Source: Salinirubellus salinus
GTDB lineage: Archaea; Halobacteriota; Halobacteria; Halobacteriales; Haloarculaceae
Length of the DNA stretch: 64,000 nucleotides
Reading direction: 5' to 3'
Assembly (NCBI RefSeq): GCF_025231485.1
Contig: NZ_CP104003.1
Coordinates: 1,240,001 to 1,304,000, forward strand
Position numbers and translations under genes: made by a program. Shown in pieces: positions 1 through 64,000 of the stretch (within the stretch, counting starts at the first letter, position 1; every line of letters begins with the position of its first letter). The notes below the pieces were generated by a model. It was not told the DNA's origin, did no database searches, and saw nothing but the letters and a program-made list of their open reading frames with translations.

Positions 1-41
1 AGCCACCGGAAGGGCTCACCGGGTTCGAGATCAGGTACTGA
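1..41 (+). CDS. C-terminal tail of a protein cut by the left edge (tentative)
   Basis: Reading from base 3, the codons give PPEGLTGFEIRY followed by TGA at 39-41. Third positions are almost all G or C, as in the genuine genes here, while the other two frames look less coding-like. The tail is too short to assign to a family. It is followed 70 bases later by nnr on the same strand. The call rests only on codon bias. Confidence 0.35.
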   Translation, partial: PPEGLTGFEIRY

Positions 42-79
42 AGCGGGGTCGGCGGAAGCACCGCCCTCGCCCGCCCGCA

Positions 80-110
80 ATCTTAACGCCGGGGGCGTCG
101 AACCCCCGGC
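80..110 (+). promoter_or_regulatory. TATA box and leader hairpin before nnr
   Basis: A TATA-like tcttaacg lies at 81-88, about 25 nt before the nnr ATG at 112, which is normal haloarchaeal spacing. Overlapping it is a perfect 8-bp inverted repeat (88-95 with 103-110, loop 96-102) that ends one base before the ATG. It could be a terminator of the upstream gene or a structure near the transcript start. Confidence 0.45.
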
Positions 111-111
111 C

Positions 112-1569
112 ATGATTACGGCAGACGAGATGGCCGTGGTGGACGCCAACGCCGCCGCGCTCGGTGTCCCGCGCAAGCAGTTGATGGAGTCCTCCGGGAA
201 CGCCGTCGCCCGCGCCGTCCGCGACCACGTCGACCCCGGTGCCACGGTAGCGGTGGTCTGTGGCCGCGGTAACAACGGCGGGGACGCGATGGTCGCCGCC
301 CGCTTCCTCGACGAGTACGACGTGACCGTCTCGCTGCTGGGCCGGGCCGAGACCATCACCACCCGTATCGCGCGCGAGAACTGGGACGCCCTCCGCGAGG
401 CCGAGTACGACACCCGCGAGGTGCGTGACTCGGCCGACCTCGACCTCGGGACCCCGGCTCTGGTCGTCGACGCGATGCTCGGGACGGGCGTGACCGGTGA
501 GCTCCGCGAACCCGAGCGGAGCGCCGCACTCGCGACGAACGACGCCGACGCGCCCGTGCTCTCCGTCGACGTGCCCTCGGGCGTCGACGCCGACACGGGC
601 GAGGCCGCCGGTCCGGCCGTCGACGCCGACCACGTCGTCACGTTCCACGACGACAAGCCCGGACTCTCGCACCTGGACTGCGAGGTGACCGTCGCCGACA
701 TCGGCATCCCCGAGGCGGCCGAGCGGTTCGTCGGGAACGGCGATCTCCTGCGCGTGGAACGCGACCCGCACAGCCACAAGGGCGTCAACGGCGAGGTGCT
801 CGTCGTCGGGGGCGGCCCGTACACCGGTGCGCCGGCGCTCTCGGCGCAGGCGGCGCTGCGGGCGGGTGCGGACCTCGTCCGCGTCGCCTGCCCTGAGGGC
901 GTCGCCCGCGAGGTCCAGGGGTACAGCGAGAACCTCATCCTGCGGCCGTTCGCCGGCGACCACCTCGTCTCGGGACACGTCCCCCGACTCCTCGCGGCGG
1001 CCGAGGGCCACGACACCGTCGTGTTCGGGCCGGGACTCGGCGACCACGAGGAGACGCTGGCGGCGGTGGAGACGTTCCTCGAGTCGTACGAGGGGACGGC
1101 CGTCGTCGATGCCGACGCGCTGCAGGTCGTCCCCGAGGTGGACACCGAGGCGACGCTGGTCTGTACGCCACACCAGGGCGAACTCCGGAAGATGGGCGGT
1201 GAGACGAGCGACGACTGGCAGGAGCGCGCCGGACTGGTCGAGTCGTTCGCGGCCGACCTCGGGCACTCGCTCCTCGTGAAGGGCGTCTACGACGTGGTGA
1301 GCGACGGCGAGCGGACCCGCGTCTCGCGGACCGGCAACGCGGCGATGACCGTCGGCGGGACCGGCGACGTCCTCGCGGGCGTCACGGCCGCGCTCGCGTC
1401 CGTCCTCCACCCGCACGACGCGGCCTGCGTGGCCGCCTACGCCAACGGCCGCGCCGGTGACCTCGTCGTCGCCGGCGAGGCGGGCGACCCCCCACGCGGG
1501 AACGGCCTGCTGGCGACGGACCTCGTGGACGCGATGCCCGTGGCGCTGGAACCGGAGGGAGTCGAATGA
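112..1569 (+). CDS. nnr: Bifunctional NAD(P)H-hydrate epimerase / ADP-dependent NAD(P)H-hydrate dehydratase
   Basis: This 485-residue protein repairs hydrated NADH and NADPH in the cytoplasm. Residues 1 to about 215 form the YjeF_N epimerase domain. The rest is the ribokinase-like, ADP-dependent dehydratase. Visible dehydratase marks are HSHKGVNGEVLVVGG near residue 222, GPGLG near 307, TPHQGE, and the GGTGDVLAG anion-hole loop near 415. Length is normal for the fused form. The stop overlaps the moaC start by 4 nt (ATGA), so the two are probably translationally coupled. A TATA box and hairpin precede it. Confidence 0.95.
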   Translation: MITADEMAVVDANAAALGVPRKQLMESSGNAVARAVRDHVDPGATVAVVCGRGNNGGDAMVAARFLDEYDVTVSLLGRAETITTRIARENWDALREAEYDTREVRDSADLDLGTPALVVDAMLGTGVTGELREPERSAALATNDADAPVLSVDVPSGVDADTGEAAGPAVDADHVVTFHDDKPGLSHLDCEVTVADIGIPEAAERFVGNGDLLRVERDPHSHKGVNGEVLVVGGGPYTGAPALSAQAALRAGADLVRVACPEGVAREVQGYSENLILRPFAGDHLVSGHVPRLLAAAEGHDTVVFGPGLGDHEETLAAVETFLESYEGTAVVDADALQVVPEVDTEATLVCTPHQGELRKMGGETSDDWQERAGLVESFAADLGHSLLVKGVYDVVSDGERTRVSRTGNAAMTVGGTGDVLAGVTAALASVLHPHDAACVAAYANGRAGDLVVAGEAGDPPRGNGLLATDLVDAMPVALEPEGVE

Positions 1570-2069
1570 GCGGTGGAGACGAGACGACTGGCGACGACGA
1601 CCTGACCCACGTCGACGAGTCCGGCGACGTGCAGATGGTCGACGTGGGTGCCAAGCCCGACACCGAGCGCCGGGCCGTCGCCGAGGGGACCATCCACCTC
1701 TCGGCGTCGACCGTCGCGGCCATCCGCGAGAACGAGGTGTCGAAGGGCGACGTGCTCGCCACGGCCCGCATCGGCGCGGTGCAGGCGGTCAAACACACGT
1801 GGGAGACCATCCCGATGTGTCACCAGATACCCGTGACGAACGTCGACACCGAGTTCGAGGTGGACGACGAGAGCGTGACGCTCCGCGTGACGGTGGGGAC
1901 GACCGGCAAGACCGGGTGCGAGATGGAGGCGCTGGAGGGCGTGACGACTGGGCTGAACACGGTCTGGGACATGGTGAAGGCGGCCGAGAAGGACGCGGAC
2001 GGACAGTACCCCGGCACACACATCGACGGCGTGCGGGTGGTGACGAAGGAAAAGCGGGCGCTGGAGTAG
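1566..2069 (+). CDS. moaC: Cyclic pyranopterin monophosphate synthase MoaC
   Basis: MoaC (167 aa) converts the MoaA product into cyclic pyranopterin monophosphate in molybdopterin synthesis. The family signatures are KHTWETIPMCHQIP near residue 76 and KTGCEMEALEGVTTGLNTVWDM near residues 115-135, which contain the conserved His-Gln and Glu-Met-Glu-Ala active-site elements. The C-terminal KEKR fits the archaeal form. It overlaps nnr by 4 nt and ends 7 bases from the convergent hflX stop. No other molybdopterin gene lies nearby. Confidence 0.94.
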   Translation: MSGGDETTGDDDLTHVDESGDVQMVDVGAKPDTERRAVAEGTIHLSASTVAAIRENEVSKGDVLATARIGAVQAVKHTWETIPMCHQIPVTNVDTEFEVDDESVTLRVTVGTTGKTGCEMEALEGVTTGLNTVWDMVKAAEKDADGQYPGTHIDGVRVVTKEKRALE

Positions 2070-2076
2070 ACTCGAA

Positions 2077-3381
2077 TCAGGCCGGCTGGGCCAGTTCGCC
2101 CGCCTTCGCTCGCGCCCGCTCGACGACGGCCGGCCGGGCCTCGAACTCCAGCACCACCTGCTCGCCGTAGTCCACTTCCTCCACGCGGGCGTGGTCGTGG
2201 ACCCACGAGACGAAACTCATCGTGTCGTCGGTCATCGGCACCACGAGGCGCTCGTGTTCGTAGGGCGGGAGTTCGGTGTCGATACGGGCTTTCAGGCTCT
2301 CGACGTTGAGGTCCTCCATCCCGCTGACGGCGACGGGGTTGGGCGCGAGCGTCGAGAGCGCACGGCGCTTCTCGGCCAGCTCCGCCTCGTCCACCTTGTC
2401 GACCTTGTTCAGCACGGTGACGATGGGCGCCTCGTTGCGCTCGTAGAGCGTGTCGTGCGAGGTGACGAGTTTCTCGTGTATCTCGTCGATGGGGTCGGAG
2501 ACGTCCACCACGAGGAGGACGAGGTCCGCCCGGTACACCTCCGAGAGCGTGGACTTGAACGACTCGACCAGCCAGTGCGGGAGGTTCGAGACGAACCCGA
2601 CCGTGTCGGTGAGCAGGACGTTCCGCGAGTCCATGTCCATCCGGCGGGTCGTCGTCCCGAGCGTGGTGAACAGGCGGTCCTCGCTCTCGGCGGTGGTGTC
2701 GAGGTCGGGGTGGCGGTCCTCGTTCTCGTCGACGTCGAGGTCGCGGGCGAGACGGCGCAACAGCGTCGACTTGCCCGCGTTGGTGTAGCCCGCCAGCGCC
2801 ACGAGGTCGAACCCGGACTCGCGGCGCTGTTCGCGCCGGTGTTCGTCCGTCTCCTCGATGGTCTCCAGTTCGTCACGGATGCGCGAGATGCGCTTCTTGA
2901 TGTCCTGCTCGCGGGACTCGTCGTACTCGCCCAGCCCCATGAATCCGGGGCGCTCGTCGCGCTTGGCGAGCGAGGTCTTGGCCTCGACGCGCGGCAGTTC
3001 GTAGCGCAGCGTTGCGAGCTCGACCTGTAACTGCGCTTTCTTCGTCCGGGCGCGCTGACCGAATATCTCGAGGATGAGGCGGAACCGGTCCAGCACCTGG
3101 ACGTGGTCCGGGAGTTCGGTCCCGAGGTTGAACGTCTGGTAGGGGCCGAGGCTGTTGTCGAACAGGACCGTGTCGGCCTCCAGGGCCTCGACGACCTGCG
3201 CGAGCTCCGCGACCTTCCCCTCGCCGATGCAGTAGGCCGGGTCCTCCTTGCGGGTCTGCGTCACCTGCGAGACCACGTCGTATCCGGCCGCTCGCGCGAG
3301 GTCGCGGAACTCTCCCGTGTCGGCCTCCCCCGAGTCGACACGCTTGACGACTACCGCCGTACCACTGTGTGCGCCGGTCAC
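2077..3381 (-). CDS. hflX: GTPase HflX
   Basis: This 434-residue P-loop GTPase belongs to the HflX family, which binds ribosomes and helps rescue or split stalled ones. The N-terminal HflX domain (residues about 1-160) precedes the G domain: G1 GYTNAGKST near 197, the G2 and switch region with RRMDM, G3 DTVGF, and G4 NKVDK near 323. An Arg/Glu-rich helical linker precedes the G domain, as usual. A TATA box lies at 3405-3414. The gene converges on moaC with a 7-base gap. Confidence 0.95.
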   Translation of the reverse strand: MTGAHSGTAVVVKRVDSGEADTGEFRDLARAAGYDVVSQVTQTRKEDPAYCIGEGKVAELAQVVEALEADTVLFDNSLGPYQTFNLGTELPDHVQVLDRFRLILEIFGQRARTKKAQLQVELATLRYELPRVEAKTSLAKRDERPGFMGLGEYDESREQDIKKRISRIRDELETIEETDEHRREQRRESGFDLVALAGYTNAGKSTLLRRLARDLDVDENEDRHPDLDTTAESEDRLFTTLGTTTRRMDMDSRNVLLTDTVGFVSNLPHWLVESFKSTLSEVYRADLVLLVVDVSDPIDEIHEKLVTSHDTLYERNEAPIVTVLNKVDKVDEAELAEKRRALSTLAPNPVAVSGMEDLNVESLKARIDTELPPYEHERLVVPMTDDTMSFVSWVHDHARVEEVDYGEQVVLEFEARPAVVERARAKAGELAQPA

Positions 3382-3403
3382 TCACGCGGGGGTAGGAGAT
3401 TGT

Positions 3404-3415
3404 CGTACTTAACTT
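3404..3415 (-). promoter_or_regulatory. TATA box for hflX
   Basis: On the minus strand, aagttaagta is centred about 28 nt upstream of the hflX ATG at 3381. This fits a near-leaderless haloarchaeal transcript. Confidence 0.5.
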
Positions 3416-3464
3416 GGGGTGGCCACCATCACCCCAGTGAGACACTTTCCGAATCGACACAAGC

Positions 3465-3474
3465 TACTTAAAGA
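3465..3474 (+). promoter_or_regulatory. TATA box for the FUN14-like gene
   Basis: The sequence tacttaaag sits about 25 nt upstream of the ATG at 3495, in the divergent spacer shared with hflX. Both promoters fit in about 110 bases, so the two genes may share regulation. Confidence 0.55.
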
Positions 3475-3494
3475 AAGGCGGGGTACCACTGCCC

Positions 3495-3830
3495 ATGGCT
3501 GGGCCCTTCGGCATCGACTTCACACAGTTGGGTATCGACCTCGGCGGCGGGGCTCTCATCGGTGGCATCATCGGCTTCGCGGCGAAGAAGCTCGCGAAGG
3601 TGATCGCCGTCATCATCGGACTGGAGCTGGCGCTGTTCAAGTTCCTCGAGTCCCGTGGTATCCTCAGCGTCGACTGGGAGGCGCTGAGCGCGGGGTTCCT
3701 CCAGGCCGGCAACGCGGCGACCAACGCCGCCACGGGTAACCCCCCTAGCTGGGTGATGACTATCCTCGAGACCCTCTCCATCTCGGCGGGGTTCGCCGGC
3801 GGCTTCCTCGTCGGTTTCAAGCGCGGATAA
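3495..3830 (+). CDS. FUN14 family small membrane protein
   Basis: This 111-residue protein matches the archaeal FUN14-like family. It has a glycine-rich membrane segment at about residues 15-32 (GGGALIGGIIGFAAKK), a second hydrophobic helix at about 33-50, and a C-terminal segment ending in GGFLVGFKRG. FUN14 proteins are mitochondrial outer-membrane receptors in eukaryotes. The archaeal role is unknown. It is divergent from hflX and converges on SBDS across a repeat element. The family call is from sequence pattern only. Confidence 0.8.
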   Translation: MAGPFGIDFTQLGIDLGGGALIGGIIGFAAKKLAKVIAVIIGLELALFKFLESRGILSVDWEALSAGFLQAGNAATNAATGNPPSWVMTILETLSISAGFAGGFLVGFKRG

Positions 3831-3885
3831 CGGCGTCTTGCGGAGCGTAACTGTCGTGGCGCGGTTCTACGGTCTGCTCTATCAC

Positions 3886-3983
3886 CCGCGGCGGAGGGGC
3901 CGCAGGCCCCGATGCCGCGCTGGTTTGAATCTGAAGTTTTGCGCGGACCGCGAGCGAAACGAGCGGTCCGTGCAAGAGTTTAG
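3886..3983 (-). repeat. Stop-codon-abutting two-hairpin element, copy A
   Basis: Read on the minus strand from the SBDS stop, the order is a CT-rich stretch, a hairpin (ggaccgctcg...cgcggtcc type), the core AAAACTTCAGATTCAAA (about 3924-3942), and then a second GC-rich hairpin ending in CGCGGGTG. The same order and polarity occur in the three other copies in this window. The element lies between the convergent FUN14-like and SBDS genes and probably ends transcription. Confidence 0.6.
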
Positions 3984-4705
3984 CGGGTGTTGAGGTCGTC
4001 CTCGTCCTTCACTACCCGCGTGTCCGCCTCCCCGCTCGACACCTCGTTCGCGAGGTCGAAGAAGTCGTTCTGGAGCCCCGCCGGGAACCGGACGACACCG
4101 ACCCACGAGCCGTCGTTCTGCCACTCCTCGCGCTCGAGGTCACCGAACTGTCGGATACGGGCCTGGCCGCTCCCGGCGAACTCGGCCGGCAGTCGGACCG
4201 CCATCACCACCTCGTCGAACCGGATGGGGATGACCGGGCGGAGCGCGTCGAGCGCGTCGTCGATCTGGTTCTCGACCGGCTCCATCGGGTCGACCTTGAA
4301 CCCCGCCTCCTCCAGCGCGCGTTCGATGCGCTCGGGCGGGTGCGGGGCGTCGTCCATCTGTGGGTTGACCGCGTTCCGGGTGATCTTGGTGATGAGTTGT
4401 CTGCGCTTTTGCTCCTGCATCTCCCGGCGCTGGTCGGCCGTGATCTGGATCTCGCCGCGCTCGATGACCTCGGGGATGATGGCCATCGGGTCCGTGGTGC
4501 CGAACACCTCCTCGAGCGCGGACTCGGCGGGCCGGTCGCCACGAGAGGCGTCCTCGAACACGTCCTCGGCGGCGATGACATCCTCGAGTTCACCCTCGAA
4601 CTCGCCACGCTTGATGGCGAGTGCGGCGTCCGGGTCGACGAGGACCTCGAAGCGTTCGCCGTGGGATTCCAGGCGGGCTGTGACCGCTTCGTCCAATGAA
4701 ATCAT
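3980..4705 (-). CDS. Ribosome assembly factor SBDS
   Basis: This 241-residue archaeal SBDS/Sdo1 homologue takes part in maturation of the large ribosomal subunit. The N-terminal FYSH domain includes HGERFEVLVDPDAALAIK and the EDVF motif. The middle domain contains ITADQRREMQEQKR and HPPERIERALEEAGFKVD. The C-terminal ferredoxin-like domain starts near PVIPIRFDEV. The length is typical. It lies downstream of psmA in the same direction, as in the archaeal exosome-proteasome superoperon, but a 234-base gap with its own TATA-like sequence suggests independent transcription. No rrp4/rrp41 genes follow. Confidence 0.95.
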   Translation of the reverse strand: MISLDEAVTARLESHGERFEVLVDPDAALAIKRGEFEGELEDVIAAEDVFEDASRGDRPAESALEEVFGTTDPMAIIPEVIERGEIQITADQRREMQEQKRRQLITKITRNAVNPQMDDAPHPPERIERALEEAGFKVDPMEPVENQIDDALDALRPVIPIRFDEVVMAVRLPAEFAGSGQARIRQFGDLEREEWQNDGSWVGVVRFPAGLQNDFFDLANEVSSGEADTRVVKDEDDLNTR

Positions 4706-4721
4706 GTCACTTGGTAGGCGC

Positions 4722-4737
4722 CCGGTGTGGTAAAAGG
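4722..4737 (-). promoter_or_regulatory. TATA-like promoter for SBDS
   Basis: On the minus strand, caccttttaccac is centred about 25 nt before the SBDS ATG at 4705. The rest of the 4740-4939 spacer shows no convincing gene. Confidence 0.4.
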
Positions 4738-4939
4738 TGTTTCCCGAACGGGAGCCCGCCGGCGCAGGGGCCCGCGGGCGTGGCGAACCGCGACGAGAAG
4801 CAGGGGGCGGTCGATTCCCGACGAAGCCGCCTCGGAGGGGCAGGTCGTTCTGACTGGCGTCGACGACGGTGTCGGTGCCGCCGAACTCGTCGGTCGCGTC
4901 GCTGGGCGGTGAGGAGAGAGAAGAGACGGTCGAGTCGGC

Positions 4940-5683
4940 CTACTCCTCGTCGGACGGGAGCAGTTCGTGTTCCGCGAGGTGCTCCTCGACGGTGGCGTCG
5001 TCGAGGCTGGCGAAGGTCTCCGTCTCGGCGTCGACGGTGGCGACACCGATACCCTCCGGCGAGAGGTGGCCGTCGTTCACCGACGCCAGCGCCGAGAGCG
5101 CGAGGCCGACGCCCGCATCGAGGTCCATCTGCTCGTCGTAGTGCTCCTCGAGGTAGTCCTCGATCTCGCCGCGGTCGGCACCGACCGCGAGCGCCTTCCA
5201 CTCGTAGGGGGTGCCCGAGGGGTCCGTCTCGTAGAGGCGGGGCTCGCCGTCCTCGATGCCGCCGATGATGAGCGCGACACCGAACGGGCGGGCGCCGCCG
5301 ACCTGCGTGTACTGCTGGATGTGGTCGGTGACGGCCTTGGTGAGCGTCTCGACGCCGATGGGTTCGCCGTAGCGCAGCTGGTTGACCTGCGACTGGCGGC
5401 GGGCGAAGTCGATGAGCTGGCGGGCGTCGGCGACGTGGCCCGCGCTGGCGATACCGATGTGGTCGTCGGCCTTGTGGATCTTCTCGACGGAGGTACGCTC
5501 CATCAGGGGCGAGCGGATGCGCTTGTCGACGGCGAGGACGACGCCGTCCGCGGTCCGCACGCCGATGGACGCGGTGCCCCGTTTCACTGCTTCGCGCGCG
5601 TACTCGACCTGGTAGAGGCGACCGTCCGGGGAGAAGATGGTGATCCCCCGGTCGTAGGCCTGCTGTTGGGATTGTCCCTGCAT
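4940..5683 (-). CDS. psmA: 20S proteasome alpha subunit PsmA
   Basis: This 247-residue outer-ring subunit of the archaeal proteasome forms the gated entry of the proteolytic barrel. The alpha-type N-terminus AYDRGITIFSPDGRLYQVEYA (residues about 9-29) is diagnostic: the H0 helix and the YDR gate residues. The C-terminus is an acidic tail typical of haloarchaea. The alpha subunit has no catalytic Thr, as expected. It starts two bases after the Pop5 stop, so the two are almost certainly cotranscribed. Confidence 0.97.
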   Translation of the reverse strand: MQGQSQQQAYDRGITIFSPDGRLYQVEYAREAVKRGTASIGVRTADGVVLAVDKRIRSPLMERTSVEKIHKADDHIGIASAGHVADARQLIDFARRQSQVNQLRYGEPIGVETLTKAVTDHIQQYTQVGGARPFGVALIIGGIEDGEPRLYETDPSGTPYEWKALAVGADRGEIEDYLEEHYDEQMDLDAGVGLALSALASVNDGHLSPEGIGVATVDAETETFASLDDATVEEHLAEHELLPSDEE

Positions 5684-5685
5684 AG

Positions 5686-6171
5686 TTATCGGGTGTGGAT
5701 ATCGAGGTTCGTCGCGCCCACGAACCCGTCGCCGACGCGCACGTCGACTCGCTCGGCACGACAGACGGCGCGGCGGTCGGCGTCCGCGAACGCGACCGTT
5801 CTCTCGCCGGAAACTCCTCCCGGACGACTCAAATACTTTTCCTCACAGCCCCGTACCGTCCCGCTCACACCCCGGACGACGGGCCGTATCGGCGTCCCCT
5901 CCACGGTCGACAGGGTGGCCACCGCGGCACGGGCACGGGCCACCTCGCCGCGCCGACAGCGGACCACCGCCGTCCCCTCCGGACCCTCCCGTCGCACGGA
6001 GAGGACCGACAGGCCGACCTCGGCGCTCCCGGCGTCGCCGAGCAGCGAACGACCCGCCGCCCAGAGCGCCTCCTGGAACTCCCGACGGCCGAACACGGCG
6101 TCCGGCCTCGTCTCGAACCCCACGGCGAGGTAGCGATAGCGCGGCCGCAGGTGCTTGGGCAGGTGTCTCAT
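5686..6171 (-). CDS. rnp2: RNase P protein component 2 (Pop5)
   Basis: This 161-residue Pop5/Rpp14 family protein, with Rpp30, forms the catalytic-core protein pair of archaeal RNase P, which matures tRNA 5' ends. The start at 6171 gives MRHLPKHLRPRYRYLAVG, the conserved Pop5 opening (KHLRPRYRYL). A longer in-frame reading to 6234 adds 21 residues unlike the family. The later FGRREFQEALW and CRRGEVARARAAVATL segments fit the alpha/beta fold. It ends 2 bases before psmA and follows a methyltransferase. Confidence 0.92.
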   Translation of the reverse strand: MRHLPKHLRPRYRYLAVGFETRPDAVFGRREFQEALWAAGRSLLGDAGSAEVGLSVLSVRREGPEGTAVVRCRRGEVARARAAVATLSTVEGTPIRPVVRGVSGTVRGCEEKYLSRPGGVSGERTVAFADADRRAVCRAERVDVRVGDGFVGATNLDIHTR

Positions 6172-6184
6172 CGACGAGCCACCG

Positions 6185-6844
6185 TCAGTCCTCGACCATC
6201 CCGACGGGTTCGTCGGCCATCGCCGTCGACTCAACCTCCTCCTCGGGACGCTCGGCGACGAGCACCCCGACCTGCTCGTGGACCATCTCCACGGCCGTCA
6301 GCGAGAACCCCGCGTCCGTCAGCGCGTCGGCGAGGTAGCCAACCGTCGAGGGGTCGTCGACCTCCGGCGAGTAGAACGGCTCCTCGGGGTCCGGCGCCCC
6401 GAAGAACATCACGTCGCCGAGGACGAACTTCCGGGGGCCGAGCGAGGCGACGACCTCGATCGCCTCGCGCTTCTCCTCGTCCGAGAGATGGTGCATCGCG
6501 AAGTTCGACACCACGATGTCGACCGGACCGTCGTAGTTCGGTTCGCGGAACGTCCCCTTCCCGAACTCGACGTTCTCGAACCCCTGCTCGCGGGCCTTCT
6601 GTCGTGCCTGCTCCATCATCCCCTCGCTGATGTCGCGGCCGACCACGCGGCCCGCGGCGGGGGCGAGCGCCAGCGCGATGGCGCCCGTCCCCGTCCCGAG
6701 GTCCAGCACCGTGTCGTCGGGGAGCGGGGCCGCGTGCTCGACCACCAGCGAGACGCAAGCGCGGTACTCCTCGGTGTTGCCCTCGTCGTACTCGCCGGCG
6801 ATCTCGTCGAACCGCGCGGCGTGTTCATCGATGGTCTTCTTCAT
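6185..6844 (-). CDS. Class I SAM-dependent methyltransferase
   Basis: This protein of about 219 residues has a Rossmann-type SAM-binding core. Motif I is VLDLGTGTGAIALAL near residue 45, followed by GRDISEGMMEQAR, VEFGKGTF and IVVSNFAMHHLSDEEK. The substrate is unknown. The start ATG at 6844 overlaps the Rpp30 stop by 20 bases. A GTG three codons earlier is possible. Its place between Rpp30 and Pop5 hints at an RNA or translation role, which is inference only. Confidence 0.85.
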   Translation of the reverse strand: MKKTIDEHAARFDEIAGEYDEGNTEEYRACVSLVVEHAAPLPDDTVLDLGTGTGAIALALAPAAGRVVGRDISEGMMEQARQKAREQGFENVEFGKGTFREPNYDGPVDIVVSNFAMHHLSDEEKREAIEVVASLGPRKFVLGDVMFFGAPDPEEPFYSPEVDDPSTVGYLADALTDAGFSLTAVEMVHEQVGVLVAERPEEEVESTAMADEPVGMVED

Positions 6845-7538
6845 ACCTCCCACGTCGTACCCCCGGCTCTATGAACGAATCGCCCACGCGGTCACGGTTG
6901 CGCGCGGCGAGGCGACCCCACTCCCGCAGGCCATCACGCACCCACTCGGGGTCGAAGCCGAACGTGGCCGGCACGGCGGCGAGGTCACGAGGGTGTCGCC
7001 AGTCGAGGTGCGACTCGACGCCGGCGGTGACGACGTAGGGCGCGTCGTACTGCGTCACCATGTCGTGGAGTTTCCGCAGCCGCTGGATGGCCCGGACGCG
7101 GGTCCCGCCCGTCTCCCGGAAGACCGGGCCGAGGTCGAACTCGAGTCGGACACCGTTCTCGCGGGCCGCCCGCGCGAGGACGTGGTTCACGTCGCCGTCA
7201 CCACGCATCGGGTGGGCCAGCACGTCCACCTCGACCGTCTCGACGGCGAGGCGGTTCAGGCTCGGAGACTGCCCGTGGACGCAGACGAGGGTGTACTCGT
7301 CGCGGAAGCGCTTGACGAGGCTGGCGGCCTGCGACCGGTCGTCGGTCCGGACCTCGACGGCGTCGACGACGTCCACGTCGTACTCGTCGCGGACTGCCTC
7401 GGCGTCGTACTCGGCGGGGGCGTCGCCGTGGTTCCTGACGACGACGCCGTCGTAACCGAGTTCCGACGCGGTCAGGGCGTGACGGGCGACGGTCGCGGCG
7501 TGCTCGCCGTCGGGGTGCGCGTGGACGCCCTCGTACAT
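6825..7538 (-). CDS. rnp3: RNase P protein component 3 (Rpp30)
   Basis: This 237-residue TIM-barrel-like partner of Pop5 belongs to the RNase P holoenzyme. The start at 7538 (MYEGVHAHPDGEHAA) was chosen because the upstream extension does not look like the family. Features include VDVLAHPMRGDGDVNHVLAR and the region VRLEFDLGPVFRETGGTRVRAIQRLRKL, equivalent to the conserved R-x-R segment. It heads a chain Rpp30, methyltransferase, Pop5, PsmA with overlaps or very short gaps. Confidence 0.93.
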   Translation of the reverse strand: MYEGVHAHPDGEHAATVARHALTASELGYDGVVVRNHGDAPAEYDAEAVRDEYDVDVVDAVEVRTDDRSQAASLVKRFRDEYTLVCVHGQSPSLNRLAVETVEVDVLAHPMRGDGDVNHVLARAARENGVRLEFDLGPVFRETGGTRVRAIQRLRKLHDMVTQYDAPYVVTAGVESHLDWRHPRDLAAVPATFGFDPEWVRDGLREWGRLAARNRDRVGDSFIEPGVRRGRYEEDHR

Positions 7539-7615
7539 ACCCGAACCCACGCCGCGGGCGACAAAGGCGTTGCGAGGCGCGCGAGGGTTATCCCGCTCCG
7601 ACGCCCCGTGCGGGT

Positions 7616-8464
7616 ATGGATGGCACCTCACCCGACGTGGACCTCTCGGACACCGTGGCCCTCGTCAGCGGTGCGAGCCGTGGGGTGGGCCGCGGCATCG
7701 CCCACGAACTCGGCGCGGCGGGCGCGACGGTGTACGTCACCGGCCGGTCGACGGGCGAGGACCGGACCGACGGGCTCCCCGGTACCGTAGATGGCACCGC
7801 CGCGCTCGTCACCGACGCCGGCGGCGAGGGCGTCGCCGTCGTCTGTGACCACACCGACGACGCGGCCGTCACGGCGCTGTTCGAACGCCTCGGCGCGGAG
7901 CGAGGGAGACTCGACCTGCTCGTGAACAACGTGTGGGGCGGCTACGAGGGCTACGACGACACCTTCGACGCGCCGTTCTGGGAGCAGCCACGCGAGCGGT
8001 TCGACGCGATGTTCGACGCGGGGGTCCGGGCCGCGTACGTCGCCAGCCAGCAGGCCGCACCGCTCCTGTTCGAGTCCGACCGGGCGCTCCTCGTGAACGT
8101 CTCCGCGGGTGACGGTGCACGCTACCGCGGCCAGGTCGCCTACGACACGGCCAAGACGGCTGTCGACCGGATGGCGAAGGGGATGGCTCACGAACTCCGC
8201 GAGCCCGGCGTCGCGGCGCTGGTGGTCTACCCCGGGTTTACCCGCACGGAGCGCGTGCTGGCAGCGACTGGCGGCGAGCGACCCGACGGCTCGGAGTCCA
8301 CGCGCTACGTCGGCCGAGCGGTCGCTTCGCTCGCGGGCGACGCGAGTATTCTGGAGCGGACTGGTGGCATCTACCGAACCGGAGCACTCGCACGCGAGTA
8401 CGGATTCACCGACGTGGACGGCAGCCGACCGGCGCCGTTCGACCTCGACACGCCACGGCTCTGA
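7616..8464 (+). CDS. Short-chain dehydrogenase/reductase (SDR)
   Basis: This 282-residue classical-type SDR shows the nucleotide-binding GASRGVGRGIAHELG near residue 20, the NNVWGG equivalent of the NNAG motif near residue 100, Ser in LVNVSAGDG, and the catalytic YxxxK as YDTAKTAVDRMAKG near residue 178. The middle segment YDDTFDAPFWEQP resembles the DHRS1-like SDR subgroup. The substrate is unknown. It sits on the opposite strand, interrupting the RNase P/proteasome block between Rpp30 and the DUF54 protein. Confidence 0.9.
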   Translation: MDGTSPDVDLSDTVALVSGASRGVGRGIAHELGAAGATVYVTGRSTGEDRTDGLPGTVDGTAALVTDAGGEGVAVVCDHTDDAAVTALFERLGAERGRLDLLVNNVWGGYEGYDDTFDAPFWEQPRERFDAMFDAGVRAAYVASQQAAPLLFESDRALLVNVSAGDGARYRGQVAYDTAKTAVDRMAKGMAHELREPGVAALVVYPGFTRTERVLAATGGERPDGSESTRYVGRAVASLAGDASILERTGGIYRTGALAREYGFTDVDGSRPAPFDLDTPRL

Positions 8465-8470
8465 GCCGGG

Positions 8471-8929
8471 TCAGGGCTCGCGGAGGCTCTGGAGCGTCTC
8501 GCGGGCGTTCTCGATCGCCGTCTCGCGCTTGGCGGGGTAGGCCTCCACCTTCGCCCGGAAGGTGAGGCCCTCGCCGAGACGCACGTCGCCGCGGAAGGCC
8601 ACCTGCTTGTCCAGTTGGACGTAGAACGCGCAGTTGTCGTCGACGCGACTCTCGACCTCGTCGAGGAGGCGGTCGAAGTCCTCGGCCTCGGCGAGTCGCG
8701 AGAGGGCATAGCGCACCTCGTCGGCCCGTTCGAGGCGGGCCGAGAGCACGAGGATGCGGTCGCCGTGGAACCCCTCGCTGGTCTCGCGTTCGAGCGGTAT
8801 CGGGTCCCGCGGGTCGTCGTCGCCGCGCGCGGGCAGGAACGTCCGGAGCGCCTGCTCGACGCGCTTCTCGTCCTCCGTGGCGTAGCAGAACGCCCGCAGG
8901 TCGACGTAGTGGAACGGGACCCCCGACAC
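8471..8929 (-). CDS. RNA-binding protein, exosome-associated DUF54 family
   Basis: This 152-residue protein resembles the archaeal DUF54/COG1325 family, predicted RNA-binding proteins usually found with exosome genes. It begins FHYVDLRAFCYATEDEKRVEQALRTFLP and has the conserved ending in which FRAKVEAYPAKRE precedes a helix. The function is not established. It lies 6 bases downstream of a 64-residue protein, probably in one operon. Its companion exosome core genes are not in this window. Confidence 0.82.
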   Translation of the reverse strand: MSGVPFHYVDLRAFCYATEDEKRVEQALRTFLPARGDDDPRDPIPLERETSEGFHGDRILVLSARLERADEVRYALSRLAEAEDFDRLLDEVESRVDDNCAFYVQLDKQVAFRGDVRLGEGLTFRAKVEAYPAKRETAIENARETLQSLREP

Positions 8930-8935
8930 GGTCGC

Positions 8936-9130
8936 TTACTCCTCGTCTTCTTGCTCGGCCGCCTCGATGGCGTCCTCGGAGATGCCGGCCTCCTGCCCCT
9001 CGTCGAACTGGATGATGTAGGTGGCGTCGCCGAACATCGTCTCGCTCACCTGGGTCACCTCGCCGGTCTGACCGTCGAACTCGCTGTGCTCGTCGTGCAG
9101 GACGACCGTGTCGCCTTTCTCGAATGCCAT
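8936..9130 (-). CDS. Small acidic beta-barrel-like protein
   Basis: This 64-residue protein starts at MAFEKGDTVVLHDEHSEFDG (ATG at 9130). The pattern of KGDTVVLHDEHS, GQTGEVTQVSETMFG and TYIIQFDEG looks like a KOW/SH3-type small barrel, and the tail is an acidic helix. I do not recognise a named family with confidence. A nucleic-acid-related role would fit its position 6 bases before the DUF54 RNA-binding gene, but this is inference. Confidence 0.7.
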   Translation of the reverse strand: MAFEKGDTVVLHDEHSEFDGQTGEVTQVSETMFGDATYIIQFDEGQEAGISEDAIEAAEQEDEE

Positions 9131-9300
9131 ACCTCGGCTACCCGACGATTCACGAAAAACGCGTTGGTTCGGCCCCGGCGAAGTGCCCCCTCCGAAGGCT
9201 TCTTGGGGGCGACATCCCAACGCCGAGCCATGCAACTCCTACGCGTCTCCCTCTGCGGCCCTGCCGGTCGGTCATCACCGCTCCGTGCGCACCCGGACCG

Positions 9301-9867
9301 ATGACGGCTGTCGACGACCTCTGGTACCTCGCCGACACGGCCAGCCAGCAGGCCGCGCAGGCGTACCACCGGCTCAGCGAGCGCCACGAGGAGTACCTCG
9401 AGACGAGCCACGACGAGCGGGTCTCGCGTCGCCGTTTTCGCACCCTCGCCCGTCGTATCGACCGGTTTGGGGCCCCGTACGGTGCTCACACGCTCGTCCA
9501 CCGGCCCGGCGAGGTCCTCCTCTGTCGCCACGAGGGGGTCGACCTCTGGGTCCTCCCCGGTGGTGGGGTCGACGCGGGAGAGACGTTCCACGAGACGGCC
9601 CGCCGCGAGCTCGCGGAGGAGGCCGGCGTCGACGTGCGCTACGACGGGTTGGGGCTCCTCTCCCGCGTCGAGGTCCGCTGTCCCGGCCACCGGACGTGGG
9701 GTGTCCTCCCGGTCTACGCGGCGCGGGCGGAGAGCCACGACCCGACGGTGAACGACCCCGACGGGGAGATAACGGCCGCCCGGTGGTTCCCGTTCGACGA
9801 CCTGCCGGACGACACGCGCGACCGGAGCGACCTGCGCGCCTGGTTCGAACGGTTCGGCCGCGAGTGA
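9301..9867 (+). CDS. Nudix hydrolase
   Basis: This 188-residue protein has a complete Nudix box near residues 82-104: G, five residues, E, seven residues, then RELAEEAG. An N-terminal helical extension of about 50 residues (LADTASQQAAQAYHRLSERHEE) precedes the Nudix fold. Nudix enzymes cleave nucleoside diphosphates linked to another group. The actual substrate cannot be told. Start is the ATG at 9301. Sequence upstream in this frame lacks coding character. The gene converges on the next minus-strand gene with a 7-base gap. Confidence 0.9.
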   Translation: MTAVDDLWYLADTASQQAAQAYHRLSERHEEYLETSHDERVSRRRFRTLARRIDRFGAPYGAHTLVHRPGEVLLCRHEGVDLWVLPGGGVDAGETFHETARRELAEEAGVDVRYDGLGLLSRVEVRCPGHRTWGVLPVYAARAESHDPTVNDPDGEITAARWFPFDDLPDDTRDRSDLRAWFERFGRE

Positions 9868-9874
9868 GTCCGGC

Positions 9875-10753
9875 TCAGTACGAGACGCCCTCGCGGCTCT
9901 CCGCATCGCGTCGTCGGAGCGCGGCCCGCGCGTTCGAGGCGTCGTAGCCGAACAGGACCCGATTCCCGTAGGCCTCGGCGACCTCGACGGCGTGGAGCAG
10001 GTCGTCGATGTCGACCTCCACGGCGTAGAGCTCGACGGAGAACGGCACGTCCAGCGCACTGAGTCGGTCCTCGAACGCCGAGGCGATGATCTCGAGCCAG
10101 TAGGTCGTCCCGTAGTGGGTGTCGTACAGCGGCACAACGAACTCGTCGACGTACTCCGCGAGCGCCTCGACGTCGATGCCGGCCCGTTCGTAGAGGTGAC
10201 CCTCGTAGGGGTCCGGGTAGAGCGTGAGGTAGGTGCGGCCCGGGATCCGGTCGGCGGCCTCGGCGACGAACTCGGTGATGACCGAGGCACGCCACTCGTA
10301 GCGGTCCTCGACGCCACTCTCCTCGGGCGCGGGACCACCGGCCTCGTGACGCTCCTCGAGCCACCCCTCGAACTCGCGGTTACAGCGGTCACAGTAGCAG
10401 TACTCGGGGCGGGGGAACCCCACGTCGTCGAGGCGCACGTCCTCGTTCTCGGCGACGCAGTCCTCGACGATCTCGAGCAGGCCCTCCCGGTAGCCCTCGT
10501 GGGTCGGGCAGATGTACGCCCAGTCGAAGTAGGTCCGGTCGCGAGTCGCCTTCTGGCCGTCGGGGTTCACCGGGACGAGGTCGGGGTTCTCGTTGGCGGC
10601 GGCGTTGTCGCCGAAACAGGAGACCATGTTCACCGCGTTCGAGAGCGGGTCCCGCGGTCGGCCGGCGACGTCCTTCACCTCGAAGAAGGCGGCGTCGAAC
10701 TCGGCCCACTCCGTCTCCTCGGCGTTCCGCGTGACGACACCGTACTCGGTCAT
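9875..10753 (-). CDS. Conserved haloarchaeal protein, TIM-barrel hydrolase-like
   Basis: This 292-residue protein begins MTEYGVVTRNAEETEW at 10753. It contains YICPTHEGYREGLLEIVEDC, a possible zinc knot YCYCDRCNREFEGW near residues 120-130, and later YLTLYPDPYEGHL, DEFVVPLYDTHYGTTYW and NRVLFGYDA. The alternation resembles barrel strands of glycoside-hydrolase-like proteins. No family name or substrate can be given. It may be transcribed alone. The 22-residue membrane ORF upstream is on the same strand, 73 bases away. Confidence 0.8.
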   Translation of the reverse strand: MTEYGVVTRNAEETEWAEFDAAFFEVKDVAGRPRDPLSNAVNMVSCFGDNAAANENPDLVPVNPDGQKATRDRTYFDWAYICPTHEGYREGLLEIVEDCVAENEDVRLDDVGFPRPEYCYCDRCNREFEGWLEERHEAGGPAPEESGVEDRYEWRASVITEFVAEAADRIPGRTYLTLYPDPYEGHLYERAGIDVEALAEYVDEFVVPLYDTHYGTTYWLEIIASAFEDRLSALDVPFSVELYAVEVDIDDLLHAVEVAEAYGNRVLFGYDASNARAALRRRDAESREGVSY

Positions 10754-10826
10754 AGCGGTGGCTACGGCGGCGACCGCGTAAGGCGTTCCGGATGGTTGAC
10801 GAAGCGCGCCGTGGCCGCGAGGCGGC

Positions 10827-10895
10827 CTACCGGCGCGTGAAGAGGACGAGGACGATTGCGAGCAGTGCGACGACCACGAGTGCCTTCTTTGACAT
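10827..10895 (-). CDS. Single-pass membrane microprotein (22 aa)
   Basis: A short open frame encodes MSKKALVVVALLAIVLVLF followed by TRR and TAG. It has a charged N-terminus, one hydrophobic helix of about 15 residues and a positively charged end, a typical small membrane protein. It lies in the 240-base gap between the barrel-like protein and a plus-strand membrane protein. No homologue is recognised, and chance occurrence cannot be ruled out at this length. Confidence 0.5.
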   Translation of the reverse strand: MSKKALVVVALLAIVLVLFTRR

Positions 10896-10994
10896 ACGTT
10901 CCAGTCCTCGGCGGCATCGCTCAAAGCCGTTGTGGGGGAGGGGCTGGTGGCCGCACGGGACGGCGTTTAGGTCCCTCCGGCCCGTAGTGGACGC

Positions 10995-11363
10995 GTGAGC
11001 CACGTCGGCACGGCCGCGCTCGGGGCAGCGGGAGCGGGTGCGCTGTTCGCAGCGCTGGTCGGAGCCGTAGCGCTGGCGAACCGGCGACTCGCGGACCCCT
11101 CCGACCTCGACACGCGCGGGGCCGTGGTGGTCGCCGGCGGGGGCCTCCTCTCCGGTGCACTGTTCGCACTGCTCGGAGCGGAGCGGGTGGGCGCGTGGTT
11201 GGGCCTGCCCCAGCTCCTCGCCGTCGTGGTGGCGGTGGCCGGGACGGCACTCCTCGCCGGCGTCGGGACGGTGCTCCTCTGGCCGCTCGCCTACCGCTAC
11301 CTCCGCTGGGCACGGACCCCGTCGGTACTCAGGGAGGAACGCGAGGAAGGGTTCGACCCCTGA
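10995..11363 (+). CDS. Small membrane protein with three predicted helices
   Basis: This 122-residue protein begins at a GTG. Three hydrophobic segments are visible: residues about 5-26 (GAAGAGALFAALVGAVALA), 38-58 (VVVAGGGLLSGALFALLG) and 70-96 (LLAVVVAVAGTALLAGVGTVLLW). The tail is charged (LREEREEGFDP). The helices are rich in Gly and Ala. No family or function is recognised. The following 150 bases before pyrI hold no gene. Confidence 0.7.
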   Translation: MSHVGTAALGAAGAGALFAALVGAVALANRRLADPSDLDTRGAVVVAGGGLLSGALFALLGAERVGAWLGLPQLLAVVVAVAGTALLAGVGTVLLWPLAYRYLRWARTPSVLREEREEGFDP

Positions 11364-11515
11364 ACTGGCGGACAGGCGACGGCGACCGGGCCGCTCCGGG
11401 GAGCGGACGTGTGACGGGGCCGTCGCGCCACCGCTGGACCGTCACACGCACCGTGCGTGGCACGCGCGGTCTGGTCGCGTCCTCGTAGAAGAACGTTCGG
11501 CCGCTCGTCGCGCCC

Positions 11516-11983
11516 TCAGACGTCGATGCGCTCGGGGAGGTCCTCGCGGATGATGGTGTCGCAGTAGACACACCGGACCGCGTCGTCGAGCACCTCGAAG
11601 CGCGACTCGACCGGTTCGCCCTGCGTGGAGATGCAGTTCGCGTTCGGGCACGAGAGCACGCCCGAGACGAACGTCGGTCGGGTGACCCGCGCCTTCTCGA
11701 CCACCTCGTAGTCGCGGACGATGTTGATGCTCGCCGCCGGAGCGATGAGCGAGAGCACGTCGACCTCGTCCTGACTCAGCTCGCGGCCCTCCACCTTCAC
11801 GATGTCCTTGCGCCCGAGTCGGTCGGACGGGACGTTCATCCCGACGCTGACCTCCTCACCCCCCGACCCGTCGATACCGAGGATGGCGAGGACGTTCAGC
11901 GCCTGCCCCGCGGTGATGTGGTCGATTACGGTACCGTCACGGATCTTCGAGACGCGGAGTTCGCGCTCGGGGTTGTCGCTCAT
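11516..11983 (-). CDS. pyrI: Aspartate carbamoyltransferase regulatory subunit PyrI
   Basis: This 155-residue allosteric subunit of the pyrimidine enzyme ATCase binds nucleotides in its N-terminal domain ([22 protein letters not shown]) and zinc in its C-terminal domain. The four zinc cysteines are seen in CPNANC and, about 25 residues later, CVYC. It overlaps the pyrB stop by 4 nt and would be cotranscribed and coupled, giving the classical catalytic/regulatory complex. Confidence 0.97.
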
Positions 11984-12888
11984 TCGCCACCACCTCCGAG
12001 CATCGCGTCGAGCAGTGCCATCCGCACGGGCACCCCGTTGTGTGCCTGCTCGAAGTACGTGGCGTGTGTCGTCTCGTCGACGTCGGCGGCGATCTCGTCG
12101 ACGCGCGGGAGCGGGTGCATGACGGTGAGGTCGTCCTTCGCCGCCTCGAGGGTCGCGGCGTCGATGCGGTACTGACCGGCGACCTGCCGGTACTCGTTCT
12201 CGTCGGGGAACCGCTCGCGCTGGATGCGTGTGACGTAGAGCACGTCGAGTTCCGGCAGGACCTCCTCGAGCCCCGTGTGTTCGCGGACCTGCGCCCCGGT
12301 CTCGTGGAGGTCGTAGCGGACCCCCCGCGGGAGCCTGAGGCTCTCGGGGCTGATGAAGTGCTGCCGGGTGTCGAAGTTCGTGAGCGCGGCCGCCAGCGAG
12401 TGGACCGTCCGACCGTACTTCAGGTCACCCATGATACCGATGGTGAGGTCGTCCAGCCCCGCATTCTCCCGGATGGTGTAGAGGTCGAGCAACGTCTGGG
12501 TCGGGTGCTGTCCGGCCCCGTCACCCGCGTTGATGATGGGCACGTCGACGAACTCGCTGGCGAGCTTGGCCGCACCCTCACTCGGGTGCCGGAGCACGAT
12601 GGCGTCCGTGTACCCAGCGACGACACGGACCGTGTCGGCCAGCGACTCGCCCTTCTTGACCGACGATGACTCGACCGACCCCATGTCGACGGTGTCGCCA
12701 CCGAGGCGCTTCATCGCCGTGTCGAACGACATCTTCGTCCGGGTGCTTGGCTCGAAGAAGAGGAGGCCGAGCAGGTGGTCCTCGTGGCCACCGCCTCCGT
12801 CCTCGGCGAACGACGCGGCCCGGTCGAGGACCCCCTCGATGTCCTGCCGGGTGAGTTGTTTCGCGCTGATGAGGTGGTCGTGCCGCAT
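11980..12888 (-). CDS. pyrB: Aspartate carbamoyltransferase catalytic subunit PyrB
   Basis: This 302-residue enzyme makes N-carbamoyl-aspartate from carbamoyl phosphate and aspartate in UMP synthesis. The carbamoyl-phosphate loop [20 protein letters not shown] lies near residue 46, the mobile [14 protein letters not shown] loop follows, and HPLPRVDEI near residue 263 is the aspartate-binding loop. Length is standard. It precedes pyrI with a 4-nt overlap and has a TATA box about 28 nt upstream. Confidence 0.97.
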
Positions 12889-12909
12889 TACCCAGTGCCG
12901 TGTCCCCGG

Positions 12910-12922
12910 AGATATTCAATCC
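12910..12922 (-). promoter_or_regulatory. TATA box for pyrBI
   Basis: On the minus strand, gattgaatatctcc lies about 25-32 nt before the pyrB ATG at 12888. No other gene is seen between 12889 and 13108. Confidence 0.5.
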
Positions 12923-13074
12923 CCCGAAGCCCGCGACGACCACGCCGATGTCGGGGAGGCGAATCCACCGTCGCCTCGGCTCCCTCGGAGTCCGCCTCGT
13001 AGCTGCGTCAGGGGTCGACTCGACGTTCCTGGTGTCTCGGTCCAGACTTTATTCTACACCAGATAGCGCCAGAA

Positions 13075-13083
13075 CGTTTATCC
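13075..13083 (+). promoter_or_regulatory. TATA box for the RecA-fold gene
   Basis: The sequence cgtttatcc is about 28 nt upstream of the ATG at 13109. A second AT-rich stretch (gactttattc) lies at about 13045-13054. Confidence 0.45.
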
Positions 13084-13108
13084 TCCCGAAAGCCAGAGTG
13101 TACACGAG

Positions 13109-13735
13109 ATGCCCGACCGGCTCCGAACTGGGATCGAGGTGCTCGACCGGAAGCTCGACGGTGGGATTCCGGCCGGTAGCATCGTCGCTCTCACGGCGGA
13201 GCCGGCGAGTCAGGCCGAACTGTTCCTCTACGAACTCACGGCCACCCGCGGGACGCTGTACCTGTCGCTCGACCGTACCGGCGACGCCGTCACCCACTCC
13301 ATCCGCGAGGCCGAGACACGGACCGGCGACCCGACGGTGCGCGACGTGGCCGGCGAGGCCCCGCTCGACAGCGCCACCAAACTCGTCGGGGCGCTCCCCG
13401 AACGCTCGAACCTCATCGTCGACCCGCTGGACGTCCTCGAACGGCAGGAGCCGGCCCGGTTCCGGAACTTCATGAACGAACTCCAGAACCACATCTACAA
13501 CACGGGGAGTCTCGCGCTCCTTCACTGTCTCGACGGTCGGCACGTCCCCGAACTTCGGGACACCACCGAGCACATGGCGGACATCGTCTTCCAGCTCGAG
13601 ACCCGGATCAAGGGCGACCAGATCGAGAACCGCCTCGCCATCCCGAAGTTCCGGGGCGGCATCGCGCTCAACGAGGTCATCAAACTGGAGCTGAGCGAAG
13701 AGGTGGCCATCGACACGAGCCGCGACATCGCCTAG
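13109..13735 (+). CDS. RecA/KaiC-fold ATPase-like protein with degenerate Walker A
   Basis: This 208-residue protein has the RadA/KaiC-like opening (RTGIEVLDRKLDGGIPAGSIVALTAEP). The expected P-loop GxxGxGK is replaced by AEPASQAE, with no Lys, so ATP binding by the usual means is doubtful. Later parts keep the fold: LYLSLDRTGDAVTHSIREAE, SNLIVDPLDVLERQEP (Walker B-like), and the long C-terminal strand region. It may be a structural or regulatory relative of the haloarchaeal RadA-like or HTR-like proteins. Repeat copy B starts directly after its stop. Confidence 0.8.
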   Translation: MPDRLRTGIEVLDRKLDGGIPAGSIVALTAEPASQAELFLYELTATRGTLYLSLDRTGDAVTHSIREAETRTGDPTVRDVAGEAPLDSATKLVGALPERSNLIVDPLDVLERQEPARFRNFMNELQNHIYNTGSLALLHCLDGRHVPELRDTTEHMADIVFQLETRIKGDQIENRLAIPKFRGGIALNEVIKLELSEEVAIDTSRDIA

Positions 13736-13738
13736 ACC

Positions 13739-13840
13739 ACCACTTTTTACTCGTCGGGTTCACGCCTGCGGCGCGAACCGCTCCTCGTAAAAACTGGACT
13801 AAAACTGCGCCGCTCGCTTCGCTCGCGGCGGGTGAGCACA
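13739..13840 (+). repeat. Stop-codon-abutting two-hairpin element, copy B
   Basis: It begins a few bases after the RecA-fold stop codon. The order is CTTTTTACTCGTCGGG, a hairpin built on cgcctgcggcg, CCGCTCCTCGTAAAAACTGG, AAAACTGCGC and a second hairpin (cgctcgcttcgctcgcggcg). It is the inverted counterpart of copy C at 14275-14383, with long near-identical stretches. Together they flank the broken HNH gene. Confidence 0.7.
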
Positions 13841-13947
13841 CTGGACCGATACCACACCGCGAACGCACGGCACCTGCCACTATCGTGCTCTCCTGCGAGT
13901 CTCCAGGAGCGAATGGTCGATACCGTTCGAGTGCGTAGGTCGAACTG

Positions 13948-14238
13948 ATGGGCGAGTGCGCACTCTGTCGTCGTTACGGTCCGGACCTCCCGACTACGCG
14001 CCACCACCTGCTTCCCGAGCACAGGTAGACCTCCCCCGTCGTCGACCTCTGCCCGCCGTGTCACGACACGGTCCACGCGCTGTTCACGAACGACGAACTC
14101 GTCGAGAGCTACTACACCGTCGAAGACCTGCGGTCGGCCGACCGGCTGGAGGACTACCTCGAGTGGATCTGGGGGACGAAGAAGACGAGCATCGACGTGG
14201 CGACGAGCAACCACGTCAGGGGGGAGCGGGGCTACTGA
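13948..14238 (+). pseudogene. HNH endonuclease-type gene with in-frame TAG
   Basis: Translation from the ATG at 13948 gives MGECALC, then RHHLLPEHR, then TAG at 14026-14028. The same frame continues with VVDLCPPCHDTVHALFTNDEL and on to TGA at 14236. Ignoring the TAG, the product would be 96 residues with CxxC, HH, CxxCH and a downstream His, the layout of small haloarchaeal HNH proteins. One base change would restore it (AAG, CAG or GAG). No frameshift is needed. It is flanked by inverted repeats B and C. Confidence 0.8.
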
Positions 14239-14274
14239 TCGAGATATCTTCTGCTGTTGCTGTGCGGTCGTGGC

Positions 14275-14383
14275 TAGCACACCTACCCGCCGCGAGCGCA
14301 AGCGAGCGGCGCAGTTTTTCCCCACGTTTTTGCGAGGAGCGGTGCGCGAGCGCAGCGAGTGCACCCGACGAGTAAAAAGTGGG
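14275..14383 (-). repeat. Stop-codon-abutting two-hairpin element, copy C
   Basis: Read on the minus strand from the FKBP stop: CCCACTTTTTACTCGTCGGG, hairpin (gcactcgctgcgctcgcgc), CCGCTCCTCGCAAAAACG, GGAAAAACTGCGC, then the hairpin cgctcgcttgcgctcgcgg. It is an inverted copy of B 430 bases away, and the first 16-20 bases are nearly identical to B. Confidence 0.7.
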
Positions 14384-14384
14384 T

Positions 14385-15365
14385 TTACAGGTCCTCTGCG
14401 ATCTCGTCCGCGTCGATGTCGGCCTCTTCGAGCGCCTCCTCGATGTCGGCCTCACCGCCGCCGCCCATGCCGCCCATCATGCCACCCATGCCGCCCATCA
14501 TCCCGCCGCCGTCGAGGACCTCCTCCACGACGATGCGGTCGATGTCGGTCTTGTCGATGATCTCCTGGGCGATCTGCTGCTTCTGGAACATCCACTGCTG
14601 GTTCATCGAGAGCTGCGGGGTCGCCTCGACGTAGAGAGTCCGCTTCTCGACGGTCTCGGTGACCGTCTCGGGTTCGGCGTCCTCGTCGTCCTCGTCGGGC
14701 TGCTCGACGCTGGTCTCCTCGACCTCGTCGTCCTGGATGCGCATCTCGAGGTCCATGTCGAGGAACATGTTGAGCAGGCCCTCGGCCCGCTCGAGCTGGT
14801 CGTCGACGACCTCGACGACCTCGAAGTCGTACTCGATGTCCTCGCCGGCCAGCGGGTGGTTGAAGTCGACGCGAGCGCGGCCGCCGATGATGGTCTCCAG
14901 CGTCCCCTGCCGGCCGTCGATCTGGATGCGGGCGCCGGGGTACCGGTCGTCCTCTTCGATCTTGTTGGCCGCGACGGTCTCGACCTGACTCTCGTCGTAC
15001 TCGCCGAACGCCTCGGCGGCGGGGATGCTGACCGACCCGCTCTCGCCGGCCTCCTTGCCGATGACGGCCTCCTCGACGGACTCGAAGAGGTGTCCCGAGC
15101 CGAGCACGATGACGCGGGGCTCGAACGTCCCCTGGTCACCGACGCCCTCTTCCTCGGCCACGTCGGGGTCTGTCGTGTCGACGAGCTGGCCGCCCTCGAC
15201 GGTGCGTGCGGTGTAGGCCAGTCGGATGAAGTCACCCTCCTGCAGGCCCGTGGACTCCTCCTCGGCCTCCGTCTCCGTCGCTTCGGTCTCGGCCTCGGTC
15301 TCCTCGACCTCCTCCTCGACGTCCTCGGTTGCTTCCTCTTCGACTTCCTCGGATGAGTCGCTCAT
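14385..15365 (-). CDS. slyD: FKBP-type peptidyl-prolyl isomerase (SlyD-like, long archaeal form)
   Basis: This 326-residue protein opens with about 40 very acidic residues. The FKBP domain (residues about 42-190) includes GDFIRLAYTARTVEGGQLVDTT, an inserted-in-flap domain, and GRARVDFNHPLAGEDIEYDFEV, the SlyD signature. A long C-terminal region follows (CTD of long-type archaeal FKBPs), ending in a GGMMGGMGGMMGGMGG-type Gly/Met-rich loop and an acidic helix. It should act as a folding helper in the cytoplasm. Start at 15365 has a TATA box about 25 nt upstream. Confidence 0.93.
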   Translation of the reverse strand: MSDSSEEVEEEATEDVEEEVEETEAETEATETEAEEESTGLQEGDFIRLAYTARTVEGGQLVDTTDPDVAEEEGVGDQGTFEPRVIVLGSGHLFESVEEAVIGKEAGESGSVSIPAAEAFGEYDESQVETVAANKIEEDDRYPGARIQIDGRQGTLETIIGGRARVDFNHPLAGEDIEYDFEVVEVVDDQLERAEGLLNMFLDMDLEMRIQDDEVEETSVEQPDEDDEDAEPETVTETVEKRTLYVEATPQLSMNQQWMFQKQQIAQEIIDKTDIDRIVVEEVLDGGGMMGGMGGMMGGMGGGGEADIEEALEEADIDADEIAEDL

Positions 15366-15386
15366 ACACCGGAATCACGTGTCCGA

Positions 15387-15397
15387 CCCTTAACAAT
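15387..15397 (-). promoter_or_regulatory. TATA box for the FKBP gene
   Basis: On the minus strand, tgattgttaaggg is centred about 27 nt before the ATG at 15365, in the divergent spacer shared with the CYTH gene. Confidence 0.5.
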
Positions 15398-15509
15398 CAC
15401 GTTTCTCGCCGCCCGGAGCGTGTGCTCTGTGTGAGCGACCACAGTGCCCCAGAGCACGCGGTCGGGCCCGGAGCGGGGGTGTTTTCCGACCACCGCACGA
15501 GCGGCCGGT

Positions 15510-16070
15510 ATGTACGAGGTGGAACTGAAGGTCGCCGCCGACCACGAGACGGTCCGCGAGCGGCTGGCCTCGCTGGGTGCCGACCGGCGCCGACACGTCG
15601 TCCAGACGGACACGTACTACGACGCGCCACACCGCGACTTCGCCGAGACGGACGAGGCACTCCGGGTCAGGCGCGAGCGTGAGGACGGAAGCGACGGGGA
15701 GAACGAGGAGAGGGACGCGACGGTGAAACTGACCTACAAGGGGCCACTCGTGGAGGCGGCGTCGAAGACCCGCGAGGAACACGAGACGGTCGTCGCCGAC
15801 GCGGCGGCGCTGGAGGGGATACTCGACGGCGTGGGCTTCACGCCCGCGTTCACCGTCGAGAAGGACCGCACCTTCTACCGCTACGCGGGGTACACCGTGA
15901 CGCTGGACGACGTGACCGACCTCGGCGAGTTCGTCGAGGTGGAGACGGAGGCCGAGGCCATCGAAGAAGCACGCGAGGGCGCCATCGACGTCCTCCGTGA
16001 CCTCGGGCTCGACCCGGACGAGCAGATACGCACGTCCTACCTCGGACTGCTGCTGGATACGCCCGAGTAA
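15510..16070 (+). CDS. cyaB: CYTH domain protein (class IV adenylate cyclase/triphosphatase-like)
   Basis: This 186-residue protein starts at MYEVELKV, the ExExK motif that defines the CYTH tunnel fold. Other matches are the QTDTYYDAPHRDFAETDEALRVRRE segment, KLTYKGP, and the late DLGEFVEVETEAE strand. CYTH proteins bind triphosphate groups and metal. Annotation as adenylate cyclase is by homology, and triphosphatase activity is equally likely. A longer in-frame reading upstream to 15444 lacks family character. Confidence 0.9.
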   Translation: MYEVELKVAADHETVRERLASLGADRRRHVVQTDTYYDAPHRDFAETDEALRVRREREDGSDGENEERDATVKLTYKGPLVEAASKTREEHETVVADAAALEGILDGVGFTPAFTVEKDRTFYRYAGYTVTLDDVTDLGEFVEVETEAEAIEEAREGAIDVLRDLGLDPDEQIRTSYLGLLLDTPE

Positions 16071-16094
16071 TCATATCCGGCGCAAAAGTTTCCG

Positions 16095-16105
16095 TAAGTT
16101 ATAGG
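16095..16105 (+). promoter_or_regulatory. TATA box for methionine adenosyltransferase
   Basis: The sequence taagttatagg lies about 27 nt upstream of the ATG at 16130. It is one of the clearest TATA boxes in the window and suggests a short leader. Confidence 0.55.
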
Positions 16106-16129
16106 CCGTGTGCCGGGGTAGGCGGGGTA

Positions 16130-17347
16130 ATGAGCGAACGGAACATCCGCGTCGAGCCGGTCACCGGCGACGCGGTCGAGGACCAGGAGGTCGAGATCGT
16201 CGAGCGCAAGGGGCTCGGCCACCCGGACTCCATCTGCGACGGGATCGCCGAACACGTCTCGCAGGCACTCGCGAACGCCTACCTCGAGACGGTGGGCAAG
16301 GTGCTGCACTTCAACACCGACGAGACACAGCTCGTCGCCGGGAACTCCGCGCCGGCCTACGGGGGCGGCGACGTCGTGGACCCCATCTACATCCTCGTCG
16401 TCGGCCGGGCGACGAAGTACTACGCCTGCGAGGAGACGGGTGAGGAGTACATCATCCCCGCCGAGAGTATCGCGCTCCGGGCCGCCCGCGAGTACCTCGC
16501 GGAGAACTTCGAGGACCTCGACCTCGAGACCGACGTCATCGTCGACGTGAAACTCGGTGAAGGATCCGGTGATCTCCAGAACGTCTTCGGCGAGGACGGG
16601 GCGGAGGTGCCGATGGCCAACGACACCTCGTTCGGCGTCGGTCACGCCCCGCTCAGCGAGACCGAACAGATCGTCTACAACACGGAGCGGCGCCTCGTCG
16701 AGGAGTTCGACGGCGACTACCTCGGCACCGACATCAAGGTGATGGGCAAGCGCGAGGGCGACCAGATCGACGTGACCGTCGCGGCCGCGATGGTCGACGA
16801 ACACCTCACCGACATCGACGCGTATCAGGCCGCCGTGGCCGAGGTGGAGGCCTTCGTCGCCGACCTCGCCACGAGCTACACCGACCGCGAGGTCGAGGTC
16901 TACGTCAACACCGCCGACAACATCGAGAAGGAGGCGGTCTACCTGACCACGACCGGCACGTCGGCCGAACAGGGTGACGACGGCTCGGTCGGTCGGGGGA
17001 ACCGCGCGAACGGCCTCATCACGCCGAACCGCTCGATGTCGATGGAGGCCACCTCCGGTAAGAACCCCGTCAACCACATCGGGAAGATATACAACCTCCT
17101 TTCGACGCGCATCGCAGCGGCTGTCTACGACGAGGTGGACGGCGTCCGCGAGGTCCGCATCCGCCTGCTCAGTCAGATCGGCCAACCCATCGACAACCCC
17201 CACGTCGCCGACGCGTCGCTCGTCACCGAGGACGGCGTCGAGGTGGGCGACGTGGAGGCCGAGGTCGCCGCCATCGTCGACCGCGAACTCGCCGACGTGA
17301 CCAGCGTGACCGAGGACGTCATCGACGGGAAGCTACCGACCTTCTGA
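16130..17347 (+). CDS. mat: Archaeal S-adenosylmethionine synthetase (methionine adenosyltransferase)
   Basis: This 405-residue enzyme makes SAM from methionine and ATP. It is the archaeal type, distinct in sequence from bacterial MetK. Typical features are [23 protein letters not shown] near residue 22, [22 protein letters not shown], the [18 protein letters not shown] segment and [18 protein letters not shown]. Length matches the family. It has its own promoter and is followed 58 bases later by an uncharacterised gene. Confidence 0.97.
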
Positions 17348-17405
17348 GTCCCGACCCGGTCTCGCACCCGAAACCCCTTTTCCTGCCCCCCGTCTCCTTC
17401 GGCGC

Positions 17406-17879
17406 ATGACGCGGGTCTGTCTCGTCGGGAGCGAGGACGTGAACCTCCGGTACGAACTGGTCTCCCGCGAGACGGCCCGGGACGCGCTGGCCACCTACGA
17501 GTTGCGCGAACCGTACGCGAACACGGTCGCGCTGGAGACCATCTCGCTCGGTTCTGCGGTCGCTCTGCTCAACGACCTGAACTGGTACCTCGTCCGGTTC
17601 GTCGACCACGCGTGGGTGCGCGAACCGTCCGTGAGCGAGGACGAGTGGCTCTCGCGGTCGCTCGCGGCGGCCATCCGCGACGACGAGGTCGACCGCGAGG
17701 AGTCTGGCCGCCACCTCGGCGTCTTCGGCGTGATAGAGGAAGAGGGCGAGCGCCGTCTCACCGAACCGATGTACGTCGCCCGCACCGGCCCGGAGCTCCC
17801 GAAGTACGACCTGTTCGAGGTCGACGACACCGTCGTCGTCCGCGTGACGGAGGACGAGTTCGGCGGCGAGCGCCGGTAG
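17406..17879 (+). CDS. Conserved haloarchaeal protein, DUF5804-like
   Basis: This 157-residue soluble acidic protein begins MTRVCLVGSEDVNLRYELVS. It contains TVALETISLGSAVALLNDLNWYLVRFVDHAWVREPS and ends in a strand-rich segment (KYDLFEVDDTVVVRVTEDEFGG). I associate this with the uncharacterised haloarchaeal family DUF5804 from memory, and no function is known. It lies between mat and a membrane protein gene on the same strand, with 30 bases to the latter. Confidence 0.75.
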   Translation: MTRVCLVGSEDVNLRYELVSRETARDALATYELREPYANTVALETISLGSAVALLNDLNWYLVRFVDHAWVREPSVSEDEWLSRSLAAAIRDDEVDREESGRHLGVFGVIEEEGERRLTEPMYVARTGPELPKYDLFEVDDTVVVRVTEDEFGGERR

Positions 17880-17909
17880 ACCTTTCGGGCGGGCGGTCGA
17901 GCGCCGGGC

Positions 17910-18743
17910 ATGGTCCAGTTTCGAGCCCTCCTCTCCAGCGCGAGCCGTCGTCTCGACCGACTGCTCCTCCTCGCCGTGGTCCCGTTCCTCGCGGCCATCG
18001 CTTCGCCGGGGAACTTCGAACGTATCGCGGCGGACACCTCGACGATACGGCTCGGCGTCTCGTTCGGGTTCCCGAGCGCCGTCGCCACCGCCTGGGACTT
18101 CGTCAGCCTCCCGAACCCCGGCACCGGGTTCAGTGTCTACACGGCCGGGGGCGACCCCCTGCAGGGAGGCGTGATGATACTCGGCGGTGCGGTGCTGACG
18201 GGCGTCCTCGCCGCCGCGTACCTCGGTGCGCTCCGTCGCGACCTCCTCCGAGCGGGTGGCGGCGTGAGCGACGGACTCCAGCACGTGCTCCCGCTCGTGG
18301 CGTTCGAACTGCTCGTGGGCCTCTTCGGACTCACGCTGGTCGTGCTCGCACTCGTGAATCTCGTCCTCGTCGTCCCTGCCCTCATCGTCGGCCTCTACCT
18401 CGCCTACCGGTTCTACCCGACGCCGTACCTCGTGGTCCTCGAAGACCGCTCGCTCGTGGACGCGTTCCGACGGAGCTACGGGCTCTCGGCGCGCGGTGGG
18501 CAATACACGAACTTCTTCGGGAAGTACCTCTTCGCCGTCGCCGCCGTCTCACTGGTGGCGACTCCGCTGTTCACGACGAGTGTCTTCGCTGCAGTCCTCG
18601 GCACGGCCGTCCTCGCGCCCATCTGTGTGCTCTTCAACGCCGCGACGATGCTGTTCCTCGTCGACCTGATCCGCTCGGACGCCAAGGGGACGGACCTGCC
18701 GGGGGGCTGGGACCCGGACGTAGCCGTCCGGATGGCGGCCTAG
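17910..18743 (+). CDS. Polytopic membrane protein (DUF7847/DUF4013-like)
   Basis: This 277-residue protein has about six hydrophobic segments, including residues about 20-35, 85-108, 128-175 (two helices in LLVGLFGLTLVVLALVNLVLVVPALIVGLYL), 205-225 and 230-255. The fold resembles archaeal DUF4013-type membrane proteins with a YRFYPTPYLVVLEDRSLVDAFRRSYGL segment between helices. The role is unknown. Its stop overlaps the convergent cysteine synthase stop by 4 bases. Confidence 0.72.
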   Translation: MVQFRALLSSASRRLDRLLLLAVVPFLAAIASPGNFERIAADTSTIRLGVSFGFPSAVATAWDFVSLPNPGTGFSVYTAGGDPLQGGVMILGGAVLTGVLAAAYLGALRRDLLRAGGGVSDGLQHVLPLVAFELLVGLFGLTLVVLALVNLVLVVPALIVGLYLAYRFYPTPYLVVLEDRSLVDAFRRSYGLSARGGQYTNFFGKYLFAVAAVSLVATPLFTTSVFAAVLGTAVLAPICVLFNAATMLFLVDLIRSDAKGTDLPGGWDPDVAVRMAA

Positions 18744-19720
18744 TCGTCGAACATCCCGGTCGACATGTAGCGCTCGCCGGAGTCCCAGTAGACGGTGAGG
18801 ACGAGCGGGCAGTCCTCGGGGATCGGCTCGGGGGGCGCCGTCCCGTCACCGAGGATGGCCGTCTCGTTGTTCGGGCCGGGAGATGCCACCTCGGGGTCGG
18901 CGAGTCGCTCGGCGACCCGGCGGGCCGCGAGGTTCGACGCGCCCGACGACTGTCCGACGAGGATGCCCTCCTCGCGGGCGAGCCGGCGGCACTCGGCCTC
19001 CGCCTCCTCGACGTTCACCGTCTCGACCGAGGTGAGCAGGTCGGTGTCGAGGTTCGGTGAGACAAACCCCGGTCCCATCCCCTGGAAGTCGTCCCCACCC
19101 GTCTCGCCGCCCGAGAGGACGGCGTCGTTCTCGGGCTCGACTGCCACGATCTCGCAGTCGGGGAACGCCTCGCGGAGGCGCCGCCCGATTCCGGTGATGG
19201 TCCCCCCGGTGCCGACCCCGCAGACGAGCGCGTCGACGGTGTGGTCCCCGACCTGTTCGAGTATCTCCGCGCCGGTCGTGTGGTAGTGTGCGTCCGGGTT
19301 CGACGGGTTCTCGAACTGGCGCAGCTGGACGGCCCCTCGCTCACGCTCGATCTCGTCGGCACGGTCCTTCGCGTCGGAGATGGTGCCGGAGACGAGTTCC
19401 ACGTCCGCGCCGTAGGCACGCATGATGTCGCGTCGCTCGGGTGACTTCGAGTCCGGCATGACGATGGTGGCGTCGTACCCCTTGGCGGCGGCGACCATCG
19501 CGATCCCGATGCCCGTGTTGCCGGACGTGGGTTCGACGATGGTGTCGCCGGGCGTGAGCTCGCCGTCGCGTTCGGCGGCCTCGACCATCGCCACGGCGGG
19601 ACGGTCCTTCGCGGACCCGCCAGGGTTCTTCGACTCCACCTTCGCGGCGACGACGCTCCCCGGCGGCGACTCTACCTGCACCAGCGGCGACCCCACGGTG
19701 CCGAGGATTCCACGTTCCAT
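18740..19720 (-). CDS. cysK: Cysteine synthase (PLP-dependent, O-acetylserine sulfhydrylase type)
   Basis: This 326-residue fold-type II PLP enzyme includes the PLP-binding Lys in KNPGGSAKDRPA near residue 37, the substrate loop EPTSGNTGIGIAMVAAAKGY and the phosphate-binding GVGTGGTITGIG near residue 170. It would make cysteine from an activated serine and sulfide. Cystathionine beta-synthase-like use cannot be excluded. The ATG at 19720 (MERGILGTVGSPLVQ) fits the family start. A reading extended to 20200 runs antisense to the next gene and is not used. Confidence 0.93.
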   Translation of the reverse strand: MERGILGTVGSPLVQVESPPGSVVAAKVESKNPGGSAKDRPAVAMVEAAERDGELTPGDTIVEPTSGNTGIGIAMVAAAKGYDATIVMPDSKSPERRDIMRAYGADVELVSGTISDAKDRADEIERERGAVQLRQFENPSNPDAHYHTTGAEILEQVGDHTVDALVCGVGTGGTITGIGRRLREAFPDCEIVAVEPENDAVLSGGETGGDDFQGMGPGFVSPNLDTDLLTSVETVNVEEAEAECRRLAREEGILVGQSSGASNLAARRVAERLADPEVASPGPNNETAILGDGTAPPEPIPEDCPLVLTVYWDSGERYMSTGMFDD

Positions 19721-19826
19721 GCCCCGCCGTTCGAGACTCTGCCCTTTACACGTGCCGGACGGCGGCAATCCGTACCGCCCACGCACGCCCCCAGCGCTTA
19801 CCACCGGTGACCACCGAGCGTCACCG

Positions 19827-20252
19827 ATGACCGGGACAGTCACCGAGACGTACGCCGCCGCGGTCGGCAACGGGCTCGTCGACGTGGGCGAGGCCACGCT
19901 CGTCGGCGTGGTCCGCCAGCCACCGCGCTGGTTCCACGGCGTCGTCGACGAGAACCACCGCGAGCTCGGGCCGCCTGCCGCCCTGCTCGAGGCGGTGCAG
20001 GAGCGCCGCGAGACGCTGAAGGCTGGCGGGATGTGTGACGAAGGAGCCCACAACGCCGCGTGGGAGGAGGTCGAGTTCGAACGGCGGTACCGCATGTACC
20101 TCGAGGGTGATGGGGGCGCAGAGGCCGCGCTCGCGGCCCTCGCGAACCGAGTCCGTGGTGGCGAGTCGGTGGCCCTCGTCTGTTTCGAGGGGCCGAACAA
20201 GGCCTGTCACCGGCGTCTCCTCGCCGAGCGGTTGCACGAGCGACTCGCGTGA
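19827..20252 (+). CDS. DUF488 family protein
   Basis: This 141-residue protein matches DUF488 proteins. It opens TETYAAAVGNGLVDVGEATLVGVVRQPP and has the C-terminal cysteine motif ALVCFEGPNKACHRRLLAERL, which contains the conserved Cys-x-E and C-H-R elements. Function is unproven, and DUF488 has been suggested to be redox- or nucleic-acid-linked. The ATG at 19827 is chosen because the longer upstream reading runs antisense to cysteine synthase. Next downstream is a thioredoxin-fold gene. Confidence 0.85.
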   Translation: MTGTVTETYAAAVGNGLVDVGEATLVGVVRQPPRWFHGVVDENHRELGPPAALLEAVQERRETLKAGGMCDEGAHNAAWEEVEFERRYRMYLEGDGGAEAALAALANRVRGGESVALVCFEGPNKACHRRLLAERLHERLA

Positions 20253-20310
20253 CCGGCACGAATCGACCGGACCGGGAGTCTCAAGCGGTACGAGACCATC
20301 CGCCTCGGTA

Positions 20311-20712
20311 ATGAGCGAATCCAGCGACACCGGCGAACTGGAGACGATGCGACCGAACCCCGTCTGGACGGCGGACGCCTACGAGGACGCACTCGCGTCG
20401 TGGCGCGACGTGGCCGACGTGGCGACGGTGAAGGTGTGGGGCGGCGACTGGTGCAAGGACTGCCGGAGCCAGCTCCCGGACTTCGGTGCGGGACTCGAGG
20501 CCGCCGGCATCCCCCGCGAGCGCGTCGAGCACTACCCCGTCGAGAAGGCCGACGACGGCTCGAAGATCGGCCCCGGCGTCGAGGAGTACGGCATCGAGTT
20601 CATCCCCACCGTCGTGGTCGAGATCGACGGCGAGGAGGTGGCCCGCTTCGTCGAGGCGGCCGACCGCCCCATCCTCGTCTACCTCGCGGACGAACTGGAA
20701 GCGCGGGACTGA
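20311..20712 (+). CDS. Thioredoxin-fold protein with CKDC active site
   Basis: This 133-residue protein has VWGGDWCKDCRSQLPDFG near residue 45, a C-x-x-C redox site in thioredoxin context, and the cis-Pro region GIEFIPTVVVEIDGEE about 50 residues later. It is likely a cytoplasmic thiol-disulfide protein, since no signal peptide is present. The start at 20311 (MSESSD) gives a polar tail. An internal ATG at MRPNPVW is an alternative. The gene converges on the larger thioredoxin-fold YyaL gene over a hairpin. Confidence 0.85.
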   Translation: MSESSDTGELETMRPNPVWTADAYEDALASWRDVADVATVKVWGGDWCKDCRSQLPDFGAGLEAAGIPRERVEHYPVEKADDGSKIGPGVEEYGIEFIPTVVVEIDGEEVARFVEAADRPILVYLADELEARD

Positions 20713-20733
20713 GGTTCAAGTAGGAGGGCAGGA

Positions 20734-20775
20734 CCAGACCGCGCGTGACCTGAGATGGGTCGCGTACCGGTCTGG
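20734..20775. terminator. Hairpin between convergent genes
   Basis: A perfect 8-bp inverted repeat (CCAGACCG at 20734-20741 with CGGTCTGG at 20768-20775) lies in the 119-base spacer where two genes converge. A bidirectional transcription end is a natural reading, although no T-tract follows. Confidence 0.35.
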
Positions 20776-20831
20776 GTGGGACCGTGGTGCGCCGGTACGC
20801 ACGAACGGCCCCACGCACCGCCTGTTCGCTT

Positions 20832-22979
20832 CTACGGCGCCAGCTCTTCGGCCCACGACAGCACCTCGTCCACGTCGTGGACCGGCGGTGAACACGTGAA
20901 CGAGCGACAGGTGTAGCACGTCGGGTCCCCGTCGCGGGCCTCACGACCGGCCCAGATGGGCGGGGCCGTCTCGAGCCCGAGCGTCTCCAGCCACGGCGCC
21001 AGCCCCTCGTCGGTCGGCGGTCGGACCGAGAGCAGACGGCCGGGGAGGTACTCACGGGCGAGTCGCTCCCGCCACGCCTCCGGGAGGGACTCGGCCGCGA
21101 CCGTGAGTTCGAGCGCCCCACGGTCCCGGTCGTCGAGCGCCAACAGGAGCGTCGCCTTCGAGACCGAGCCGCGGCCGACGGTCCCGGCGTGGGTGTCGAG
21201 GACAGCGTCTGCCACCTCGCCGAACTCCTCGTCGGGGAGGAAGTGTTCGAGGTCGAGCAGCAGCGACGCCGCGACGCCCGTACTCGACGGCGTTGAGGAG
21301 TCGTCGGTCTCCTGCGGACGGGCGACGAGCGACTCGCCGCTCCGCGGGGTGAAGTAGAGCGTCCGCTCGTCGGCGTCCCAGAACTCCTCGACCACCACAC
21401 GGGCGAGGTCGGCGGCGAACGCGAGGTGCGACACGTCGCCCGTCGCCTGATAGCAGTCGAGCGCCCCGCGACCGAGGGCGGCGTAGTCCTCGAGATAGCC
21501 GGGGACCTTCCGATCGCCGTCCATCCAGCGGCGGTAGAGTCGCCCCTCGTCGGCGTCCCAGTGGTGCTCGCGGCAGAACTCGAGGGCCGCCGTGGCGGTC
21601 TCGGCCAGCGCCGCATCGAGGACGAGCGCCCCCTCGGCGAACGCCGAGATCATCAGGCCGTTCCAGCCCGCGAGCACCTTCTCGTCGCGGGGCGGGCGGG
21701 GCCGGGTCTCGCGTGCGTCGAGCGCTTCGGCACGGAGCCGGGTGAGTCGCTCCTCGACCGCTGCCACGTCGAGAGTACTGTTGGCCGCCAGTTCTTCTGG
21801 ACTCGCCGCGAGCGTCAGCACCGTCTGCCCGTCCTCGAAGTTGCCGGCGTCGGTGACCCCGTAGCGCTCGCGGAACAGCGCGCCGTCCGTCGGGTCATCG
21901 AACACCGTGGCGACGTCCTCGGGCGTCCAGACCCAGAAGGCACCCTCCTCGCGTTCGCCCGTCTCGGGGTCCTCGCTCTGGGCGTCGAGCGTGGCGAAGA
22001 ACCCGCCTTCGGGGTGCGTGAGTTCGCGCTCCACGAACGCGAACGTCTCCTCGGCGACGGTGGCGTAGCGGTCGTCGCCGAGCGCCTGCCAGCCGGCGAG
22101 GTAGGCACGCGCGAGCCCGGCCTGGTCGTAGAGCATCTTCTCGAAGTGCGGGACGGTCCACGAGCGGTCGGTCGCGTAGCGGTGGAACCCACCGCCGAGC
22201 TGGTCGTACATCCCACCGTTGGCCATCCCGTCGAGCGTCTCGCGGACCACCTCGCGGTAGGCGTCCCGGTCGGTCCGGTCGGCCGCCCGCAGGAGCACGT
22301 GCAGGCGACCCGGACTCGGGAACTTCGGTCCGGACCGGCCGAAGCCACCGTACTCGCGGTCGGCGATGCGGAGTGCCGCGCTCGCGGCCGCTTCGACCGG
22401 ATCCTCCTCGGCCTCGCTGGCGTCGGCGGCGTCCGGCGCCCCCTCGAGGTCGTCACGGACCGCCGCAGTCCACTGGTCGGCCCGGTCCTCCAGCTCCTCG
22501 CGTTCCTCGGGGTCCGTCCACGCGGCGACGACGTCCCGACACAGTTGCTCGAACCCGGGCATCCCCTGCCGTGGCTCCGGTGGGAAGTACGTCCCCACGT
22601 AGAACGGGCGACCGTCGGGCGTGAGGAACACGGAGAGGGGCCAGCCGCCGTTCCCACGGACGAGCTGGCAGGTCTTCATGTAGACGCTGTCGACGTCCGG
22701 TCGCTCCTCGCGGTCGACCTTGACCGGGACGAAGTGCTCGTTCAGCACCCGTGCCACGCTCGGGTCGGCGAACGACTCCTCCTCCATGACGTGACACCAG
22801 TGACACGATGAGTAGCCGATGGAGAGGAAGATGGGGCGGTCGGTGGCCTCGGCGGCCGCGAGCGCCGTCTCGTCCCACGGCTGCCAGTTGACGGGGTTGT
22901 CCGCGTGTTGCTGGAGGTACGGCGAGGCCTCCTCGGCGAGGCGGTTCCGCCGGAGCGCCTCGGGTACGTCGTCGCTCAT
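20832..22979 (-). CDS. Thioredoxin-domain protein of the YyaL/SPATA20 (DUF255) family
   Basis: This 715-residue protein joins an N-terminal thioredoxin domain and a C-terminal six-hairpin (glycosidase-like) barrel. It begins RNRLAEEASPYLQQHADNPVNW and has the active-site motif GYSSCHWCHVMEEESF near residue 55. Later landmarks are GTYFPPEP, GGMYDQLGGGFHRYATD and FEKMLYDQAGLARAYLAGW, all family signatures. The biochemical role is uncertain, and redox-linked sugar or lipid handling has been proposed. Start at 22979 (MSDDVPEALRRNRL) is used rather than an upstream extension of 49 residues. Confidence 0.93.
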   Translation of the reverse strand: MSDDVPEALRRNRLAEEASPYLQQHADNPVNWQPWDETALAAAEATDRPIFLSIGYSSCHWCHVMEEESFADPSVARVLNEHFVPVKVDREERPDVDSVYMKTCQLVRGNGGWPLSVFLTPDGRPFYVGTYFPPEPRQGMPGFEQLCRDVVAAWTDPEEREELEDRADQWTAAVRDDLEGAPDAADASEAEEDPVEAAASAALRIADREYGGFGRSGPKFPSPGRLHVLLRAADRTDRDAYREVVRETLDGMANGGMYDQLGGGFHRYATDRSWTVPHFEKMLYDQAGLARAYLAGWQALGDDRYATVAEETFAFVERELTHPEGGFFATLDAQSEDPETGEREEGAFWVWTPEDVATVFDDPTDGALFRERYGVTDAGNFEDGQTVLTLAASPEELAANSTLDVAAVEERLTRLRAEALDARETRPRPPRDEKVLAGWNGLMISAFAEGALVLDAALAETATAALEFCREHHWDADEGRLYRRWMDGDRKVPGYLEDYAALGRGALDCYQATGDVSHLAFAADLARVVVEEFWDADERTLYFTPRSGESLVARPQETDDSSTPSSTGVAASLLLDLEHFLPDEEFGEVADAVLDTHAGTVGRGSVSKATLLLALDDRDRGALELTVAAESLPEAWRERLAREYLPGRLLSVRPPTDEGLAPWLETLGLETAPPIWAGREARDGDPTCYTCRSFTCSPPVHDVDEVLSWAEELAP

Positions 22980-23100
22980 ACCCGCCCCTTCGTGGGGGAG
23001 ACGGATGAACGTCCCCGTCCCGGCCGGGGGCCGAGGTGCTGGCGGCCGGGGGAGCGTCCGTCGTGGGGATTTATCCACCCGTGTCGCGCTACCGGAGGAC

Positions 23101-24777
23101 ATGGTCGACACCCCGCGGCTCGTCACCTACCACTTCTACGAGCGCGAGTGGGACTCCTACGACGAACTCCTCGACTGGTTCGAGTGGGAGGTCCCAGACC
23201 GGTTCAACGCGGCCGCCTACTGCTGTGACCGGTGGGCCGACGAGACACCCGACGCGGTGGCCATCCGCTCCGAGGACGAGGCCGGGAGCGACGAGGCGTT
23301 GACCTACGCCGAACTCGACGGGCGTGCTCGCCGACTCGCCGGCTTCCTCCGCGAGCAGGGCGTCTCCCGCGGTGACCGGGTCGGGGTCAACTGCCCTCAG
23401 CGCCCCGAGACGGTCCTCGCACACCTCGCGTGCTGGAAACTGGGGGCCACCTCGGTCCCGCTCTCGACGCTGTTCGGCCCCGACGGGCTGGAGTACCGGC
23501 TGGCCGACGCCGGCGCCGTCGCCTGCGTCGTCGACGCGAGCAACGTCGCGAACTACCGGGAGGCCCGCGAGGGTGTCGACGGGCTCGACACGACTGTCGT
23601 CGTCGGGGGCGACACCGAGGGCGAGGAGGTGTCGTTCGCCGACGCGCTGGAGGCCGCGGACGGCGACGTGGCGACCGTCGACACCCTCGCCGAGGACGAG
23701 TCCATCCTCATCTACACCTCCGGGACGACCGGCGACCCGAAGGGCGTCCGGCACGCGCACAGGCTGATACTCGGGAACCTCCCCCTGTTCCTCACGTCCT
23801 TCTGCAACGTCGACCTGCGCGATGACGACGTGTTCTGGACGCCCGCGGAGTGGGCGTGGGTCGCCTCGCTGTTCGACGTGGTGTTCCCGTCGCTCTACTA
23901 CGGCCGCGAACTGGTCGCCTCCCGCTCGCCGGGGAAGTTCGACCCGGAACGCGCCTTCGAGGTGGTCGAACGCCACGGCGTCACCCGGTACTTCGCGCCG
24001 CCGACCGCCCTCAGGATGATGATGCAGGTCGAGGGGGAGTACGGGGTGTCCAGCGTCCGGACCGTCGCTTCGGGCGGCGAGTCACTCGGCCAGAGCATCG
24101 TCGACTGGGCAGCCGATGTCTTCGACGGCGCGGCCGTCCACGAGGGGTACGGCCAGACGGAGGCGAACATGCTCGTCGGCGACTGCACCGCACTCACCCC
24201 GTTCGTCGAGGGCTACATCGGTCGGCGGGCGCCCGGCCACGAGGTCGACATCGTCGACCCCGAGACCGCCGAGGCGACCGTCCCCATCGGCGAGACGGGC
24301 GAGATCGCCGTCCGGTACGAGGGGAACCCCGTCTGCTTCCTCGAGTACTGGAACGAGCCCGAGAAGACCGACCGGAAGGTGCGGGACGGCTGGCTCCTCA
24401 CGGAGGACCTCGGCCGGGTGAACGAGGACGGCTACCTCACCTTCGTCGGGCGAACCGACGACGTCATCATCAGTTCCGGCTACCGCATCGGCCCCGAGGA
24501 GGTGGAGGACTCTGTCGCCACCCACGAGGCCGCCGCGGACGCCGCCGTCATCGGCGTCCCGGACGACGAGCGCGGCCAGATACCGAAGGCGTTCGTCGTC
24601 CTCGGCGTGGGCCACGAGCCGAGCGACGCGCTGACGGAGTCGATACAGCAACACGTCCGCGACCGGCTGGCGAAGTACGAGTACCCGCGAGCGGTCGAGT
24701 ACGTCGACGAACTCCCGAAGACGACGACCGGGAAGGTCAGGCGGGCGTCGCTCCGGGACCGCGAAGGGCTCGACTGA
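23101..24777 (+). CDS. AMP-binding acyl-CoA synthetase
   Basis: This 558-residue ANL-superfamily ligase has the ATP-binding P-loop IYTSGTTGDPKGVRHAH near residue 200, the A5 motif GYGQTEANMLVG near residue 345, the hinge GRTDDVIISSGYRIGPEEVE near residue 455 and the catalytic Lys in KTTTGKVRRASLR near the C-terminus. The spacing resembles the medium-chain acyl-CoA and acetoacetyl-CoA synthetase-like group. Substrate is not determinable. The start ATG is at 23101. The longer reading upstream is antisense to the DUF255 gene. Confidence 0.92.
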   Translation: MVDTPRLVTYHFYEREWDSYDELLDWFEWEVPDRFNAAAYCCDRWADETPDAVAIRSEDEAGSDEALTYAELDGRARRLAGFLREQGVSRGDRVGVNCPQRPETVLAHLACWKLGATSVPLSTLFGPDGLEYRLADAGAVACVVDASNVANYREAREGVDGLDTTVVVGGDTEGEEVSFADALEAADGDVATVDTLAEDESILIYTSGTTGDPKGVRHAHRLILGNLPLFLTSFCNVDLRDDDVFWTPAEWAWVASLFDVVFPSLYYGRELVASRSPGKFDPERAFEVVERHGVTRYFAPPTALRMMMQVEGEYGVSSVRTVASGGESLGQSIVDWAADVFDGAAVHEGYGQTEANMLVGDCTALTPFVEGYIGRRAPGHEVDIVDPETAEATVPIGETGEIAVRYEGNPVCFLEYWNEPEKTDRKVRDGWLLTEDLGRVNEDGYLTFVGRTDDVIISSGYRIGPEEVEDSVATHEAAADAAVIGVPDDERGQIPKAFVVLGVGHEPSDALTESIQQHVRDRLAKYEYPRAVEYVDELPKTTTGKVRRASLRDREGLD

Positions 24778-24790
24778 GGCGACCCCCGCC

Positions 24791-25039
24791 TCAGTCCCGG
24801 AGTCGGTCGCGGTGTTCCTCGAGCAGTCGCTCGGCGTGCGCGGGGTTCTGGGCCACCTGCCAGCGGACCTTCGGGGCGTCCCGGTAGGCGAGTGCCTCCT
24901 TCAGTTCGTCGCGGAGGGGGCCGGCCTCCACGGCGACGACGGTCCCGTCCTCGTCGCCGAGTTCGTAGATGCCGTAGCGGTCGGGGACCGAACCGATGGT
25001 CCGGCGTGCGAGCGGCTCCCAGCGCTTCGAGAGCGGCAC
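24791..25039 (-). CDS. Degenerate GIY-YIG-like small protein
   Basis: This 82-residue product starts at a GTG at 25039, one base after the TGA of the upstream DUF5796-like gene. It reads PLSKRWEPLARRTIGSVP and then YGIYELGDEDGTVVAV, followed by LRDELKEAL and a final AERLLEEHRDRL helix. The order (YGIY, hairpin, R, late Glu helix) is that of a GIY-YIG fold, but the second Tyr-x-Gly and other catalytic residues are missing. It was probably a nuclease fold reused for something else. Confidence 0.7.
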   Translation of the reverse strand: MPLSKRWEPLARRTIGSVPDRYGIYELGDEDGTVVAVEAGPLRDELKEALAYRDAPKVRWQVAQNPAHAERLLEEHRDRLRD

Positions 25040-25040
25040 C

Positions 25041-25511
25041 TCAGGCCTCCGTCTCGGTCTCGGGGTCGTCCGCGTCGCCCTCGGGCGCGACGATCTCGTA
25101 CGACTGTTCGCCCATCTCGTCCTCGACGAAGACGAAGACACGCCCGCGGGCGGCCTCGGGGTCGGCGGTGACCTCGACGCGGTAGCCGCTGTTGGTCGCC
25201 TCCACGCCGGGGAAGATGCTCTCGGTCACGTTCCGGTCGACGATGACCCGCCCGACGCCGGAGTCCCGCAGGATGTCGTCGTGGGTCTTGCGGTCGTTGA
25301 CGTAGACGACGACGCCCTCCTCCTCGGTGGGATCGGTGACGAGCACGTGGACGTCCTTCCCCGGCCCCGAGACGACGGACCCCTCGGCCTTCTGTGGGAC
25401 CCCGTGGTAGAAGACGCTCCGGCCGTCCGTGTACTCCACCGCCACGCCGTCGGCGTCGAGTTCGATGGAGAGCGTGTCCGGTGCGATGTCGTTCCGGAGG
25501 TTATCGCTCAT
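25041..25511 (-). CDS. Conserved haloarchaeal protein, DUF5796-like
   Basis: This 156-residue soluble protein starts MSDNLRNDIAPDTLSIELDADG at 25511. It is mostly predicted strands (GVAVEYTDGRSVFYHGVP, DVHVLVTDPTEEEGVVVYVNDRK) and ends with a Glu/Asp-rich tail. I link it to the uncharacterised family DUF5796 from memory, with no known function. It is nearly fused to the GIY-YIG-like gene (stop TGA, one base, GTG), indicating a two-gene unit. Confidence 0.75.
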   Translation of the reverse strand: MSDNLRNDIAPDTLSIELDADGVAVEYTDGRSVFYHGVPQKAEGSVVSGPGKDVHVLVTDPTEEEGVVVYVNDRKTHDDILRDSGVGRVIVDRNVTESIFPGVEATNSGYRVEVTADPEAARGRVFVFVEDEMGEQSYEIVAPEGDADDPETETEA

Positions 25512-25638
25512 ACCCCCGCGTTGGCCGTCTCGGGGGAAAAGCACCGCGCTCCGGCGCGGCACCGTCCCAGTGGCCGACCCGGCGGGCGGGGCTTGCGTCG
25601 ACCGGCACCACCAAGTACACTCGCCGCTCCCTGCCGGT

Positions 25639-26511
25639 ATGCAGGGCCAGGCCGAGGCACCCGCCGCCGGCACGGTGTTGAACGCGCTCGCCAACGGCTT
25701 CGGGAGCGCGTTCGCCATCGACGCCTACACGACGGCGACGGTGACGCTCACCACCGACGGCGACGGGTACACCGGCGAGGTGGCCGAGGCCCCGGACGCC
25801 GACACGACGCTCGTCGAGCGGTGCGTGGCACTCGTCGTCTCCGAGTTCGGCACCGACGAGATGACGGGCGGGCACGTCCGCACCGAGAGCGAGGTGCCGA
25901 TGGCCGGCGGGCTGAAGTCCTCGTCGGCGGCGGCCAACGCGACCGTCCTGGCGACACTCGACGCACTCGGCGTCCCGGTGGGTGCCGGAGGTGCACTCGA
26001 CCGGGTCGACGCGTGCCGCCTCGGCGTGCGGGCAGCCCGCGACGCGGGCGTCACCGTGACCGGCGCGTTCGACGACGCCTCGGCCTCGATGCTCGGGGGC
26101 GTGACGGTGACGGACAACTCGGCGGACGAACTGCTCGCCCGCGACGAGGTGGACTGGGACGTGCTCGTCTACACGCCCGACGAGCGGGCGTTCTCCGCGG
26201 ACGCCGACGTCTCGCGGTGCGAGCGAATCGCCCCCGTCGCCGACGAGGTGCGCGAGATGGCGCTCGACGGGCGCTACGGCCGGGCGATGACGGTCAACGG
26301 TTTCGCGTTCTGCGCGGCGCTCGGCTTCCCGGCGGAGCCGATGGTCGAGGCGCTGCCCGACGTGGCGGGCGTCTCGCTGTCCGGTACGGGGCCGTCGTTC
26401 ACGGCGGTCGGCGAGCGCGACGTGCTGGAGCGGGTGCGGGCGGACTGGGCGGAACGAGAGGGACACACATGGCTCACGACGACACAGACAGAGGGGGCAC
26501 GGACGACATGA
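25639..26511 (+). CDS. Archaeal shikimate kinase (GHMP kinase family)
   Basis: This 290-residue GHMP-superfamily enzyme phosphorylates shikimate. It is unrelated to bacterial AroK. Motifs: AAGTVLNALANGFGSAFAID near the N-terminus, the GHMP ATP loop PMAGGLKSSSAAANA near residue 92, and the late SLSGTGPSFTAVGE glycine loop near residue 252. The stop overlaps the chorismate mutase ATG (ATGA), so two steps of aromatic amino-acid synthesis are coupled here. Confidence 0.94.
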   Translation: MQGQAEAPAAGTVLNALANGFGSAFAIDAYTTATVTLTTDGDGYTGEVAEAPDADTTLVERCVALVVSEFGTDEMTGGHVRTESEVPMAGGLKSSSAAANATVLATLDALGVPVGAGGALDRVDACRLGVRAARDAGVTVTGAFDDASASMLGGVTVTDNSADELLARDEVDWDVLVYTPDERAFSADADVSRCERIAPVADEVREMALDGRYGRAMTVNGFAFCAALGFPAEPMVEALPDVAGVSLSGTGPSFTAVGERDVLERVRADWAEREGHTWLTTTQTEGARTT

Positions 26512-26789
26512 CACTGGAAGAGTTGTCGCTGGACGAACTCCGCGACGAGATACGCAACATCGACCGCGAGATCGTCGAACTCATCGCGCAACGGACCTAC
26601 GTGGCCGAGTCCATCGCCGCGGTCAAGCGCGAGGAGGGCATCCCGACCACGGACGAGTCACAGGAGCAGGCCGTGATGGACCGCGCGGGCGAGAACGCCC
26701 AGCGCTTCGACGTGGACGACAACCTCGTGAAGGCCATCTTCCGGCTGCTCATCGAGTTGAACAAGGTCGAGCAGCGCGAGAGTAGGTAG
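26508..26789 (+). CDS. Chorismate mutase (AroQ type)
   Basis: This all-helical 93-residue AroQ-class enzyme turns chorismate into prephenate. Diagnostic residues: LRDEIRNIDREIVELIAQR near residue 10, YVAESIAAVK, and the C-terminal FRLLIELNKVEQRESR helix. Start is taken as the ATG at 26508, overlapping the shikimate kinase TGA by 4 nt. An in-frame ATG at 26469 would add 13 polar residues, and either is possible. TyrA, aroA and aroC are elsewhere in the window. Confidence 0.92.
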   Translation: MTLEELSLDELRDEIRNIDREIVELIAQRTYVAESIAAVKREEGIPTTDESQEQAVMDRAGENAQRFDVDDNLVKAIFRLLIELNKVEQRESR

Positions 26790-26876
26790 CATACACCATA
26801 CGTTGGCTGCGAGAGAAGAGCGACCACCCTCACGAGCAGCCGTATTCTTAACTCGGTTTCCCGTGACGTTCGTAGT

Positions 26877-27278
26877 ACGTTCCCAGAGTCTCTCAGTACC
26901 GAACGTCTCCGCCACGAGCGGCTCTGTCACGAGAACGTAGACGTGTTCGGATTCTATCGTATCTGTTCGACGGAAGACGGAATCCACGAGATAATCGAAT
27001 ACATGCCGTGGTCGCCGCACGAGACGGTGAACGAGACGAAGACGTTCATCGACGAGACCGAGCGTAAGTGGGACGCCCGAGAGAGCCTGAAATACATCAT
27101 TCGCCCGAAGGACGGTGAGGAGGGTTCGGGGGAGTTCGCCGGGGGAACCGGCCTCAAACTCGATTGGCGTCGCCGCACTGGAACGCAGTGAATCTGGCTC
27201 TGTAAACCGTTCTGGGGACGGGGGTATAACGGCGGGAGTGCCCTCGCCCTCATCGACCTCACGTTAGACCGACTCGAC
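26877..27278 (+). pseudogene. Decayed GNAT acetyltransferase (start codon lost, internal stop)
   Basis: The frame at 26877 reads TFPESLSTERLRHERLCHEN with ACG where the ATG should be. A TATA-like tattcttaac at 26843-26852 sits about 26 nt upstream of exactly that codon. The frame continues FYRICSTEDGIHEII, MPWSPHETVNETKTFIDE and AGGTGLKLDW, hits TGA at 27189, and then goes on with LCKPFWGRGY and ALALIDLTLDRLDL. These are haloarchaeal GNAT motifs in order. The C-terminal third is missing. A GTG at 26943 could make a short product, but no acetyl-CoA site remains intact. Confidence 0.75.
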
Positions 27279-27725
27279 CTCCTCCTCGATTCGCACACCC
27301 TGGTCGTCCCAGCGCAGGCCGTCGACGAACTCACCGAGACCACGTCCTACAACGACACTTCGGGTGAAGCGGCACAGGCCGTTCTCGACCGTCGCTCCTC
27401 GTTCGAGGTGCAGTCCGTCGAACTGGACGAGACGGTCCCACTGGACGACGGTGAGAACGCGGCGGTCACACTAGCGAACGAGGTAGAGCCCGTGCAACTG
27501 CTCTGTGACGAGCTCAATCGGCTCGCGCTCGTCCGCGCCTCGCTGGCCGAGACTCGTCTCGTGACGGCTCCGATTGTGCTCACCGCGCTGGTTCGAGACG
27601 ACGCGACCTCACCCGACGCTGCCGAGGCGTCCTTGACCGAGACGAGTGACGCGCGTAGCTGGTCCTCGAACTCCTACGTCAAGCGGGTGAAGTATACGCT
27701 TCGGCAGCAACGTGATGATGGATAG
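27279..27725 (+). pseudogene. PIN-domain toxin-like remnant fused in frame to the GNAT relic
   Basis: Directly after the GNAT relic, the same frame carries SHTLVVPAQAVDELTE, then LDDGENAAVTLANE, LLCDELNRLALVRASL and LVTAPIVLTALVRDD. This is the order of haloarchaeal PIN (VapC-like) proteins, with the acidic GE and CDE positions kept. The N-terminal strand carrying the first catalytic Asp is absent. The only start candidate inside is a GTG at 27408, giving 105 residues. No antitoxin gene is visible. The junction falls at a shared LDL stretch. Confidence 0.6.
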
Positions 27726-27956
27726 TAACGGGCCGTTCCGCTGGCTCTGTCGGGAACTGCAGTGGCACATAACGGTCGCGAACTGACTCCAGAGGAGTGT
27801 TCTGGCGCGGCAATCAAGCTTCCCACCAGTATCCGACAACGAGAACGGGTCTCTGTGTGACAACCAGTTGTTTCCTGCCTGCCAGCGGTAGGTGACTCGC
27901 ACCGGCTTACAGGTATCGAGAGCGACGCTGGTGTACTCGTCGGATGGAAAATCCAC
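27609..27956 (-). CDS. Unrecognised minus-strand ORF, possible gene remnant
   Basis: An open frame of 115 codons begins at a GTG at 27956 and reads DFPSDEYTSVALDTCKPVRV with moderately GC-rich third positions over its first half. A good TATA sequence on this strand (acatataaagatac, 27986-27998) is about 37 nt upstream. The second half overlaps the PIN remnant antisense and looks non-coding. No family recognised. It could be a remnant or chance. Confidence 0.25.
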   Translation of the reverse strand: MDFPSDEYTSVALDTCKPVRVTYRWQAGNNWLSHRDPFSLSDTGGKLDCRARTLLWSQFATVMCHCSSRQSQRNGPLLSIITLLPKRILHPLDVGVRGPATRVTRLGQGRLGSVG

Positions 27957-28255
27957 ATCAACTGGAGAAGGACCACTTCCGACCGTATCTTTATATGTGT
28001 GACACGTAACAGTTTTTTACAACCTGGGGGAGGGGGTGATTCGACCGCTCTGATTCGGTCCCGAGGCCCCCCGAACGGCTGCGGTCGACAGACGAAGCCC
28101 AATGTCGTCGGCTGCTCCCGTCAGCACCCAGAATATGGTTCCCACGTGCGCGAGCGGGAATCGAGCACGTCGGGAGACGAGTGATCAGGAATGAATCCAC
28201 CAACTGACGACGGGAGGGGCGAGGACGCCCCCCTGACCGACTGGCGAGCAGTGAG
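27726..28255. other. Low-GC intergenic stretch without a firm gene
   Basis: About 530 bases separate the PIN remnant from the surface protein. Visible are a TATA-like sequence at 27986-27998 and a T6 run followed by a G-rich run at about 28012-28036. The base composition is more AT-rich than the flanks. No transposase, tRNA or clear coding sequence was found here apart from the weak minus-strand ORF. Confidence 0.4.
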
Positions 28256-29458
28256 ATGACACGTAGCTGCTGGATGCACGGCCTCGTTTTGCTGACGCTC
28301 GTCGCTCTCGCCGTGTTCGGCGCGACCACGGCCGGCAGTGTGGGCGCGACGACCCACATGCTCGACGGCGGTGACGTGGGGTCGTCGCCCGCGGCCGCCA
28401 CGAGCAGCCACCCGGTCGCCAGGTGTTCGGTCTCGGATGCGAGCGTCCAGACCGGTGAATCGGTGACGCTCGACGCCTCGGCATCGGAGAATACCGACGA
28501 CTACCAGTACGACAAGTTCGGTGGCAGTTCGTTCGGTGAATTCACCACCCAGAGTTCACGCACGGTCTCGTACGCCGAACCGGGGACCTACGACCCGCGG
28601 GTGAAAGTGTGGTCCTACAGCGGTGGCGAGGACAGCGACATCGCGACCTGTGGCACGGTCACCGTGAGCGACCAAACACCCACGCCCACACCGACACCGA
28701 CGGCCACTCCAACTCCGGGACCGACTGCAGTCGCTCGATGTGCGGTGTCGGACACGAGCGTCCAGACCGGTGAATCGGTGACGGTCGACGCCTCGGCATC
28801 GGAGAACGCCGACGACTACCGGTACGACAAGTTCGGTGGCAGTTCGTTCGGTGAATTCACCACCCAGAGTTCGCGGACGGTCTCGTACGCCGAGCCGGGG
28901 ACCTACGACCCGCGGGTGAAAGTGTGGTCCTACAGCGGTGGCGAGGACAGCGACATCGCGACCTGCGCCACGGTCACCGTGAGTGACCCGACACCGACGC
29001 CAACGCCGACGGTCACGGCCACCCCGACACCGACGCCAATGCCGACGGCCACCCCCACCCCGACACCGACGCCAATGCCGACGGCCACCCCCACCCCGAC
29101 ACCGACGCCAATGCCGACGGTCACCCCCACCCCGACACCGACGCCAATGCCGACGGTCACCCCCACCCCGACACCGACGCCAATGCCGACGGTCACCCCC
29201 ACCCCGACACCAACGCCAATGCCGACGGTCACCCCCACCCCGACACCAACGCCAATGCCGACGGTCACCCCCACCCCGACACCAACGCCAATGCCGACGG
29301 TCACCCCCACCCCGACACCAACGCCAACGCCGAGACTTGATTCCATTTCAGATCCGACGGTACCCACGACGGGGAACGACGGTCCTGGATTCGGAGCTCT
29401 GGAGCTCTACCTGGCACTCGTCCTGATGACATTGGTCGCGATTCGGAGGAGAACCTGA
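28256..29458 (+). CDS. Secreted surface protein: two PKD-like modules, Thr/Pro stalk, PGF-CTERM anchor
   Basis: This 400-residue exported protein has a hydrophobic signal segment at residues about 9-27, then two nearly identical modules (about 55-140 and 158-245), each with a [17 protein letters not shown] start, a [22 protein letters not shown] core and a Cys pair. A Thr/Pro stalk of repeated [10 protein letters not shown] units follows. The end is PGFG, a hydrophobic helix and RRRT, the PGF-CTERM signal processed by archaeosortase A and exchanged for a lipid anchor. The stalk is probably glycosylated. It lies in the accessory patch. Confidence 0.85.
28990..29333 (+). repeat. 36-bp tandem repeat encoding the Thr/Pro stalk
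   Basis: The unit ccgacaccgacgccaatg plus 18 more bases recurs with exact 36-base spacing. ATG triplets marking it occur from 29039 to 29291 (eight copies). Early copies carry gcc or gtc at one Ala/Val codon and 'ccgacgcc', and late copies carry 'ccaacgcc', so blocks were duplicated. Since 36 is a multiple of three, copy-number change would lengthen or shorten the stalk without a frameshift. Confidence 0.9.
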
Positions 29459-29639
29459 GAGACCCGTACAAGGCTGAGGTCCGTCCATCTGCCAGTAGTA
29501 GAAGAAGACAGCGTACCACCTTCCGTTCGATTCGGTCGGTCGGAACGCCTACTGTGCTGCACTCGCGCCGTGTATGCAGCAGTGCCTTCGGCAACTCCTC
29601 GACTTTTATCAGGATCGGGCTGACCGATTCGAGGCCGTG

Positions 29640-30380
29640 TCAACGGACACGTGGCGAAGCGCGGACGACGAGTGCCTGCGGCGTCCGGAGAGCGGCGGTG
29701 TATCGCTCGGGATTTACATCCTCGTATGCCTCCATGGGCGTTGGTTCGCTGAACTCGTCGAGTGTGAATCCAGTTTCCAAGAAGGGCCGGACGATCGCCG
29801 ACATCGGTCGGTAGTACGACGGAAGCTCCGCAACTCCCCAGTCGGCGACCTTTTCGATTCGATTGGCGTATCTCTCGATATTCCAGTGCTCGCGCTGGTA
29901 CGCCGGGTGAATCGTGGCGACGGCGAGCGATCCGTCACCTCGGAGCACGCGACGAAACGACTCAAACACCGGCCGCCACTCGGCGATGTGGCTCAACACG
30001 AGGTTCGCGACGACGACGTGGAACGCGTCGTCCTCGAAGGGAAGCCCTTCCGAAATGTCGCCGACCTCGAACTGGCCGTCCGGGTGCCGGTCGCGGGCCC
30101 GTTCGATCGCCTCCGCACTGACGTCTAGGCCGGTAACAGTCGCGCCACGTTGCCGGTAGAACTCGACGTGGTCCCCCCGACCACATCCCGCGATAAGTAC
30201 GTCAGTATCGTGGACGTCGGGGAGGCACTCGCGCAATCCGGGCCAAGAGTAGTAGGACTGGAAGTGGCTGTCACCCCACGGACTCACCGATAGCGGCAAA
30301 TCCTCGACAGCCGCGCTAGCGAGTTCATCGTATCCATCGTCCACAGAGGGGATCACACCGTCGGAACCGTCCTCTGCCAT
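29640..30380 (-). CDS. Class I SAM-dependent methyltransferase
   Basis: This 246-residue protein has SAM motif I DVLIAGCGRGDHVEFY near residue 75, GLDVSAEAIERARDRHP, FEVGDISEGLPFEDDAF and ANLVLSHIAEW. The later QREHWNIERYANR segment and the C-terminal YTAALRTPQALVVRA fit Methyltransf_11-type enzymes acting on small molecules. No partner gene indicates a substrate. Base composition is lower in GC than the housekeeping flanks. A TATA box is about 28 nt upstream of the ATG at 30380. Confidence 0.88.
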   Translation of the reverse strand: MAEDGSDGVIPSVDDGYDELASAAVEDLPLSVSPWGDSHFQSYYSWPGLRECLPDVHDTDVLIAGCGRGDHVEFYRQRGATVTGLDVSAEAIERARDRHPDGQFEVGDISEGLPFEDDAFHVVVANLVLSHIAEWRPVFESFRRVLRGDGSLAVATIHPAYQREHWNIERYANRIEKVADWGVAELPSYYRPMSAIVRPFLETGFTLDEFSEPTPMEAYEDVNPERYTAALRTPQALVVRASPRVR

Positions 30381-30404
30381 TGCTGCGCGTCTTCTGGTCG
30401 TGTT

Positions 30405-30417
30405 GTGAAATACTTTC
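30405..30417 (-). promoter_or_regulatory. TATA box for the solitary methyltransferase
   Basis: On the minus strand, gaaagtatttcac lies about 25-37 nt before the ATG at 30380. The remainder of the 30381-30621 spacer shows no gene. Confidence 0.45.
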
Positions 30418-30621
30418 TACTCACCGCTGACGTTGCGACGAGAGTGGGCATGGCCGGATAAGAGATCGTGATGACCGATTCGCGCCCTCTATTCAGCACG
30501 CACGCTGAGTCTCGTAGCAATCTGAAGGATTCGATGGAGCCGTTGATGATGGTGTTATAGTCGAAACCGGAAGCGAGTGTCAGCATTGATCCACTTTCCC
30601 GCCGTGCTCCCGGACGACACG

Positions 30622-31458
30622 ATGACTCCCACGCTCCCCCCGGCGTCCCGAGTCGGTCGAACGGCGCTCACCGTCGCCGACCTCGGCACCCAGACCGACT
30701 TCTACCGCGACGTGGTCGGTCTCGCGGTACTGGAACGTTCGAGCGAGTGGGCCGTCCTCGGTGCCGACGACGTCGAACTGCTCGTCCTCGAGTCGGCCCC
30801 CGACGCGGGCGAGCGGCACTCGAGGGCCGCCGGCCTCTACCACAACGCGTTCCGCGTCCCCACGCGAGCGGCGCTCGGAGACGCGCTCGGCCGAATCCGC
30901 GGCCACTGGCAGTTGAGTGGGGCCTCCGACCACCTCGTCAGCGAGGCGCTCTACCTGACCGACCCGGAGGGGAACGGGGTCGAGATGTACCGGGACCGCT
31001 CCCGCACCGAGTGGCCCGACGCCCCCGAGGGGCAGGTACGGATGGCGACGGACCCGCTGGACCTCGAGTCGCTGGCGGCCGACGCCGCCGGCGAGGGCGC
31101 CGCGCCCGCCGGTACGGACGTGGGCCACGTCCACCTCGAGGTGGCCGACCTCGCCACGTTCCGGTCGTTCTGGGTCGACACCGTCGGCTTCCGAGAGACG
31201 ACCACCTACCCCGGCGCGTCGTTCGTCGCCGCCGGGGACTACCACCACCACCTCGCGGGCAACGTCTGGCACGACCGCTCGGGGGAGGCGGGTGGCCGGG
31301 GACTGTCGTGGTTCGAGGTCGTGGTCCCGGGGGCCGACGCGCTGGCGGCCCTCCGTGACCGAGTGGCCGCGACCGACGCGGCGGTCACCTCGACCGACAC
31401 CGGGTTCGAGACGGCCGACCACGACGGCATCCGGGTCCGGTTCCGTGTCGAGGCCTGA
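30622..31458 (+). CDS. Two-module VOC (glyoxalase/dioxygenase superfamily) protein
   Basis: This 278-residue protein carries two vicinal-oxygen-chelate modules, as in CatE-type extradiol dioxygenases. Module 1 starts RTALTVADLGTQTDFYRDVVGL near residue 15, with Thr where a metal His is usual. Module 2 starts HVHLEVADLATFRSFWVDTVGF near residue 170, with HHHLAGNVW and a late Glu in SWFEVVVPG giving a His-His-Glu metal site. Chemistry cannot be told. The ATG at 30622 (MTPTLPPASRVG) is chosen, and 15 upstream codons look non-family. Confidence 0.88.
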   Translation: MTPTLPPASRVGRTALTVADLGTQTDFYRDVVGLAVLERSSEWAVLGADDVELLVLESAPDAGERHSRAAGLYHNAFRVPTRAALGDALGRIRGHWQLSGASDHLVSEALYLTDPEGNGVEMYRDRSRTEWPDAPEGQVRMATDPLDLESLAADAAGEGAAPAGTDVGHVHLEVADLATFRSFWVDTVGFRETTTYPGASFVAAGDYHHHLAGNVWHDRSGEAGGRGLSWFEVVVPGADALAALRDRVAATDAAVTSTDTGFETADHDGIRVRFRVEA

Positions 31459-31784
31459 CCCACCGACTCGGTAGCGCGGCACAGCAACGCTGGGAGGAAT
31501 CGGTCGAGCCGGGCCAGTGTGCTCGACGTGACCGCGGAACCGGTCGAACGCACTCGCGTGGTCGACGGCGTGGCCGTCCCCGGGACCGAGTTCGACTCGG
31601 GCGTCGGGGGGGAGGGGTGGGAGGGCACCCCGCCGGCGAACGACACGGACGTGAACGTCGACTACGTCCCAGACCACCACTCGAAGCGGTGCCGAGCGGG
31701 ACGCGGCCTCCACCACGACGGTGTGACGACGACCCCGCCACGCACCACCCCGAGATACTTGTCGTCCGGCGCGAAGGTCCGACC
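31459..31784 (+). other. Spacer with a weak coding-like stretch
   Basis: Within this 326-base spacer, an open frame from a GTG at 31519 to TGA at 31786-31788 has high third-position GC and reads EFDSGVGGEGWEGTPPANDT and DVNVDYVPDHHSKRC. Its end overlaps the GTG start of the next gene by 4 nt, but a TATA-like gagatactt at about 31761 suits that gene better as a leaderless start. It may be a gene remnant. Nothing else was seen here. Confidence 0.25.
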
Positions 31785-32306
31785 GTGAACGTCAGGTCCG
31801 CCCGTCCGGAGGACGCCGCACGCGTAGCCACCGTCTCGCGGACCTCCTGCGAGGCGGTCTACGAGGGGATGCTGGCCGACGAGGCGCTCCTCGAGGCGGT
31901 CCGTGACCCCGCGTTCCCGGCCGAACTCCGGACGTGGCTGGAGCGGCTGCCGCTGCCGGGGGTCGCCTACCTCCTCGCTGAACGCGACGACGAGGTGGTC
32001 GGCTTCGCGCAGTACCTCTGGTCACCCGCGAACACCGAGCCGTTCGTCGGCGAGGACGAGGCGCTACTCCACTCGCTCTACGCCCACCCAGACCACTGGG
32101 GGACGGGAGTGGGGACGGTGCTGGTCGACGCCGGCCGCGAGCGACTCCCCGACGACCGCCGCACGCTCCGGCTCGGCGTCCTGAAGCCAAACGAGGTTGG
32201 CGTCGGCTTCTACGAGTCCTACGGGTTCGAGCGGACCGGCGAGGCCGTCGTGGAGACGATGGGCGGCGCGTACGACTGCTGGGTCTACTCCCTCGGACTC
32301 GACTAG
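31785..32306 (+). CDS. GNAT family N-acetyltransferase
   Basis: This 173-residue protein begins at a GTG (VNVRSARPEDAARVATVSRTSC). GNAT marks: EVVGFAQYLW, the LLHSLYAHPDHWGTGVGTVLVDAG acetyl-CoA loop near residue 95 with Q/R-x-x-G-x-G/A-like spacing, and the end FYESYGFERTGEAVVE. The substrate is unknown. The stop overlaps the stop of the convergent Tat-exported protein by 4 bases. Confidence 0.88.
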   Translation: MNVRSARPEDAARVATVSRTSCEAVYEGMLADEALLEAVRDPAFPAELRTWLERLPLPGVAYLLAERDDEVVGFAQYLWSPANTEPFVGEDEALLHSLYAHPDHWGTGVGTVLVDAGRERLPDDRRTLRLGVLKPNEVGVGFYESYGFERTGEAVVETMGGAYDCWVYSLGLD

Positions 32307-32800
32307 GGGACCCGGACCGCACGCGCGCTGCTCGGGAGGTAGAGCAGGTCGACCGACGTCCCGAGCGAGAGGTCGTTGAACGCGCCGCGACCGACCCTCG
32401 GGGTGCTACAGCGGGCGTTCGGACACCGGTGGCCGACGTGGTAGGTCAGGTTCTCGAACTCGGCTGCGAGGTCGCGGTGGAGCGTGTCGGGCACGCGGTA
32501 CGGGTCGTCGACGCTGGACCCGCCCTCGAGTCTGCCCTCGGCGGCTTCGTGGACCTGCGGCTCGTCCGGCCCGTCGTCGTCGAGTTCGTGGTAGAAGAGG
32601 CTCACCGAGTAGCGCCGGCCGTCCTCGCGTGTCTCGATGGCACCCACGTTGCGGACGACCACCTCGCCGTGCTTCGCGGCCGCCTTGGAGGCGGCGTAGG
32701 TAGCGACGGCCCCGCCGACCACGAGGCCACCGGCGGTGCCACGTCTCAGGAGCGCGCGTCTCGTGACCTGCGGTCGCTGCGGTGGAGGGCTGTCGGGCAT
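32303..32800 (-). CDS. Tat-exported hypothetical protein
   Basis: This 165-residue protein has a twin-arginine signal (TRRALLRRGTAGGLVVGGAVATYAA, residues about 13-37), then a domain rich in strands with YSVSLFYHELDDDG. A C-terminal HRCPNARCSTPR segment may bind metal or form a disulfide. No Ala-x-Ala-Cys lipobox is seen, so it may be released or membrane-anchored by the signal helix. Function is unknown. It lies 41 bases downstream of surE on the same strand. Confidence 0.75.
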   Translation of the reverse strand: MPDSPPPQRPQVTRRALLRRGTAGGLVVGGAVATYAASKAAAKHGEVVVRNVGAIETREDGRRYSVSLFYHELDDDGPDEPQVHEAAEGRLEGGSSVDDPYRVPDTLHRDLAAEFENLTYHVGHRCPNARCSTPRVGRGAFNDLSLGTSVDLLYLPSSARAVRVP

Positions 32801-32841
32801 CGTCCGAACTCCCGCTCCCGCCCTGAAGTGTCTGTCGGCAG

Positions 32842-33627
32842 TCAGTCGGCGATGTCGGGGTACGTCTGGGCGAGCGCGTCGAGTGCCTCGTGGCGCTCCG
32901 TGGTGTGTGGGGCCGTGAGTGGCGAGACGCTGACGGTCCCGTCGACCACAGCGTAGCGGTCGGTCCCCTCGGGGTCCGCGATGTCGCCGGTCGCCATCCG
33001 CTCCCAGATGTGGTCGACGATGCGGACGCCATCCTCGGTCCGCTCGGCGTCGATGTCGTAGACGTGTGAGGGACGGGTGATCTCCATCGGAGCGTGGCCC
33101 TCCTCGGGTGGGAGCGGCGCGTTCACGTTCAGGTAGTCGGCACGCTCGAAGACCCCGGCGCCGAACGCGTGGTTGACGAGGTACTTGGCGGCACGGGCGG
33201 CCTCGCCGTACTCCTCGATGCCGGGGTCGAACGACTGGTAGTGGCCCTCGGTGCCGGGGAAGTAGAGCGAGACGGCCATCGCGGGGATGCCGAAGAAGGC
33301 GGCCTCGACGGCGGCCGAGACGGTCCCCGAGCGTCCGAGGACGTAGTGCCCGAGGTTGGCTCCCCGGTTACAGCCGGCGACGACGAGGTCCGGGTCCAGC
33401 GAGAGGGCACCCACGCCGGCGACGACGCAGTCCGTGGGGGTCCCGGTCACGGAGTATCCGAGTTCGTGTTTCTCGAGCGTGACCGTACTCGACATCTGTC
33501 GCCCCACGGCACTCTGGTCCTCGGCAGGCGCGACGGCGGTCACCTCGGCCAGTTCCGAGAGCGAATCGTACAGCGCCCGCAGGCCGGTGGCGTCGATGCC
33601 GTCGTCGTTCGTCAGCAGGATATCCAT
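32842..33627 (-). CDS. surE: 5'/3'-nucleotidase SurE
   Basis: This 261-residue SurE removes phosphates from nucleoside monophosphates. The N-terminus MDILLTNDDGIDATGLRAL holds the metal-binding Asp pair. Further signs are Ser in QSAVGRQMSST, GCNRGANLGHYVLGRSGTVSAAVEAAF near residue 85 with the Asn metal ligand, and FGIPAMAVSL. The start ATG is at 33627. The gene is followed by a Tat protein and preceded by the Rsm22-like gene on the same strand. Confidence 0.95.
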   Translation of the reverse strand: MDILLTNDDGIDATGLRALYDSLSELAEVTAVAPAEDQSAVGRQMSSTVTLEKHELGYSVTGTPTDCVVAGVGALSLDPDLVVAGCNRGANLGHYVLGRSGTVSAAVEAAFFGIPAMAVSLYFPGTEGHYQSFDPGIEEYGEAARAAKYLVNHAFGAGVFERADYLNVNAPLPPEEGHAPMEITRPSHVYDIDAERTEDGVRIVDHIWERMATGDIADPEGTDRYAVVDGTVSVSPLTAPHTTERHEALDALAQTYPDIAD

Positions 33628-33703
33628 ACCGCAGGTGCGGCCGACGGGCGCAAAAACCCCACCGCTCGTCGGGGGTCCACCGAGGGCAGGGGGTGGTGAC
33701 CGC

Positions 33704-35116
33704 TCAGCCCACCTGGTCGACGATGGTCTCGCCGTCGACGACGACGTTGTAGGACTCCTCGTCGTCGTTCCAGAGCACGAGCGCGTTCTCGAACGCGAGC
33801 GGGTCGCCGTAGTCGGCGTGGACGAGCGCGTCGTTCAGCGCCGACCGGCGGGTCAGGACGGCGTAGTGGTCGACCGACTCAGAGCCGTCGCTCATCTTGA
33901 ACAGCGGGTTCCCACCCTCCGAGAGGTCGTGGCTGAGTTTCAGCGCGAGGAAGTCGACCCGCTGGGTGACGTTGTCCTCCGAGTCGGCCAGTTTCGCGTG
34001 GCGGGCGTGGCTGGGCCGGGCGTCGACGGCCGTCCGTCCGTCGCGGCGGAGCGTGGCGTAGGCGTACTGGACGTCGACGTTGACGAACTCGCCCTCGCCG
34101 CCGGCCGGCCGGTCGAGTTCACGCTGGAACCCCGGCACCGCAAGATCCGGCTTCACTTCGAACGACCAGCCACGGTCGGTCGGACGGTCGTTCGGCCACA
34201 GCCGGACGGTGGGGGCGTACACCGAGAGCGGCCCGTCGTCGGCGAGCGCGCGCTCCACCTGCCGCATCCCGATGGCCGTGTTGCGGTCCGCCGGTGCGAG
34301 CAGGAGCAGGGAGCCGTCGGGCGCGAGCGACTCGGCGTACCGACGGGCGACGGGTTCGGGGTCGACGAGTTCCGAGAGCACGTTCGCGAACAGGACGAGG
34401 TCGAACCCCTCGCCGTCCGGAAGGACGCTCGCCGGGTCGAACGCCTCGGCCGTCTCGCGGTGGACGATCGGCCGGAATCCGGGGCGGTGGTCCCCGAGAA
34501 GCCGCTCGAACACGTCGGCCGCGTCGTCGCTCGGTTCGACCGCGTGGTACTCGACGAGCGTCTCCTCGCCGAGCAGGTCGTGGACGCCCAGTGCCGGGCC
34601 ACCGACACCCGCGCCGACCTCGAGGACCCGGAGACGCCGAGGGAGGAGGCCGTCGGCCGCGAGGTCGGCCAGTGGGTACTGGACGGCCGCGTAGTAGTCG
34701 GGCAGGTGGTAGAGCGCGTACGCGAGCGCGGTGTCGCGGTCGTAGGCCACGTCACGCCCGCCGAAGTAGGCCTCCTTCGTCCGCCGGAGCCGCTCGCGGA
34801 GGGTTCCACCGGACTCGCCGTCCGCCCAGCCGGCGCCGTACGTCTCGACCAGCAGGTCCTCGAGCCGCCGGGCGTGGGCCTCGGGGAACGACTCGACGCC
34901 GTGGAACGTGACCGACGCGGGGCCGTCCTCGACGGGGGCGAACGTACCGTCCTCGCGTTCGCGCATCCCGAGGTCGAACGCGGCCTCGCGCAGCGTCTGT
35001 CTGACCACCGCCGGGTGGGGTGCGGTGGAGACGTACTCGTGTATCTCCTCGGGGTCGACGGGCCGGACGTTCCGCAGGTACCGTGCGTTGTCGAGTATCT
35101 CGTCGCGCTCGCTCAT
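33704..35116 (-). CDS. Rsm22-like small-ribosomal-subunit methyltransferase
   Basis: This 470-residue protein resembles the Rsm22/METTL17 family, SAM-dependent methyltransferase-fold proteins linked to small-subunit assembly. It has an N-terminal helical region, YAEKAYFGG-type sequence (TKEAYFGGRDVAYDRDTALAYALYHLPDYYAAV), motif I RVLEVGAGVGGPALGVHDLLG near residue 165, then LVLFANVLSEL and a strand-rich C-terminus. Methyl transfer is inferred only. It overlaps tyrA by 4 nt, giving a tyrA-rsm22 pair. Confidence 0.85.
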   Translation of the reverse strand: MSERDEILDNARYLRNVRPVDPEEIHEYVSTAPHPAVVRQTLREAAFDLGMREREDGTFAPVEDGPASVTFHGVESFPEAHARRLEDLLVETYGAGWADGESGGTLRERLRRTKEAYFGGRDVAYDRDTALAYALYHLPDYYAAVQYPLADLAADGLLPRRLRVLEVGAGVGGPALGVHDLLGEETLVEYHAVEPSDDAADVFERLLGDHRPGFRPIVHRETAEAFDPASVLPDGEGFDLVLFANVLSELVDPEPVARRYAESLAPDGSLLLLAPADRNTAIGMRQVERALADDGPLSVYAPTVRLWPNDRPTDRGWSFEVKPDLAVPGFQRELDRPAGGEGEFVNVDVQYAYATLRRDGRTAVDARPSHARHAKLADSEDNVTQRVDFLALKLSHDLSEGGNPLFKMSDGSESVDHYAVLTRRSALNDALVHADYGDPLAFENALVLWNDDEESYNVVVDGETIVDQVG

Positions 35117-35886
35117 CCACCCTCACCCACGTCCGTGTCCGGCGCGTCGGGGGCCCGCCCGGCCTCCGCGTAGAGGTCGTCGAACGCCTCGGGGTCCTCG
35201 GCGGCCTCGGCGACGCGGCGGGCGGCCTCGGCGACGGCGTCCGCGCCGGGGAACGAGGACTGTATCTCGGCGTACACGCGTGGGGTGTTCTCGGTCACCT
35301 GGTCGACGAGGTCCGAGAGGGGGCCCGACAGCGGGGTGTGGAACTCCTCGCGCACCTCCTCACGGGCCAGCGCGTAGGCGAAGACGGCCGCGTGGGCGCG
35401 GGCCTGCACCGTCGACATCGCCCGGTCGTGCTCCTCGGGGGTGGTGTCGAAGACGTGGTTGCCGCGAGCCGCGATGGCCTCGCGGACGGCGTGCAGCGCC
35501 GACCCGTCCTCGTCAGCGACCCACGCGACGTTGCCGGGTTCGTTCGCCGGCGCGAACAGCGGGTGGAGACTGGCGCGCTCGCAGTCGGGCGCGGCTGTCC
35601 GCATCGCCTCCACGGGCCCACGCATCACGCCCGAGACGTCCAGCACCGCCCGGTCCGCACGAGGGGCGTTGCGCTCGATGGCCGACTCGACGACGGAGAT
35701 GGGGACCGCGAGACAGACCACGTCGAACCGTTCCTCACCGTCCAGGAGCGCGGTCCGGCCCCCGACCGCCTCCGCGGCGTCCGCAGCGACTCCGACGTCG
35801 GTGTCGGCGAAGGCGACGTCCTGGTCGGCGAGACACTCGCCGAACCACCGCCCCATCGTGCCGGCACCGACGACCAGCGTATCCAT
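35113..35886 (-). CDS. tyrA: Prephenate dehydrogenase TyrA
   Basis: This 257-residue NAD(P)-dependent enzyme oxidises prephenate to 4-hydroxyphenylpyruvate for tyrosine. The N-terminal Rossmann motif is VVGAGTMGRWFGECL near residue 5. The second domain includes VLDVSGVMRGPVEAM, ASLHPLFAPAN with the conserved His, and the late dimerisation helices. The ATG at 35886 (MDTLVVGAG) is preferred over an 8-codon extension. It is short and has no fused chorismate mutase, which is a separate gene at 26508. Confidence 0.93.
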   Translation of the reverse strand: MDTLVVGAGTMGRWFGECLADQDVAFADTDVGVAADAAEAVGGRTALLDGEERFDVVCLAVPISVVESAIERNAPRADRAVLDVSGVMRGPVEAMRTAAPDCERASLHPLFAPANEPGNVAWVADEDGSALHAVREAIAARGNHVFDTTPEEHDRAMSTVQARAHAAVFAYALAREEVREEFHTPLSGPLSDLVDQVTENTPRVYAEIQSSFPGADAVAEAARRVAEAAEDPEAFDDLYAEAGRAPDAPDTDVGEGG

Positions 35887-35958
35887 ACCGAGAGATGCCC
35901 ACGCGGGCACGAAAGGGTTGTCGGGTTCGGTCCGTGCCGGGGCAGGTCGTCCGCGACT

Positions 35959-37134
35959 TCAGACGACCAGCGACCGCTCGTAGCGGGTCAGGTTCTCGTA
36001 GCCGTCCTCGCGGACGACGACGATGTCCTCGATCCGAACCCCACCGACCTCGGGGTCGTAGAGGCCCGGTTCGACGGTGACGACCATCCCTGCCTCCAGT
36101 TCGTTCTCCTGTGTGGAGAGCCGCGGGTACTCGTGGATGTCGAGCCCGACGCCGTGGCCGGTGGAGTGGATGAACCCGGTCTCCGTCGACTCGTCCGCCC
36201 GGAGCGTCGGGAGGCCCGCGTCCTCGTACACGTCGCAGGCAGCGCCGTGGACGACGCTCCCGTCGGCGCCCGCCTCGAGCTCGGCGAGGGCCGCGTCGAG
36301 CGCCTCCTCGGTCAGGTCGTACCACTCGGTGATGGTGTCGCTGGGTTCACCGACGCAGAACGTCCGGGTCATGTCGGCGTAGTAGCCGGTGGCCTTCGAG
36401 CGCGGGAAGATGTCGACGATGACGGCCTCGTTCTCGTAGATAGGGCCGTGGCCACGCTCGTGCGGGTCGGCCGCCTGCGACCCGCAGGCGACGATGGTCT
36501 CGTCGAGCGCACACCCCTCGCGGAGGAGCGTCACCTCGATCTCCTGCTGGATGCGCTCGCTGGTCAGCACCTCGTCGTCGAGGTGGAGGACGCCGTCGAC
36601 GTCCGGATCGGCCTCTCGGAGCATCCGTTCGGCGGTCGCCATCGCCTTCTCGTTGGCCTCCTGTGCCGCCCGGACGTTGTCGACCTCCGCCTCGGTCTTC
36701 ACCGCGCGGACCCGCTCCACCACGTCGTCGTGGTCGGCGGTCACGGCCACGTCGAGGGACCGGAGGCCGTCGGCGAGGCCGAGCGGGAACCGCGACGGCG
36801 TGGCGACGCTGTCGACGCCCTTGTCGGCGAGCCACTCGGCGACGACGCGGTGGCCGCCCTCGGTCGGGCCGTACTCCGCTACTTTCGCCCGCCGGTCGTA
36901 GTCCGTGGGGCGTTCCGCGCTCCCGCGGGCGTCCTTCTTGGCGCGGCCGTACTCCAGCCCCGAGACGAGGAGGTGGGCCTCCCCGTCGGCCGTGTAGAGC
37001 GTCGTGTACGGGTCGGGAGCGGAGAATCCGGAGAGATACCGCTGCGTGGCGTCCTCGGCGGAGGCGTTCACGAGGTAGCCGTCGACGCCCGCGTCGGCGA
37101 GGTAGCCGTCGAGTCTGGAGAGGTCGGGATCCAT
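35959..37134 (-). CDS. M24 family metallopeptidase (Xaa-Pro dipeptidase-like)
   Basis: This 391-residue pita-bread-fold peptidase shows five metal ligands: Asp in VDIFPRSKATGYYADMTRTF (two Asp), His in STGHGVGLDIHEYPRLS near residue 310, Glu in VVTVEPGLYDPEVGG and Glu in VRIEDIVVV. The N-terminal domain (residues 1-150) is the creatinase/prolidase type. It should cleave X-Pro bonds of small peptides in the cytoplasm. Divergent from aroA with a 100-base spacer. Confidence 0.94.
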   Translation of the reverse strand: MDPDLSRLDGYLADAGVDGYLVNASAEDATQRYLSGFSAPDPYTTLYTADGEAHLLVSGLEYGRAKKDARGSAERPTDYDRRAKVAEYGPTEGGHRVVAEWLADKGVDSVATPSRFPLGLADGLRSLDVAVTADHDDVVERVRAVKTEAEVDNVRAAQEANEKAMATAERMLREADPDVDGVLHLDDEVLTSERIQQEIEVTLLREGCALDETIVACGSQAADPHERGHGPIYENEAVIVDIFPRSKATGYYADMTRTFCVGEPSDTITEWYDLTEEALDAALAELEAGADGSVVHGAACDVYEDAGLPTLRADESTETGFIHSTGHGVGLDIHEYPRLSTQENELEAGMVVTVEPGLYDPEVGGVRIEDIVVVREDGYENLTRYERSLVV

Positions 37135-37235
37135 ACCCGGAGTGGGGTCGGGGAGTCCAAATGCCTACCGGGCTGGCGGGACCCGTGGAATGTCGCGGTC
37201 GGTAGGCTTTCGGCCCACGGCGGGGTGGGTCGCGT

Positions 37236-38540
37236 ATGGACGCACACGTCACGCGGTCGCGGGTCGGGGGGACCACGCGGGCACCGCCGTCGAAGAGTTA
37301 CACGCACCGGGCCATCCTCGCCGCCGGGTACGCCGACGGCGCGCTCGTCCGGAGCCCGCTCGACAGCGCGGACACGCGAGCGACGATGCGGGCGGTGGAA
37401 GCGTACGGCGGCTCGGTCGAACGGCGTGAGGCCGACGGGTCGCTGGCCCTCGACGTCGATGGGTTCGACGGCCTCCCCGAGGTGCCGGACGACGTCCTCG
37501 ACTGCGCGAACTCCGGGACCACGATGCGGCTCACGACGGCGACGGCGGCGCTGGCCGACGGCCTCACCGTGCTCACCGGTGACGCGTCGCTCCGCTCACG
37601 GCCGCAGGGGCCACTCCTCGACGCCGTCGAGTCGCTCGGGGGGCGAGCGGAGTCGACCCGCGGGAACGGGCAGGCACCGCTCGTCGTCGGTGGTCCGGTG
37701 GTCGGTGGCCACGTCGAGATACCCGGCGACGTCTCCTCGCAGTTCGTCACGGCGTTGCTGATGGCTGGCGCCGTCACCGAGGCGGGCATCGAGATACGGC
37801 TGGAGACGGAACTGAAGTCCGCGCCGTACGTCGACATCACCGTCGAGGTGCTGGACGCGTTCGGCGTCGAGGCGACGGGGACCGACGCGGGGTTCGAGGT
37901 GGCCGGCGGCCAGTCCTACGGTCCCGCCGGCGGCGAGTACGCGGTCCCCGGCGACTTCTCGTCGATGTCCTACCTCCTCGCGGCGGGGGCGCTCGCGGCA
38001 GACGACGACGCCCCCGTCGTCGTCGAGGGTGCACACCCCTCCGCGCAGGGAGACAGCGCCATCGTCGACGTCCTGGAGCGGATGGGTGGGGCCATCGACT
38101 GGGACCGCGACGCCGGCGAGATCACCGTCGAGCGCTCGTCGCTATCCGGTGTCGAGGTCGGCGTCGCCGACACCCCGGACCTGCTCCCGACCATCGCTGG
38201 GCTCGGGGCGGCCGCCGACGGTACGACCCGCATCACGGACTGCGAGCACGTCCGGTACAAGGAGACCGACCGCGTGAGCGCGATGGCCGAGGAGTTGACG
38301 AAGATGGGCGCGAGCGTCGAGGAGGAGCGAGACGAACTCCTCGTTCACGGCGGGGAGACGGACCTCGTCGGGGCGCGCGTCGACGGGCGCGCGGACCACC
38401 GCATCGTGATGGCCCTGACTGTGGCGGGGCTGGTCGCCGAGGGCGAGACGGTCGTCGAGGGGGCCGAGCACGTCGACGTCTCGTTCCCCGACTTCTTCCA
38501 GACGATGGCGTCGCTGGGGGCGTCGGTGACGACGGAGTAG
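37236..38540 (+). CDS. aroA: 3-phosphoshikimate 1-carboxyvinyltransferase (EPSP synthase)
   Basis: This 434-residue AroA adds phosphoenolpyruvate to shikimate 3-phosphate. Signature segments: [19 protein letters not shown] near residue 14, [10 protein letters not shown] near residue 90, [15 protein letters not shown], and [18 protein letters not shown] near residue 345. All key Lys, Arg and Glu positions of the family appear present. AroC follows 230 bases downstream on the same strand, and no shared promoter is visible in that gap. Confidence 0.97.
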
Positions 38541-38770
38541 GAGGTGGCGAGCAGGCGGCGCACGCGGTACCGAACGTCGCGAGGTACCGCAGACTGGCGA
38601 GCGGCTGAGCCGCGAGTACTCACGGGGCGGTCGTCGCACTCCCGCCTCGGCGCCCCGTGGCCGTCGGTCAGGTCACGGGGGGCGCTGGTCCCGCCATCCG
38701 ACTTGAACCCTCGGGCGACGCCTTGCACCGAACGCACCACCTAAATGCCGCGGCACCTCACCCTCACCCA

Positions 38771-40000
38771 ATGAACGGTAACGAGTTCGGTCGGCTCTTC
38801 CGGCTGACCACCTACGGCGAGAGCCACGGTGAGGCGATGGGGTGTACCGTCTCCGGTGTGCCCGCGGGCGTGGAACTCTCGGAGGCGGCCATCCAGCGTG
38901 AACTGGACCGGCGCAAGCCCGGCCAGTCGATGATCACCACCTCCCGCGGGGAACCGGACGAGGTGACCATCAACTCCGGCGTGCAGGACGGCTACACCAC
39001 CGGCACACCCGTCGGGATGGTCATCCAGAACAAGGACGCCCGCTCGGGCAAGTACGAGCCGTTCGTCACGGCTCCCCGCCCCTCGCACGGTGACTACACC
39101 TACTCCGCGAAGTTCGGGACGCGCAACTGGGGTGGCGGTGGCCGCTCGTCCGCCCGCGAGACGGTGAACTGGGTGGCGGCTGGCGCCATCGCCAAGCAGG
39201 TCCTCGAGCAGAGCGAGTACGACGTACAGGTCAAGGCCCACGTCAACCGCATCGGCGACATTGAGGCGCCCGAGGTGACGTTCGAGGAGATGCTCGAACA
39301 CACCGAGGAGAACGAGGTGCGCTGTGCACACCCCGAGACGGCCGAGGAGATGCGCGAGGCCATCGACCAGTACCAGACGGAGGGCGACTCCATCGGCGGG
39401 TCCATCTACTTCGAGTGTCGCGGGGTCCCGCGTGGCCTCGGCGCACCGCGCTTCGACTCGTTCCCAGCCCGGCTCGGCCAGGCGATGTTCGCCATCCCGG
39501 CCACCTCGGCGTTCGAGTTCGGCGCCGGGAAGGACGTCGTCTCGATGCGCGGTATCGATCGCAACGAGGACTGGACCTTCGACGAGGGCGACCGCCCCGA
39601 CGTCGTGAGCGAGGAGGGCGACCCGGTCCCCGTGGGCAACGACCACGGCGGCCTGCAGGGCGGCATCACGACCGGCGAACCCATCTACGGCGAGGCGACG
39701 TGGCACGCGCCCACCTCCATCCCGAAGGAACAGGAGACGGTCGACTGGGAGACGGGCGAGCGCAAGAGGATACAGGTCGTCGGGCGGCACGACCCCGTCC
39801 TGCCGCCCCGAGCCGTCCCGGTCGTCGAGGCGATGCTCTACTGCACCATCCTCGACTTCATGCTCCTGAGCGGTCGCATCAACCCGGACCGACTGGACGG
39901 CCGCGTCGGCGAGTACGACACCGACTACCACCCCAGCTCCCCCCAGAACGACCCGGAGGACGCCGCGACGAAGGCCGAGACCGTCGAGGACGACGACTGA
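38771..40000 (+). CDS. aroC: Chorismate synthase
   Basis: This 409-residue AroC is FMN-dependent and makes chorismate from EPSP. The start NGNEFGRLFRLTTYGESHGEAMG shows the family motif GESHG. Others are GRSSARET near residue 130 and RGIDRNEDWTFDEGDRPD (an extended loop seen in haloarchaea). A longer reading upstream does not match the family, so ATG 38771 is used. It converges on a Tat lipoprotein gene with a 15-base gap. Confidence 0.97.
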   Translation: MNGNEFGRLFRLTTYGESHGEAMGCTVSGVPAGVELSEAAIQRELDRRKPGQSMITTSRGEPDEVTINSGVQDGYTTGTPVGMVIQNKDARSGKYEPFVTAPRPSHGDYTYSAKFGTRNWGGGGRSSARETVNWVAAGAIAKQVLEQSEYDVQVKAHVNRIGDIEAPEVTFEEMLEHTEENEVRCAHPETAEEMREAIDQYQTEGDSIGGSIYFECRGVPRGLGAPRFDSFPARLGQAMFAIPATSAFEFGAGKDVVSMRGIDRNEDWTFDEGDRPDVVSEEGDPVPVGNDHGGLQGGITTGEPIYGEATWHAPTSIPKEQETVDWETGERKRIQVVGRHDPVLPPRAVPVVEAMLYCTILDFMLLSGRINPDRLDGRVGEYDTDYHPSSPQNDPEDAATKAETVEDDD

Positions 40001-40015
40001 CGACGCGACGACCGA

Positions 40016-41569
40016 CTACTGGTCGAACGTCGCCGTCGCGACGAATCCCCGCGTCTCCGTCTCACCGAACAGCGTGAAGAGCTGTGAGGCCGGCGTGTAC
40101 CCCTCGGCACCGGCGGCCCTGGAGACCGTGTTCCGGTCAGTGCGGAGGACGACCCGGTCGACGCCATCCTCGAAGAACGCGAGCGTGTTCCGGAGGCCGC
40201 GGTTCCGCGCGCGGAGCACCTGTTCGGGGAGGATTCGCTTCGGCGGTGTGTCGTCGCGACGCTCGACCGTCAGTGTCGCCCGTTCCACCTCGGGACGACG
40301 CGGCCAGTCGACGTGGACCGTGGCGCCGTCGCGTTCGACCGAGAGGTCGGCGTCTGGCGTAGGCCGTATCTCGACCGGCGGAGCGTCGACCTCGAGGAGT
40401 GCCGCGAAGTGCCCGATGTCGACCGGGGCGTCCTCGTCGGTGCTGTACATCGACTCGAACGCGTAGGTGCCGCCGCCGAGGTTGCCCACGGAGATCGCGT
40501 CGCAAGAGACCGGGTCGCCGTGGAACGCCCGGAGGTGGTACTCGCGCTCGCCGCCGGGGGGAATCATCCGCAGGACGGCCGTGTGCGCCCACGGTTCGAG
40601 GTAGAACCACTCGCCGTCGACGCGCTTGTAGAGGTTCCACGAGTTGCCCGAGAGGTTCCCGTGCGTGTGGTTGGTGAGCGTCAGGTCGACGGCCCCGGGG
40701 AGCGACAGCCGCTGGGTGCTCGGTTCGAGGTACGCGGGCGTCTCCGGTGTCGCCTGGAAGTACCAGTCCGTCTCCTCCGAGCGCGGAAGTGACGGCATCG
40801 CGATGTCGAGGGTGTCGCGCGGGGGGGCCGGACCCGGCTGGTCGGTGTCCCACACTGTGACCGCGAGGTTCGTGTCGCCGGTTCGGAACTCGTAGGTCCC
40901 CGTGGGGCGCCCCTCGTCCACGCCCTCCGGGCGGCCGACGAGGTACCACTCGGCCTCGACGGTCTCGTCGGGGTTCAGGCGGAGCGTCTCCGGTCCCCAC
41001 GTGTCGGAGATGGGTTCGGCGAGGCGCCACGTCCCGTCGTCTGCCAGCTCCACCTCGGGGACGGTGTCGGCCACCTCGCCCGTCTCCGTCGGCACGAACA
41101 CGAGGTTCGAGCGGTAGGTCAGGTCGCGCTCGTAGTCGCGGATGCCGCCCGTCCGGTTCGTCTGCCCGAACGGCGGCGTCTCGCGCAGGCGGAACGTGTT
41201 CGACCAGTCCGCGGTGTTCGTGAGCGACCCCGCCACCGTCGACGGCGAGTCGGCCGTGGCGGTGCTGGTGAAGCCGAGTCGGACGCGAGCGTCGTCGTCC
41301 GAGTGGTAGCCAGCGGGGGCGAGCGCGTAGGTCCGTGAGAGGGTCTGCAGGTCGACGACACTCGCCAGCGACCAGCCATCGTCGTCGCCGTCGTCACGCT
41401 CGTCGCCGTCGTCTCCGTCGGGGTCCTCGGTGGGCGTCTTCGTCCCGACTGGGGCGGGAGTCACCGTCGGCGTCTCGGGGTCCTCGGTGCCGGTGCCGAA
41501 GCGGGTCGAACATCCGGCGAGCAGTGAGCCGCCGGCGACCAGCGACGCGAGGAGGGCACGTCTGTCCAT
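40016..41569 (-). CDS. Tat lipoprotein, paralogue 1 of a tandem pair
   Basis: This 517-residue exported protein has a signal of MDRRALLASLVAGGSLLAGC, a twin-Arg start and lipobox LLAGC with Cys at 20. An acidic Thr/Pro/Asp-rich linker (EDPETPTVTPAPVG) follows. The body is strand-rich with repeated halves: VRLGFTSTATADSPSTVAGS, AHTAVLRMIPPGG and LPEQVLRARNRGLRNTLAF. It is clearly homologous to the next gene and may be a cell-surface binding protein. No family name is known to me. Confidence 0.8.
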   Translation of the reverse strand: MDRRALLASLVAGGSLLAGCSTRFGTGTEDPETPTVTPAPVGTKTPTEDPDGDDGDERDDGDDDGWSLASVVDLQTLSRTYALAPAGYHSDDDARVRLGFTSTATADSPSTVAGSLTNTADWSNTFRLRETPPFGQTNRTGGIRDYERDLTYRSNLVFVPTETGEVADTVPEVELADDGTWRLAEPISDTWGPETLRLNPDETVEAEWYLVGRPEGVDEGRPTGTYEFRTGDTNLAVTVWDTDQPGPAPPRDTLDIAMPSLPRSEETDWYFQATPETPAYLEPSTQRLSLPGAVDLTLTNHTHGNLSGNSWNLYKRVDGEWFYLEPWAHTAVLRMIPPGGEREYHLRAFHGDPVSCDAISVGNLGGGTYAFESMYSTDEDAPVDIGHFAALLEVDAPPVEIRPTPDADLSVERDGATVHVDWPRRPEVERATLTVERRDDTPPKRILPEQVLRARNRGLRNTLAFFEDGVDRVVLRTDRNTVSRAAGAEGYTPASQLFTLFGETETRGFVATATFDQ

Positions 41570-41632
41570 ATCGGGTGCTCAGCCGGGACGTGTAAGTGTC
41601 TTGAGGAGGGTCAAGCGGCAGTTTGAGTGGTC

Positions 41633-43201
41633 TCACTCGACCGGCGTCGGTGTCGTGTCGGGTGGTCGCTCGAGGTCCGGCGTCGCCAGCCGGTAGGTGG
41701 TTCCCTCGAAGGCCACGGTGACTGCGTCCTCGCGCGACTGGACACCGAGCGCGGCCGCGGTGCGACGGACGACGTGGTCGGCGGTCCGGAGGACGGCCCG
41801 GTCGTAGCGGTCGAGTTCGCGGAGCGGGGCGAGCGTGTTCCGGACCCCGCGCACGCGCATGATCTGCTCGGGGAGGAGGCGACGGTCGGCTGTCGCGTCG
41901 GGGGCGACGGCGAGCGTGACACGGTGGTCCTGTCCCGGTACCGCCTCGCCAGAACGACCGACGACCGTCGCCCCGTCCACGTCGAACGTCACCTCGTCGG
42001 TCGGCTGGAGCGTCACCTCGGGGCCGTCGAGACGGACTCGGGCGGCGTACCCGGTGGCGCCCGTCCCGGCGTCCAGCGCCACGACGGCGGCGTACTGTCC
42101 GGGGCCGACGAACGGTTCGGTCACGTCGCGCGTGGGGTCGGTGATGGCGCCCGCGTGGTGGAAGCCGACGACGCCGGCGGCGTAGTCGCCGGGCGCCACC
42201 CCACGCCGGGGAGCGAACCCGTGGCGGCCGTCGAGTCCGAGTCGGTGCCACCGGCCGTCGACCCGCTTGTAGAGCCGCCACTCGAGGGAGCCCCGGTACG
42301 GCTCGGCGGTGTGGTTCTTCAGGGTGAAGACGGTTCGCTGCGGGGTCGCCACGCGCTCGCTCAGTGGTTCGAGGAAGACACCCGAGTCCGTCGCGTGGTA
42401 CCAGACGGTCCGCTCGAGGCCGGGGAGTCCCGGCGTCGGCGCCCCGGTGTCGGTCGACAGCTCCTGCGGGCCGGGGGCGTCCGTCTCCCAGACCGTCACG
42501 CCGAACCTGCCGGCGCGGCCGGTGGGTCTCGCGAGCTCTCCCTCGGCGAACGGGGCGCCGACGTGGTCGAACACGTACCGGCCGACGGCGAGCGGGCGGC
42601 GACGCGTCGGGTGCCCGACGAGCACGTACTCGCCTGTCAGGGTCTCGTCGGGGCCGAGTCGGACCGAGCCCGCGACGAAGTCCTCGATGGCCGAGTCGAG
42701 GACCCAGAGTCCCGAGTCGGTCCGTTCGACGGGTGCGACGGTGTCGACGAACTCGTTCGGCTCGGTCGGGACGAGAACCAGGCGAGAGTCGGCGCCGATG
42801 GCCGCCTCCCCGCCAGCCACCACCGGCGTCTCGGGCAGCTGGAACGTCTGTGGCGACGCCGTCTCGTTGCGGAGGGTGGCCCGGACCGTCGCCGGGCCGT
42901 CGGCGTCGGGGGCGGACGTGAAGACGGCTCTGACCGACCCCCCGGCAGGGACGTAGGCCCGCGTCTCCGTGAAGGCGTACGTCCGGTCGGTGGCGGACGA
43001 GGTGACGAGACTCGACGGTGGCACGGCCTCGGGGACCGGGTCGAGCGACGGCGACGCCGATTCGGTCGGCGTAACGGGGGCGGGGCTCAGCGTCTCGGTC
43101 GGGGCCGACCGGTCTGGGGACCCCGAGAGGAACGAACACCCGGCGAGGGCCGTCGTCGCGCCGCCGAGGGTGGCGAGGAGGGCTCGACGACTCTGCTCCA
43201 T
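41633..43201 (-). CDS. Tat lipoprotein, paralogue 2 of a tandem pair
   Basis: This 522-residue protein has signal RRALLATLGGATTALAGC with a lipobox LAGC, then a Thr/Pro/Ser-rich linker. The core aligns with the downstream gene at TYAFTETRAYVPAGGSVRAVF, FQLPETPVVAGGEA, SLEWRLYKRVDGRWHRLGL and LLPEQIMRVRGVRNTLAPL. The order of blocks is the same, so the pair arose by tandem duplication and diverged. Same strand, 63-base gap, probably one operon. Function unknown. Confidence 0.8.
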   Translation of the reverse strand: MEQSRRALLATLGGATTALAGCSFLSGSPDRSAPTETLSPAPVTPTESASPSLDPVPEAVPPSSLVTSSATDRTYAFTETRAYVPAGGSVRAVFTSAPDADGPATVRATLRNETASPQTFQLPETPVVAGGEAAIGADSRLVLVPTEPNEFVDTVAPVERTDSGLWVLDSAIEDFVAGSVRLGPDETLTGEYVLVGHPTRRRPLAVGRYVFDHVGAPFAEGELARPTGRAGRFGVTVWETDAPGPQELSTDTGAPTPGLPGLERTVWYHATDSGVFLEPLSERVATPQRTVFTLKNHTAEPYRGSLEWRLYKRVDGRWHRLGLDGRHGFAPRRGVAPGDYAAGVVGFHHAGAITDPTRDVTEPFVGPGQYAAVVALDAGTGATGYAARVRLDGPEVTLQPTDEVTFDVDGATVVGRSGEAVPGQDHRVTLAVAPDATADRRLLPEQIMRVRGVRNTLAPLRELDRYDRAVLRTADHVVRRTAAALGVQSREDAVTVAFEGTTYRLATPDLERPPDTTPTPVE

Positions 43202-43239
43202 ACGGGCGCTTCAGCCCACTTGGGCAAGTGTCTGGTGGC

Positions 43240-43848
43240 TCACAGGCGTCGCGCGACGACGGCGTAGAACGGGTCGCTCTGGGGTGTCTCGTGCACGACA
43301 CGGACGGGACCGAACGCACCCGTCGCGTCGAGGTACGACCGGATCAGGTCGGCCCGTCCCTCCATCTCCCGGTTCAGCCACGCCGCGACGGCCTTCTGGA
43401 AGAACATCCGGTTCGAGAACGAGACGACGACCACGCCGTCCGGTCGCAACACTCGGGCCAGCTCCGCGAACACTCGCCCGGGGTACTGGAGGTACTGGAC
43501 GGACACAGCGCAGACGACGGCGTCGAACGACCCGTCCTCGAACGGAAGCGACTGGTCCTCGTTCAGGTTCCGGACGAACCACTCGTCGTAGCGCTCGTTC
43601 GCCGCGAGTTCCTCCCGGTTGAGGCCGTGGCCGACCACCGCCAACTCGAAGTCGGGCAGGTGGCTCACCCACGACCCCATCAGGTCGAGCACTCGGTCAC
43701 CGGGCTGGAGTTCGGTGGCGTAGAGGTCTGTCAGCCGCTCGCGGAAGCCGTCGTCGACGTGCTGGACGTATCGCGGCTGGTCGTAGAACGACCCGTCGTC
43801 GCCGTCGTCGATCTTCCGGCGCTCGCTGTCGGAGAGCACCTCGGTCAT
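43240..43848 (-). CDS. SAM-dependent methyltransferase
   Basis: This 202-residue protein begins MTEVLSDSERRKIDDGDDG at 43848. The SAM fold is represented by GDRVLDLMGSWVSHLPDFELAVVG (motif I is a degenerate DLMGSWVS instead of GxGxG) and FDAVVCAVSVQYLQYPG, FSNRMFFQKAVAAWL. The altered motif is typical of one haloarchaeal methyltransferase-like group, and catalysis is uncertain. A longer reading to 44097 would run through repeat copy D and is not supported. Confidence 0.8.
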   Translation of the reverse strand: MTEVLSDSERRKIDDGDDGSFYDQPRYVQHVDDGFRERLTDLYATELQPGDRVLDLMGSWVSHLPDFELAVVGHGLNREELAANERYDEWFVRNLNEDQSLPFEDGSFDAVVCAVSVQYLQYPGRVFAELARVLRPDGVVVVSFSNRMFFQKAVAAWLNREMEGRADLIRSYLDATGAFGPVRVVHETPQSDPFYAVVARRL

Positions 43849-43961
43849 CGGGAGTGGGTAGGGGGCCGAGGAGGATGACGGTTCGGTAGCCGGCGATGCA
43901 GGAGTAGTTGCTGACGTGGTGCTGTGGCGGAGCGGTTGCGGATGCGGGCCTGTACCGTGCG

Positions 43962-44064
43962 GTCCAGCGCACCCACCCACCGCGAGCGTCAGCGAGCGGC
44001 GCTTTTTGAATCCAAAGTTTTGCGCGAGCGGTCGGCGAAGCCGACCCGAGCGGAAAAGTTTGGT
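43962..44064 (-). repeat. Stop-codon-abutting two-hairpin element, copy D
   Basis: Read on the minus strand from the stop of the small membrane protein (44066), the order is GACCAAACTTTTCCGCTCG, hairpin (gtcggcttcgccgac), CAAAACTTTGGATTCAAAAAG, hairpin (cgctcgctgacgctcgcgg), GTGGGTG. It closely matches copy A in the core. It lies in the space before the methyltransferase start, downstream of the membrane gene. Confidence 0.65.
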
Positions 44065-44065
44065 C

Positions 44066-44278
44066 TCACCAATAGCCGCCACTCGCCAGCCACTCACGCG
44101 ACCGCAGCCCCAGCACCGTGGCGGCGACGACGGCGACGACGACGAGCGCGACGACGACGATGGACGCCAGCGACCGGTAGCCGAGGATGGGACCGGTGAC
44201 GAGCGAGACGAGCGAGCCGACGACGAAGGCGACGGCGACGAGCGTCGCCAGCGCCCCGAGGGGACGTGCGAGGTCCAT
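44066..44278 (-). CDS. Small two-helix membrane protein
   Basis: This 70-residue protein starts MDLARPLGALATLVAVAFVVG at 44278. It has two hydrophobic helices (residues about 8-30 and 38-58, SIVVVALVVVAVVAATVLG) and a charged tail REWLASGGYW. No family recognised. The divergent spacer to the DUF2064-like gene is 57 bases. Repeat copy D starts 1-2 bases after its stop. Confidence 0.65.
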   Translation of the reverse strand: MDLARPLGALATLVAVAFVVGSLVSLVTGPILGYRSLASIVVVALVVVAVVAATVLGLRSREWLASGGYW

Positions 44279-44335
44279 ACTGGCGACTCCCGGCCGAATC
44301 ACATAACCCATACGGTAGCCCGGCGTACGGCAGCT

Positions 44336-45067
44336 ATGACCGAGATCGCCGTGCTGGCCGACCCGCCACATCCGGGGGTCCTTCCCGAACTGGTCGAGAC
44401 CGCACCCCTCTCCAGCGAGGAGGTACAGCACCTCTACACCGCGATGCTGCGGGACGTCTGCCGCGCCGCCGAGGACTCGGGAGGCGACCTGCTGGTGAAC
44501 TACCGTCCGACCGACGCGGTGCCGGGCGTCGAGGACAGCGAGGCCGCCCTCCGAGAGGCACTGGACGGCGTCGTCGACGAGGCCCGTTACGAGGTGCAGG
44601 TCGGCGAGACGTTCGCGGGTCGGGTCGGGAACACCGTCACGCACCTGCTCGACCGGGAGGGGGTGGCGAGCGCGGCGGCGCTGGAGCCGACGGCGGCACT
44701 CCTCACGCGGCAGGTCGTCGACGAGGCGGCGATGAAACTCCGGTCGCGAGAGGTAGTGCTGGGGCCGGCCGCCGACGGCCGGGTCTACTACGCGGCGTTC
44801 ACGGCCCCCGTCGACTTCGAGGCGGCCTACACCGCGCCCGCCGTCTCGACGCTCACCGACCGAGCGCTGGACGCCGGACTGGACGTGGACTTCCTGCGGA
44901 CGCTCCCGGTGGTCGAGACGGGGACGGACCTCGCCGCAACGCTGGTCGCCGTGGACGCACGGGGGCGTGCGGGCCGGAGCGTCCCGATGTACCTCGTGGA
45001 CGCCGTCGACGACCTCGGGTTGACGACGGCCGTGGACGAGGACGGGACGCCCACGCTGGTCCGGTAG
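44336..45067 (+). CDS. Glycosyltransferase-like DUF2064 family protein
   Basis: This 243-residue protein begins TEIAVLADPPHPGVLPELVETAPLSSEEVQHLYTAMLRD, the pattern of DUF2064 (nucleotide-diphospho-sugar transferase-like). It then has LLVNYRPTD, GRVGNTVTHLLDREG and YYAAFTAPVDFEAAYTAPAVS. It is a GT-A fold relative whose activity is unknown. The start ATG is at 44336. The tRNA-Ser gene follows 46 bases after its stop on the same strand. Confidence 0.8.
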   Translation: MTEIAVLADPPHPGVLPELVETAPLSSEEVQHLYTAMLRDVCRAAEDSGGDLLVNYRPTDAVPGVEDSEAALREALDGVVDEARYEVQVGETFAGRVGNTVTHLLDREGVASAAALEPTAALLTRQVVDEAAMKLRSREVVLGPAADGRVYYAAFTAPVDFEAAYTAPAVSTLTDRALDAGLDVDFLRTLPVVETGTDLAATLVAVDARGRAGRSVPMYLVDAVDDLGLTTAVDEDGTPTLVR

Positions 45068-45113
45068 GGCGACCGCAACCGATTTGGGCCGGGGCGGCGG
45101 AGTTCGTCGTGTT

Positions 45114-45198
45114 GGTGGGATGGCAGAGCGGCCCATTGCGCCGGTCTTGAAAACCGGTCCCCTCACGGGGTTCCTGGGTTCGAATCCCAGTCCCACCG
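45114..45198 (+). tRNA. trnS: tRNA-Ser(TGA)
   Basis: An 85-nt class II tRNA. Acceptor GGTGGGA (45114-45120) pairs with TCCCACC, with G as discriminator. The D-arm is GCAG...TTGC. The anticodon stem CCGGT/ACCGG surrounds CTTGAAA with anticodon TGA at 45148-45150. A long variable arm (CCCCTCACGGGG) and T-arm CTGGGTTCGAATCCCAG follow. CCA is not encoded. Two partial T-arm copies follow within 112 bases. Confidence 0.96.
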
Positions 45199-45235
45199 TG
45201 AACCCAGCCCCGACAGCAGCAGGTGTGGACGGTGA

Positions 45236-45310
45236 CTGGGCTCGAATCGGGGAAGGCGCGCGCAGCGAAGCGAGCACGTCCGACCGTGGTTCGAATCCCG
45301 GTCCCATCGT
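45236..45310 (+). repeat. Two degenerate T-arm fragments downstream of tRNA-Ser
   Basis: CTGGGCTCGAATC at 45236-45248 matches the tRNA T-arm at 12 of 13 positions. GGTTCGAATCCC followed by GGTCCCATCGT at 45288-45310 repeats the tRNA 3' end (45177-45199) with two mismatches in 23. Between them is a GC-rich segment with small inverted repeats. They may be footprints of an element that used the tRNA 3' end as its site. Confidence 0.6.
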
Positions 45311-45327
45311 AGTGCTCCCGCAGAGTC

Positions 45328-45349
45328 GGTCGCGGCAGGGGCCGCGACC
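45328..45349. terminator. Strong hairpin before the bat-like gene end
   Basis: GGTCGCGGC (45328-45336) pairs perfectly with GCCGCGACC (45341-45349) around a 4-base loop AGGG. It lies between the tRNA-Ser region and the 3' end of the minus-strand regulator gene, so it may end transcription from either side. Confidence 0.4.
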
Positions 45350-45415
45350 ACACTCGTCGCTCGTAGGGGGTGGACAACGGGGAAAGCAAGGTCGGGACGG
45401 AAGGAGAACGGTGCG

Positions 45416-46066
45416 TCACTGGACGAGTCCGCTGACGACGCGGGACTCGGCCTTGCGAAGGTGCTCGTCGACGGTCGAGGGGGCACACCCGAGGCAGTTG
45501 GCGATGTCCTTGTGAGTGGCCCGTCGGGGGACGTCGTAGTAGCCCTCCTCGACAGCCGTCTCGAACACCTCGAGCTGGCGGTCGGTGAGCGGCGAGAGGA
45601 GGTCCTCGCCGCCGGGGACGTACGGGCCGGCGTTGTCGACGGTGAAGTGGAGTTCCTTCGGGAGCGTGCCCAGCGCCTCGCGCAGGTTGCCGTGGGTGCC
45701 GACGAGCGTGGCGCGCAGACCGTCCTCGGTGAACACGAGCGGGGTGTCGATGATGAGCGCGTTCTGGTGGGCGATACCGAGCAGGGCGCTCCCCTCCTCG
45801 GCCGAACAGGTCTGGATGAACGCGTGGAACCCACCCTCCTCGACGTCGACGACCTCGTGGTCCGTGATGTGCTCGTGCGCGGTCAGCGCCTCGTCGAACG
45901 CCTCGCGGTCGCCCTCCATCCGGTAGAGGAGTACCGTGGTGCCGTCGTTGCGGGCGTCGACGTGGAGCAATTCCTCGCGGGTGGCGGCAGCGTGGTCCGC
46001 GATGAACTCGTCGACGGGGTGGATGGCGCGTTCGGTCGGCGTCAGCGTGAGTTTCAGGTACTGCAT
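45416..46066 (-). CDS. Bacterioopsin-activator-like HTH transcriptional regulator (HTH-10 type)
   Basis: This 216-residue regulator begins MQYLKLTLTPTERAIHPVDEFI at 46066. The N-terminal region (to about residue 150) is the bat-associated domain. The C-terminal HTH-10 starts LSPLTDRQLEVFETAVEEGYYDVPRR, then DIANCLGCAPSTVDEHLRKAESRV. It has no PAS/GAF sensor in this short form. TATA-like sequence at 46113-46122 would give a leader of about 20 nt. It probably regulates unlinked genes. Confidence 0.9.
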   Translation of the reverse strand: MQYLKLTLTPTERAIHPVDEFIADHAAATREELLHVDARNDGTTVLLYRMEGDREAFDEALTAHEHITDHEVVDVEEGGFHAFIQTCSAEEGSALLGIAHQNALIIDTPLVFTEDGLRATLVGTHGNLREALGTLPKELHFTVDNAGPYVPGGEDLLSPLTDRQLEVFETAVEEGYYDVPRRATHKDIANCLGCAPSTVDEHLRKAESRVVSGLVQ

Positions 46067-46111
46067 CTTGTATCCCCGGTGCGTCCCGGTTACCAGCACC
46101 GAGGGGGATGT

Positions 46112-46123
46112 GCGTAAAATAGA
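46112..46123 (-). promoter_or_regulatory. TATA box for the HTH regulator
   Basis: On the minus strand, ttctattttacgc sits about 48-56 nt upstream of the start codon, leaving a short leader. It is the only AT-rich patch in the 244-base divergent spacer to the DUF5785-like gene. Confidence 0.4.
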
Positions 46124-46310
46124 AATTGACAGAACCGTCCAAAAGTCAGGTAGCGGCCCCCTATCGGCTGTTTACGAGATGCAATCGAAACTCGAGCACG
46201 TCCTGTCGTGGTTTAGTCCCCCGGCAGGCGCCGGTTCGGACGACGGTCGCGCGAGAGCGTGCCACGGGTGTAACGGAACGCCTTTGGGTCGGCCACTCGC
46301 ACGCTGGTGT

Positions 46311-46619
46311 ATGACCGACTGGCCGCACGACCCCGACGGTGAGGAGGGGAGCGAGGGCATGCGCAAGTACGGGATGGCCATCCTGGCGAAGAAACTCGAC
46401 GAGGAGGAGGACTTCCCGCTGAAGGCCGCCGACTACGTCGAGAACTACGGCGACCATCCCGTCCGCCTGAACTACGAGACGGTCGTCTCTGTCGCGGACA
46501 TCTTCGAGTACGTCGATGAAGACGAGTTCGACGAGATGGTCGAGTTCCACAAGGCGATGGGCCGGGCGATGCGCCGCGGTGGCATCTGGGACGTGATGCC
46601 CGAGGACATCCCGAAGTAA
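46311..46619 (+). CDS. Conserved small haloarchaeal protein, DUF5785-like
   Basis: This 102-residue soluble protein begins TDWPHDPDGEEGSEGMRKYGM. It is helix-rich (AILAKKLDEEEDFPLKAADYVENYGD, EYVDEDEFDEMVEFHKAMGRAMRRGG) and ends in DVMPEDIPK. I associate it with DUF5785 from memory, with no known function. A serine/protein partner is not evident. The next gene starts 45 bases later on the same strand. Confidence 0.8.
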   Translation: MTDWPHDPDGEEGSEGMRKYGMAILAKKLDEEEDFPLKAADYVENYGDHPVRLNYETVVSVADIFEYVDEDEFDEMVEFHKAMGRAMRRGGIWDVMPEDIPK

Positions 46620-46664
46620 CCCCGGCGAACACACACTTTTGCTGTCCGTCGTCGAGAGACCGCC

Positions 46665-47861
46665 ATGCGCGTCCAGTTCGACGGCCGGGCGTTCGACTAC
46701 CAGACGCTCCGTGCGCTCGCGTACACGACCTACGGCGGAGCCGAACCCGGCGAGGTGTTCGTCACCACGGCGCGAATCTCCGGGGGTGACACCGAGGCGT
46801 GGCACACCGAGTGGCGGACCACCGCCGAACGCGTCGAGCGGTCGGCCTCGCGCGCGGCCGACGCCGGCCACGACCGGACCGCCCGCGGCGCCTTCCTCCG
46901 CGCACACACCTACTACCGGACGGCCGAGTTCTTCCTCGCGAGGGACGACCCACGACGGCGGCCGGCGTACGAACGTTCGCGTGAGTGCTTCCGCGCGGCG
47001 CTCGATCGACTCGACACGCCCGTCGAGCGCCTCGACGTCCCGTACGAGGACACCGAACTCCCCGGCTACCTGTTCCGGCCGGCGGCCCCGGGCGACCCGG
47101 ACGGCCCGCAGCCGACGGTGGTCTGTCTCGGGGGCTTCGACTCGCTGGCAGAGGAACTCTACTTCCTCTGTGGCGTCCCCGAAGCACTGGCACGCGGCTA
47201 CGCCATCGTCCTGTTCGAGGGACCGGGACAGGGCGCCCCGCTCCGCGAGGAGGGACGCACCGCGCGCCCGGACTGGGAGCACGTCGTCGGTCCCGTCCTC
47301 GACCACCTCGAGGGTCGGCGGGGCATCGACACCGGGCGACTCGGGCTCGTCGGTGTGAGTTTCGGGGGCTACTACGCGCCCCGCGCGGCCGCCTTCGACG
47401 ACCGTATCGGGGCCGTCGTCGCGTTCGACCACATGCACGACCTCTGGCGGGCCTCGGCGGCCGAGAGCCCACTCCTCGCGCGGCTGTTCGCCCGACTGCC
47501 GGACGCGGTGGTCGACGCGGCGGCGGCGCTGGGCGAGCGGACGAGCGTCGAGTCGCGGTGGCTGATGGAGAACTCCCGGTGGGTGTTCGGCGTCGAGACG
47601 GCGGCGGAACTCCAGCGGACCCTCCGGACGTACTCACTGACCGACGTGGCCGACCGCATCGAGTGTCCGACGCTCGTCCTCGCGGGCGAGGACGACCACT
47701 TCGTCCCGCTCTCGCTGGCCTCGGAGTTCGAGTCGCTCGTGAGCGGCCCGACCACGCTCCGCGTCTTCACCACGGAGGAGGGCGCCGGTGAACACTGCCA
47801 GCTGGGGAACCTCGCGCTCGCGCACGGGGAACTGTACGACTGGCTGGACGGGGTCCTCTAA
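46665..47861 (+). CDS. Alpha/beta hydrolase (FrsA/DUF1100-like)
   Basis: This 398-residue protein has an N-terminal helical domain of about 120 residues followed by the hydrolase fold. The nucleophile motif is GVSFGGYYAPRAA near residue 230, Asp in LVLAGEDDHFVPLS near residue 345, His in EGAGEHCQLGN near residue 380. Together these give a full Ser-Asp-His triad. An oxyanion segment LGGFDSLAEELYF precedes it. Close relatives act on C-C or ester bonds of small molecules. The exact substrate is unknown. Confidence 0.88.
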   Translation: MRVQFDGRAFDYQTLRALAYTTYGGAEPGEVFVTTARISGGDTEAWHTEWRTTAERVERSASRAADAGHDRTARGAFLRAHTYYRTAEFFLARDDPRRRPAYERSRECFRAALDRLDTPVERLDVPYEDTELPGYLFRPAAPGDPDGPQPTVVCLGGFDSLAEELYFLCGVPEALARGYAIVLFEGPGQGAPLREEGRTARPDWEHVVGPVLDHLEGRRGIDTGRLGLVGVSFGGYYAPRAAAFDDRIGAVVAFDHMHDLWRASAAESPLLARLFARLPDAVVDAAAALGERTSVESRWLMENSRWVFGVETAAELQRTLRTYSLTDVADRIECPTLVLAGEDDHFVPLSLASEFESLVSGPTTLRVFTTEEGAGEHCQLGNLALAHGELYDWLDGVL

Positions 47862-47887
47862 ACGACTGGCTGAACGGGGGCCTGCAG

Positions 47888-48529
47888 TCACTCGGAGAAC
47901 GGCTCGGGGGGTTCGCCCTCCTCGACGACGCCCAGCACCCGGTCGCGGAGGAGGTCCACGGCCCGGTCGTTCGCGCCCTCGGGGATGATGAGGTCTGCCT
48001 CCTTCTTGGTCGGGCGGACGAACCGTTCGTGCATCGGTTTGACCGTCGAGAGGTACTGGTCCATGACGCCCTCGAGGTCGCGTCCGCGGTCGACCACGTC
48101 GCGGCGGATGCGCCGGAGGATGCGCACGTCCGCGTCCGTCTCGACGTAGAGTTTGAGGTCCAGCATCTCCGCGACGACGTCGTCGTGGAGTGCGAGGATA
48201 CCTTCGACGACCAGGACGTCCCCGGGGTCGACCGTGACCCGCTCCTCCTCGCGGTTGTGGACCGTGAAGTCGTACTGGGGCATCTCGACGGTGCGGCCCT
48301 CGCAGAGTGCGCTCACCTGTTCGCGCACGAGCGGCCAGTCGAACGCGTCCGGGTGGTCGTAGTTCACCTCGCGGCGCTCCTCGAGGGGTTGCCCCGATCG
48401 GTCGCGGTAGTAGTTGTCGAGGGGGACGAGCGTCACCGAGTCGACGCCCGTGGTGAGTTCCCGGGCGACGGTGGTCTTGCCCGCGCCGGTGCCGCCGGCG
48501 ATGGCCATCACGAAGGAGGGGACGGGCAT
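47888..48529 (-). CDS. udk: Uridine kinase
   Basis: This 213-residue P-loop kinase phosphorylates uridine and cytidine in salvage. The Walker A is AGGTGAGKTTVAREL near residue 10. It is followed by LVPLDNYYRDRSG, YDHPDAFDWPLVREQV, the FTVHNREEERVTVDPGDV segment and VEGILALHDD, then RRIRRDVVDRGRD. The ATG at 48529 (PVPSFVMAIAGG) is preferred to a 19-codon upstream extension. Divergent from gch3. Confidence 0.93.
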   Translation of the reverse strand: MPVPSFVMAIAGGTGAGKTTVARELTTGVDSVTLVPLDNYYRDRSGQPLEERREVNYDHPDAFDWPLVREQVSALCEGRTVEMPQYDFTVHNREEERVTVDPGDVLVVEGILALHDDVVAEMLDLKLYVETDADVRILRRIRRDVVDRGRDLEGVMDQYLSTVKPMHERFVRPTKKEADLIIPEGANDRAVDLLRDRVLGVVEEGEPPEPFSE

Positions 48530-48612
48530 CGACGGAGACTGGGTGGGGTCCCACTTGAACTGTCCGAACCGTCCCCGTCCCACCACCCCGTCACAGAACT
48601 GAGAACGATAAC

Positions 48613-48622
48613 GCCCTTAACG
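48613..48622 (+). promoter_or_regulatory. TATA box for gch3
   Basis: gcccttaacg at 48613-48622 is about 26 nt before the GTG start at 48644. Confidence 0.45.
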
Positions 48623-48643
48623 GACAGCCCCGAATCGCCAGCC

Positions 48644-49405
48644 GTGACGAACACGCAGGTGACCCTCGTCCAGATAGACAACTACGGGCCGTGGACGGTC
48701 ACGCCCGAACCGCGCCGCGAGGTGGACCTCCAGACGCTCCAGTCGCGGCTCTACGCCGACCTCTCGCAGCTCGTGGGGAACCGCGAGGGGTACGTCTTCT
48801 TCACCCGCTTCGACAACATGATCGCGGTGACGAACGGGCTGGACACGGCCGCCCACTCGCTCATCCAGGAGTCGGTCCGGAACCGCTACCCGGTCACGGT
48901 CTCGTTCGGCATCGGCGTCCACGAGTCGCCAGCCGTCGCACTCGGACAGGCCACCGACCACCTGCAGGACGCGGGCAGCGCACAGGATTCGGGCCGCACG
49001 GAGATCCTCCGCGGGGAGCCGCTCCCCGAGTCCGCACGCACCGAGGAGGACGTCTCACTCGCGCACTTCGACGTGAACGACGCCACGGGGAAGTACACCG
49101 ACCAGCTCAACGAGTTCGACACGTTCATCCACATCGAGCAGGGGTACGCCGAGCTGATGCGGTACATGCGTCGGGCACACGACGCGCTCTCGTTCTTCGT
49201 CGGCGGCGACAACGTCATCGCCGTCTGTCCGGACATCACGGCCGAGGAGTACGCGGACGCCTGCGAACACGTCCGCGAGGCCGTCGGCGTCGACCTGAAG
49301 GTCGGTGTCGGCACAGCCCGGACCGCACAGGACGCCGGCATGGCCGCGAAGCACGCGCTGGAGCGCTGTCGCCGCGAGGGGACTGCCGTCGAGTTCGACC
49401 GCTGA
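48644..49405 (+). CDS. gch3: GTP cyclohydrolase III
   Basis: This 253-residue archaeal GCH III opens GTP to a formylaminopyrimidine, an early step toward riboflavin/F420. It starts at a GTG (TNTQVTLVQIDNYGPWTVTPEPRR). Two halves resemble GGDEF-type folds: FFTRFDNMIAVTNG near residue 50 and FFVGGDNVIAVCP near residue 188, with metal-binding Asp/Gly residues. Start is supported by a TATA box about 26 nt upstream. It lies divergent from udk. Confidence 0.94.
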   Translation: MTNTQVTLVQIDNYGPWTVTPEPRREVDLQTLQSRLYADLSQLVGNREGYVFFTRFDNMIAVTNGLDTAAHSLIQESVRNRYPVTVSFGIGVHESPAVALGQATDHLQDAGSAQDSGRTEILRGEPLPESARTEEDVSLAHFDVNDATGKYTDQLNEFDTFIHIEQGYAELMRYMRRAHDALSFFVGGDNVIAVCPDITAEEYADACEHVREAVGVDLKVGVGTARTAQDAGMAAKHALERCRREGTAVEFDR

Positions 49406-49455
49406 GAGACGCGAATCGTGAGATACGTTCGCACGACCCATAAGGCTGCCGCAGG

Positions 49456-49465
49456 TAACTTTTAG
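49456..49465 (+). promoter_or_regulatory. TATA box for the CBS protein
   Basis: taacttttag lies about 28 nt before the ATG at 49490. Confidence 0.45.
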
Positions 49466-49489
49466 CCCGGCAGTGACAATGTATCGCAC

Positions 49490-50068
49490 ATGAACGCAGA
49501 CGTCACCGTGCGAGACGTGATGAGCCACGAGTTCGTCGGGGTGAGCGAGTCGGACGACGTGCGCTCGACGGCCGCCCTGATGCTCGCCGAGGACGTCGAC
49601 TGTGTCGTCGTCCTCCGGGGACGCGAGCCGGTGGGGTTGCTCACCGAGCGCGAGGTGCTGTCGGTCATCGCCGACGGGGACTCCCCCGCGGAGACCACGG
49701 TGGGGTCGGTGATGCGGGAGGCAGCCGAGTCCATCGAGCCGACCGCCGGACTGGCCGCCGCGCTCGACATCATGGCGACGGCCGACGAGCGCCGACTGCT
49801 CGTGGACGACGGCGAACTCCGTGGGTTGCTCACGGAACACGACCTGCTGGCCGCGACGGCGCTGGAGCGCTACGAAGAGCCGGAGGGGGCGGCACGGGTG
49901 GCGCTCAACGGGTCGGAACCGCCGTACGAGACGGCGACGTTCGACGAGACGGCGGAGCCGGACCTGGCCATCTCCGACCAGAGCATCTGTCAGGAGTGTG
50001 GCGCACTCGCGCGTGACCTGGCCGAGGTGGACGGCCAGATGCTCTGTGCGGACTGCCGTGACGTCTGA
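49490..50068 (+). CDS. Tandem CBS-domain protein with C-terminal zinc ribbon
   Basis: This 192-residue protein begins NADVTVRDVMSHEFVGVSESDDV. Two CBS motifs (residues about 5-55 and 65-120: VGSVMREAAESIEPTAGLAAAL) precede a linker and a ribbon CQECGALARDLAEVDG with Cys-x2-Cys plus CADC. CBS pairs bind adenosyl ligands and the ribbon binds zinc or nucleic acid, giving a likely energy or redox sensor. No partner gene is adjacent. It precedes livJ by 116 bases. Confidence 0.92.
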   Translation: MNADVTVRDVMSHEFVGVSESDDVRSTAALMLAEDVDCVVVLRGREPVGLLTEREVLSVIADGDSPAETTVGSVMREAAESIEPTAGLAAALDIMATADERRLLVDDGELRGLLTEHDLLAATALERYEEPEGAARVALNGSEPPYETATFDETAEPDLAISDQSICQECGALARDLAEVDGQMLCADCRDV

Positions 50069-50148
50069 CGGGGGCAGATACGCCGAGCGTCGCGAAAGAC
50101 CGGCCCTGAACGGCCAACGACCCCTCTCCGAGCGCACGCGTCGGGTCA

Positions 50149-50157
50149 GGTTTATGA
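50149..50157 (+). promoter_or_regulatory. TATA box for livJ
   Basis: ggtttatga lies about 27 nt before the ATG at 50184. Confidence 0.45.
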
Positions 50158-50183
50158 GTGACGGGGGTTAACGCCAGTTTGGT

Positions 50184-51413
50184 ATGCCAAGAAAACTCAC
50201 CCGCCGCGACGCGCTGAAGGGCGCTGCTGCGGCTGGGACGGTGGGGCTGGCGGGTTGTCTCGACAGTATCACGGGCGGTGGCGGTGGGAGCCGAACTATC
50301 CAGCAGGGTATCCTCATGCCGGAGACGGGTGACCTGGCTTCGGTCGGTACCCCCATCCGCGACGGGGCGACGCTCCCGATCAAGCAGCTGCAGGACGCCG
50401 ACACCGGCTTCAGTTACGACTTCCAGGTCGGTGACACGCAGACGAACCCGCAGGCCGGTATCTCCGCCGCGGAGAACCTCGTCAACGCGGGCTACCCCGC
50501 CATCACGGGGCCGGCCTCGTCCGGTGTGAACCTGCAGGTGACCCAGCAGGTGCTCATCCCGAACCAGGTCGTCGGCTGCTCGCCGTCCTCGACCTCGCCC
50601 TCGGTGACGACGCTGGACGACGACGACTACGTGTTCCGCACGCCGCCGAGCGACGCCCTGCAGGGGCGCGTCATCGCACAGGTCGGTGCCGAGAACCTCG
50701 GCGCCTCCACGGCGTCCACGCTGTTCGTCAACAACGACTACGGGCAGGCACTCTCCGACGCCTTCACCGAGGCCTTCGGCGGTGAGGTCCAGGAGGCCGT
50801 CGCGTTCGAGAAGGAGCAGAACTCCTACACCTCGCGGCTGGAGTCGGCACTCGCCGGCAGCCCCGACATGCTGGTCATCATCGGCTACCCGGCCTCGGGT
50901 ATCCAGATGTTCCGCGACTACTACGCGGACTTCGACACCGGCACGGACATCGTCGTGACGGACGGCCTGAAGGACCCGACGCTCCCCGGCGAGGTCGGCA
51001 ACAACATGGAGAACGTCATCGGCACGGCCCCGACCGCGGCGGGCCCGGGGCAGGAGTTCTTCAACAGTTCCTACCAGGAGGAGTACGGCGAGGAACCCGG
51101 CGTGTTCACGTCGCAGGCGTTCGACGCCACCGCGGTCTGTGTGCTCGCGAACATCGCGGGCGGCGAGAACAGCGGGACGGCCGTGCGCGACAACATGCGC
51201 ACCGTCGCCAACCCCGAGGGCGAGGAGTTCGGCCCGGAGACGCTGGCCGACGCCGTCGAGGCGGTCGCCGCGGGCGACGACATCAACTACGCCGGCGCCT
51301 CCTCGTCCGTCAACTTCGACGAGAACGGGGACATGGAGTCGGTCACCTACGAGATCTTCGGGTTCACGTCCGACGGCGTGGAGACCCAGGAGACCATCCA
51401 GTTCGGCGGCTGA
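50184..51413 (+). CDS. livJ: ABC transporter substrate-binding lipoprotein (branched-chain amino-acid type)
   Basis: This 409-residue periplasmic-type binding protein has a Tat lipoprotein signal (PRKLTRRDALKGAAAAGTVGLAGC, twin Arg at 6-7, lipobox LAGC). The body matches the Leu/Ile/Val-binding family: LMPETGDLASVGTPIRDGATL near residue 52, AGISAAENLVNAGYPAITGPASSG, and VNNDYGQALSDAFTEAFGGEV. It would deliver substrate to LivHMGF, which faces it on the other strand. Substrate could be amino acid, urea or similar. Confidence 0.93.
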   Translation: MPRKLTRRDALKGAAAAGTVGLAGCLDSITGGGGGSRTIQQGILMPETGDLASVGTPIRDGATLPIKQLQDADTGFSYDFQVGDTQTNPQAGISAAENLVNAGYPAITGPASSGVNLQVTQQVLIPNQVVGCSPSSTSPSVTTLDDDDYVFRTPPSDALQGRVIAQVGAENLGASTASTLFVNNDYGQALSDAFTEAFGGEVQEAVAFEKEQNSYTSRLESALAGSPDMLVIIGYPASGIQMFRDYYADFDTGTDIVVTDGLKDPTLPGEVGNNMENVIGTAPTAAGPGQEFFNSSYQEEYGEEPGVFTSQAFDATAVCVLANIAGGENSGTAVRDNMRTVANPEGEEFGPETLADAVEAVAAGDDINYAGASSSVNFDENGDMESVTYEIFGFTSDGVETQETIQFGG

Positions 51414-51725
51414 ACTGGGGACCGACACTCGAACACCCGATTTCTTTCGCGCGCTCGATAGGGGAGCGGTGCGTGTGTCCACTGGCCACCGCCCCCACGA
51501 ACGGCGAGCCGTGTCGGCTCGACAGTCTCGTGAGTGAAGCGAACGAGACCTCGTCGGAGCTTGCTAAGACGGCGGGGGCGACCGCCCGCTCGCTGGGCGG
51601 GACAGTTGGACCGTGAGTCGCGCGCCGCTCGGCGGCAGAGACCACCCAGCCGTGAACCCGCCGCTCACAGTCGTGTGTAGAAGAACCGAGGAGAGACCGG
51701 AGACCGAATCGCTCGTTCAGGCCCT
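51414..51725. terminator. Intergenic stretch between convergent liv genes with three hairpins
   Basis: Perfect stems in order: CGAGCCG/CGGCTCG (51505-51511 and 51515-51521), GTCTCGT/ACGAGAC (51525-51531 and 51543-51549), CCGCCC/GGGCGG (51582-51587 and 51595-51600). They lie where livJ (plus) meets livF (minus) and probably form a transcription end. No gene was found here. No long T-run follows. Confidence 0.4.
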
Positions 51726-52481
51726 CTAGCCGCCGAGGAAATCCTGTCGGACCTGCTCGTCGGCCAGCAGCGCGTCCCCGCTGTCGACGTAGCGGTTCTG
51801 CCCGTCGACGAGGACGTAACCGCGGTCACACCGGCGAAGCGCCTCCTTGGCGTTCTGCTCGACCATCAGGACGGCCGTGCCGGCGTCGTTGATGCGGTCG
51901 ATGCGGTCGAACATCTCGTCGACGAGGTCCGGCGCGAGGCCGGCAGAGGGTTCGTCGAGCATCAGCAGGTCCGGGTCGAGCATCAGGGCCCGGCCCATCG
52001 CCAGCATCTGTCGCTGGCCACCCGAGAGCGTGCCGGCCTTCTGGCCCGAGCGCTCCCTGAGGATGGGGAACCGTTCGTACGTCCGTTCGAGAGCCTCGTC
52101 CGGGAACTCGTCGAGGATGTAGGCACCCATCTCGAGGTTCTCCTCGACGGTCAGCCCCGCGAACACGTTCTCGTTCTGGGGGACGTAGCCCAAGCCGTAG
52201 TGGATGATGTCCTCGGGGTCCTTCCCGGCGATGCTCTCGCCGCCGAAGTCGATGTGGCCGGCCATGTAGTTCGTCAGGCCGAAGATGGACTTCATCACGG
52301 TCGACTTGCCGGCCCCGTTCGGACCGACGATGGTGACGTACTCCTCCTCGGAGACGAACAGGTCGACGTCGGTGAGAATCTGCAGGTCGCCGTAGCCCGC
52401 GTCGAGCGACCGGACCGAGAGCAGCGCCTCCGCGGCCGTCTCGGCGTCGTACTCGGTCCCGGCGCGTGCGCCCTGACTCAT
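51726..52481 (-). CDS. livF: ABC transporter ATPase LivF
   Basis: This 251-residue ATPase has Walker A GPNGAGKSTVMKSI near residue 55, signature LSGGQRQMLAMGRALM near residue 145 and Walker B LLMLDEPSAGLAPD. N-terminal extension is about 25 acidic residues. The LivF type is shown by the QNENVFAGLTVEENL segment (Q-loop). It is last in livHMGF, overlapping livG by 4 nt. Confidence 0.96.
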   Translation of the reverse strand: MSQGARAGTEYDAETAAEALLSVRSLDAGYGDLQILTDVDLFVSEEEYVTIVGPNGAGKSTVMKSIFGLTNYMAGHIDFGGESIAGKDPEDIIHYGLGYVPQNENVFAGLTVEENLEMGAYILDEFPDEALERTYERFPILRERSGQKAGTLSGGQRQMLAMGRALMLDPDLLMLDEPSAGLAPDLVDEMFDRIDRINDAGTAVLMVEQNAKEALRRCDRGYVLVDGQNRYVDSGDALLADEQVRQDFLGG

Positions 52482-53365
52482 ATGTCCTCACCCAGGTAGG
52501 CCTCGATGACCTGTTCGTTGTTCCGGATGTCCTCGGGGGCGCCCTCGGCGAGGACCGTCCCCTGGTGCATGACGATGACGTGTTCGCAGTTGTTCATGAT
52601 GACGTCCATGTCGTGTTCCACGAGGAGGAAGGTGTAGCCCTCCTCGCGGAGTTCGTGGATGCGTTCGAGTAGCTTCTCCTCCAGCGTCGGGTTGACACCG
52701 GCGAGCGGTTCGTCGAGCAGGACCATCTCCGGGTCGGTCATCAGCGCGCGGGCCATCTCCAGCAGTTTCCGCTGGCCACCGGAGAGGTTCCCCGCGTACT
52801 CGCCCGCGAGGTGGTCGATCTCGAAGAACTCCAGCATCTCCCAGACCCGCTCGCGGAGCTCCGTCTCCTGTTCGACCACGTCGTCGCGCAGTCCAGGGAG
52901 CACGGACCGGACCATCGACTCGCCCAGCTGTCCGCGGGGGGCGAGCATCAGGTTCTCGAGGACGGTCATCTCCTCGAGTTCGCGGGCGATCTGGAAGGTC
53001 CGCACGAGGCCACGGTTGGCGATCTGGTGCGGTTCCAGGCCGGTGATGTCCTCGTCCTTGAAGTAGACGTTCCCGCTCGTCGGCGTGTGGACGCCGGTGA
53101 TACAGTTGAACGTCGTGGACTTGCCGGCCCCGTTCGGGCCGATGAGCCCCGTGAGCGACCCCTCCTCGACCGAGAAGGTGGTGTCGTCGACGGCCGTGAT
53201 GCCGCCGAACGTCTTGCGGAGGTTCTGCACCCGCAGCGGCAGGGACCGTGGGGTGGTCTTGGCGGCCTCCTCGACCTCCGAGTCGGCCTCCTCCGGTTCG
53301 ACGTCCGGGACCTCGGCGTCCTCCGGGATGTTGGCGTCGGCCGGACTGGTGCTACTGTCACTCAT
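52478..53365 (-). CDS. livG: ABC transporter ATPase LivG
   Basis: This 295-residue ATPase has a long acidic N-terminal extension (DSSTSPADANIPEDAEVPDVE, about 45 residues) before the Walker A GPNGAGKSTTFN near residue 82, Q-loop FQIARELEEMTVLENLML, signature LSGGQRKLLEMARALM and Walker B VLLDEPLAGVNP. The C-terminal motif AYLGEDI is the LivG hallmark. ATG at 53365. Overlaps livM by 8 nt and livF by 4 nt. Confidence 0.96.
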   Translation of the reverse strand: MSDSSTSPADANIPEDAEVPDVEPEEADSEVEEAAKTTPRSLPLRVQNLRKTFGGITAVDDTTFSVEEGSLTGLIGPNGAGKSTTFNCITGVHTPTSGNVYFKDEDITGLEPHQIANRGLVRTFQIARELEEMTVLENLMLAPRGQLGESMVRSVLPGLRDDVVEQETELRERVWEMLEFFEIDHLAGEYAGNLSGGQRKLLEMARALMTDPEMVLLDEPLAGVNPTLEEKLLERIHELREEGYTFLLVEHDMDVIMNNCEHVIVMHQGTVLAEGAPEDIRNNEQVIEAYLGEDI

Positions 53366-54677
53366 CGCGCTCACCTCCTTCGCCGCCGTCGGCCACAGTG
53401 GCACCGGACCCCGGCGGCTTCGACGAGCGTTCGAGGAGGTTCACCGCAGCGGCGTCCTCCTTGCGGTGACCGAGGAGACCGTCCGGCCGGTTGTGCATGA
53501 GGTAGACGAGCAACACCCCGATGAGGACGAAGCGGAGCGACGAGATGTTCTGCAGCGTGTAGGCGACGAACTCGTCCAGCCCCGCGAGCGCGCCGAGGAA
53601 GTCCCCCGGCGCGCTCCCGCTGGAACCGAAGTTCTGACTGAGGAACTGCGGCAGGTAGAACAGCAGCGAGGAGAACACCATCCCCCCCAGCAGGGCGCCG
53701 GTGTTCGACCCGGCGCCGCCGATGATGAGCGCAATGAAGATGAAGAACGTGATGTTCGGCCGGAACGAGAGGTCGTTGACGAACCCCGAGCGACCGATCC
53801 AGAGGTAGCCCGCCAGCCCCATCAGCGCACAGCCGACGGCGAACACCTTCAGTTTGAACACGCGCGTGTCCTTGCCGAGCGAGGAGGCGACGAGTTCGTC
53901 CTCGCGGATGGCCTTCAGCACCCGCCCGAACGGGGAGTTCCCGATGCGGACGAGCAGCCAGTAGAACGCCGCCGCGAACAGGATGAGTACCACGAGGTAG
54001 ACGAGGCCGCTCATGACCGGCTTAGCGATGCCGAGCGCCTGTCCGACGTCGACGAGCGCCTCGCCGCCGGGCACGTTGTCGAGCACCCAGCCGCCGAGAC
54101 TCCCCGGTGCCGGGTAGCTGATGCCCCGACCACCGCCGGTACCGAGCGTGACACCGAAGATGGTGAACTCGGCGAGCGTGCCGGACTTCACCGCGAGGCG
54201 GATGATCTCCGAGAGCGCCACCGTGACGATGGCGAGGTAGTCCGCGCGCAGGCGCAGCGCCGGCAGCGCGGTCAGCAGGCCGACGAGTGCGGCCGCGAAC
54301 ATCCCGCCGAGGATGGCGATGGGGATGGGCAGGCCGAGCCCCGCGCCGGGCGAGGCCTCGGGCGGGGCCGAGAGGATGGCCGTGGTGTAGGTACCGACGG
54401 CCATGAAGCCGGCCACGCCGATGTTGAACAGGCCCGTGTACCCCCAGTGGAGGTTCAGCGCGAGGACGAGCATCCCGTAGCCCGCCGCGAACACGGTCGC
54501 CGCCCGGAGCGTGTTGACGATGCCGCCCAAGCCGAAGCCGGCGACGAGACTGAACACGATGAGCAGGAGGTAGATACCACCCATCGTGCCCGCGATCATC
54601 CGGGCGTCGTTGCCCCCGAAGACGTCGACGAGCAGGTTCCGGACCCGGTCGGTCAGCCCAGCACTCTGCGCGCTCAT
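53358..54677 (-). CDS. livM: ABC transporter permease LivM
   Basis: This 439-residue permease has about ten hydrophobic helices, with the family segment GYGMLVLALNLHWGYTGLFNIGVAGFMAVGTYT near residue 95 and the EAA-like loop FGRVLKAIREDELVASSLGKD near residue 250. The start ATG 54677 (MSAQSAGLTDR) overlaps the livH stop by 4 nt. An upstream reading is antisense-like and rejected. The C-terminal tail is charged (LERSSKPPGSG). Confidence 0.94.
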   Translation of the reverse strand: MSAQSAGLTDRVRNLLVDVFGGNDARMIAGTMGGIYLLLIVFSLVAGFGLGGIVNTLRAATVFAAGYGMLVLALNLHWGYTGLFNIGVAGFMAVGTYTTAILSAPPEASPGAGLGLPIPIAILGGMFAAALVGLLTALPALRLRADYLAIVTVALSEIIRLAVKSGTLAEFTIFGVTLGTGGGRGISYPAPGSLGGWVLDNVPGGEALVDVGQALGIAKPVMSGLVYLVVLILFAAAFYWLLVRIGNSPFGRVLKAIREDELVASSLGKDTRVFKLKVFAVGCALMGLAGYLWIGRSGFVNDLSFRPNITFFIFIALIIGGAGSNTGALLGGMVFSSLLFYLPQFLSQNFGSSGSAPGDFLGALAGLDEFVAYTLQNISSLRFVLIGVLLVYLMHNRPDGLLGHRKEDAAAVNLLERSSKPPGSGATVADGGEGGERDE

Positions 54678-55870
54678 GCGGTGGTCACCCCCCCGAACAG
54701 CCCCTCGGGACGGACGAGCAGGACGATGATGAGGGCGGCGAACGCCGCCGCCTTCGTCAGGCCGCTCGGCAGCCAGATGATGGCCATCGAGTCGACGAGA
54801 CCGATGATGACGCCACCGGCCATCGCGCCGTAGATGGAGCCGATACCACCGAGGATGACCGCCGCGAAGACGAACAGCAGCAGAATCCAGCCGAACGAGA
54901 ACGACATCGTCCCGCTCTCGAGGACGATGAGGAAGCCGGCGATGCCGGTGAGCGCCCCGCCGAGAATCCACGTCAGCCGGATGACGCGCTCGGTCGGGAT
55001 ACCGGTGACACGAGCGAGCGGCTTGTTGTCAGCCATCGCACGCATCGCCTTCCCGAGCTTCGAGCGCTGCAGGAAGAAGTGCATCCCGAGCATCAGTCCC
55101 GCCGCGGTGAGCGCGAGCGCCAGCCCGTGGAACGTGAGGCTGACGAGCACCTGACTCCCGGCGCTCGCGAACGGCAGGTCCACGAAGAACGGCAGGTCCG
55201 CCACCGAGGCGAGGTCACCGATGCGCTGGTCGGCGCCGATGACCCCGAACCCGGAGACCCCGTTCACGCTGAGGAACGCCACCTTGGGGACCGGCGCGGT
55301 GATACCCTTCACACCGGTGCCGTAGACGAACGCGAGGAGGTACCGGAGTGCCAGCGCCACCCCGATGGAGGCGATGAGCAGTGAGATGCCCCCCGACTCG
55401 CGCATCGGCCGGTAGACGATACGGTCGAGGAGGAGCGAGAGGACGACGGCCCCGGCCCCCGCCGCCAGCGCGCCGACGACGATGACGCCGAACGCGTTGG
55501 CGATGGAGAGCCCGGGGTCGGCCGTCAGCAGGAAGAGGCTCCCGACCCCCGCGGTGCCGAACCCCCCGACGACGTATGCGATCGACCAGCCGGTGAACGC
55601 GCCGACGGTGATGGTGTCGCCGTGCGCGAAGTTCGCGAAGTTGAGGATACTGTACGTCATCGACAGCCCGATGCCGGCGAGCCCGTAGGCGAGTCCGATG
55701 ACCACCCCCTCCAGTACGACGCTCGCGATGAACTGGAAGGTGAGTCCCCCACCGAGGAACTGGCGGACCACGTCCACGAGCAGGACGAGGGCGAGGAGGC
55801 TCACCAGGAGCACATCGAGACGGTCGCCCACGAGTGAGCGGCCGCGTGAAAGTTGTTCAGCTACACCCAT
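54674..55870 (-). CDS. livH: ABC transporter permease LivH
   Basis: This 398-residue permease begins GVAEQLSRGRSLVGDRLDVLLV. It has about eight to ten helices. The conserved stretch GLAYGLAGIGLSMTYSILNFANFAHGDTITVG is near residue 60, and LGKAMRAMADNKPLARVTGIPT near residue 285 is the coupling loop. First gene of the livHMGF operon, with a strong TATA upstream at 55902-55914. The operon converges on livJ at the other end. Confidence 0.95.
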   Translation of the reverse strand: MGVAEQLSRGRSLVGDRLDVLLVSLLALVLLVDVVRQFLGGGLTFQFIASVVLEGVVIGLAYGLAGIGLSMTYSILNFANFAHGDTITVGAFTGWSIAYVVGGFGTAGVGSLFLLTADPGLSIANAFGVIVVGALAAGAGAVVLSLLLDRIVYRPMRESGGISLLIASIGVALALRYLLAFVYGTGVKGITAPVPKVAFLSVNGVSGFGVIGADQRIGDLASVADLPFFVDLPFASAGSQVLVSLTFHGLALALTAAGLMLGMHFFLQRSKLGKAMRAMADNKPLARVTGIPTERVIRLTWILGGALTGIAGFLIVLESGTMSFSFGWILLLFVFAAVILGGIGSIYGAMAGGVIIGLVDSMAIIWLPSGLTKAAAFAALIIVLLVRPEGLFGGVTTA

Positions 55871-55901
55871 GACTGTGGTTCACGCGCTCAGTCCGGACCC
55901 A

Positions 55902-55914
55902 CGGATAAATAAAC
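55902..55914 (-). promoter_or_regulatory. TATA box for livHMGF
   Basis: On the minus strand, ggtttatttatcc is 32-44 nt before the livH ATG at 55870, leaving a short leader. It is among the most AT-rich promoter elements in the window. Confidence 0.5.
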
Positions 55915-56048
55915 CTGCGTTCGTGCGCTTCGGATTTCGGACACGTTGGACGGTGTGAGCCGACGAATCCGCGCCCTGTCGGCCCATCGATACGACGTGG
56001 CCAGCCAACAGGGAAACCTCTTTGCTCCGTCCCCCTGCAGGCTCGAAC

Positions 56049-57236
56049 ATGATACGGACGCTGTCGGACCTCGACGCCTCGGGCGCGGCCGTCGGGGTAC
56101 GCGTGGACATCAACAGTCCACTAGGTGACGGCGGACTTGCCGACGACGCACGCATCCGCGCCCACCTCGACACGCTCTCGGAACTGCTCGAACGGGACGC
56201 CCGTGTCGCCATCCTCGCCCACCAGGGCCGACCGGGCGGTGACGACTTCGCCGATCTCTCGGCCCACGCCGAACGGCTCGACGAACTCCTCGACGGGTCG
56301 GTTGGCTACTGCGACGCCACGTTCTCCGCGGACGCCCGTGCGGAGGTCCGGGCGCTCGCCCTCGGCGAGGCCGTCGTCCTCGAGAACACGCGGTTCTACT
56401 CCGAGGAGTACATGGAGTTCGACCCGGCCGACGCCGCCGACACCTTCCTCGTCCGACGGCTCGCGCCCGTCTTCGACGCCTACGTCAACGACGCGTTCGC
56501 CGCCGCCCACCGCTCGCAACCGTCGCTCGTCGGGTTCCCGGCCCGCCTCCCCGCCTACGCCGGTCGGGTGATGGAGCGTGAACTCGACGTCCTGGGGAAC
56601 GTCTCCGAGTCCCCCACCCCCCGCGTCTACCTGCTCGGCGGCGCGAAGGTAGACGACTCGCTCACTGTCGCCCGGAGCGTCCTCGAACGCGGGCTCGCGG
56701 ACGACATCCTCGCCGCCGGGATCGTCGGCAACGCCTTCCTCCTCGCCTCCGGCGTCCGCCTCGGTGCCGCCAGCGCCGCCGTCGTCAACGAACGCTCCTC
56801 CGAGGCCGTCCAGCAGGCCGGCGAACTGCTCGACGACTTCGGCGCGCGAATCCACCTGCCCCGCGACGTTGCCGTCGAGCGCGGCGGCGAACGTGTCGAA
56901 CTCGACGTCGACGACCTCCCGACGACGGAGGCCGCGATGGACGTCGGCGCCAAGACGGTGAGCCACTTCGCCGAACTGCTGGAGGAGGCCGGGACCGCGG
57001 TGCTGAACGGGCCGGCGGGCGTGTTCGAGGACGAGAACTTCGCGTTCGGCACGCGCGAACTCTACGAGTCGGCGACCCGTGCCGAGCACAGCATCGTCGG
57101 CGGTGGTGACACCGCGGCCGCGCTCCGCCGCCTCGGCATCGAGGGGTTCAGCCACGTCTCGACGGGCGGTGGCGCCTGCCTCAGCATGCTGACCGGTGAC
57201 ACTCTCCCGGCCGTCGACGCGCTCGACCAGCAGTGA
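56049..57236 (+). CDS. pgk: Phosphoglycerate kinase
   Basis: This 395-residue glycolytic/gluconeogenic kinase begins IRTLSDLDASGAAVGVRVDINSPL with the RVDxN substrate motif. Further marks: LAHQGRPGGDDFADLS (R and H), LENTRFYSEEYME, VNDAFAAAHRSQPSLVGFP, LLGGAKVDDSLTVA, and the C-terminal GGGDTAAALRRLG and GGGACLSMLTG loops. The downstream GNAT overlaps its stop (GTGA). Confidence 0.97.
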   Translation: MIRTLSDLDASGAAVGVRVDINSPLGDGGLADDARIRAHLDTLSELLERDARVAILAHQGRPGGDDFADLSAHAERLDELLDGSVGYCDATFSADARAEVRALALGEAVVLENTRFYSEEYMEFDPADAADTFLVRRLAPVFDAYVNDAFAAAHRSQPSLVGFPARLPAYAGRVMERELDVLGNVSESPTPRVYLLGGAKVDDSLTVARSVLERGLADDILAAGIVGNAFLLASGVRLGAASAAVVNERSSEAVQQAGELLDDFGARIHLPRDVAVERGGERVELDVDDLPTTEAAMDVGAKTVSHFAELLEEAGTAVLNGPAGVFEDENFAFGTRELYESATRAEHSIVGGGDTAAALRRLGIEGFSHVSTGGGACLSMLTGDTLPAVDALDQQ

Positions 57237-57682
57237 TCGAACGGGGCCGGACGACCGACGCGGACGTCCTCGCGGACCTCTGGGTCGACCTCGCCACCGA
57301 CCAGCTCGCCCACGGCTCACACCTCCTGCCGGCCGAGAACCGCGAGAACATCCGCGAATCGCTCCTCCGCCACGCCGTCGCCGGGACGCTGTTCGTCGCC
57401 GGCGAGGGCGACGCCATCGTCGGGTTCGTCACCTGCTCGGTGGAGACGGGCGGATACGAGCAGGACGAACGACGGGGGATGGTCGAGAACCTCTACGTCG
57501 TCCCCGAGCGCCGCGACGACGGGATCGGGACGGCCCTGCTGGAGCGCGCGGAGGCGGCGCTGCGAGAACGTGGCTGTACGGTCGTGGCGCTCGACGTGAT
57601 GGCGACGAACGAGGACGCACGGCGGTTCTACGAGCGACACGGGTACGACCCGCATCGGGTGGAGTTGGAGAAGGAGTTGTAG
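57233..57682 (+). CDS. GNAT family N-acetyltransferase
   Basis: This 149-residue protein starts at a GTG (IERGRTTDADVLADLWVDLA) overlapping the pgk stop by 4 nt. Acetyl-CoA site: LYVVPERRDDGIGTALLERAEA near residue 90, with R-x-x-G-x-G spacing. It ends FYERHGYDPHRVELEKEL. The substrate is unknown, possibly a protein N-terminus or small amine. The coupling with pgk is likely only transcriptional convenience. Confidence 0.9.
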   Translation: MIERGRTTDADVLADLWVDLATDQLAHGSHLLPAENRENIRESLLRHAVAGTLFVAGEGDAIVGFVTCSVETGGYEQDERRGMVENLYVVPERRDDGIGTALLERAEAALRERGCTVVALDVMATNEDARRFYERHGYDPHRVELEKEL

Positions 57683-57685
57683 TCT

Positions 57686-58249
57686 TCAGGAACAGCCCGC
57701 AGCGTTTCCGCCACTTTTCTCACAAGCCGGGTTATCACCGCTTCCCGGTCCCTTACCATCCGGTGGACCCTGTCCTGCCACGATGTCCACGGTCGGTGTC
57801 TTCTCCCAGTCGAAATCGGGGCTCTGGACAGTCATGTCGTACGGGCGGTCGCCCTTGGCGGCGTTGTTCGTGACGTTCACTCGTATCTCCACCGTGGACG
57901 AACCGTCGACCGTCGTACGGAGAGTTTCATCACTGCTGGTCGTCGTAACCGTCTGCTCGGGACCGGGACTAAACGACCAGTCTGTCCCGGAGATCCGGAC
58001 CTCGAGTTCGACGCTGTTTCCGGTCGGATTCGTCACTTCCGTCAAAAGAGCGTCGTTGCTCCCCTTGCGTATCTCTCCTGTCTTGTCTAGACTCACGATT
58101 CCATCCGCATCGTCCACCACGTCCAGTCCGGCCTGCCTGTCGGCCGTGAACGACAGCGACCCGGCCGAGGACACGACGGACACCGACAGCACGACCGCCA
58201 GTATCACCAGCGGAATCCGGAGTCGGCCGAGACTACGCACCGTCCTCAC
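57686..58249 (-). CDS. Secreted DUF1102/TasA-like protein B
   Basis: This 187-residue protein has an N-terminal hydrophobic signal (LRIPLVILAVVLSVSVVSSAG, residues about 10-30), then SLSFTADRQAGLDVVDDADG, the pattern of archaeal DUF1102/camelysin-like secreted proteins. The core is strand-rich and ends in PDFDWEKTPTVDIVAG, then GKGPGSGDNPACEKSGGNAAGCS, with two Cys. It lies last in a four-gene minus-strand run, overlapping the DUF5305 gene by 17 nt. Probably a substrate of the adjacent signal peptidase. Confidence 0.75.
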   Translation of the reverse strand: MRTVRSLGRLRIPLVILAVVLSVSVVSSAGSLSFTADRQAGLDVVDDADGIVSLDKTGEIRKGSNDALLTEVTNPTGNSVELEVRISGTDWSFSPGPEQTVTTTSSDETLRTTVDGSSTVEIRVNVTNNAAKGDRPYDMTVQSPDFDWEKTPTVDIVAGQGPPDGKGPGSGDNPACEKSGGNAAGCS

Positions 58250-59447
58250 CCCCGTCTTCCTCCCCGAAGTCGAACCCGAACGTGAAGTCCTCGCCGTCGT
58301 CGGACGTGGTGGAGACGGACACCGATTCGCTCAACTCGGCGGAGCGACGCTGGAACGCCTCGTCCTCCGGGACCTCCGTCTTGAATCCGAAGGCGCTCGC
58401 GAGCGTGTCCTGGGGGTCCCAGGTGCTCCCTGGGCCGCGACAGTAGTACGTGACGTCCCCGTCGAGGTAGGCGACGATGTCGGTGGTGTCGCAGTGGACC
58501 AGTCCACCCCGGTTGTTCATCGACATCTTCACCAGTTCTGGCACGTCGTCGATGGGAATCGTCTCCTCTGACTCGTGGTTGACGAGCGACCCGGCCGAGA
58601 TCCACTCGCTGTACCGTCTGAGGGTCCGTTCCCACTCCCCGACCGTCGTCCGTTCGATACTGGTCCCGAGCACGGAGTCACGGTCGCGGAGCCAGAGGAA
58701 CGTGCCGCCGAGTGCCAGCAGAGCCACCCCGGCACCGTACCGGAGCCACGGCACCGGCCCCATCCGTTCGGTCGTGACCGTCCGTGTCGTCGCGAAGGTC
58801 TGCGTCGGCGTCGGCTCCTCGGCACCCAGCGAGAACAGCGACCCACCGGCCAGTTCGAGCGGGATGCGCCGGACTCGGGTCCGAGACTCACCGGTGACCG
58901 GGTCCTCGAACTCGACCGTCGCGACAAGCGCCATCTGGATGTCGCTCCGACCACCGAGTTCCGAGCGCAACCGGTCGCGTCGGTCGACGAGTGCGCTCGC
59001 GTTCAGTGTGCCCGCCGTCTCGACGGCAGCCCCCTCGTCGAAGGTGGTACGGTCGAGGGGCGTGCGTCGGTTCCAGAACACCTCTTCGTCTCGGAGTGCG
59101 CGCGTTTCGAGCCAGAGTCGCTGTTCGGCGGCCGAGACGCGCTGGTCGAAGCGGGTCTGGACGGCCACGGACACCTCGGGCGACGCCCGGACGACGTACG
59201 TCGACTCGTTTCGGAGTCGCGTCCCCTCGTCGTAGAGGTCGCTCTCGCCGGTCACCGTCGCCGTCGTGGCGTACGTCGTCGTCGCCGACACGGTCGGGAC
59301 CTCCTGGCGCTGGGTCACCTCCTCCATCGGGTCCGAGAGGTGGGTGTAGCCGGTCACGCCCGTGACCGCCACCCCGAGCAACAGGAACGCCACGCCGAGG
59401 TGGAGCGCGACCGGCCTGAGACGGCTCAGGAGCGACCAGACGTCCAT
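58233..59447 (-). CDS. DUF5305-like membrane protein
   Basis: This 404-residue protein begins DVWSLLSRLRPVALHLGVAFLLLGVAVTGVTG, giving a first helix near residues 15-35. A large extracellular region (about 40-225) contains VRASPEVSVAVQTRFDQRVSA and GESRTRVRRIPLELAGGSLF. A second helix (WLRYGAGVALLALGGTFLWL, about 235-255) leads to a cytoplasmic tail with acidic end DFGEEDGGEDGA. DUF5305 is a haloarchaeal family of unknown role, commonly near SipW-type peptidases in my recollection. It follows the peptidase by 40 bases. Confidence 0.8.
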   Translation of the reverse strand: MDVWSLLSRLRPVALHLGVAFLLLGVAVTGVTGYTHLSDPMEEVTQRQEVPTVSATTTYATTATVTGESDLYDEGTRLRNESTYVVRASPEVSVAVQTRFDQRVSAAEQRLWLETRALRDEEVFWNRRTPLDRTTFDEGAAVETAGTLNASALVDRRDRLRSELGGRSDIQMALVATVEFEDPVTGESRTRVRRIPLELAGGSLFSLGAEEPTPTQTFATTRTVTTERMGPVPWLRYGAGVALLALGGTFLWLRDRDSVLGTSIERTTVGEWERTLRRYSEWISAGSLVNHESEETIPIDDVPELVKMSMNNRGGLVHCDTTDIVAYLDGDVTYYCRGPGSTWDPQDTLASAFGFKTEVPEDEAFQRRSAELSESVSVSTTSDDGEDFTFGFDFGEEDGGEDGA

Positions 59448-59487
59448 CAGCGTCTCACCTCACTCGACGGCAGTGTTCGTTCACGGC

Positions 59488-60483
59488 TCATCGTGCGTCA
59501 CTCCGTGCGTTGATTATCCAGGATATCGGGACCTCGACCGGCAGGAGGAACCGTGAGAGCAGGTAGATGGGGACCGTCACGGCCGCGACCGACGCGGTGA
59601 TGGCGGCCATCGGATGCAAGTCGTACAGCGCGGCGGCCACCGGCCGCGGCAGCGTCGTCGGGACGTTGTCGGTCTGGAGTCCGACCGCGTGGGGACCGGT
59701 CGACTGCAGCGGCCCCACCCTGAGCGTCACCGTCGTCACCGTGCTGTCGGTGCTCGCCCCGGCCACCGCGGCGCCCGTCGCGTCGACGAACCGGTAGCTG
59801 TACGCCGGGCGGACCGCCTCCAGCGTGACCTCCCGTTCGACGACGCGCTCCACCGGGACGAGTGGCCCCTCGGCGCTCTCGGCCTCGGTCGCGGTGTAGA
59901 CCACCTCGTTCGAGGCACCGACGGCGACGACACCGACGACACCGCCGATGGTTCCCAGGAGGAAGATGACCGCGAGCGCCTGCCCGTACGTGACGTGCGG
60001 GACGCGCGTGGGCGAGGGGCGTCCGGACGCCACCGCGTCGTAGCCGAGTGCCAGCAACACGAGGCCAAGCAACGGCACCCGGACGTCCGAACTCAATCGA
60101 GCGAGGCCCCCCGCGGCCGGAACGACGAGTGGGTTCCCACCGACCGACGGGACGACACCCACGACGTTCTCGCTCGTGACGGGTGGGGCACCCGCCGCCT
60201 GGTCCGTGCTCGGGTTCGCGTCGCCACGGGTCACGTACGCGCCACTGGCCGTCGTCCCGACGACCCGGTGCGTGACGAGTCGCGTCCCGTCGTCGGTCTG
60301 CTGTCGGAAGGTGACGATGTCCCCCACCTCCAACTCGCCGTCGACGAGGACGAACGCGTCGCCGGTGGTGAGTGTCGGGTTCATGCTGTCGGAGGTGACG
60401 GTGCCGACGGTGACGCCGAAGTAGGTAGTCGCCGCTATCGCCGCGGCGAGTAGCGCTAATACCAGGAGCGTCGATCGAACCAA
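59488..60483 (-). CDS. Archaeal signal peptidase I (SipW-type)
   Basis: This 331-residue membrane protease has Ser in VTSDSMNPTLTTGDAFVLVDG near residue 33, His in LVTHRVVGTT near residue 70 and Asp in YVTRGDANPSTD, the Ser-His-Asp arrangement of archaeal/ER signal peptidases and Bacillus SipW. A first helix precedes the Ser (LVLALLAAAIAATTYFGVTVG). Further helices lie at about 125-145, 165-190 and 295-315. The extra C-terminal domain (about 190-290) is unusual. It presumably processes the two neighbouring secreted proteins. Confidence 0.88.
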   Translation of the reverse strand: MVRSTLLVLALLAAAIAATTYFGVTVGTVTSDSMNPTLTTGDAFVLVDGELEVGDIVTFRQQTDDGTRLVTHRVVGTTASGAYVTRGDANPSTDQAAGAPPVTSENVVGVVPSVGGNPLVVPAAGGLARLSSDVRVPLLGLVLLALGYDAVASGRPSPTRVPHVTYGQALAVIFLLGTIGGVVGVVAVGASNEVVYTATEAESAEGPLVPVERVVEREVTLEAVRPAYSYRFVDATGAAVAGASTDSTVTTVTLRVGPLQSTGPHAVGLQTDNVPTTLPRPVAAALYDLHPMAAITASVAAVTVPIYLLSRFLLPVEVPISWIINARSDAR

Positions 60484-60502
60484 TATCTTGCCAGGCCCCG
60501 AG

Positions 60503-61084
60503 TTACGAACTAGGGTTTAGCGTTATCGTGAGGTCGCCGGTGAGGTCTTCCGTGCTGGAGAGGCCATTCGTGTCGACACGTAGCGCGACGGAGAACAGCG
60601 TCGAGTTCGCAATCCCAGTCAAACTCAGTGTACCGGTTTCCGTGACCGTGTACTCGTTGGAGCCGTCCGATATCTTGAATTGAACGTTGGCATCGGCATC
60701 CCCACCATCTGTTCCAGTCAGATTATAGCTGATGTCGATATCCTGATTATCGGTAGCATTGTGCTGGAAGGTGAACGCTGGCGTGCTCGTTGGGTCGCTA
60801 AACGTCCCCACATCCAGTTGAGAGCCTACATTGACACCCGCCGCTTTATTACTATCGATCGCATTCCCGATAGCGATATCCAACTCGTCGTTGGTGTTGG
60901 TCGAGACGATGTTGCTGGTTCCTGGGCTGAGAGTCAGAAATGCGCTCGCACTCCCGTCACCCTCAACACCAATTGATGCCTCACGCGTCAGCGTGAAACT
61001 GTTGTACGCCGCCGCGGTCAGCCCGGACGGGACGAGCACTGCACCACTGGCACCGAGGCCGTACAGGAGCTTTCTTCGTCGCAT
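60503..61084 (-). CDS. Secreted DUF1102/TasA-like protein A
   Basis: This 193-residue protein begins RRRKLLYGLGASGAVLVPSG, then LTAAAYNSFTLTREASIGVE, a signal sequence with a SipW-like A-x-Y/F cut region and the DUF1102 opening (SIGVEGDGSASAFLTLSPG). The rest is strand-rich, repeats Thr/Asn/Asp, and has no Cys. It is first of the four-gene run. TATA at 61107-61117 lies about 28 nt upstream. Base composition is clearly lower in GC than the neighbours. Confidence 0.82.
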   Translation of the reverse strand: MRRRKLLYGLGASGAVLVPSGLTAAAYNSFTLTREASIGVEGDGSASAFLTLSPGTSNIVSTNTNDELDIAIGNAIDSNKAAGVNVGSQLDVGTFSDPTSTPAFTFQHNATDNQDIDISYNLTGTDGGDADANVQFKISDGSNEYTVTETGTLSLTGIANSTLFSVALRVDTNGLSSTEDLTGDLTITLNPSS

Positions 61085-61106
61085 GAACCTCTCTACACCG
61101 AGAAAT

Positions 61107-61117
61107 CACATATAACT
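61107..61117 (-). promoter_or_regulatory. TATA box for the SipW/TasA-like run
   Basis: On the minus strand, gttatatgtga sits about 28 nt before the ATG at 61084. This is the only clear promoter element ahead of the four-gene run. Confidence 0.55.
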
Positions 61118-61232
61118 CAGTCAGACACTTCACGTTCTGAAAACACCCTAACATATTGCGGCGCTCTAGCACGGTCTGGCCGTGCCGGAAGCGATAGGCC
61201 TTAGCCACACCCTCTGCTACCACCGAATGCGC

Positions 61233-61306
61233 GCCAAGGGAGCTTGGGCGGTTCAAGTGCTCGACTTGTAATCGAGAATTCGTGGGTTCGAATCCCACCC
61301 TTGGCT
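61233..61306 (+). tRNA. trnT: tRNA-Thr(TGT)
   Basis: A 74-nt tRNA. Acceptor GCCAAGG (61233-61239) pairs with CCTTGGC (61299-61305), with T as discriminator. The D-arm contains GGGCGGTTCAAG. The anticodon stem CTCGA/TCGAG surrounds CTTGTAA with anticodon TGT at 61267-61269. T-arm is GTGGGTTCGAATCCCAC. CCA is not encoded. Confidence 0.96.
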
Positions 61307-61308
61307 TG

Positions 61309-61336
61309 CGAGGGTCGAGCGCCAGCGAGACCCTCG
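61309..61336 (+). terminator. Hairpin just after tRNA-Thr
   Basis: CGAGGGTC (61309-61316) pairs perfectly with GACCCTCG (61329-61336). It lies 3 bases after the tRNA, so it may end the transcript. Two more short GC-rich palindromes follow before 61400. Confidence 0.4.
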
Positions 61337-61402
61337 ATGTCACGAACGGCGAGCGGAGCGAGCCGTGAGTCTGCTGCGAGCGCTAGCGAGCAGAGAGCCA
61401 CG

Positions 61403-61422
61403 CGTGGGATTCGAAGCCCACC
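61403..61422 (+). repeat. Degenerate T-arm fragment downstream of tRNA-Thr
   Basis: CGTGGGATTCGAAGCCCACC repeats the tRNA T-arm CGTGGGTTCGAATCCCACC (61281-61299) with one inserted A and one T to G change. It is not followed by a CCTTGGC-like acceptor, so it is only a fragment. Confidence 0.55.
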
Positions 61423-61483
61423 ATCTAGCGACCCACCCACACACTTTTGCCCACGGTCTGAAACCCACACGACAGGACCAACC

Positions 61484-62923
61484 ATGGGAGCGACGCAGGA
61501 GACGGCGGCCGGGGAGGGGACGAACCGTGCCGGCGAGTCACCGGAGGTCGAGAGCCAGCCGACGACGGTCACCGAGGAGACGTCCGTCACCGAGGAGGGG
61601 ACGGAACTGGAGCGGTCCATCGGCCTCGTCGGGGGCCTCTCCATCGGCGTGGGGACGATGATCGGCGCCGGGATCTTCGTGTTTCCGGGGCTGGCGGCCG
61701 GCCGGGCCGGACCCGCCGCGGCGGGGTCGTTCGCCATCGGCGCCGTGGTGGCGCTGCTGGTCGCGCTCCCGACCTCGGAGTTGGCGACGGCGATGCCGAA
61801 GTCGGGCGGGGGGTACTACTTCGTCTCGCGGGCGCTCGGCGCACTACCGGGAGCGGTGGTGGGGCTGAGCATCTGGCTGGGGCTGGTGTTCGCGACGGCG
61901 TTCTACCTCGTCGGGTTCGGCAACTACGCGGCGGCGGTCTTGGCCGAGGCGGGGGTGTCGGTCGGCGCTTCGGGCGTCGTCGTCCCGCTGGCGCTCGTCT
62001 CGGCCGTGTTGCTCACCGCGCTGAACCTCGTGGGGACGGAGAACGCCGCGCGCCTCCAGAACTACGTCGTCGGCCTGCTGTTGACCATCCTCGTGTTCTT
62101 CCTCGGGTACGGCGGACTGGACGCGCTGGGCGTGTTCGGCCGCACGAGGGTGCCCGAGCAGTTCCTCCCGTTCGGACCGATGCCGATGTTCACCACCGCG
62201 GCGCTCGTGTTCACCTCGTACCTCGGGTTCGCACAGGTGGCGACCGTCGCGGGCGACATCAAGCAGCCGGGACGGAACCTCCCGCTGGCGATGGTGGGGT
62301 CGGTGCTCCTCGTCGGCGTGCTGTACGTCTCGACCATCTTCGTCGCCACCAGCGCGTTCGCGGCGTCGACGCTCTCCGGGTTCGGCGAGACGGCCATCGT
62401 CGAGGTGGCCCGCGCGTTCGGCGGCGGCTCCGGCGCCATCGCCATCCTCGTCGCGGGGTTGCTGGCGACGCTGTCGAGCGCGAACGCTTCCGTCCTCGCC
62501 ACGTCGCGGGCGCTGTTCGCGGTCAGCAAGGACGCCGTCGTCCCACGCCGCGCCAGTCGGATGAACCTCCGATACGGGACGCCGCACGTCGCGCTCGTGC
62601 TGGGCGCGGGGCCGGTGCTGGTGCTGGTGTCGCTGAACCGCGTGGAGGTGCTGGCGGAGGTGGCCTCGTTCCTCCACCTCGTGATGTACGGACTGATGTG
62701 CGTGGCGCTGATCGTGATGCGGCGCGACGAACCGGAGTGGTACGACCCGGCGTTCCGGGTCCCCGCCTACCCGGTGGTGGCAGGTCTCGGTGCCGTGGCG
62801 AGCTTCGGCCTGCTCGCGTTCATGCAGTTGACCTCGCAGGTGGTCGGCGTCGTGGTGATGCTCGCGGCGGCCGGGTGGTACCGCTACTACGCGAACGACG
62901 TCTCGCTGAAGGGGGTGATCTGA
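61484..62923 (+). CDS. APC family amino-acid permease
   Basis: This 479-residue transporter has a charged, Thr/Glu-rich N-terminal tail of about 50 residues, then the APC opening [28 protein letters not shown] near residue 47. About twelve helices follow. The conserved [12 protein letters not shown] and helix-six-like [20 protein letters not shown] near residue 248 are seen. Substrate could be a cationic or neutral amino acid. Its stop and the next start share TGATG, so it is coupled to a UspA protein. Confidence 0.93.
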
Positions 62924-63675
62924 TGGCCAACGGCCCAGAGGGTGACCTCTCCATCCGCGAACCGCCGAAGGTGCTCGTCCCCGTGCGGGTCCTGGAGGGG
63001 CAGACACTCCCGGCGTCGCTGGTCGAGTTCCTCGCGCCGGCGGACGTGGTGGTGCTCGGCTACCACGTCCTGCCCGAACAGACGCCGACCGAGCAGGCGA
63101 GCATGCAGTACGAGGAGCGCGCGCAGTCCGCCGTCGAGGACATCGTCACCGAGTTCCGGGAGGCCGGGCGCGAGCCCGAGACGCGCGTCGTCTTCACCCA
63201 CGACCGGGACCAGACGGTCGACCGGGTCGCCGCGGAGGTGGACGCCACGGCCGTGCTGTTGCCGAACCCGACCGGTGAGATAACGGACGTGCTGGTGGCT
63301 CTGCGTGGCGTCGTCGACACCGGCCGGCTCGCGGACCTCGTCGCGACGCTCCTCCACGGTGGCGAGGGGCGGGTGACGCTGTGGGGGCTCGACACCGGCG
63401 GGTCGTTCGAGGCCGACGCGGCCGTCGAACACGCCCGTGACACGCTGGAGCGCCGTGGACTCGGGGCCGACCGTATCACGGGCGAGACGACGCAGACCGA
63501 ACAGCCCGTCGTGGACATCGTCGGCCGCTCGGCCGCGTTCGACGTGGTTGTGATGGGCGAGGGTGGCGAGGGGCTCCTCTCGGTCCTGCTGGGTGAGGAC
63601 GCCGAGCGGGTCGCAGAGGGCGCCGTCGCGCCGGTGCTGGTCGTCCGCCCACGACCGGACCCGACGGCGGAGTGA
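62923..63675 (+). CDS. Universal stress protein (UspA) family protein
   Basis: This 250-residue protein begins ANGPEGDLSIREPPKVLVPVRV. It has one half resembling UspA (KVLVPVRVLEGQTLPAS, DVVVLGYHVLPEQTPTEQ) and a second half ending ERVAEGAVAPVLVVRPRP with the late G-x-x-x-x-V-x-x-x-x-x-P-V pattern. It probably senses state and acts on the neighbouring APC permease, as such haloarchaeal pairs are common. It overlaps the permease stop by one base. Confidence 0.88.
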   Translation: MANGPEGDLSIREPPKVLVPVRVLEGQTLPASLVEFLAPADVVVLGYHVLPEQTPTEQASMQYEERAQSAVEDIVTEFREAGREPETRVVFTHDRDQTVDRVAAEVDATAVLLPNPTGEITDVLVALRGVVDTGRLADLVATLLHGGEGRVTLWGLDTGGSFEADAAVEHARDTLERRGLGADRITGETTQTEQPVVDIVGRSAAFDVVVMGEGGEGLLSVLLGEDAERVAEGAVAPVLVVRPRPDPTAE

Positions 63676-63893
63676 CGCCTCTCGGGCGGCAGCGGACACC
63701 CGAGCGATGGGGCGTACGCTCGGGAGGTTGGAGATGCCGGCGCAACTGGTGCATCAGGCTTGGAATTGATTACCCCGTTCCGCCGGCAACAGGAAACGAG
63801 TCGGTGTCCGTTAAAGCTCTTTTGTCATCGGGTCGGTTGGTACTGGCCCTCACGGTGACAGAAAACGGGTTTCCGCGTCGACAGGAACGGTCG

Positions 63894-64000
63894 TCAGTCG
63901 AGGAGCCCATCCAGCAACTGGACCGCGAGTCGCTCGTCGAGCGGGTCGTTCGCGTTCCCACAGTGGGGTGACTGGACGCAGGCCGGGCACCCCGATTCGC
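63894..64000 (-). CDS. C-terminus of a DEAD/DEAH-box helicase with DUF1998-type zinc motif (partial)
   Basis: On the minus strand the edge reads [20 protein letters not shown], then [14 protein letters not shown] and stop (TCA at 63894-63896). The Cys-x2-Cys-x-x-x-x-x-Cys spacing before NxxLD is the DUF1998 ending of MrfA/Y-family helicases. Only 34 residues are inside the window. The spacer 63676-63893 contains no gene that I can support. Confidence 0.8.

Follow-up and report, generated by a model that had tools for sequence, protein, structure and literature searches.

A four-gene signal peptidase and DUF5305 cassette of Salinirubellus salinus as the probable source of a Taf/TasA-like surface filament

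The window analysed here, a stretch of 64,000 nt from the haloarchaeon Salinirubellus salinus, contains four consecutive open reading frames on the minus strand that encode a secreted protein (P1), a type I signal peptidase (SPase), a DUF5305 membrane protein and a second secreted protein (P4; Table 1). Spacing down the cassette is 19 nt, 40 nt and then a 17-nt overlap, and both coordinates and spacing agree with an earlier note on this DNA, which had described four minus-strand genes in series with a TATA box ahead of the first. A putative box of this kind, TTATAT, is indeed present, at a distance that would suit a leaderless P1 transcript, and the four genes probably form one transcription unit. 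A sigma-70 promoter scan, based on a model that does not apply to archaea, gave nothing of weight, and a tRNA was the sole match in an RNA-family search.

Table 1. Features of the cassette and its insertion site, in positions of the window
Feature	Position	Strand	Description
P1	60503..61084	-	193 aa, ATG start; secreted filament-subunit candidate, distant TafE/TafA relative
SPase	59488..60483	-	331 aa, TTG start; archaeal type I signal peptidase with long C-terminal part
DUF5305 protein	58233..59447	-	404 aa; candidate membrane anchor or assembly factor
P4	57686..58249	-	187 aa, GTG start; second secreted protein, candidate initiator or minor subunit
TATA-like box TTATAT	61110..61115	-	-31 to -26 of the P1 start; read from sequence
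Mini-ORF, 14 codons	59447..59491	-	between SPase and DUF5305 gene; junction sequences
Inserted block	57683..61232	.	3,550 nt, from GNAT gene to tRNA-Thr(TGT); cassette and promoter region exactly

The two middle genes can be assigned to established families, as had been proposed for both. The second product, read earlier as an archaeal Ser-His-Asp signal peptidase, scores 69.3 bits against TIGR02228, over the cut-off of 51.85, matches PF10502 (E=1e-6), and has Ser33, His72, Asp88 and Asp94 invariant in an alignment of nine sequences. Hydropathy places hydrophobic segments at about residues 134-152, 170-188 and 292-310. The third product, first described as DUF5305-like, reaches 90.1 bits against PF17231, for which the gathering score is 29, and has an N-terminal hydrophobic segment by hydropathy. 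Its closest relative among 392 genomes is 32% identical, and in a sample of 293 genomes of the order the family occurs in 222. A literature search on DUF5305 found nothing; the family has no known function, yet in most of the loci read it has such an SPase and subunits of the fibre type as neighbours.

The two secreted proteins had been labelled DUF1102-like, and for this label we find no basis: P1, further P1 members and P4 have no match to DUF1102 or camelysin in Pfam, P1 and P4 are without a family assignment in Pfam and PHROGs, and matches below the NCBIfam cut-offs point to TafE and TafC instead. P1 begins with a signal peptide starting RRRK, with possible cleavage after TAAA, and bears a conserved N-terminal pattern, AFT...R...V...D. 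It matches NCBIfam TafE with E=2.2e-6 and 27.5 bits, below the equivalog cut-off of 155. The profile of the P1 family (A5, 25 sequences) matches the Tafi pilus of Natrinema sp. J7-2 (PDB 9p0a) with E=1.3e-6, and a profile-profile comparison with an alignment of Taf subunits gives E=2.2e-17 and a probability of 98.9%. P1 is thus a distant relative of the haloarchaeal Taf fimbrial proteins that lies below the family cut-offs.

Structure prediction is consistent with this relationship. AlphaFold2 models P1 as a beta protein with a mean pLDDT of 78, residues 9-34 falling below 50. The best structural match to this model is the AbpA bundling pilus of Pyrobaculum calidifontis (7ueg; Z 8.5, 128 residues, rmsd 3.6, 10% sequence identity), a TasA-related archaeal pilus, followed by the thread filament of Sulfolobus acidocaldarius (7pnb; Z 8.3, 128 residues, rmsd 3.5, 12% identity), the Tafi pilus (9p0a; Z 7.1) and the Pyrodictium cannula (9h8b; Z 7.1). 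The top three are all archaeal filament subunits. Z-scores of 7 to 8.5 barely exceed what common arrangements reach and would be weak by themselves, and a Foldseek search gave one match below 1e-3, with a low TM-score. The fold matches carry weight because the sequence-profile result agrees with them.

P4 is homologous to P1 by profile comparison (E=1e-12, probability 97.8%) and has an N-terminal motif of the P1 type. Against NCBIfam TafC it scores E=5e-4 and 19.2 bits, below the equivalog cut-off of 410. Its predicted fold has a complete Ig-like core at about residues 50-160, which matches many Ig proteins, PapD-type chaperones included; these matches are unspecific and do not point to a particular partner. 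The tail of P4 differs in length and content from genome to genome. This variability, together with the resemblance of both predicted beta-sandwich folds to many binding modules, would also suit a secretion and surface-display cassette in which P1 and P4 are non-polymerising soluble or coat proteins, either released or anchored, for instance adhesins or ligand-binding proteins, with DUF5305 as their anchor. We regard such a display function as unlikely, since filament subunits are the best matches of P1 both by sequence profile and by fold, and the N-terminal strand motif is conserved in P1 and P4 alike.

The association of the four genes extends well beyond this genome. A search of 392 genomes of the order with an SPase profile gave 31 matches of at least 233 bits in 30 genomes, the next standing at 194 and below, and these cassette-type enzymes are spread over eight families, with hosts that include Halomarina, Halolamina, Haloferax massiliensis, H. 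mucosum, Halobellus, Haloarcula, Halorientalis, Haloquadratum and Halonotius. In the loci examined, one per genome, P1 adjoins the SPase in 30 of 30 and P4 is present in 29; DUF5305 belongs to every cassette, within the stretch in 28 and further downstream in two. No HTH gene occurs in the 30 cassette stretches. Because 29 of the 30 genomes with this type of SPase have all four genes together, the arrangement here is not a matter of chance, and the co-conservation that the earlier note had made a test of its proposal is borne out. The usual order is P1-SPase-P4-DUF5305; P1-SPase-DUF5305-P4 is found in the window alone. The genome whose SPase is nearest to that of the window among those compared (G238, 184 bits) is without P4 between SPase and DUF5305, its best P4-like gene lying 190 kb off. 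As a query for contig searches the single DUF5305 protein returned no match, and it was the SPase alignment that did find loci.

The survey of DUF5305 neighbourhoods distinguishes two kinds of locus, the compact cassette and the canonical Taf locus, which contains TafE, TafA, HTH, TafC and SPase genes and mostly DUF5305. Taf fimbriae (NCBIfam TafA, TafC, TafE and TafF; 9p0a) share with the cassette related secreted subunits, a common N-terminal motif, and a locus that combines an SPase with DUF5305. In contrast to the cassette, canonical Taf loci have a DUF7344-type HTH gene, TafF and a larger TafC, and are often arranged as two divergent units; the HTH gene, TafF and full-length TafC are present in L062, L063, L066, L079 and L081 and absent from the window cluster. 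The cassette subunits score below all Taf cut-offs, and the signal peptidases also differ. In a tree of 58 SPase sequences the 23 cassette enzymes form one clade (SH-aLRT 97), from which the 29 canonical Taf enzymes are set apart with a support of 100. The enzyme of the window sits within the cassette clade on a long branch, grouped with those of L134, L121 and L127 (support 96).

Four clusters in the S. salinus genome itself have an SPase of this type, and three of the four include DUF5305. One more SPase match in the genome, a weak one outside these clusters, may represent the housekeeping enzyme. In the three clusters outside the window (L008, L009 and L010), genes resembling TafE and TafC are accompanied by an HTH gene, which in L009 is of the DUF7344 family; the window cluster is without an HTH gene. 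With three canonical-type SPase clusters in the genome, two of them with DUF5305, the cassette could be a subsidiary branch of the canonical Taf system, its products serving as alternative subunits that join the fimbriae of the other clusters or assemble on them. This is improbable in our view, as the cassette has an SPase and a DUF5305 protein of its own, its SPase clade is separate from the canonical Taf enzymes, and it arrived as a block (below).

The P1 gene has a GC content of 55% and a GC3 of 0.64, compared with 0.88 for the SPase and DUF5305 genes, and P4 is also low at 0.71. The lower GC of the first gene, which had been taken to suggest transfer or rapid change, is therefore real, but as a specific signature of transfer it is rejected, because the other subunit genes of the same genome share it (GC3 0.67-0.74 for the TafE-type genes of the other clusters) and because P1 of Halolamina behaves likewise (0.69, against 0.89 for its SPase). 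Across the four clusters of the genome, subunit genes with GC3 of 0.64-0.74 (60503-61084 in the window, L008:1784-4060, L009:5761-6372 and L010:6166-6792) lie below most of their neighbours in every case.

Evidence of another kind does speak for the suggested transfer. Eight genomes of the family to which S. salinus belongs have the genes for phosphoglycerate kinase, a GNAT protein and tRNA-Thr(TGT) together, with a spacer of 7-62 nt between GNAT and tRNA. The corresponding spacer in the window holds the cassette exactly, with 148 nt before P1. Given the short spacer in the eight relatives, entry of the cassette into this lineage as a block is the simplest explanation.

The junction downstream of the SPase may record a later event. 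There the ATGA that overlaps the SPase stop opens a mini-ORF, MSRERTLPSSEVRR, whose end in turn overlaps the start of the DUF5305 gene as TGATG. When this junction is compared across 23 cassettes, 17 of the 22 others have an ATGA or GTGA overlap at the SPase stop that opens a frame whose first residues are basic in the manner of P4 (MSR, MTR, MRR and similar). The mini-ORF is suggestive of a P4 remnant and fits a move of P4 from its usual place to the end of the cassette; 14 codons are no proof of it. Taken further, such a scar at the usual place of P4, the terminal position of P4 in the window alone, and the long SPase branch could indicate a decaying cassette, rearranged after insertion, from which a filament is no longer made. 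All four reading frames are open, the catalytic residues are intact and a TATA-like box is present, and we give decay a very slight chance.

On this evidence we consider it probable, at roughly 0.7, that the cassette makes a surface filament of the archaeal donor-strand type, a compact version of the Taf/TasA-like fimbriae of haloarchaea. The middling quality of the P1 model, the unspecific Ig matches of P4 and the missed NCBIfam cut-offs weaken this reading. A precedent for the mechanism comes from Bacillus, where TasA polymerises by donor-strand exchange (PMC9674648) and TapA is described as a complete V-set Ig domain whose N-terminal strand is donated to TasA (PMC10151520). In the proposed scheme P1 would be exported, and both P1 and P4 would be cut by the dedicated SPase. 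The freed N-terminal segment of P1, with the AFT...R...V...D pattern, would then enter the following subunit and in this way bring about polymerisation. On the model of TasA and TapA, P1 would serve as main subunit, and P4, as initiator, would start or cap the filament in the way that Bacillus TapA is described to do. P4 is proposed for this part because in it the P1-type N-terminal motif sits on an already complete Ig-like domain. The DUF5305 protein presumably holds or builds the base of the filament. The order of assembly is likewise inferred.

The filament reading thus retains much of what had been proposed for the locus, namely a dedicated secretion module with two different substrates: the export module and a fibre-type role are supported by the profile and fold matches of P1 and by co-conservation, with the qualification that the two substrates are homologous to each other. 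The narrower idea of a SipW/TasA cluster proper is not supported. The SPase reaches 48.3 bits against the SipW model NF046067, far under the cut-off of 190, and TasA itself is absent among the structural matches listed for P1. The tapA-sipW-tasA operon of Bacillus follows the logic proposed for the cassette, a dedicated SPase together with one major fibre protein and one minor one, and TapA, as described (PMC10151520), resembles the predicted Ig fold of P4 with its free N-terminal segment; unlike the cassette, the three-gene operon is without a DUF5305 protein. Among described systems the haloarchaeal Taf fimbria stands closest, ahead of Bacillus TasA. What we judge to be new is a distinguishable cassette with unnamed subunit families, the kind of system being already known. 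A search of the literature on Taf, Tafi and TasA-like archaeal fibres found no paper on this haloarchaeal system itself, and it may be described elsewhere.

The block insertion and the scattered distribution of the cassette suggest that haloarchaea exchange whole surface-filament systems, which bears on adhesion and biofilms. The four genes are the smallest set that keeps the association of SPase, DUF5305 and subunit, without the extra Taf genes, and are therefore a good test bed for what a filament needs and for the role of DUF5305. More tentatively, and with the odds rather against it, the cassette could be a minimal self-sufficient unit (subunit, SPase, Ig-type initiator and DUF5305 base) that moves between haloarchaea as such and whose core is common to DUF5305 loci of the Bacillota. 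If so, TasA/Taf-type fibres of both domains would have in DUF5305 the membrane protein for assembly or anchoring that has so far been missing.

A few individual loci depart from the usual form of these genes. The SPase frame looks broken into two pieces in an uncultured archaeon (L186:3965-5058) and short, at 195 aa, in the second locus of Halospeciosus flavus (L143:3932-4519), and in the cassette of G294 the DUF5305 sequence lies inside a predicted reading frame of 1,272 aa (L243:2310-6128). Three Bacillota metagenome-assembled genomes, from Herbinix (L158:3953-7609), an uncultured bacterium (L180:3413-7538) and an Erysipelotrichaceae member (L187), have an SPase of this type followed by a large protein with DUF5305, with P1-like or P4-like genes present too. 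The DUF5305 proteins of L158 and L180 score 96-99 bits in Pfam, and that of L180 has an additional MshEN domain.
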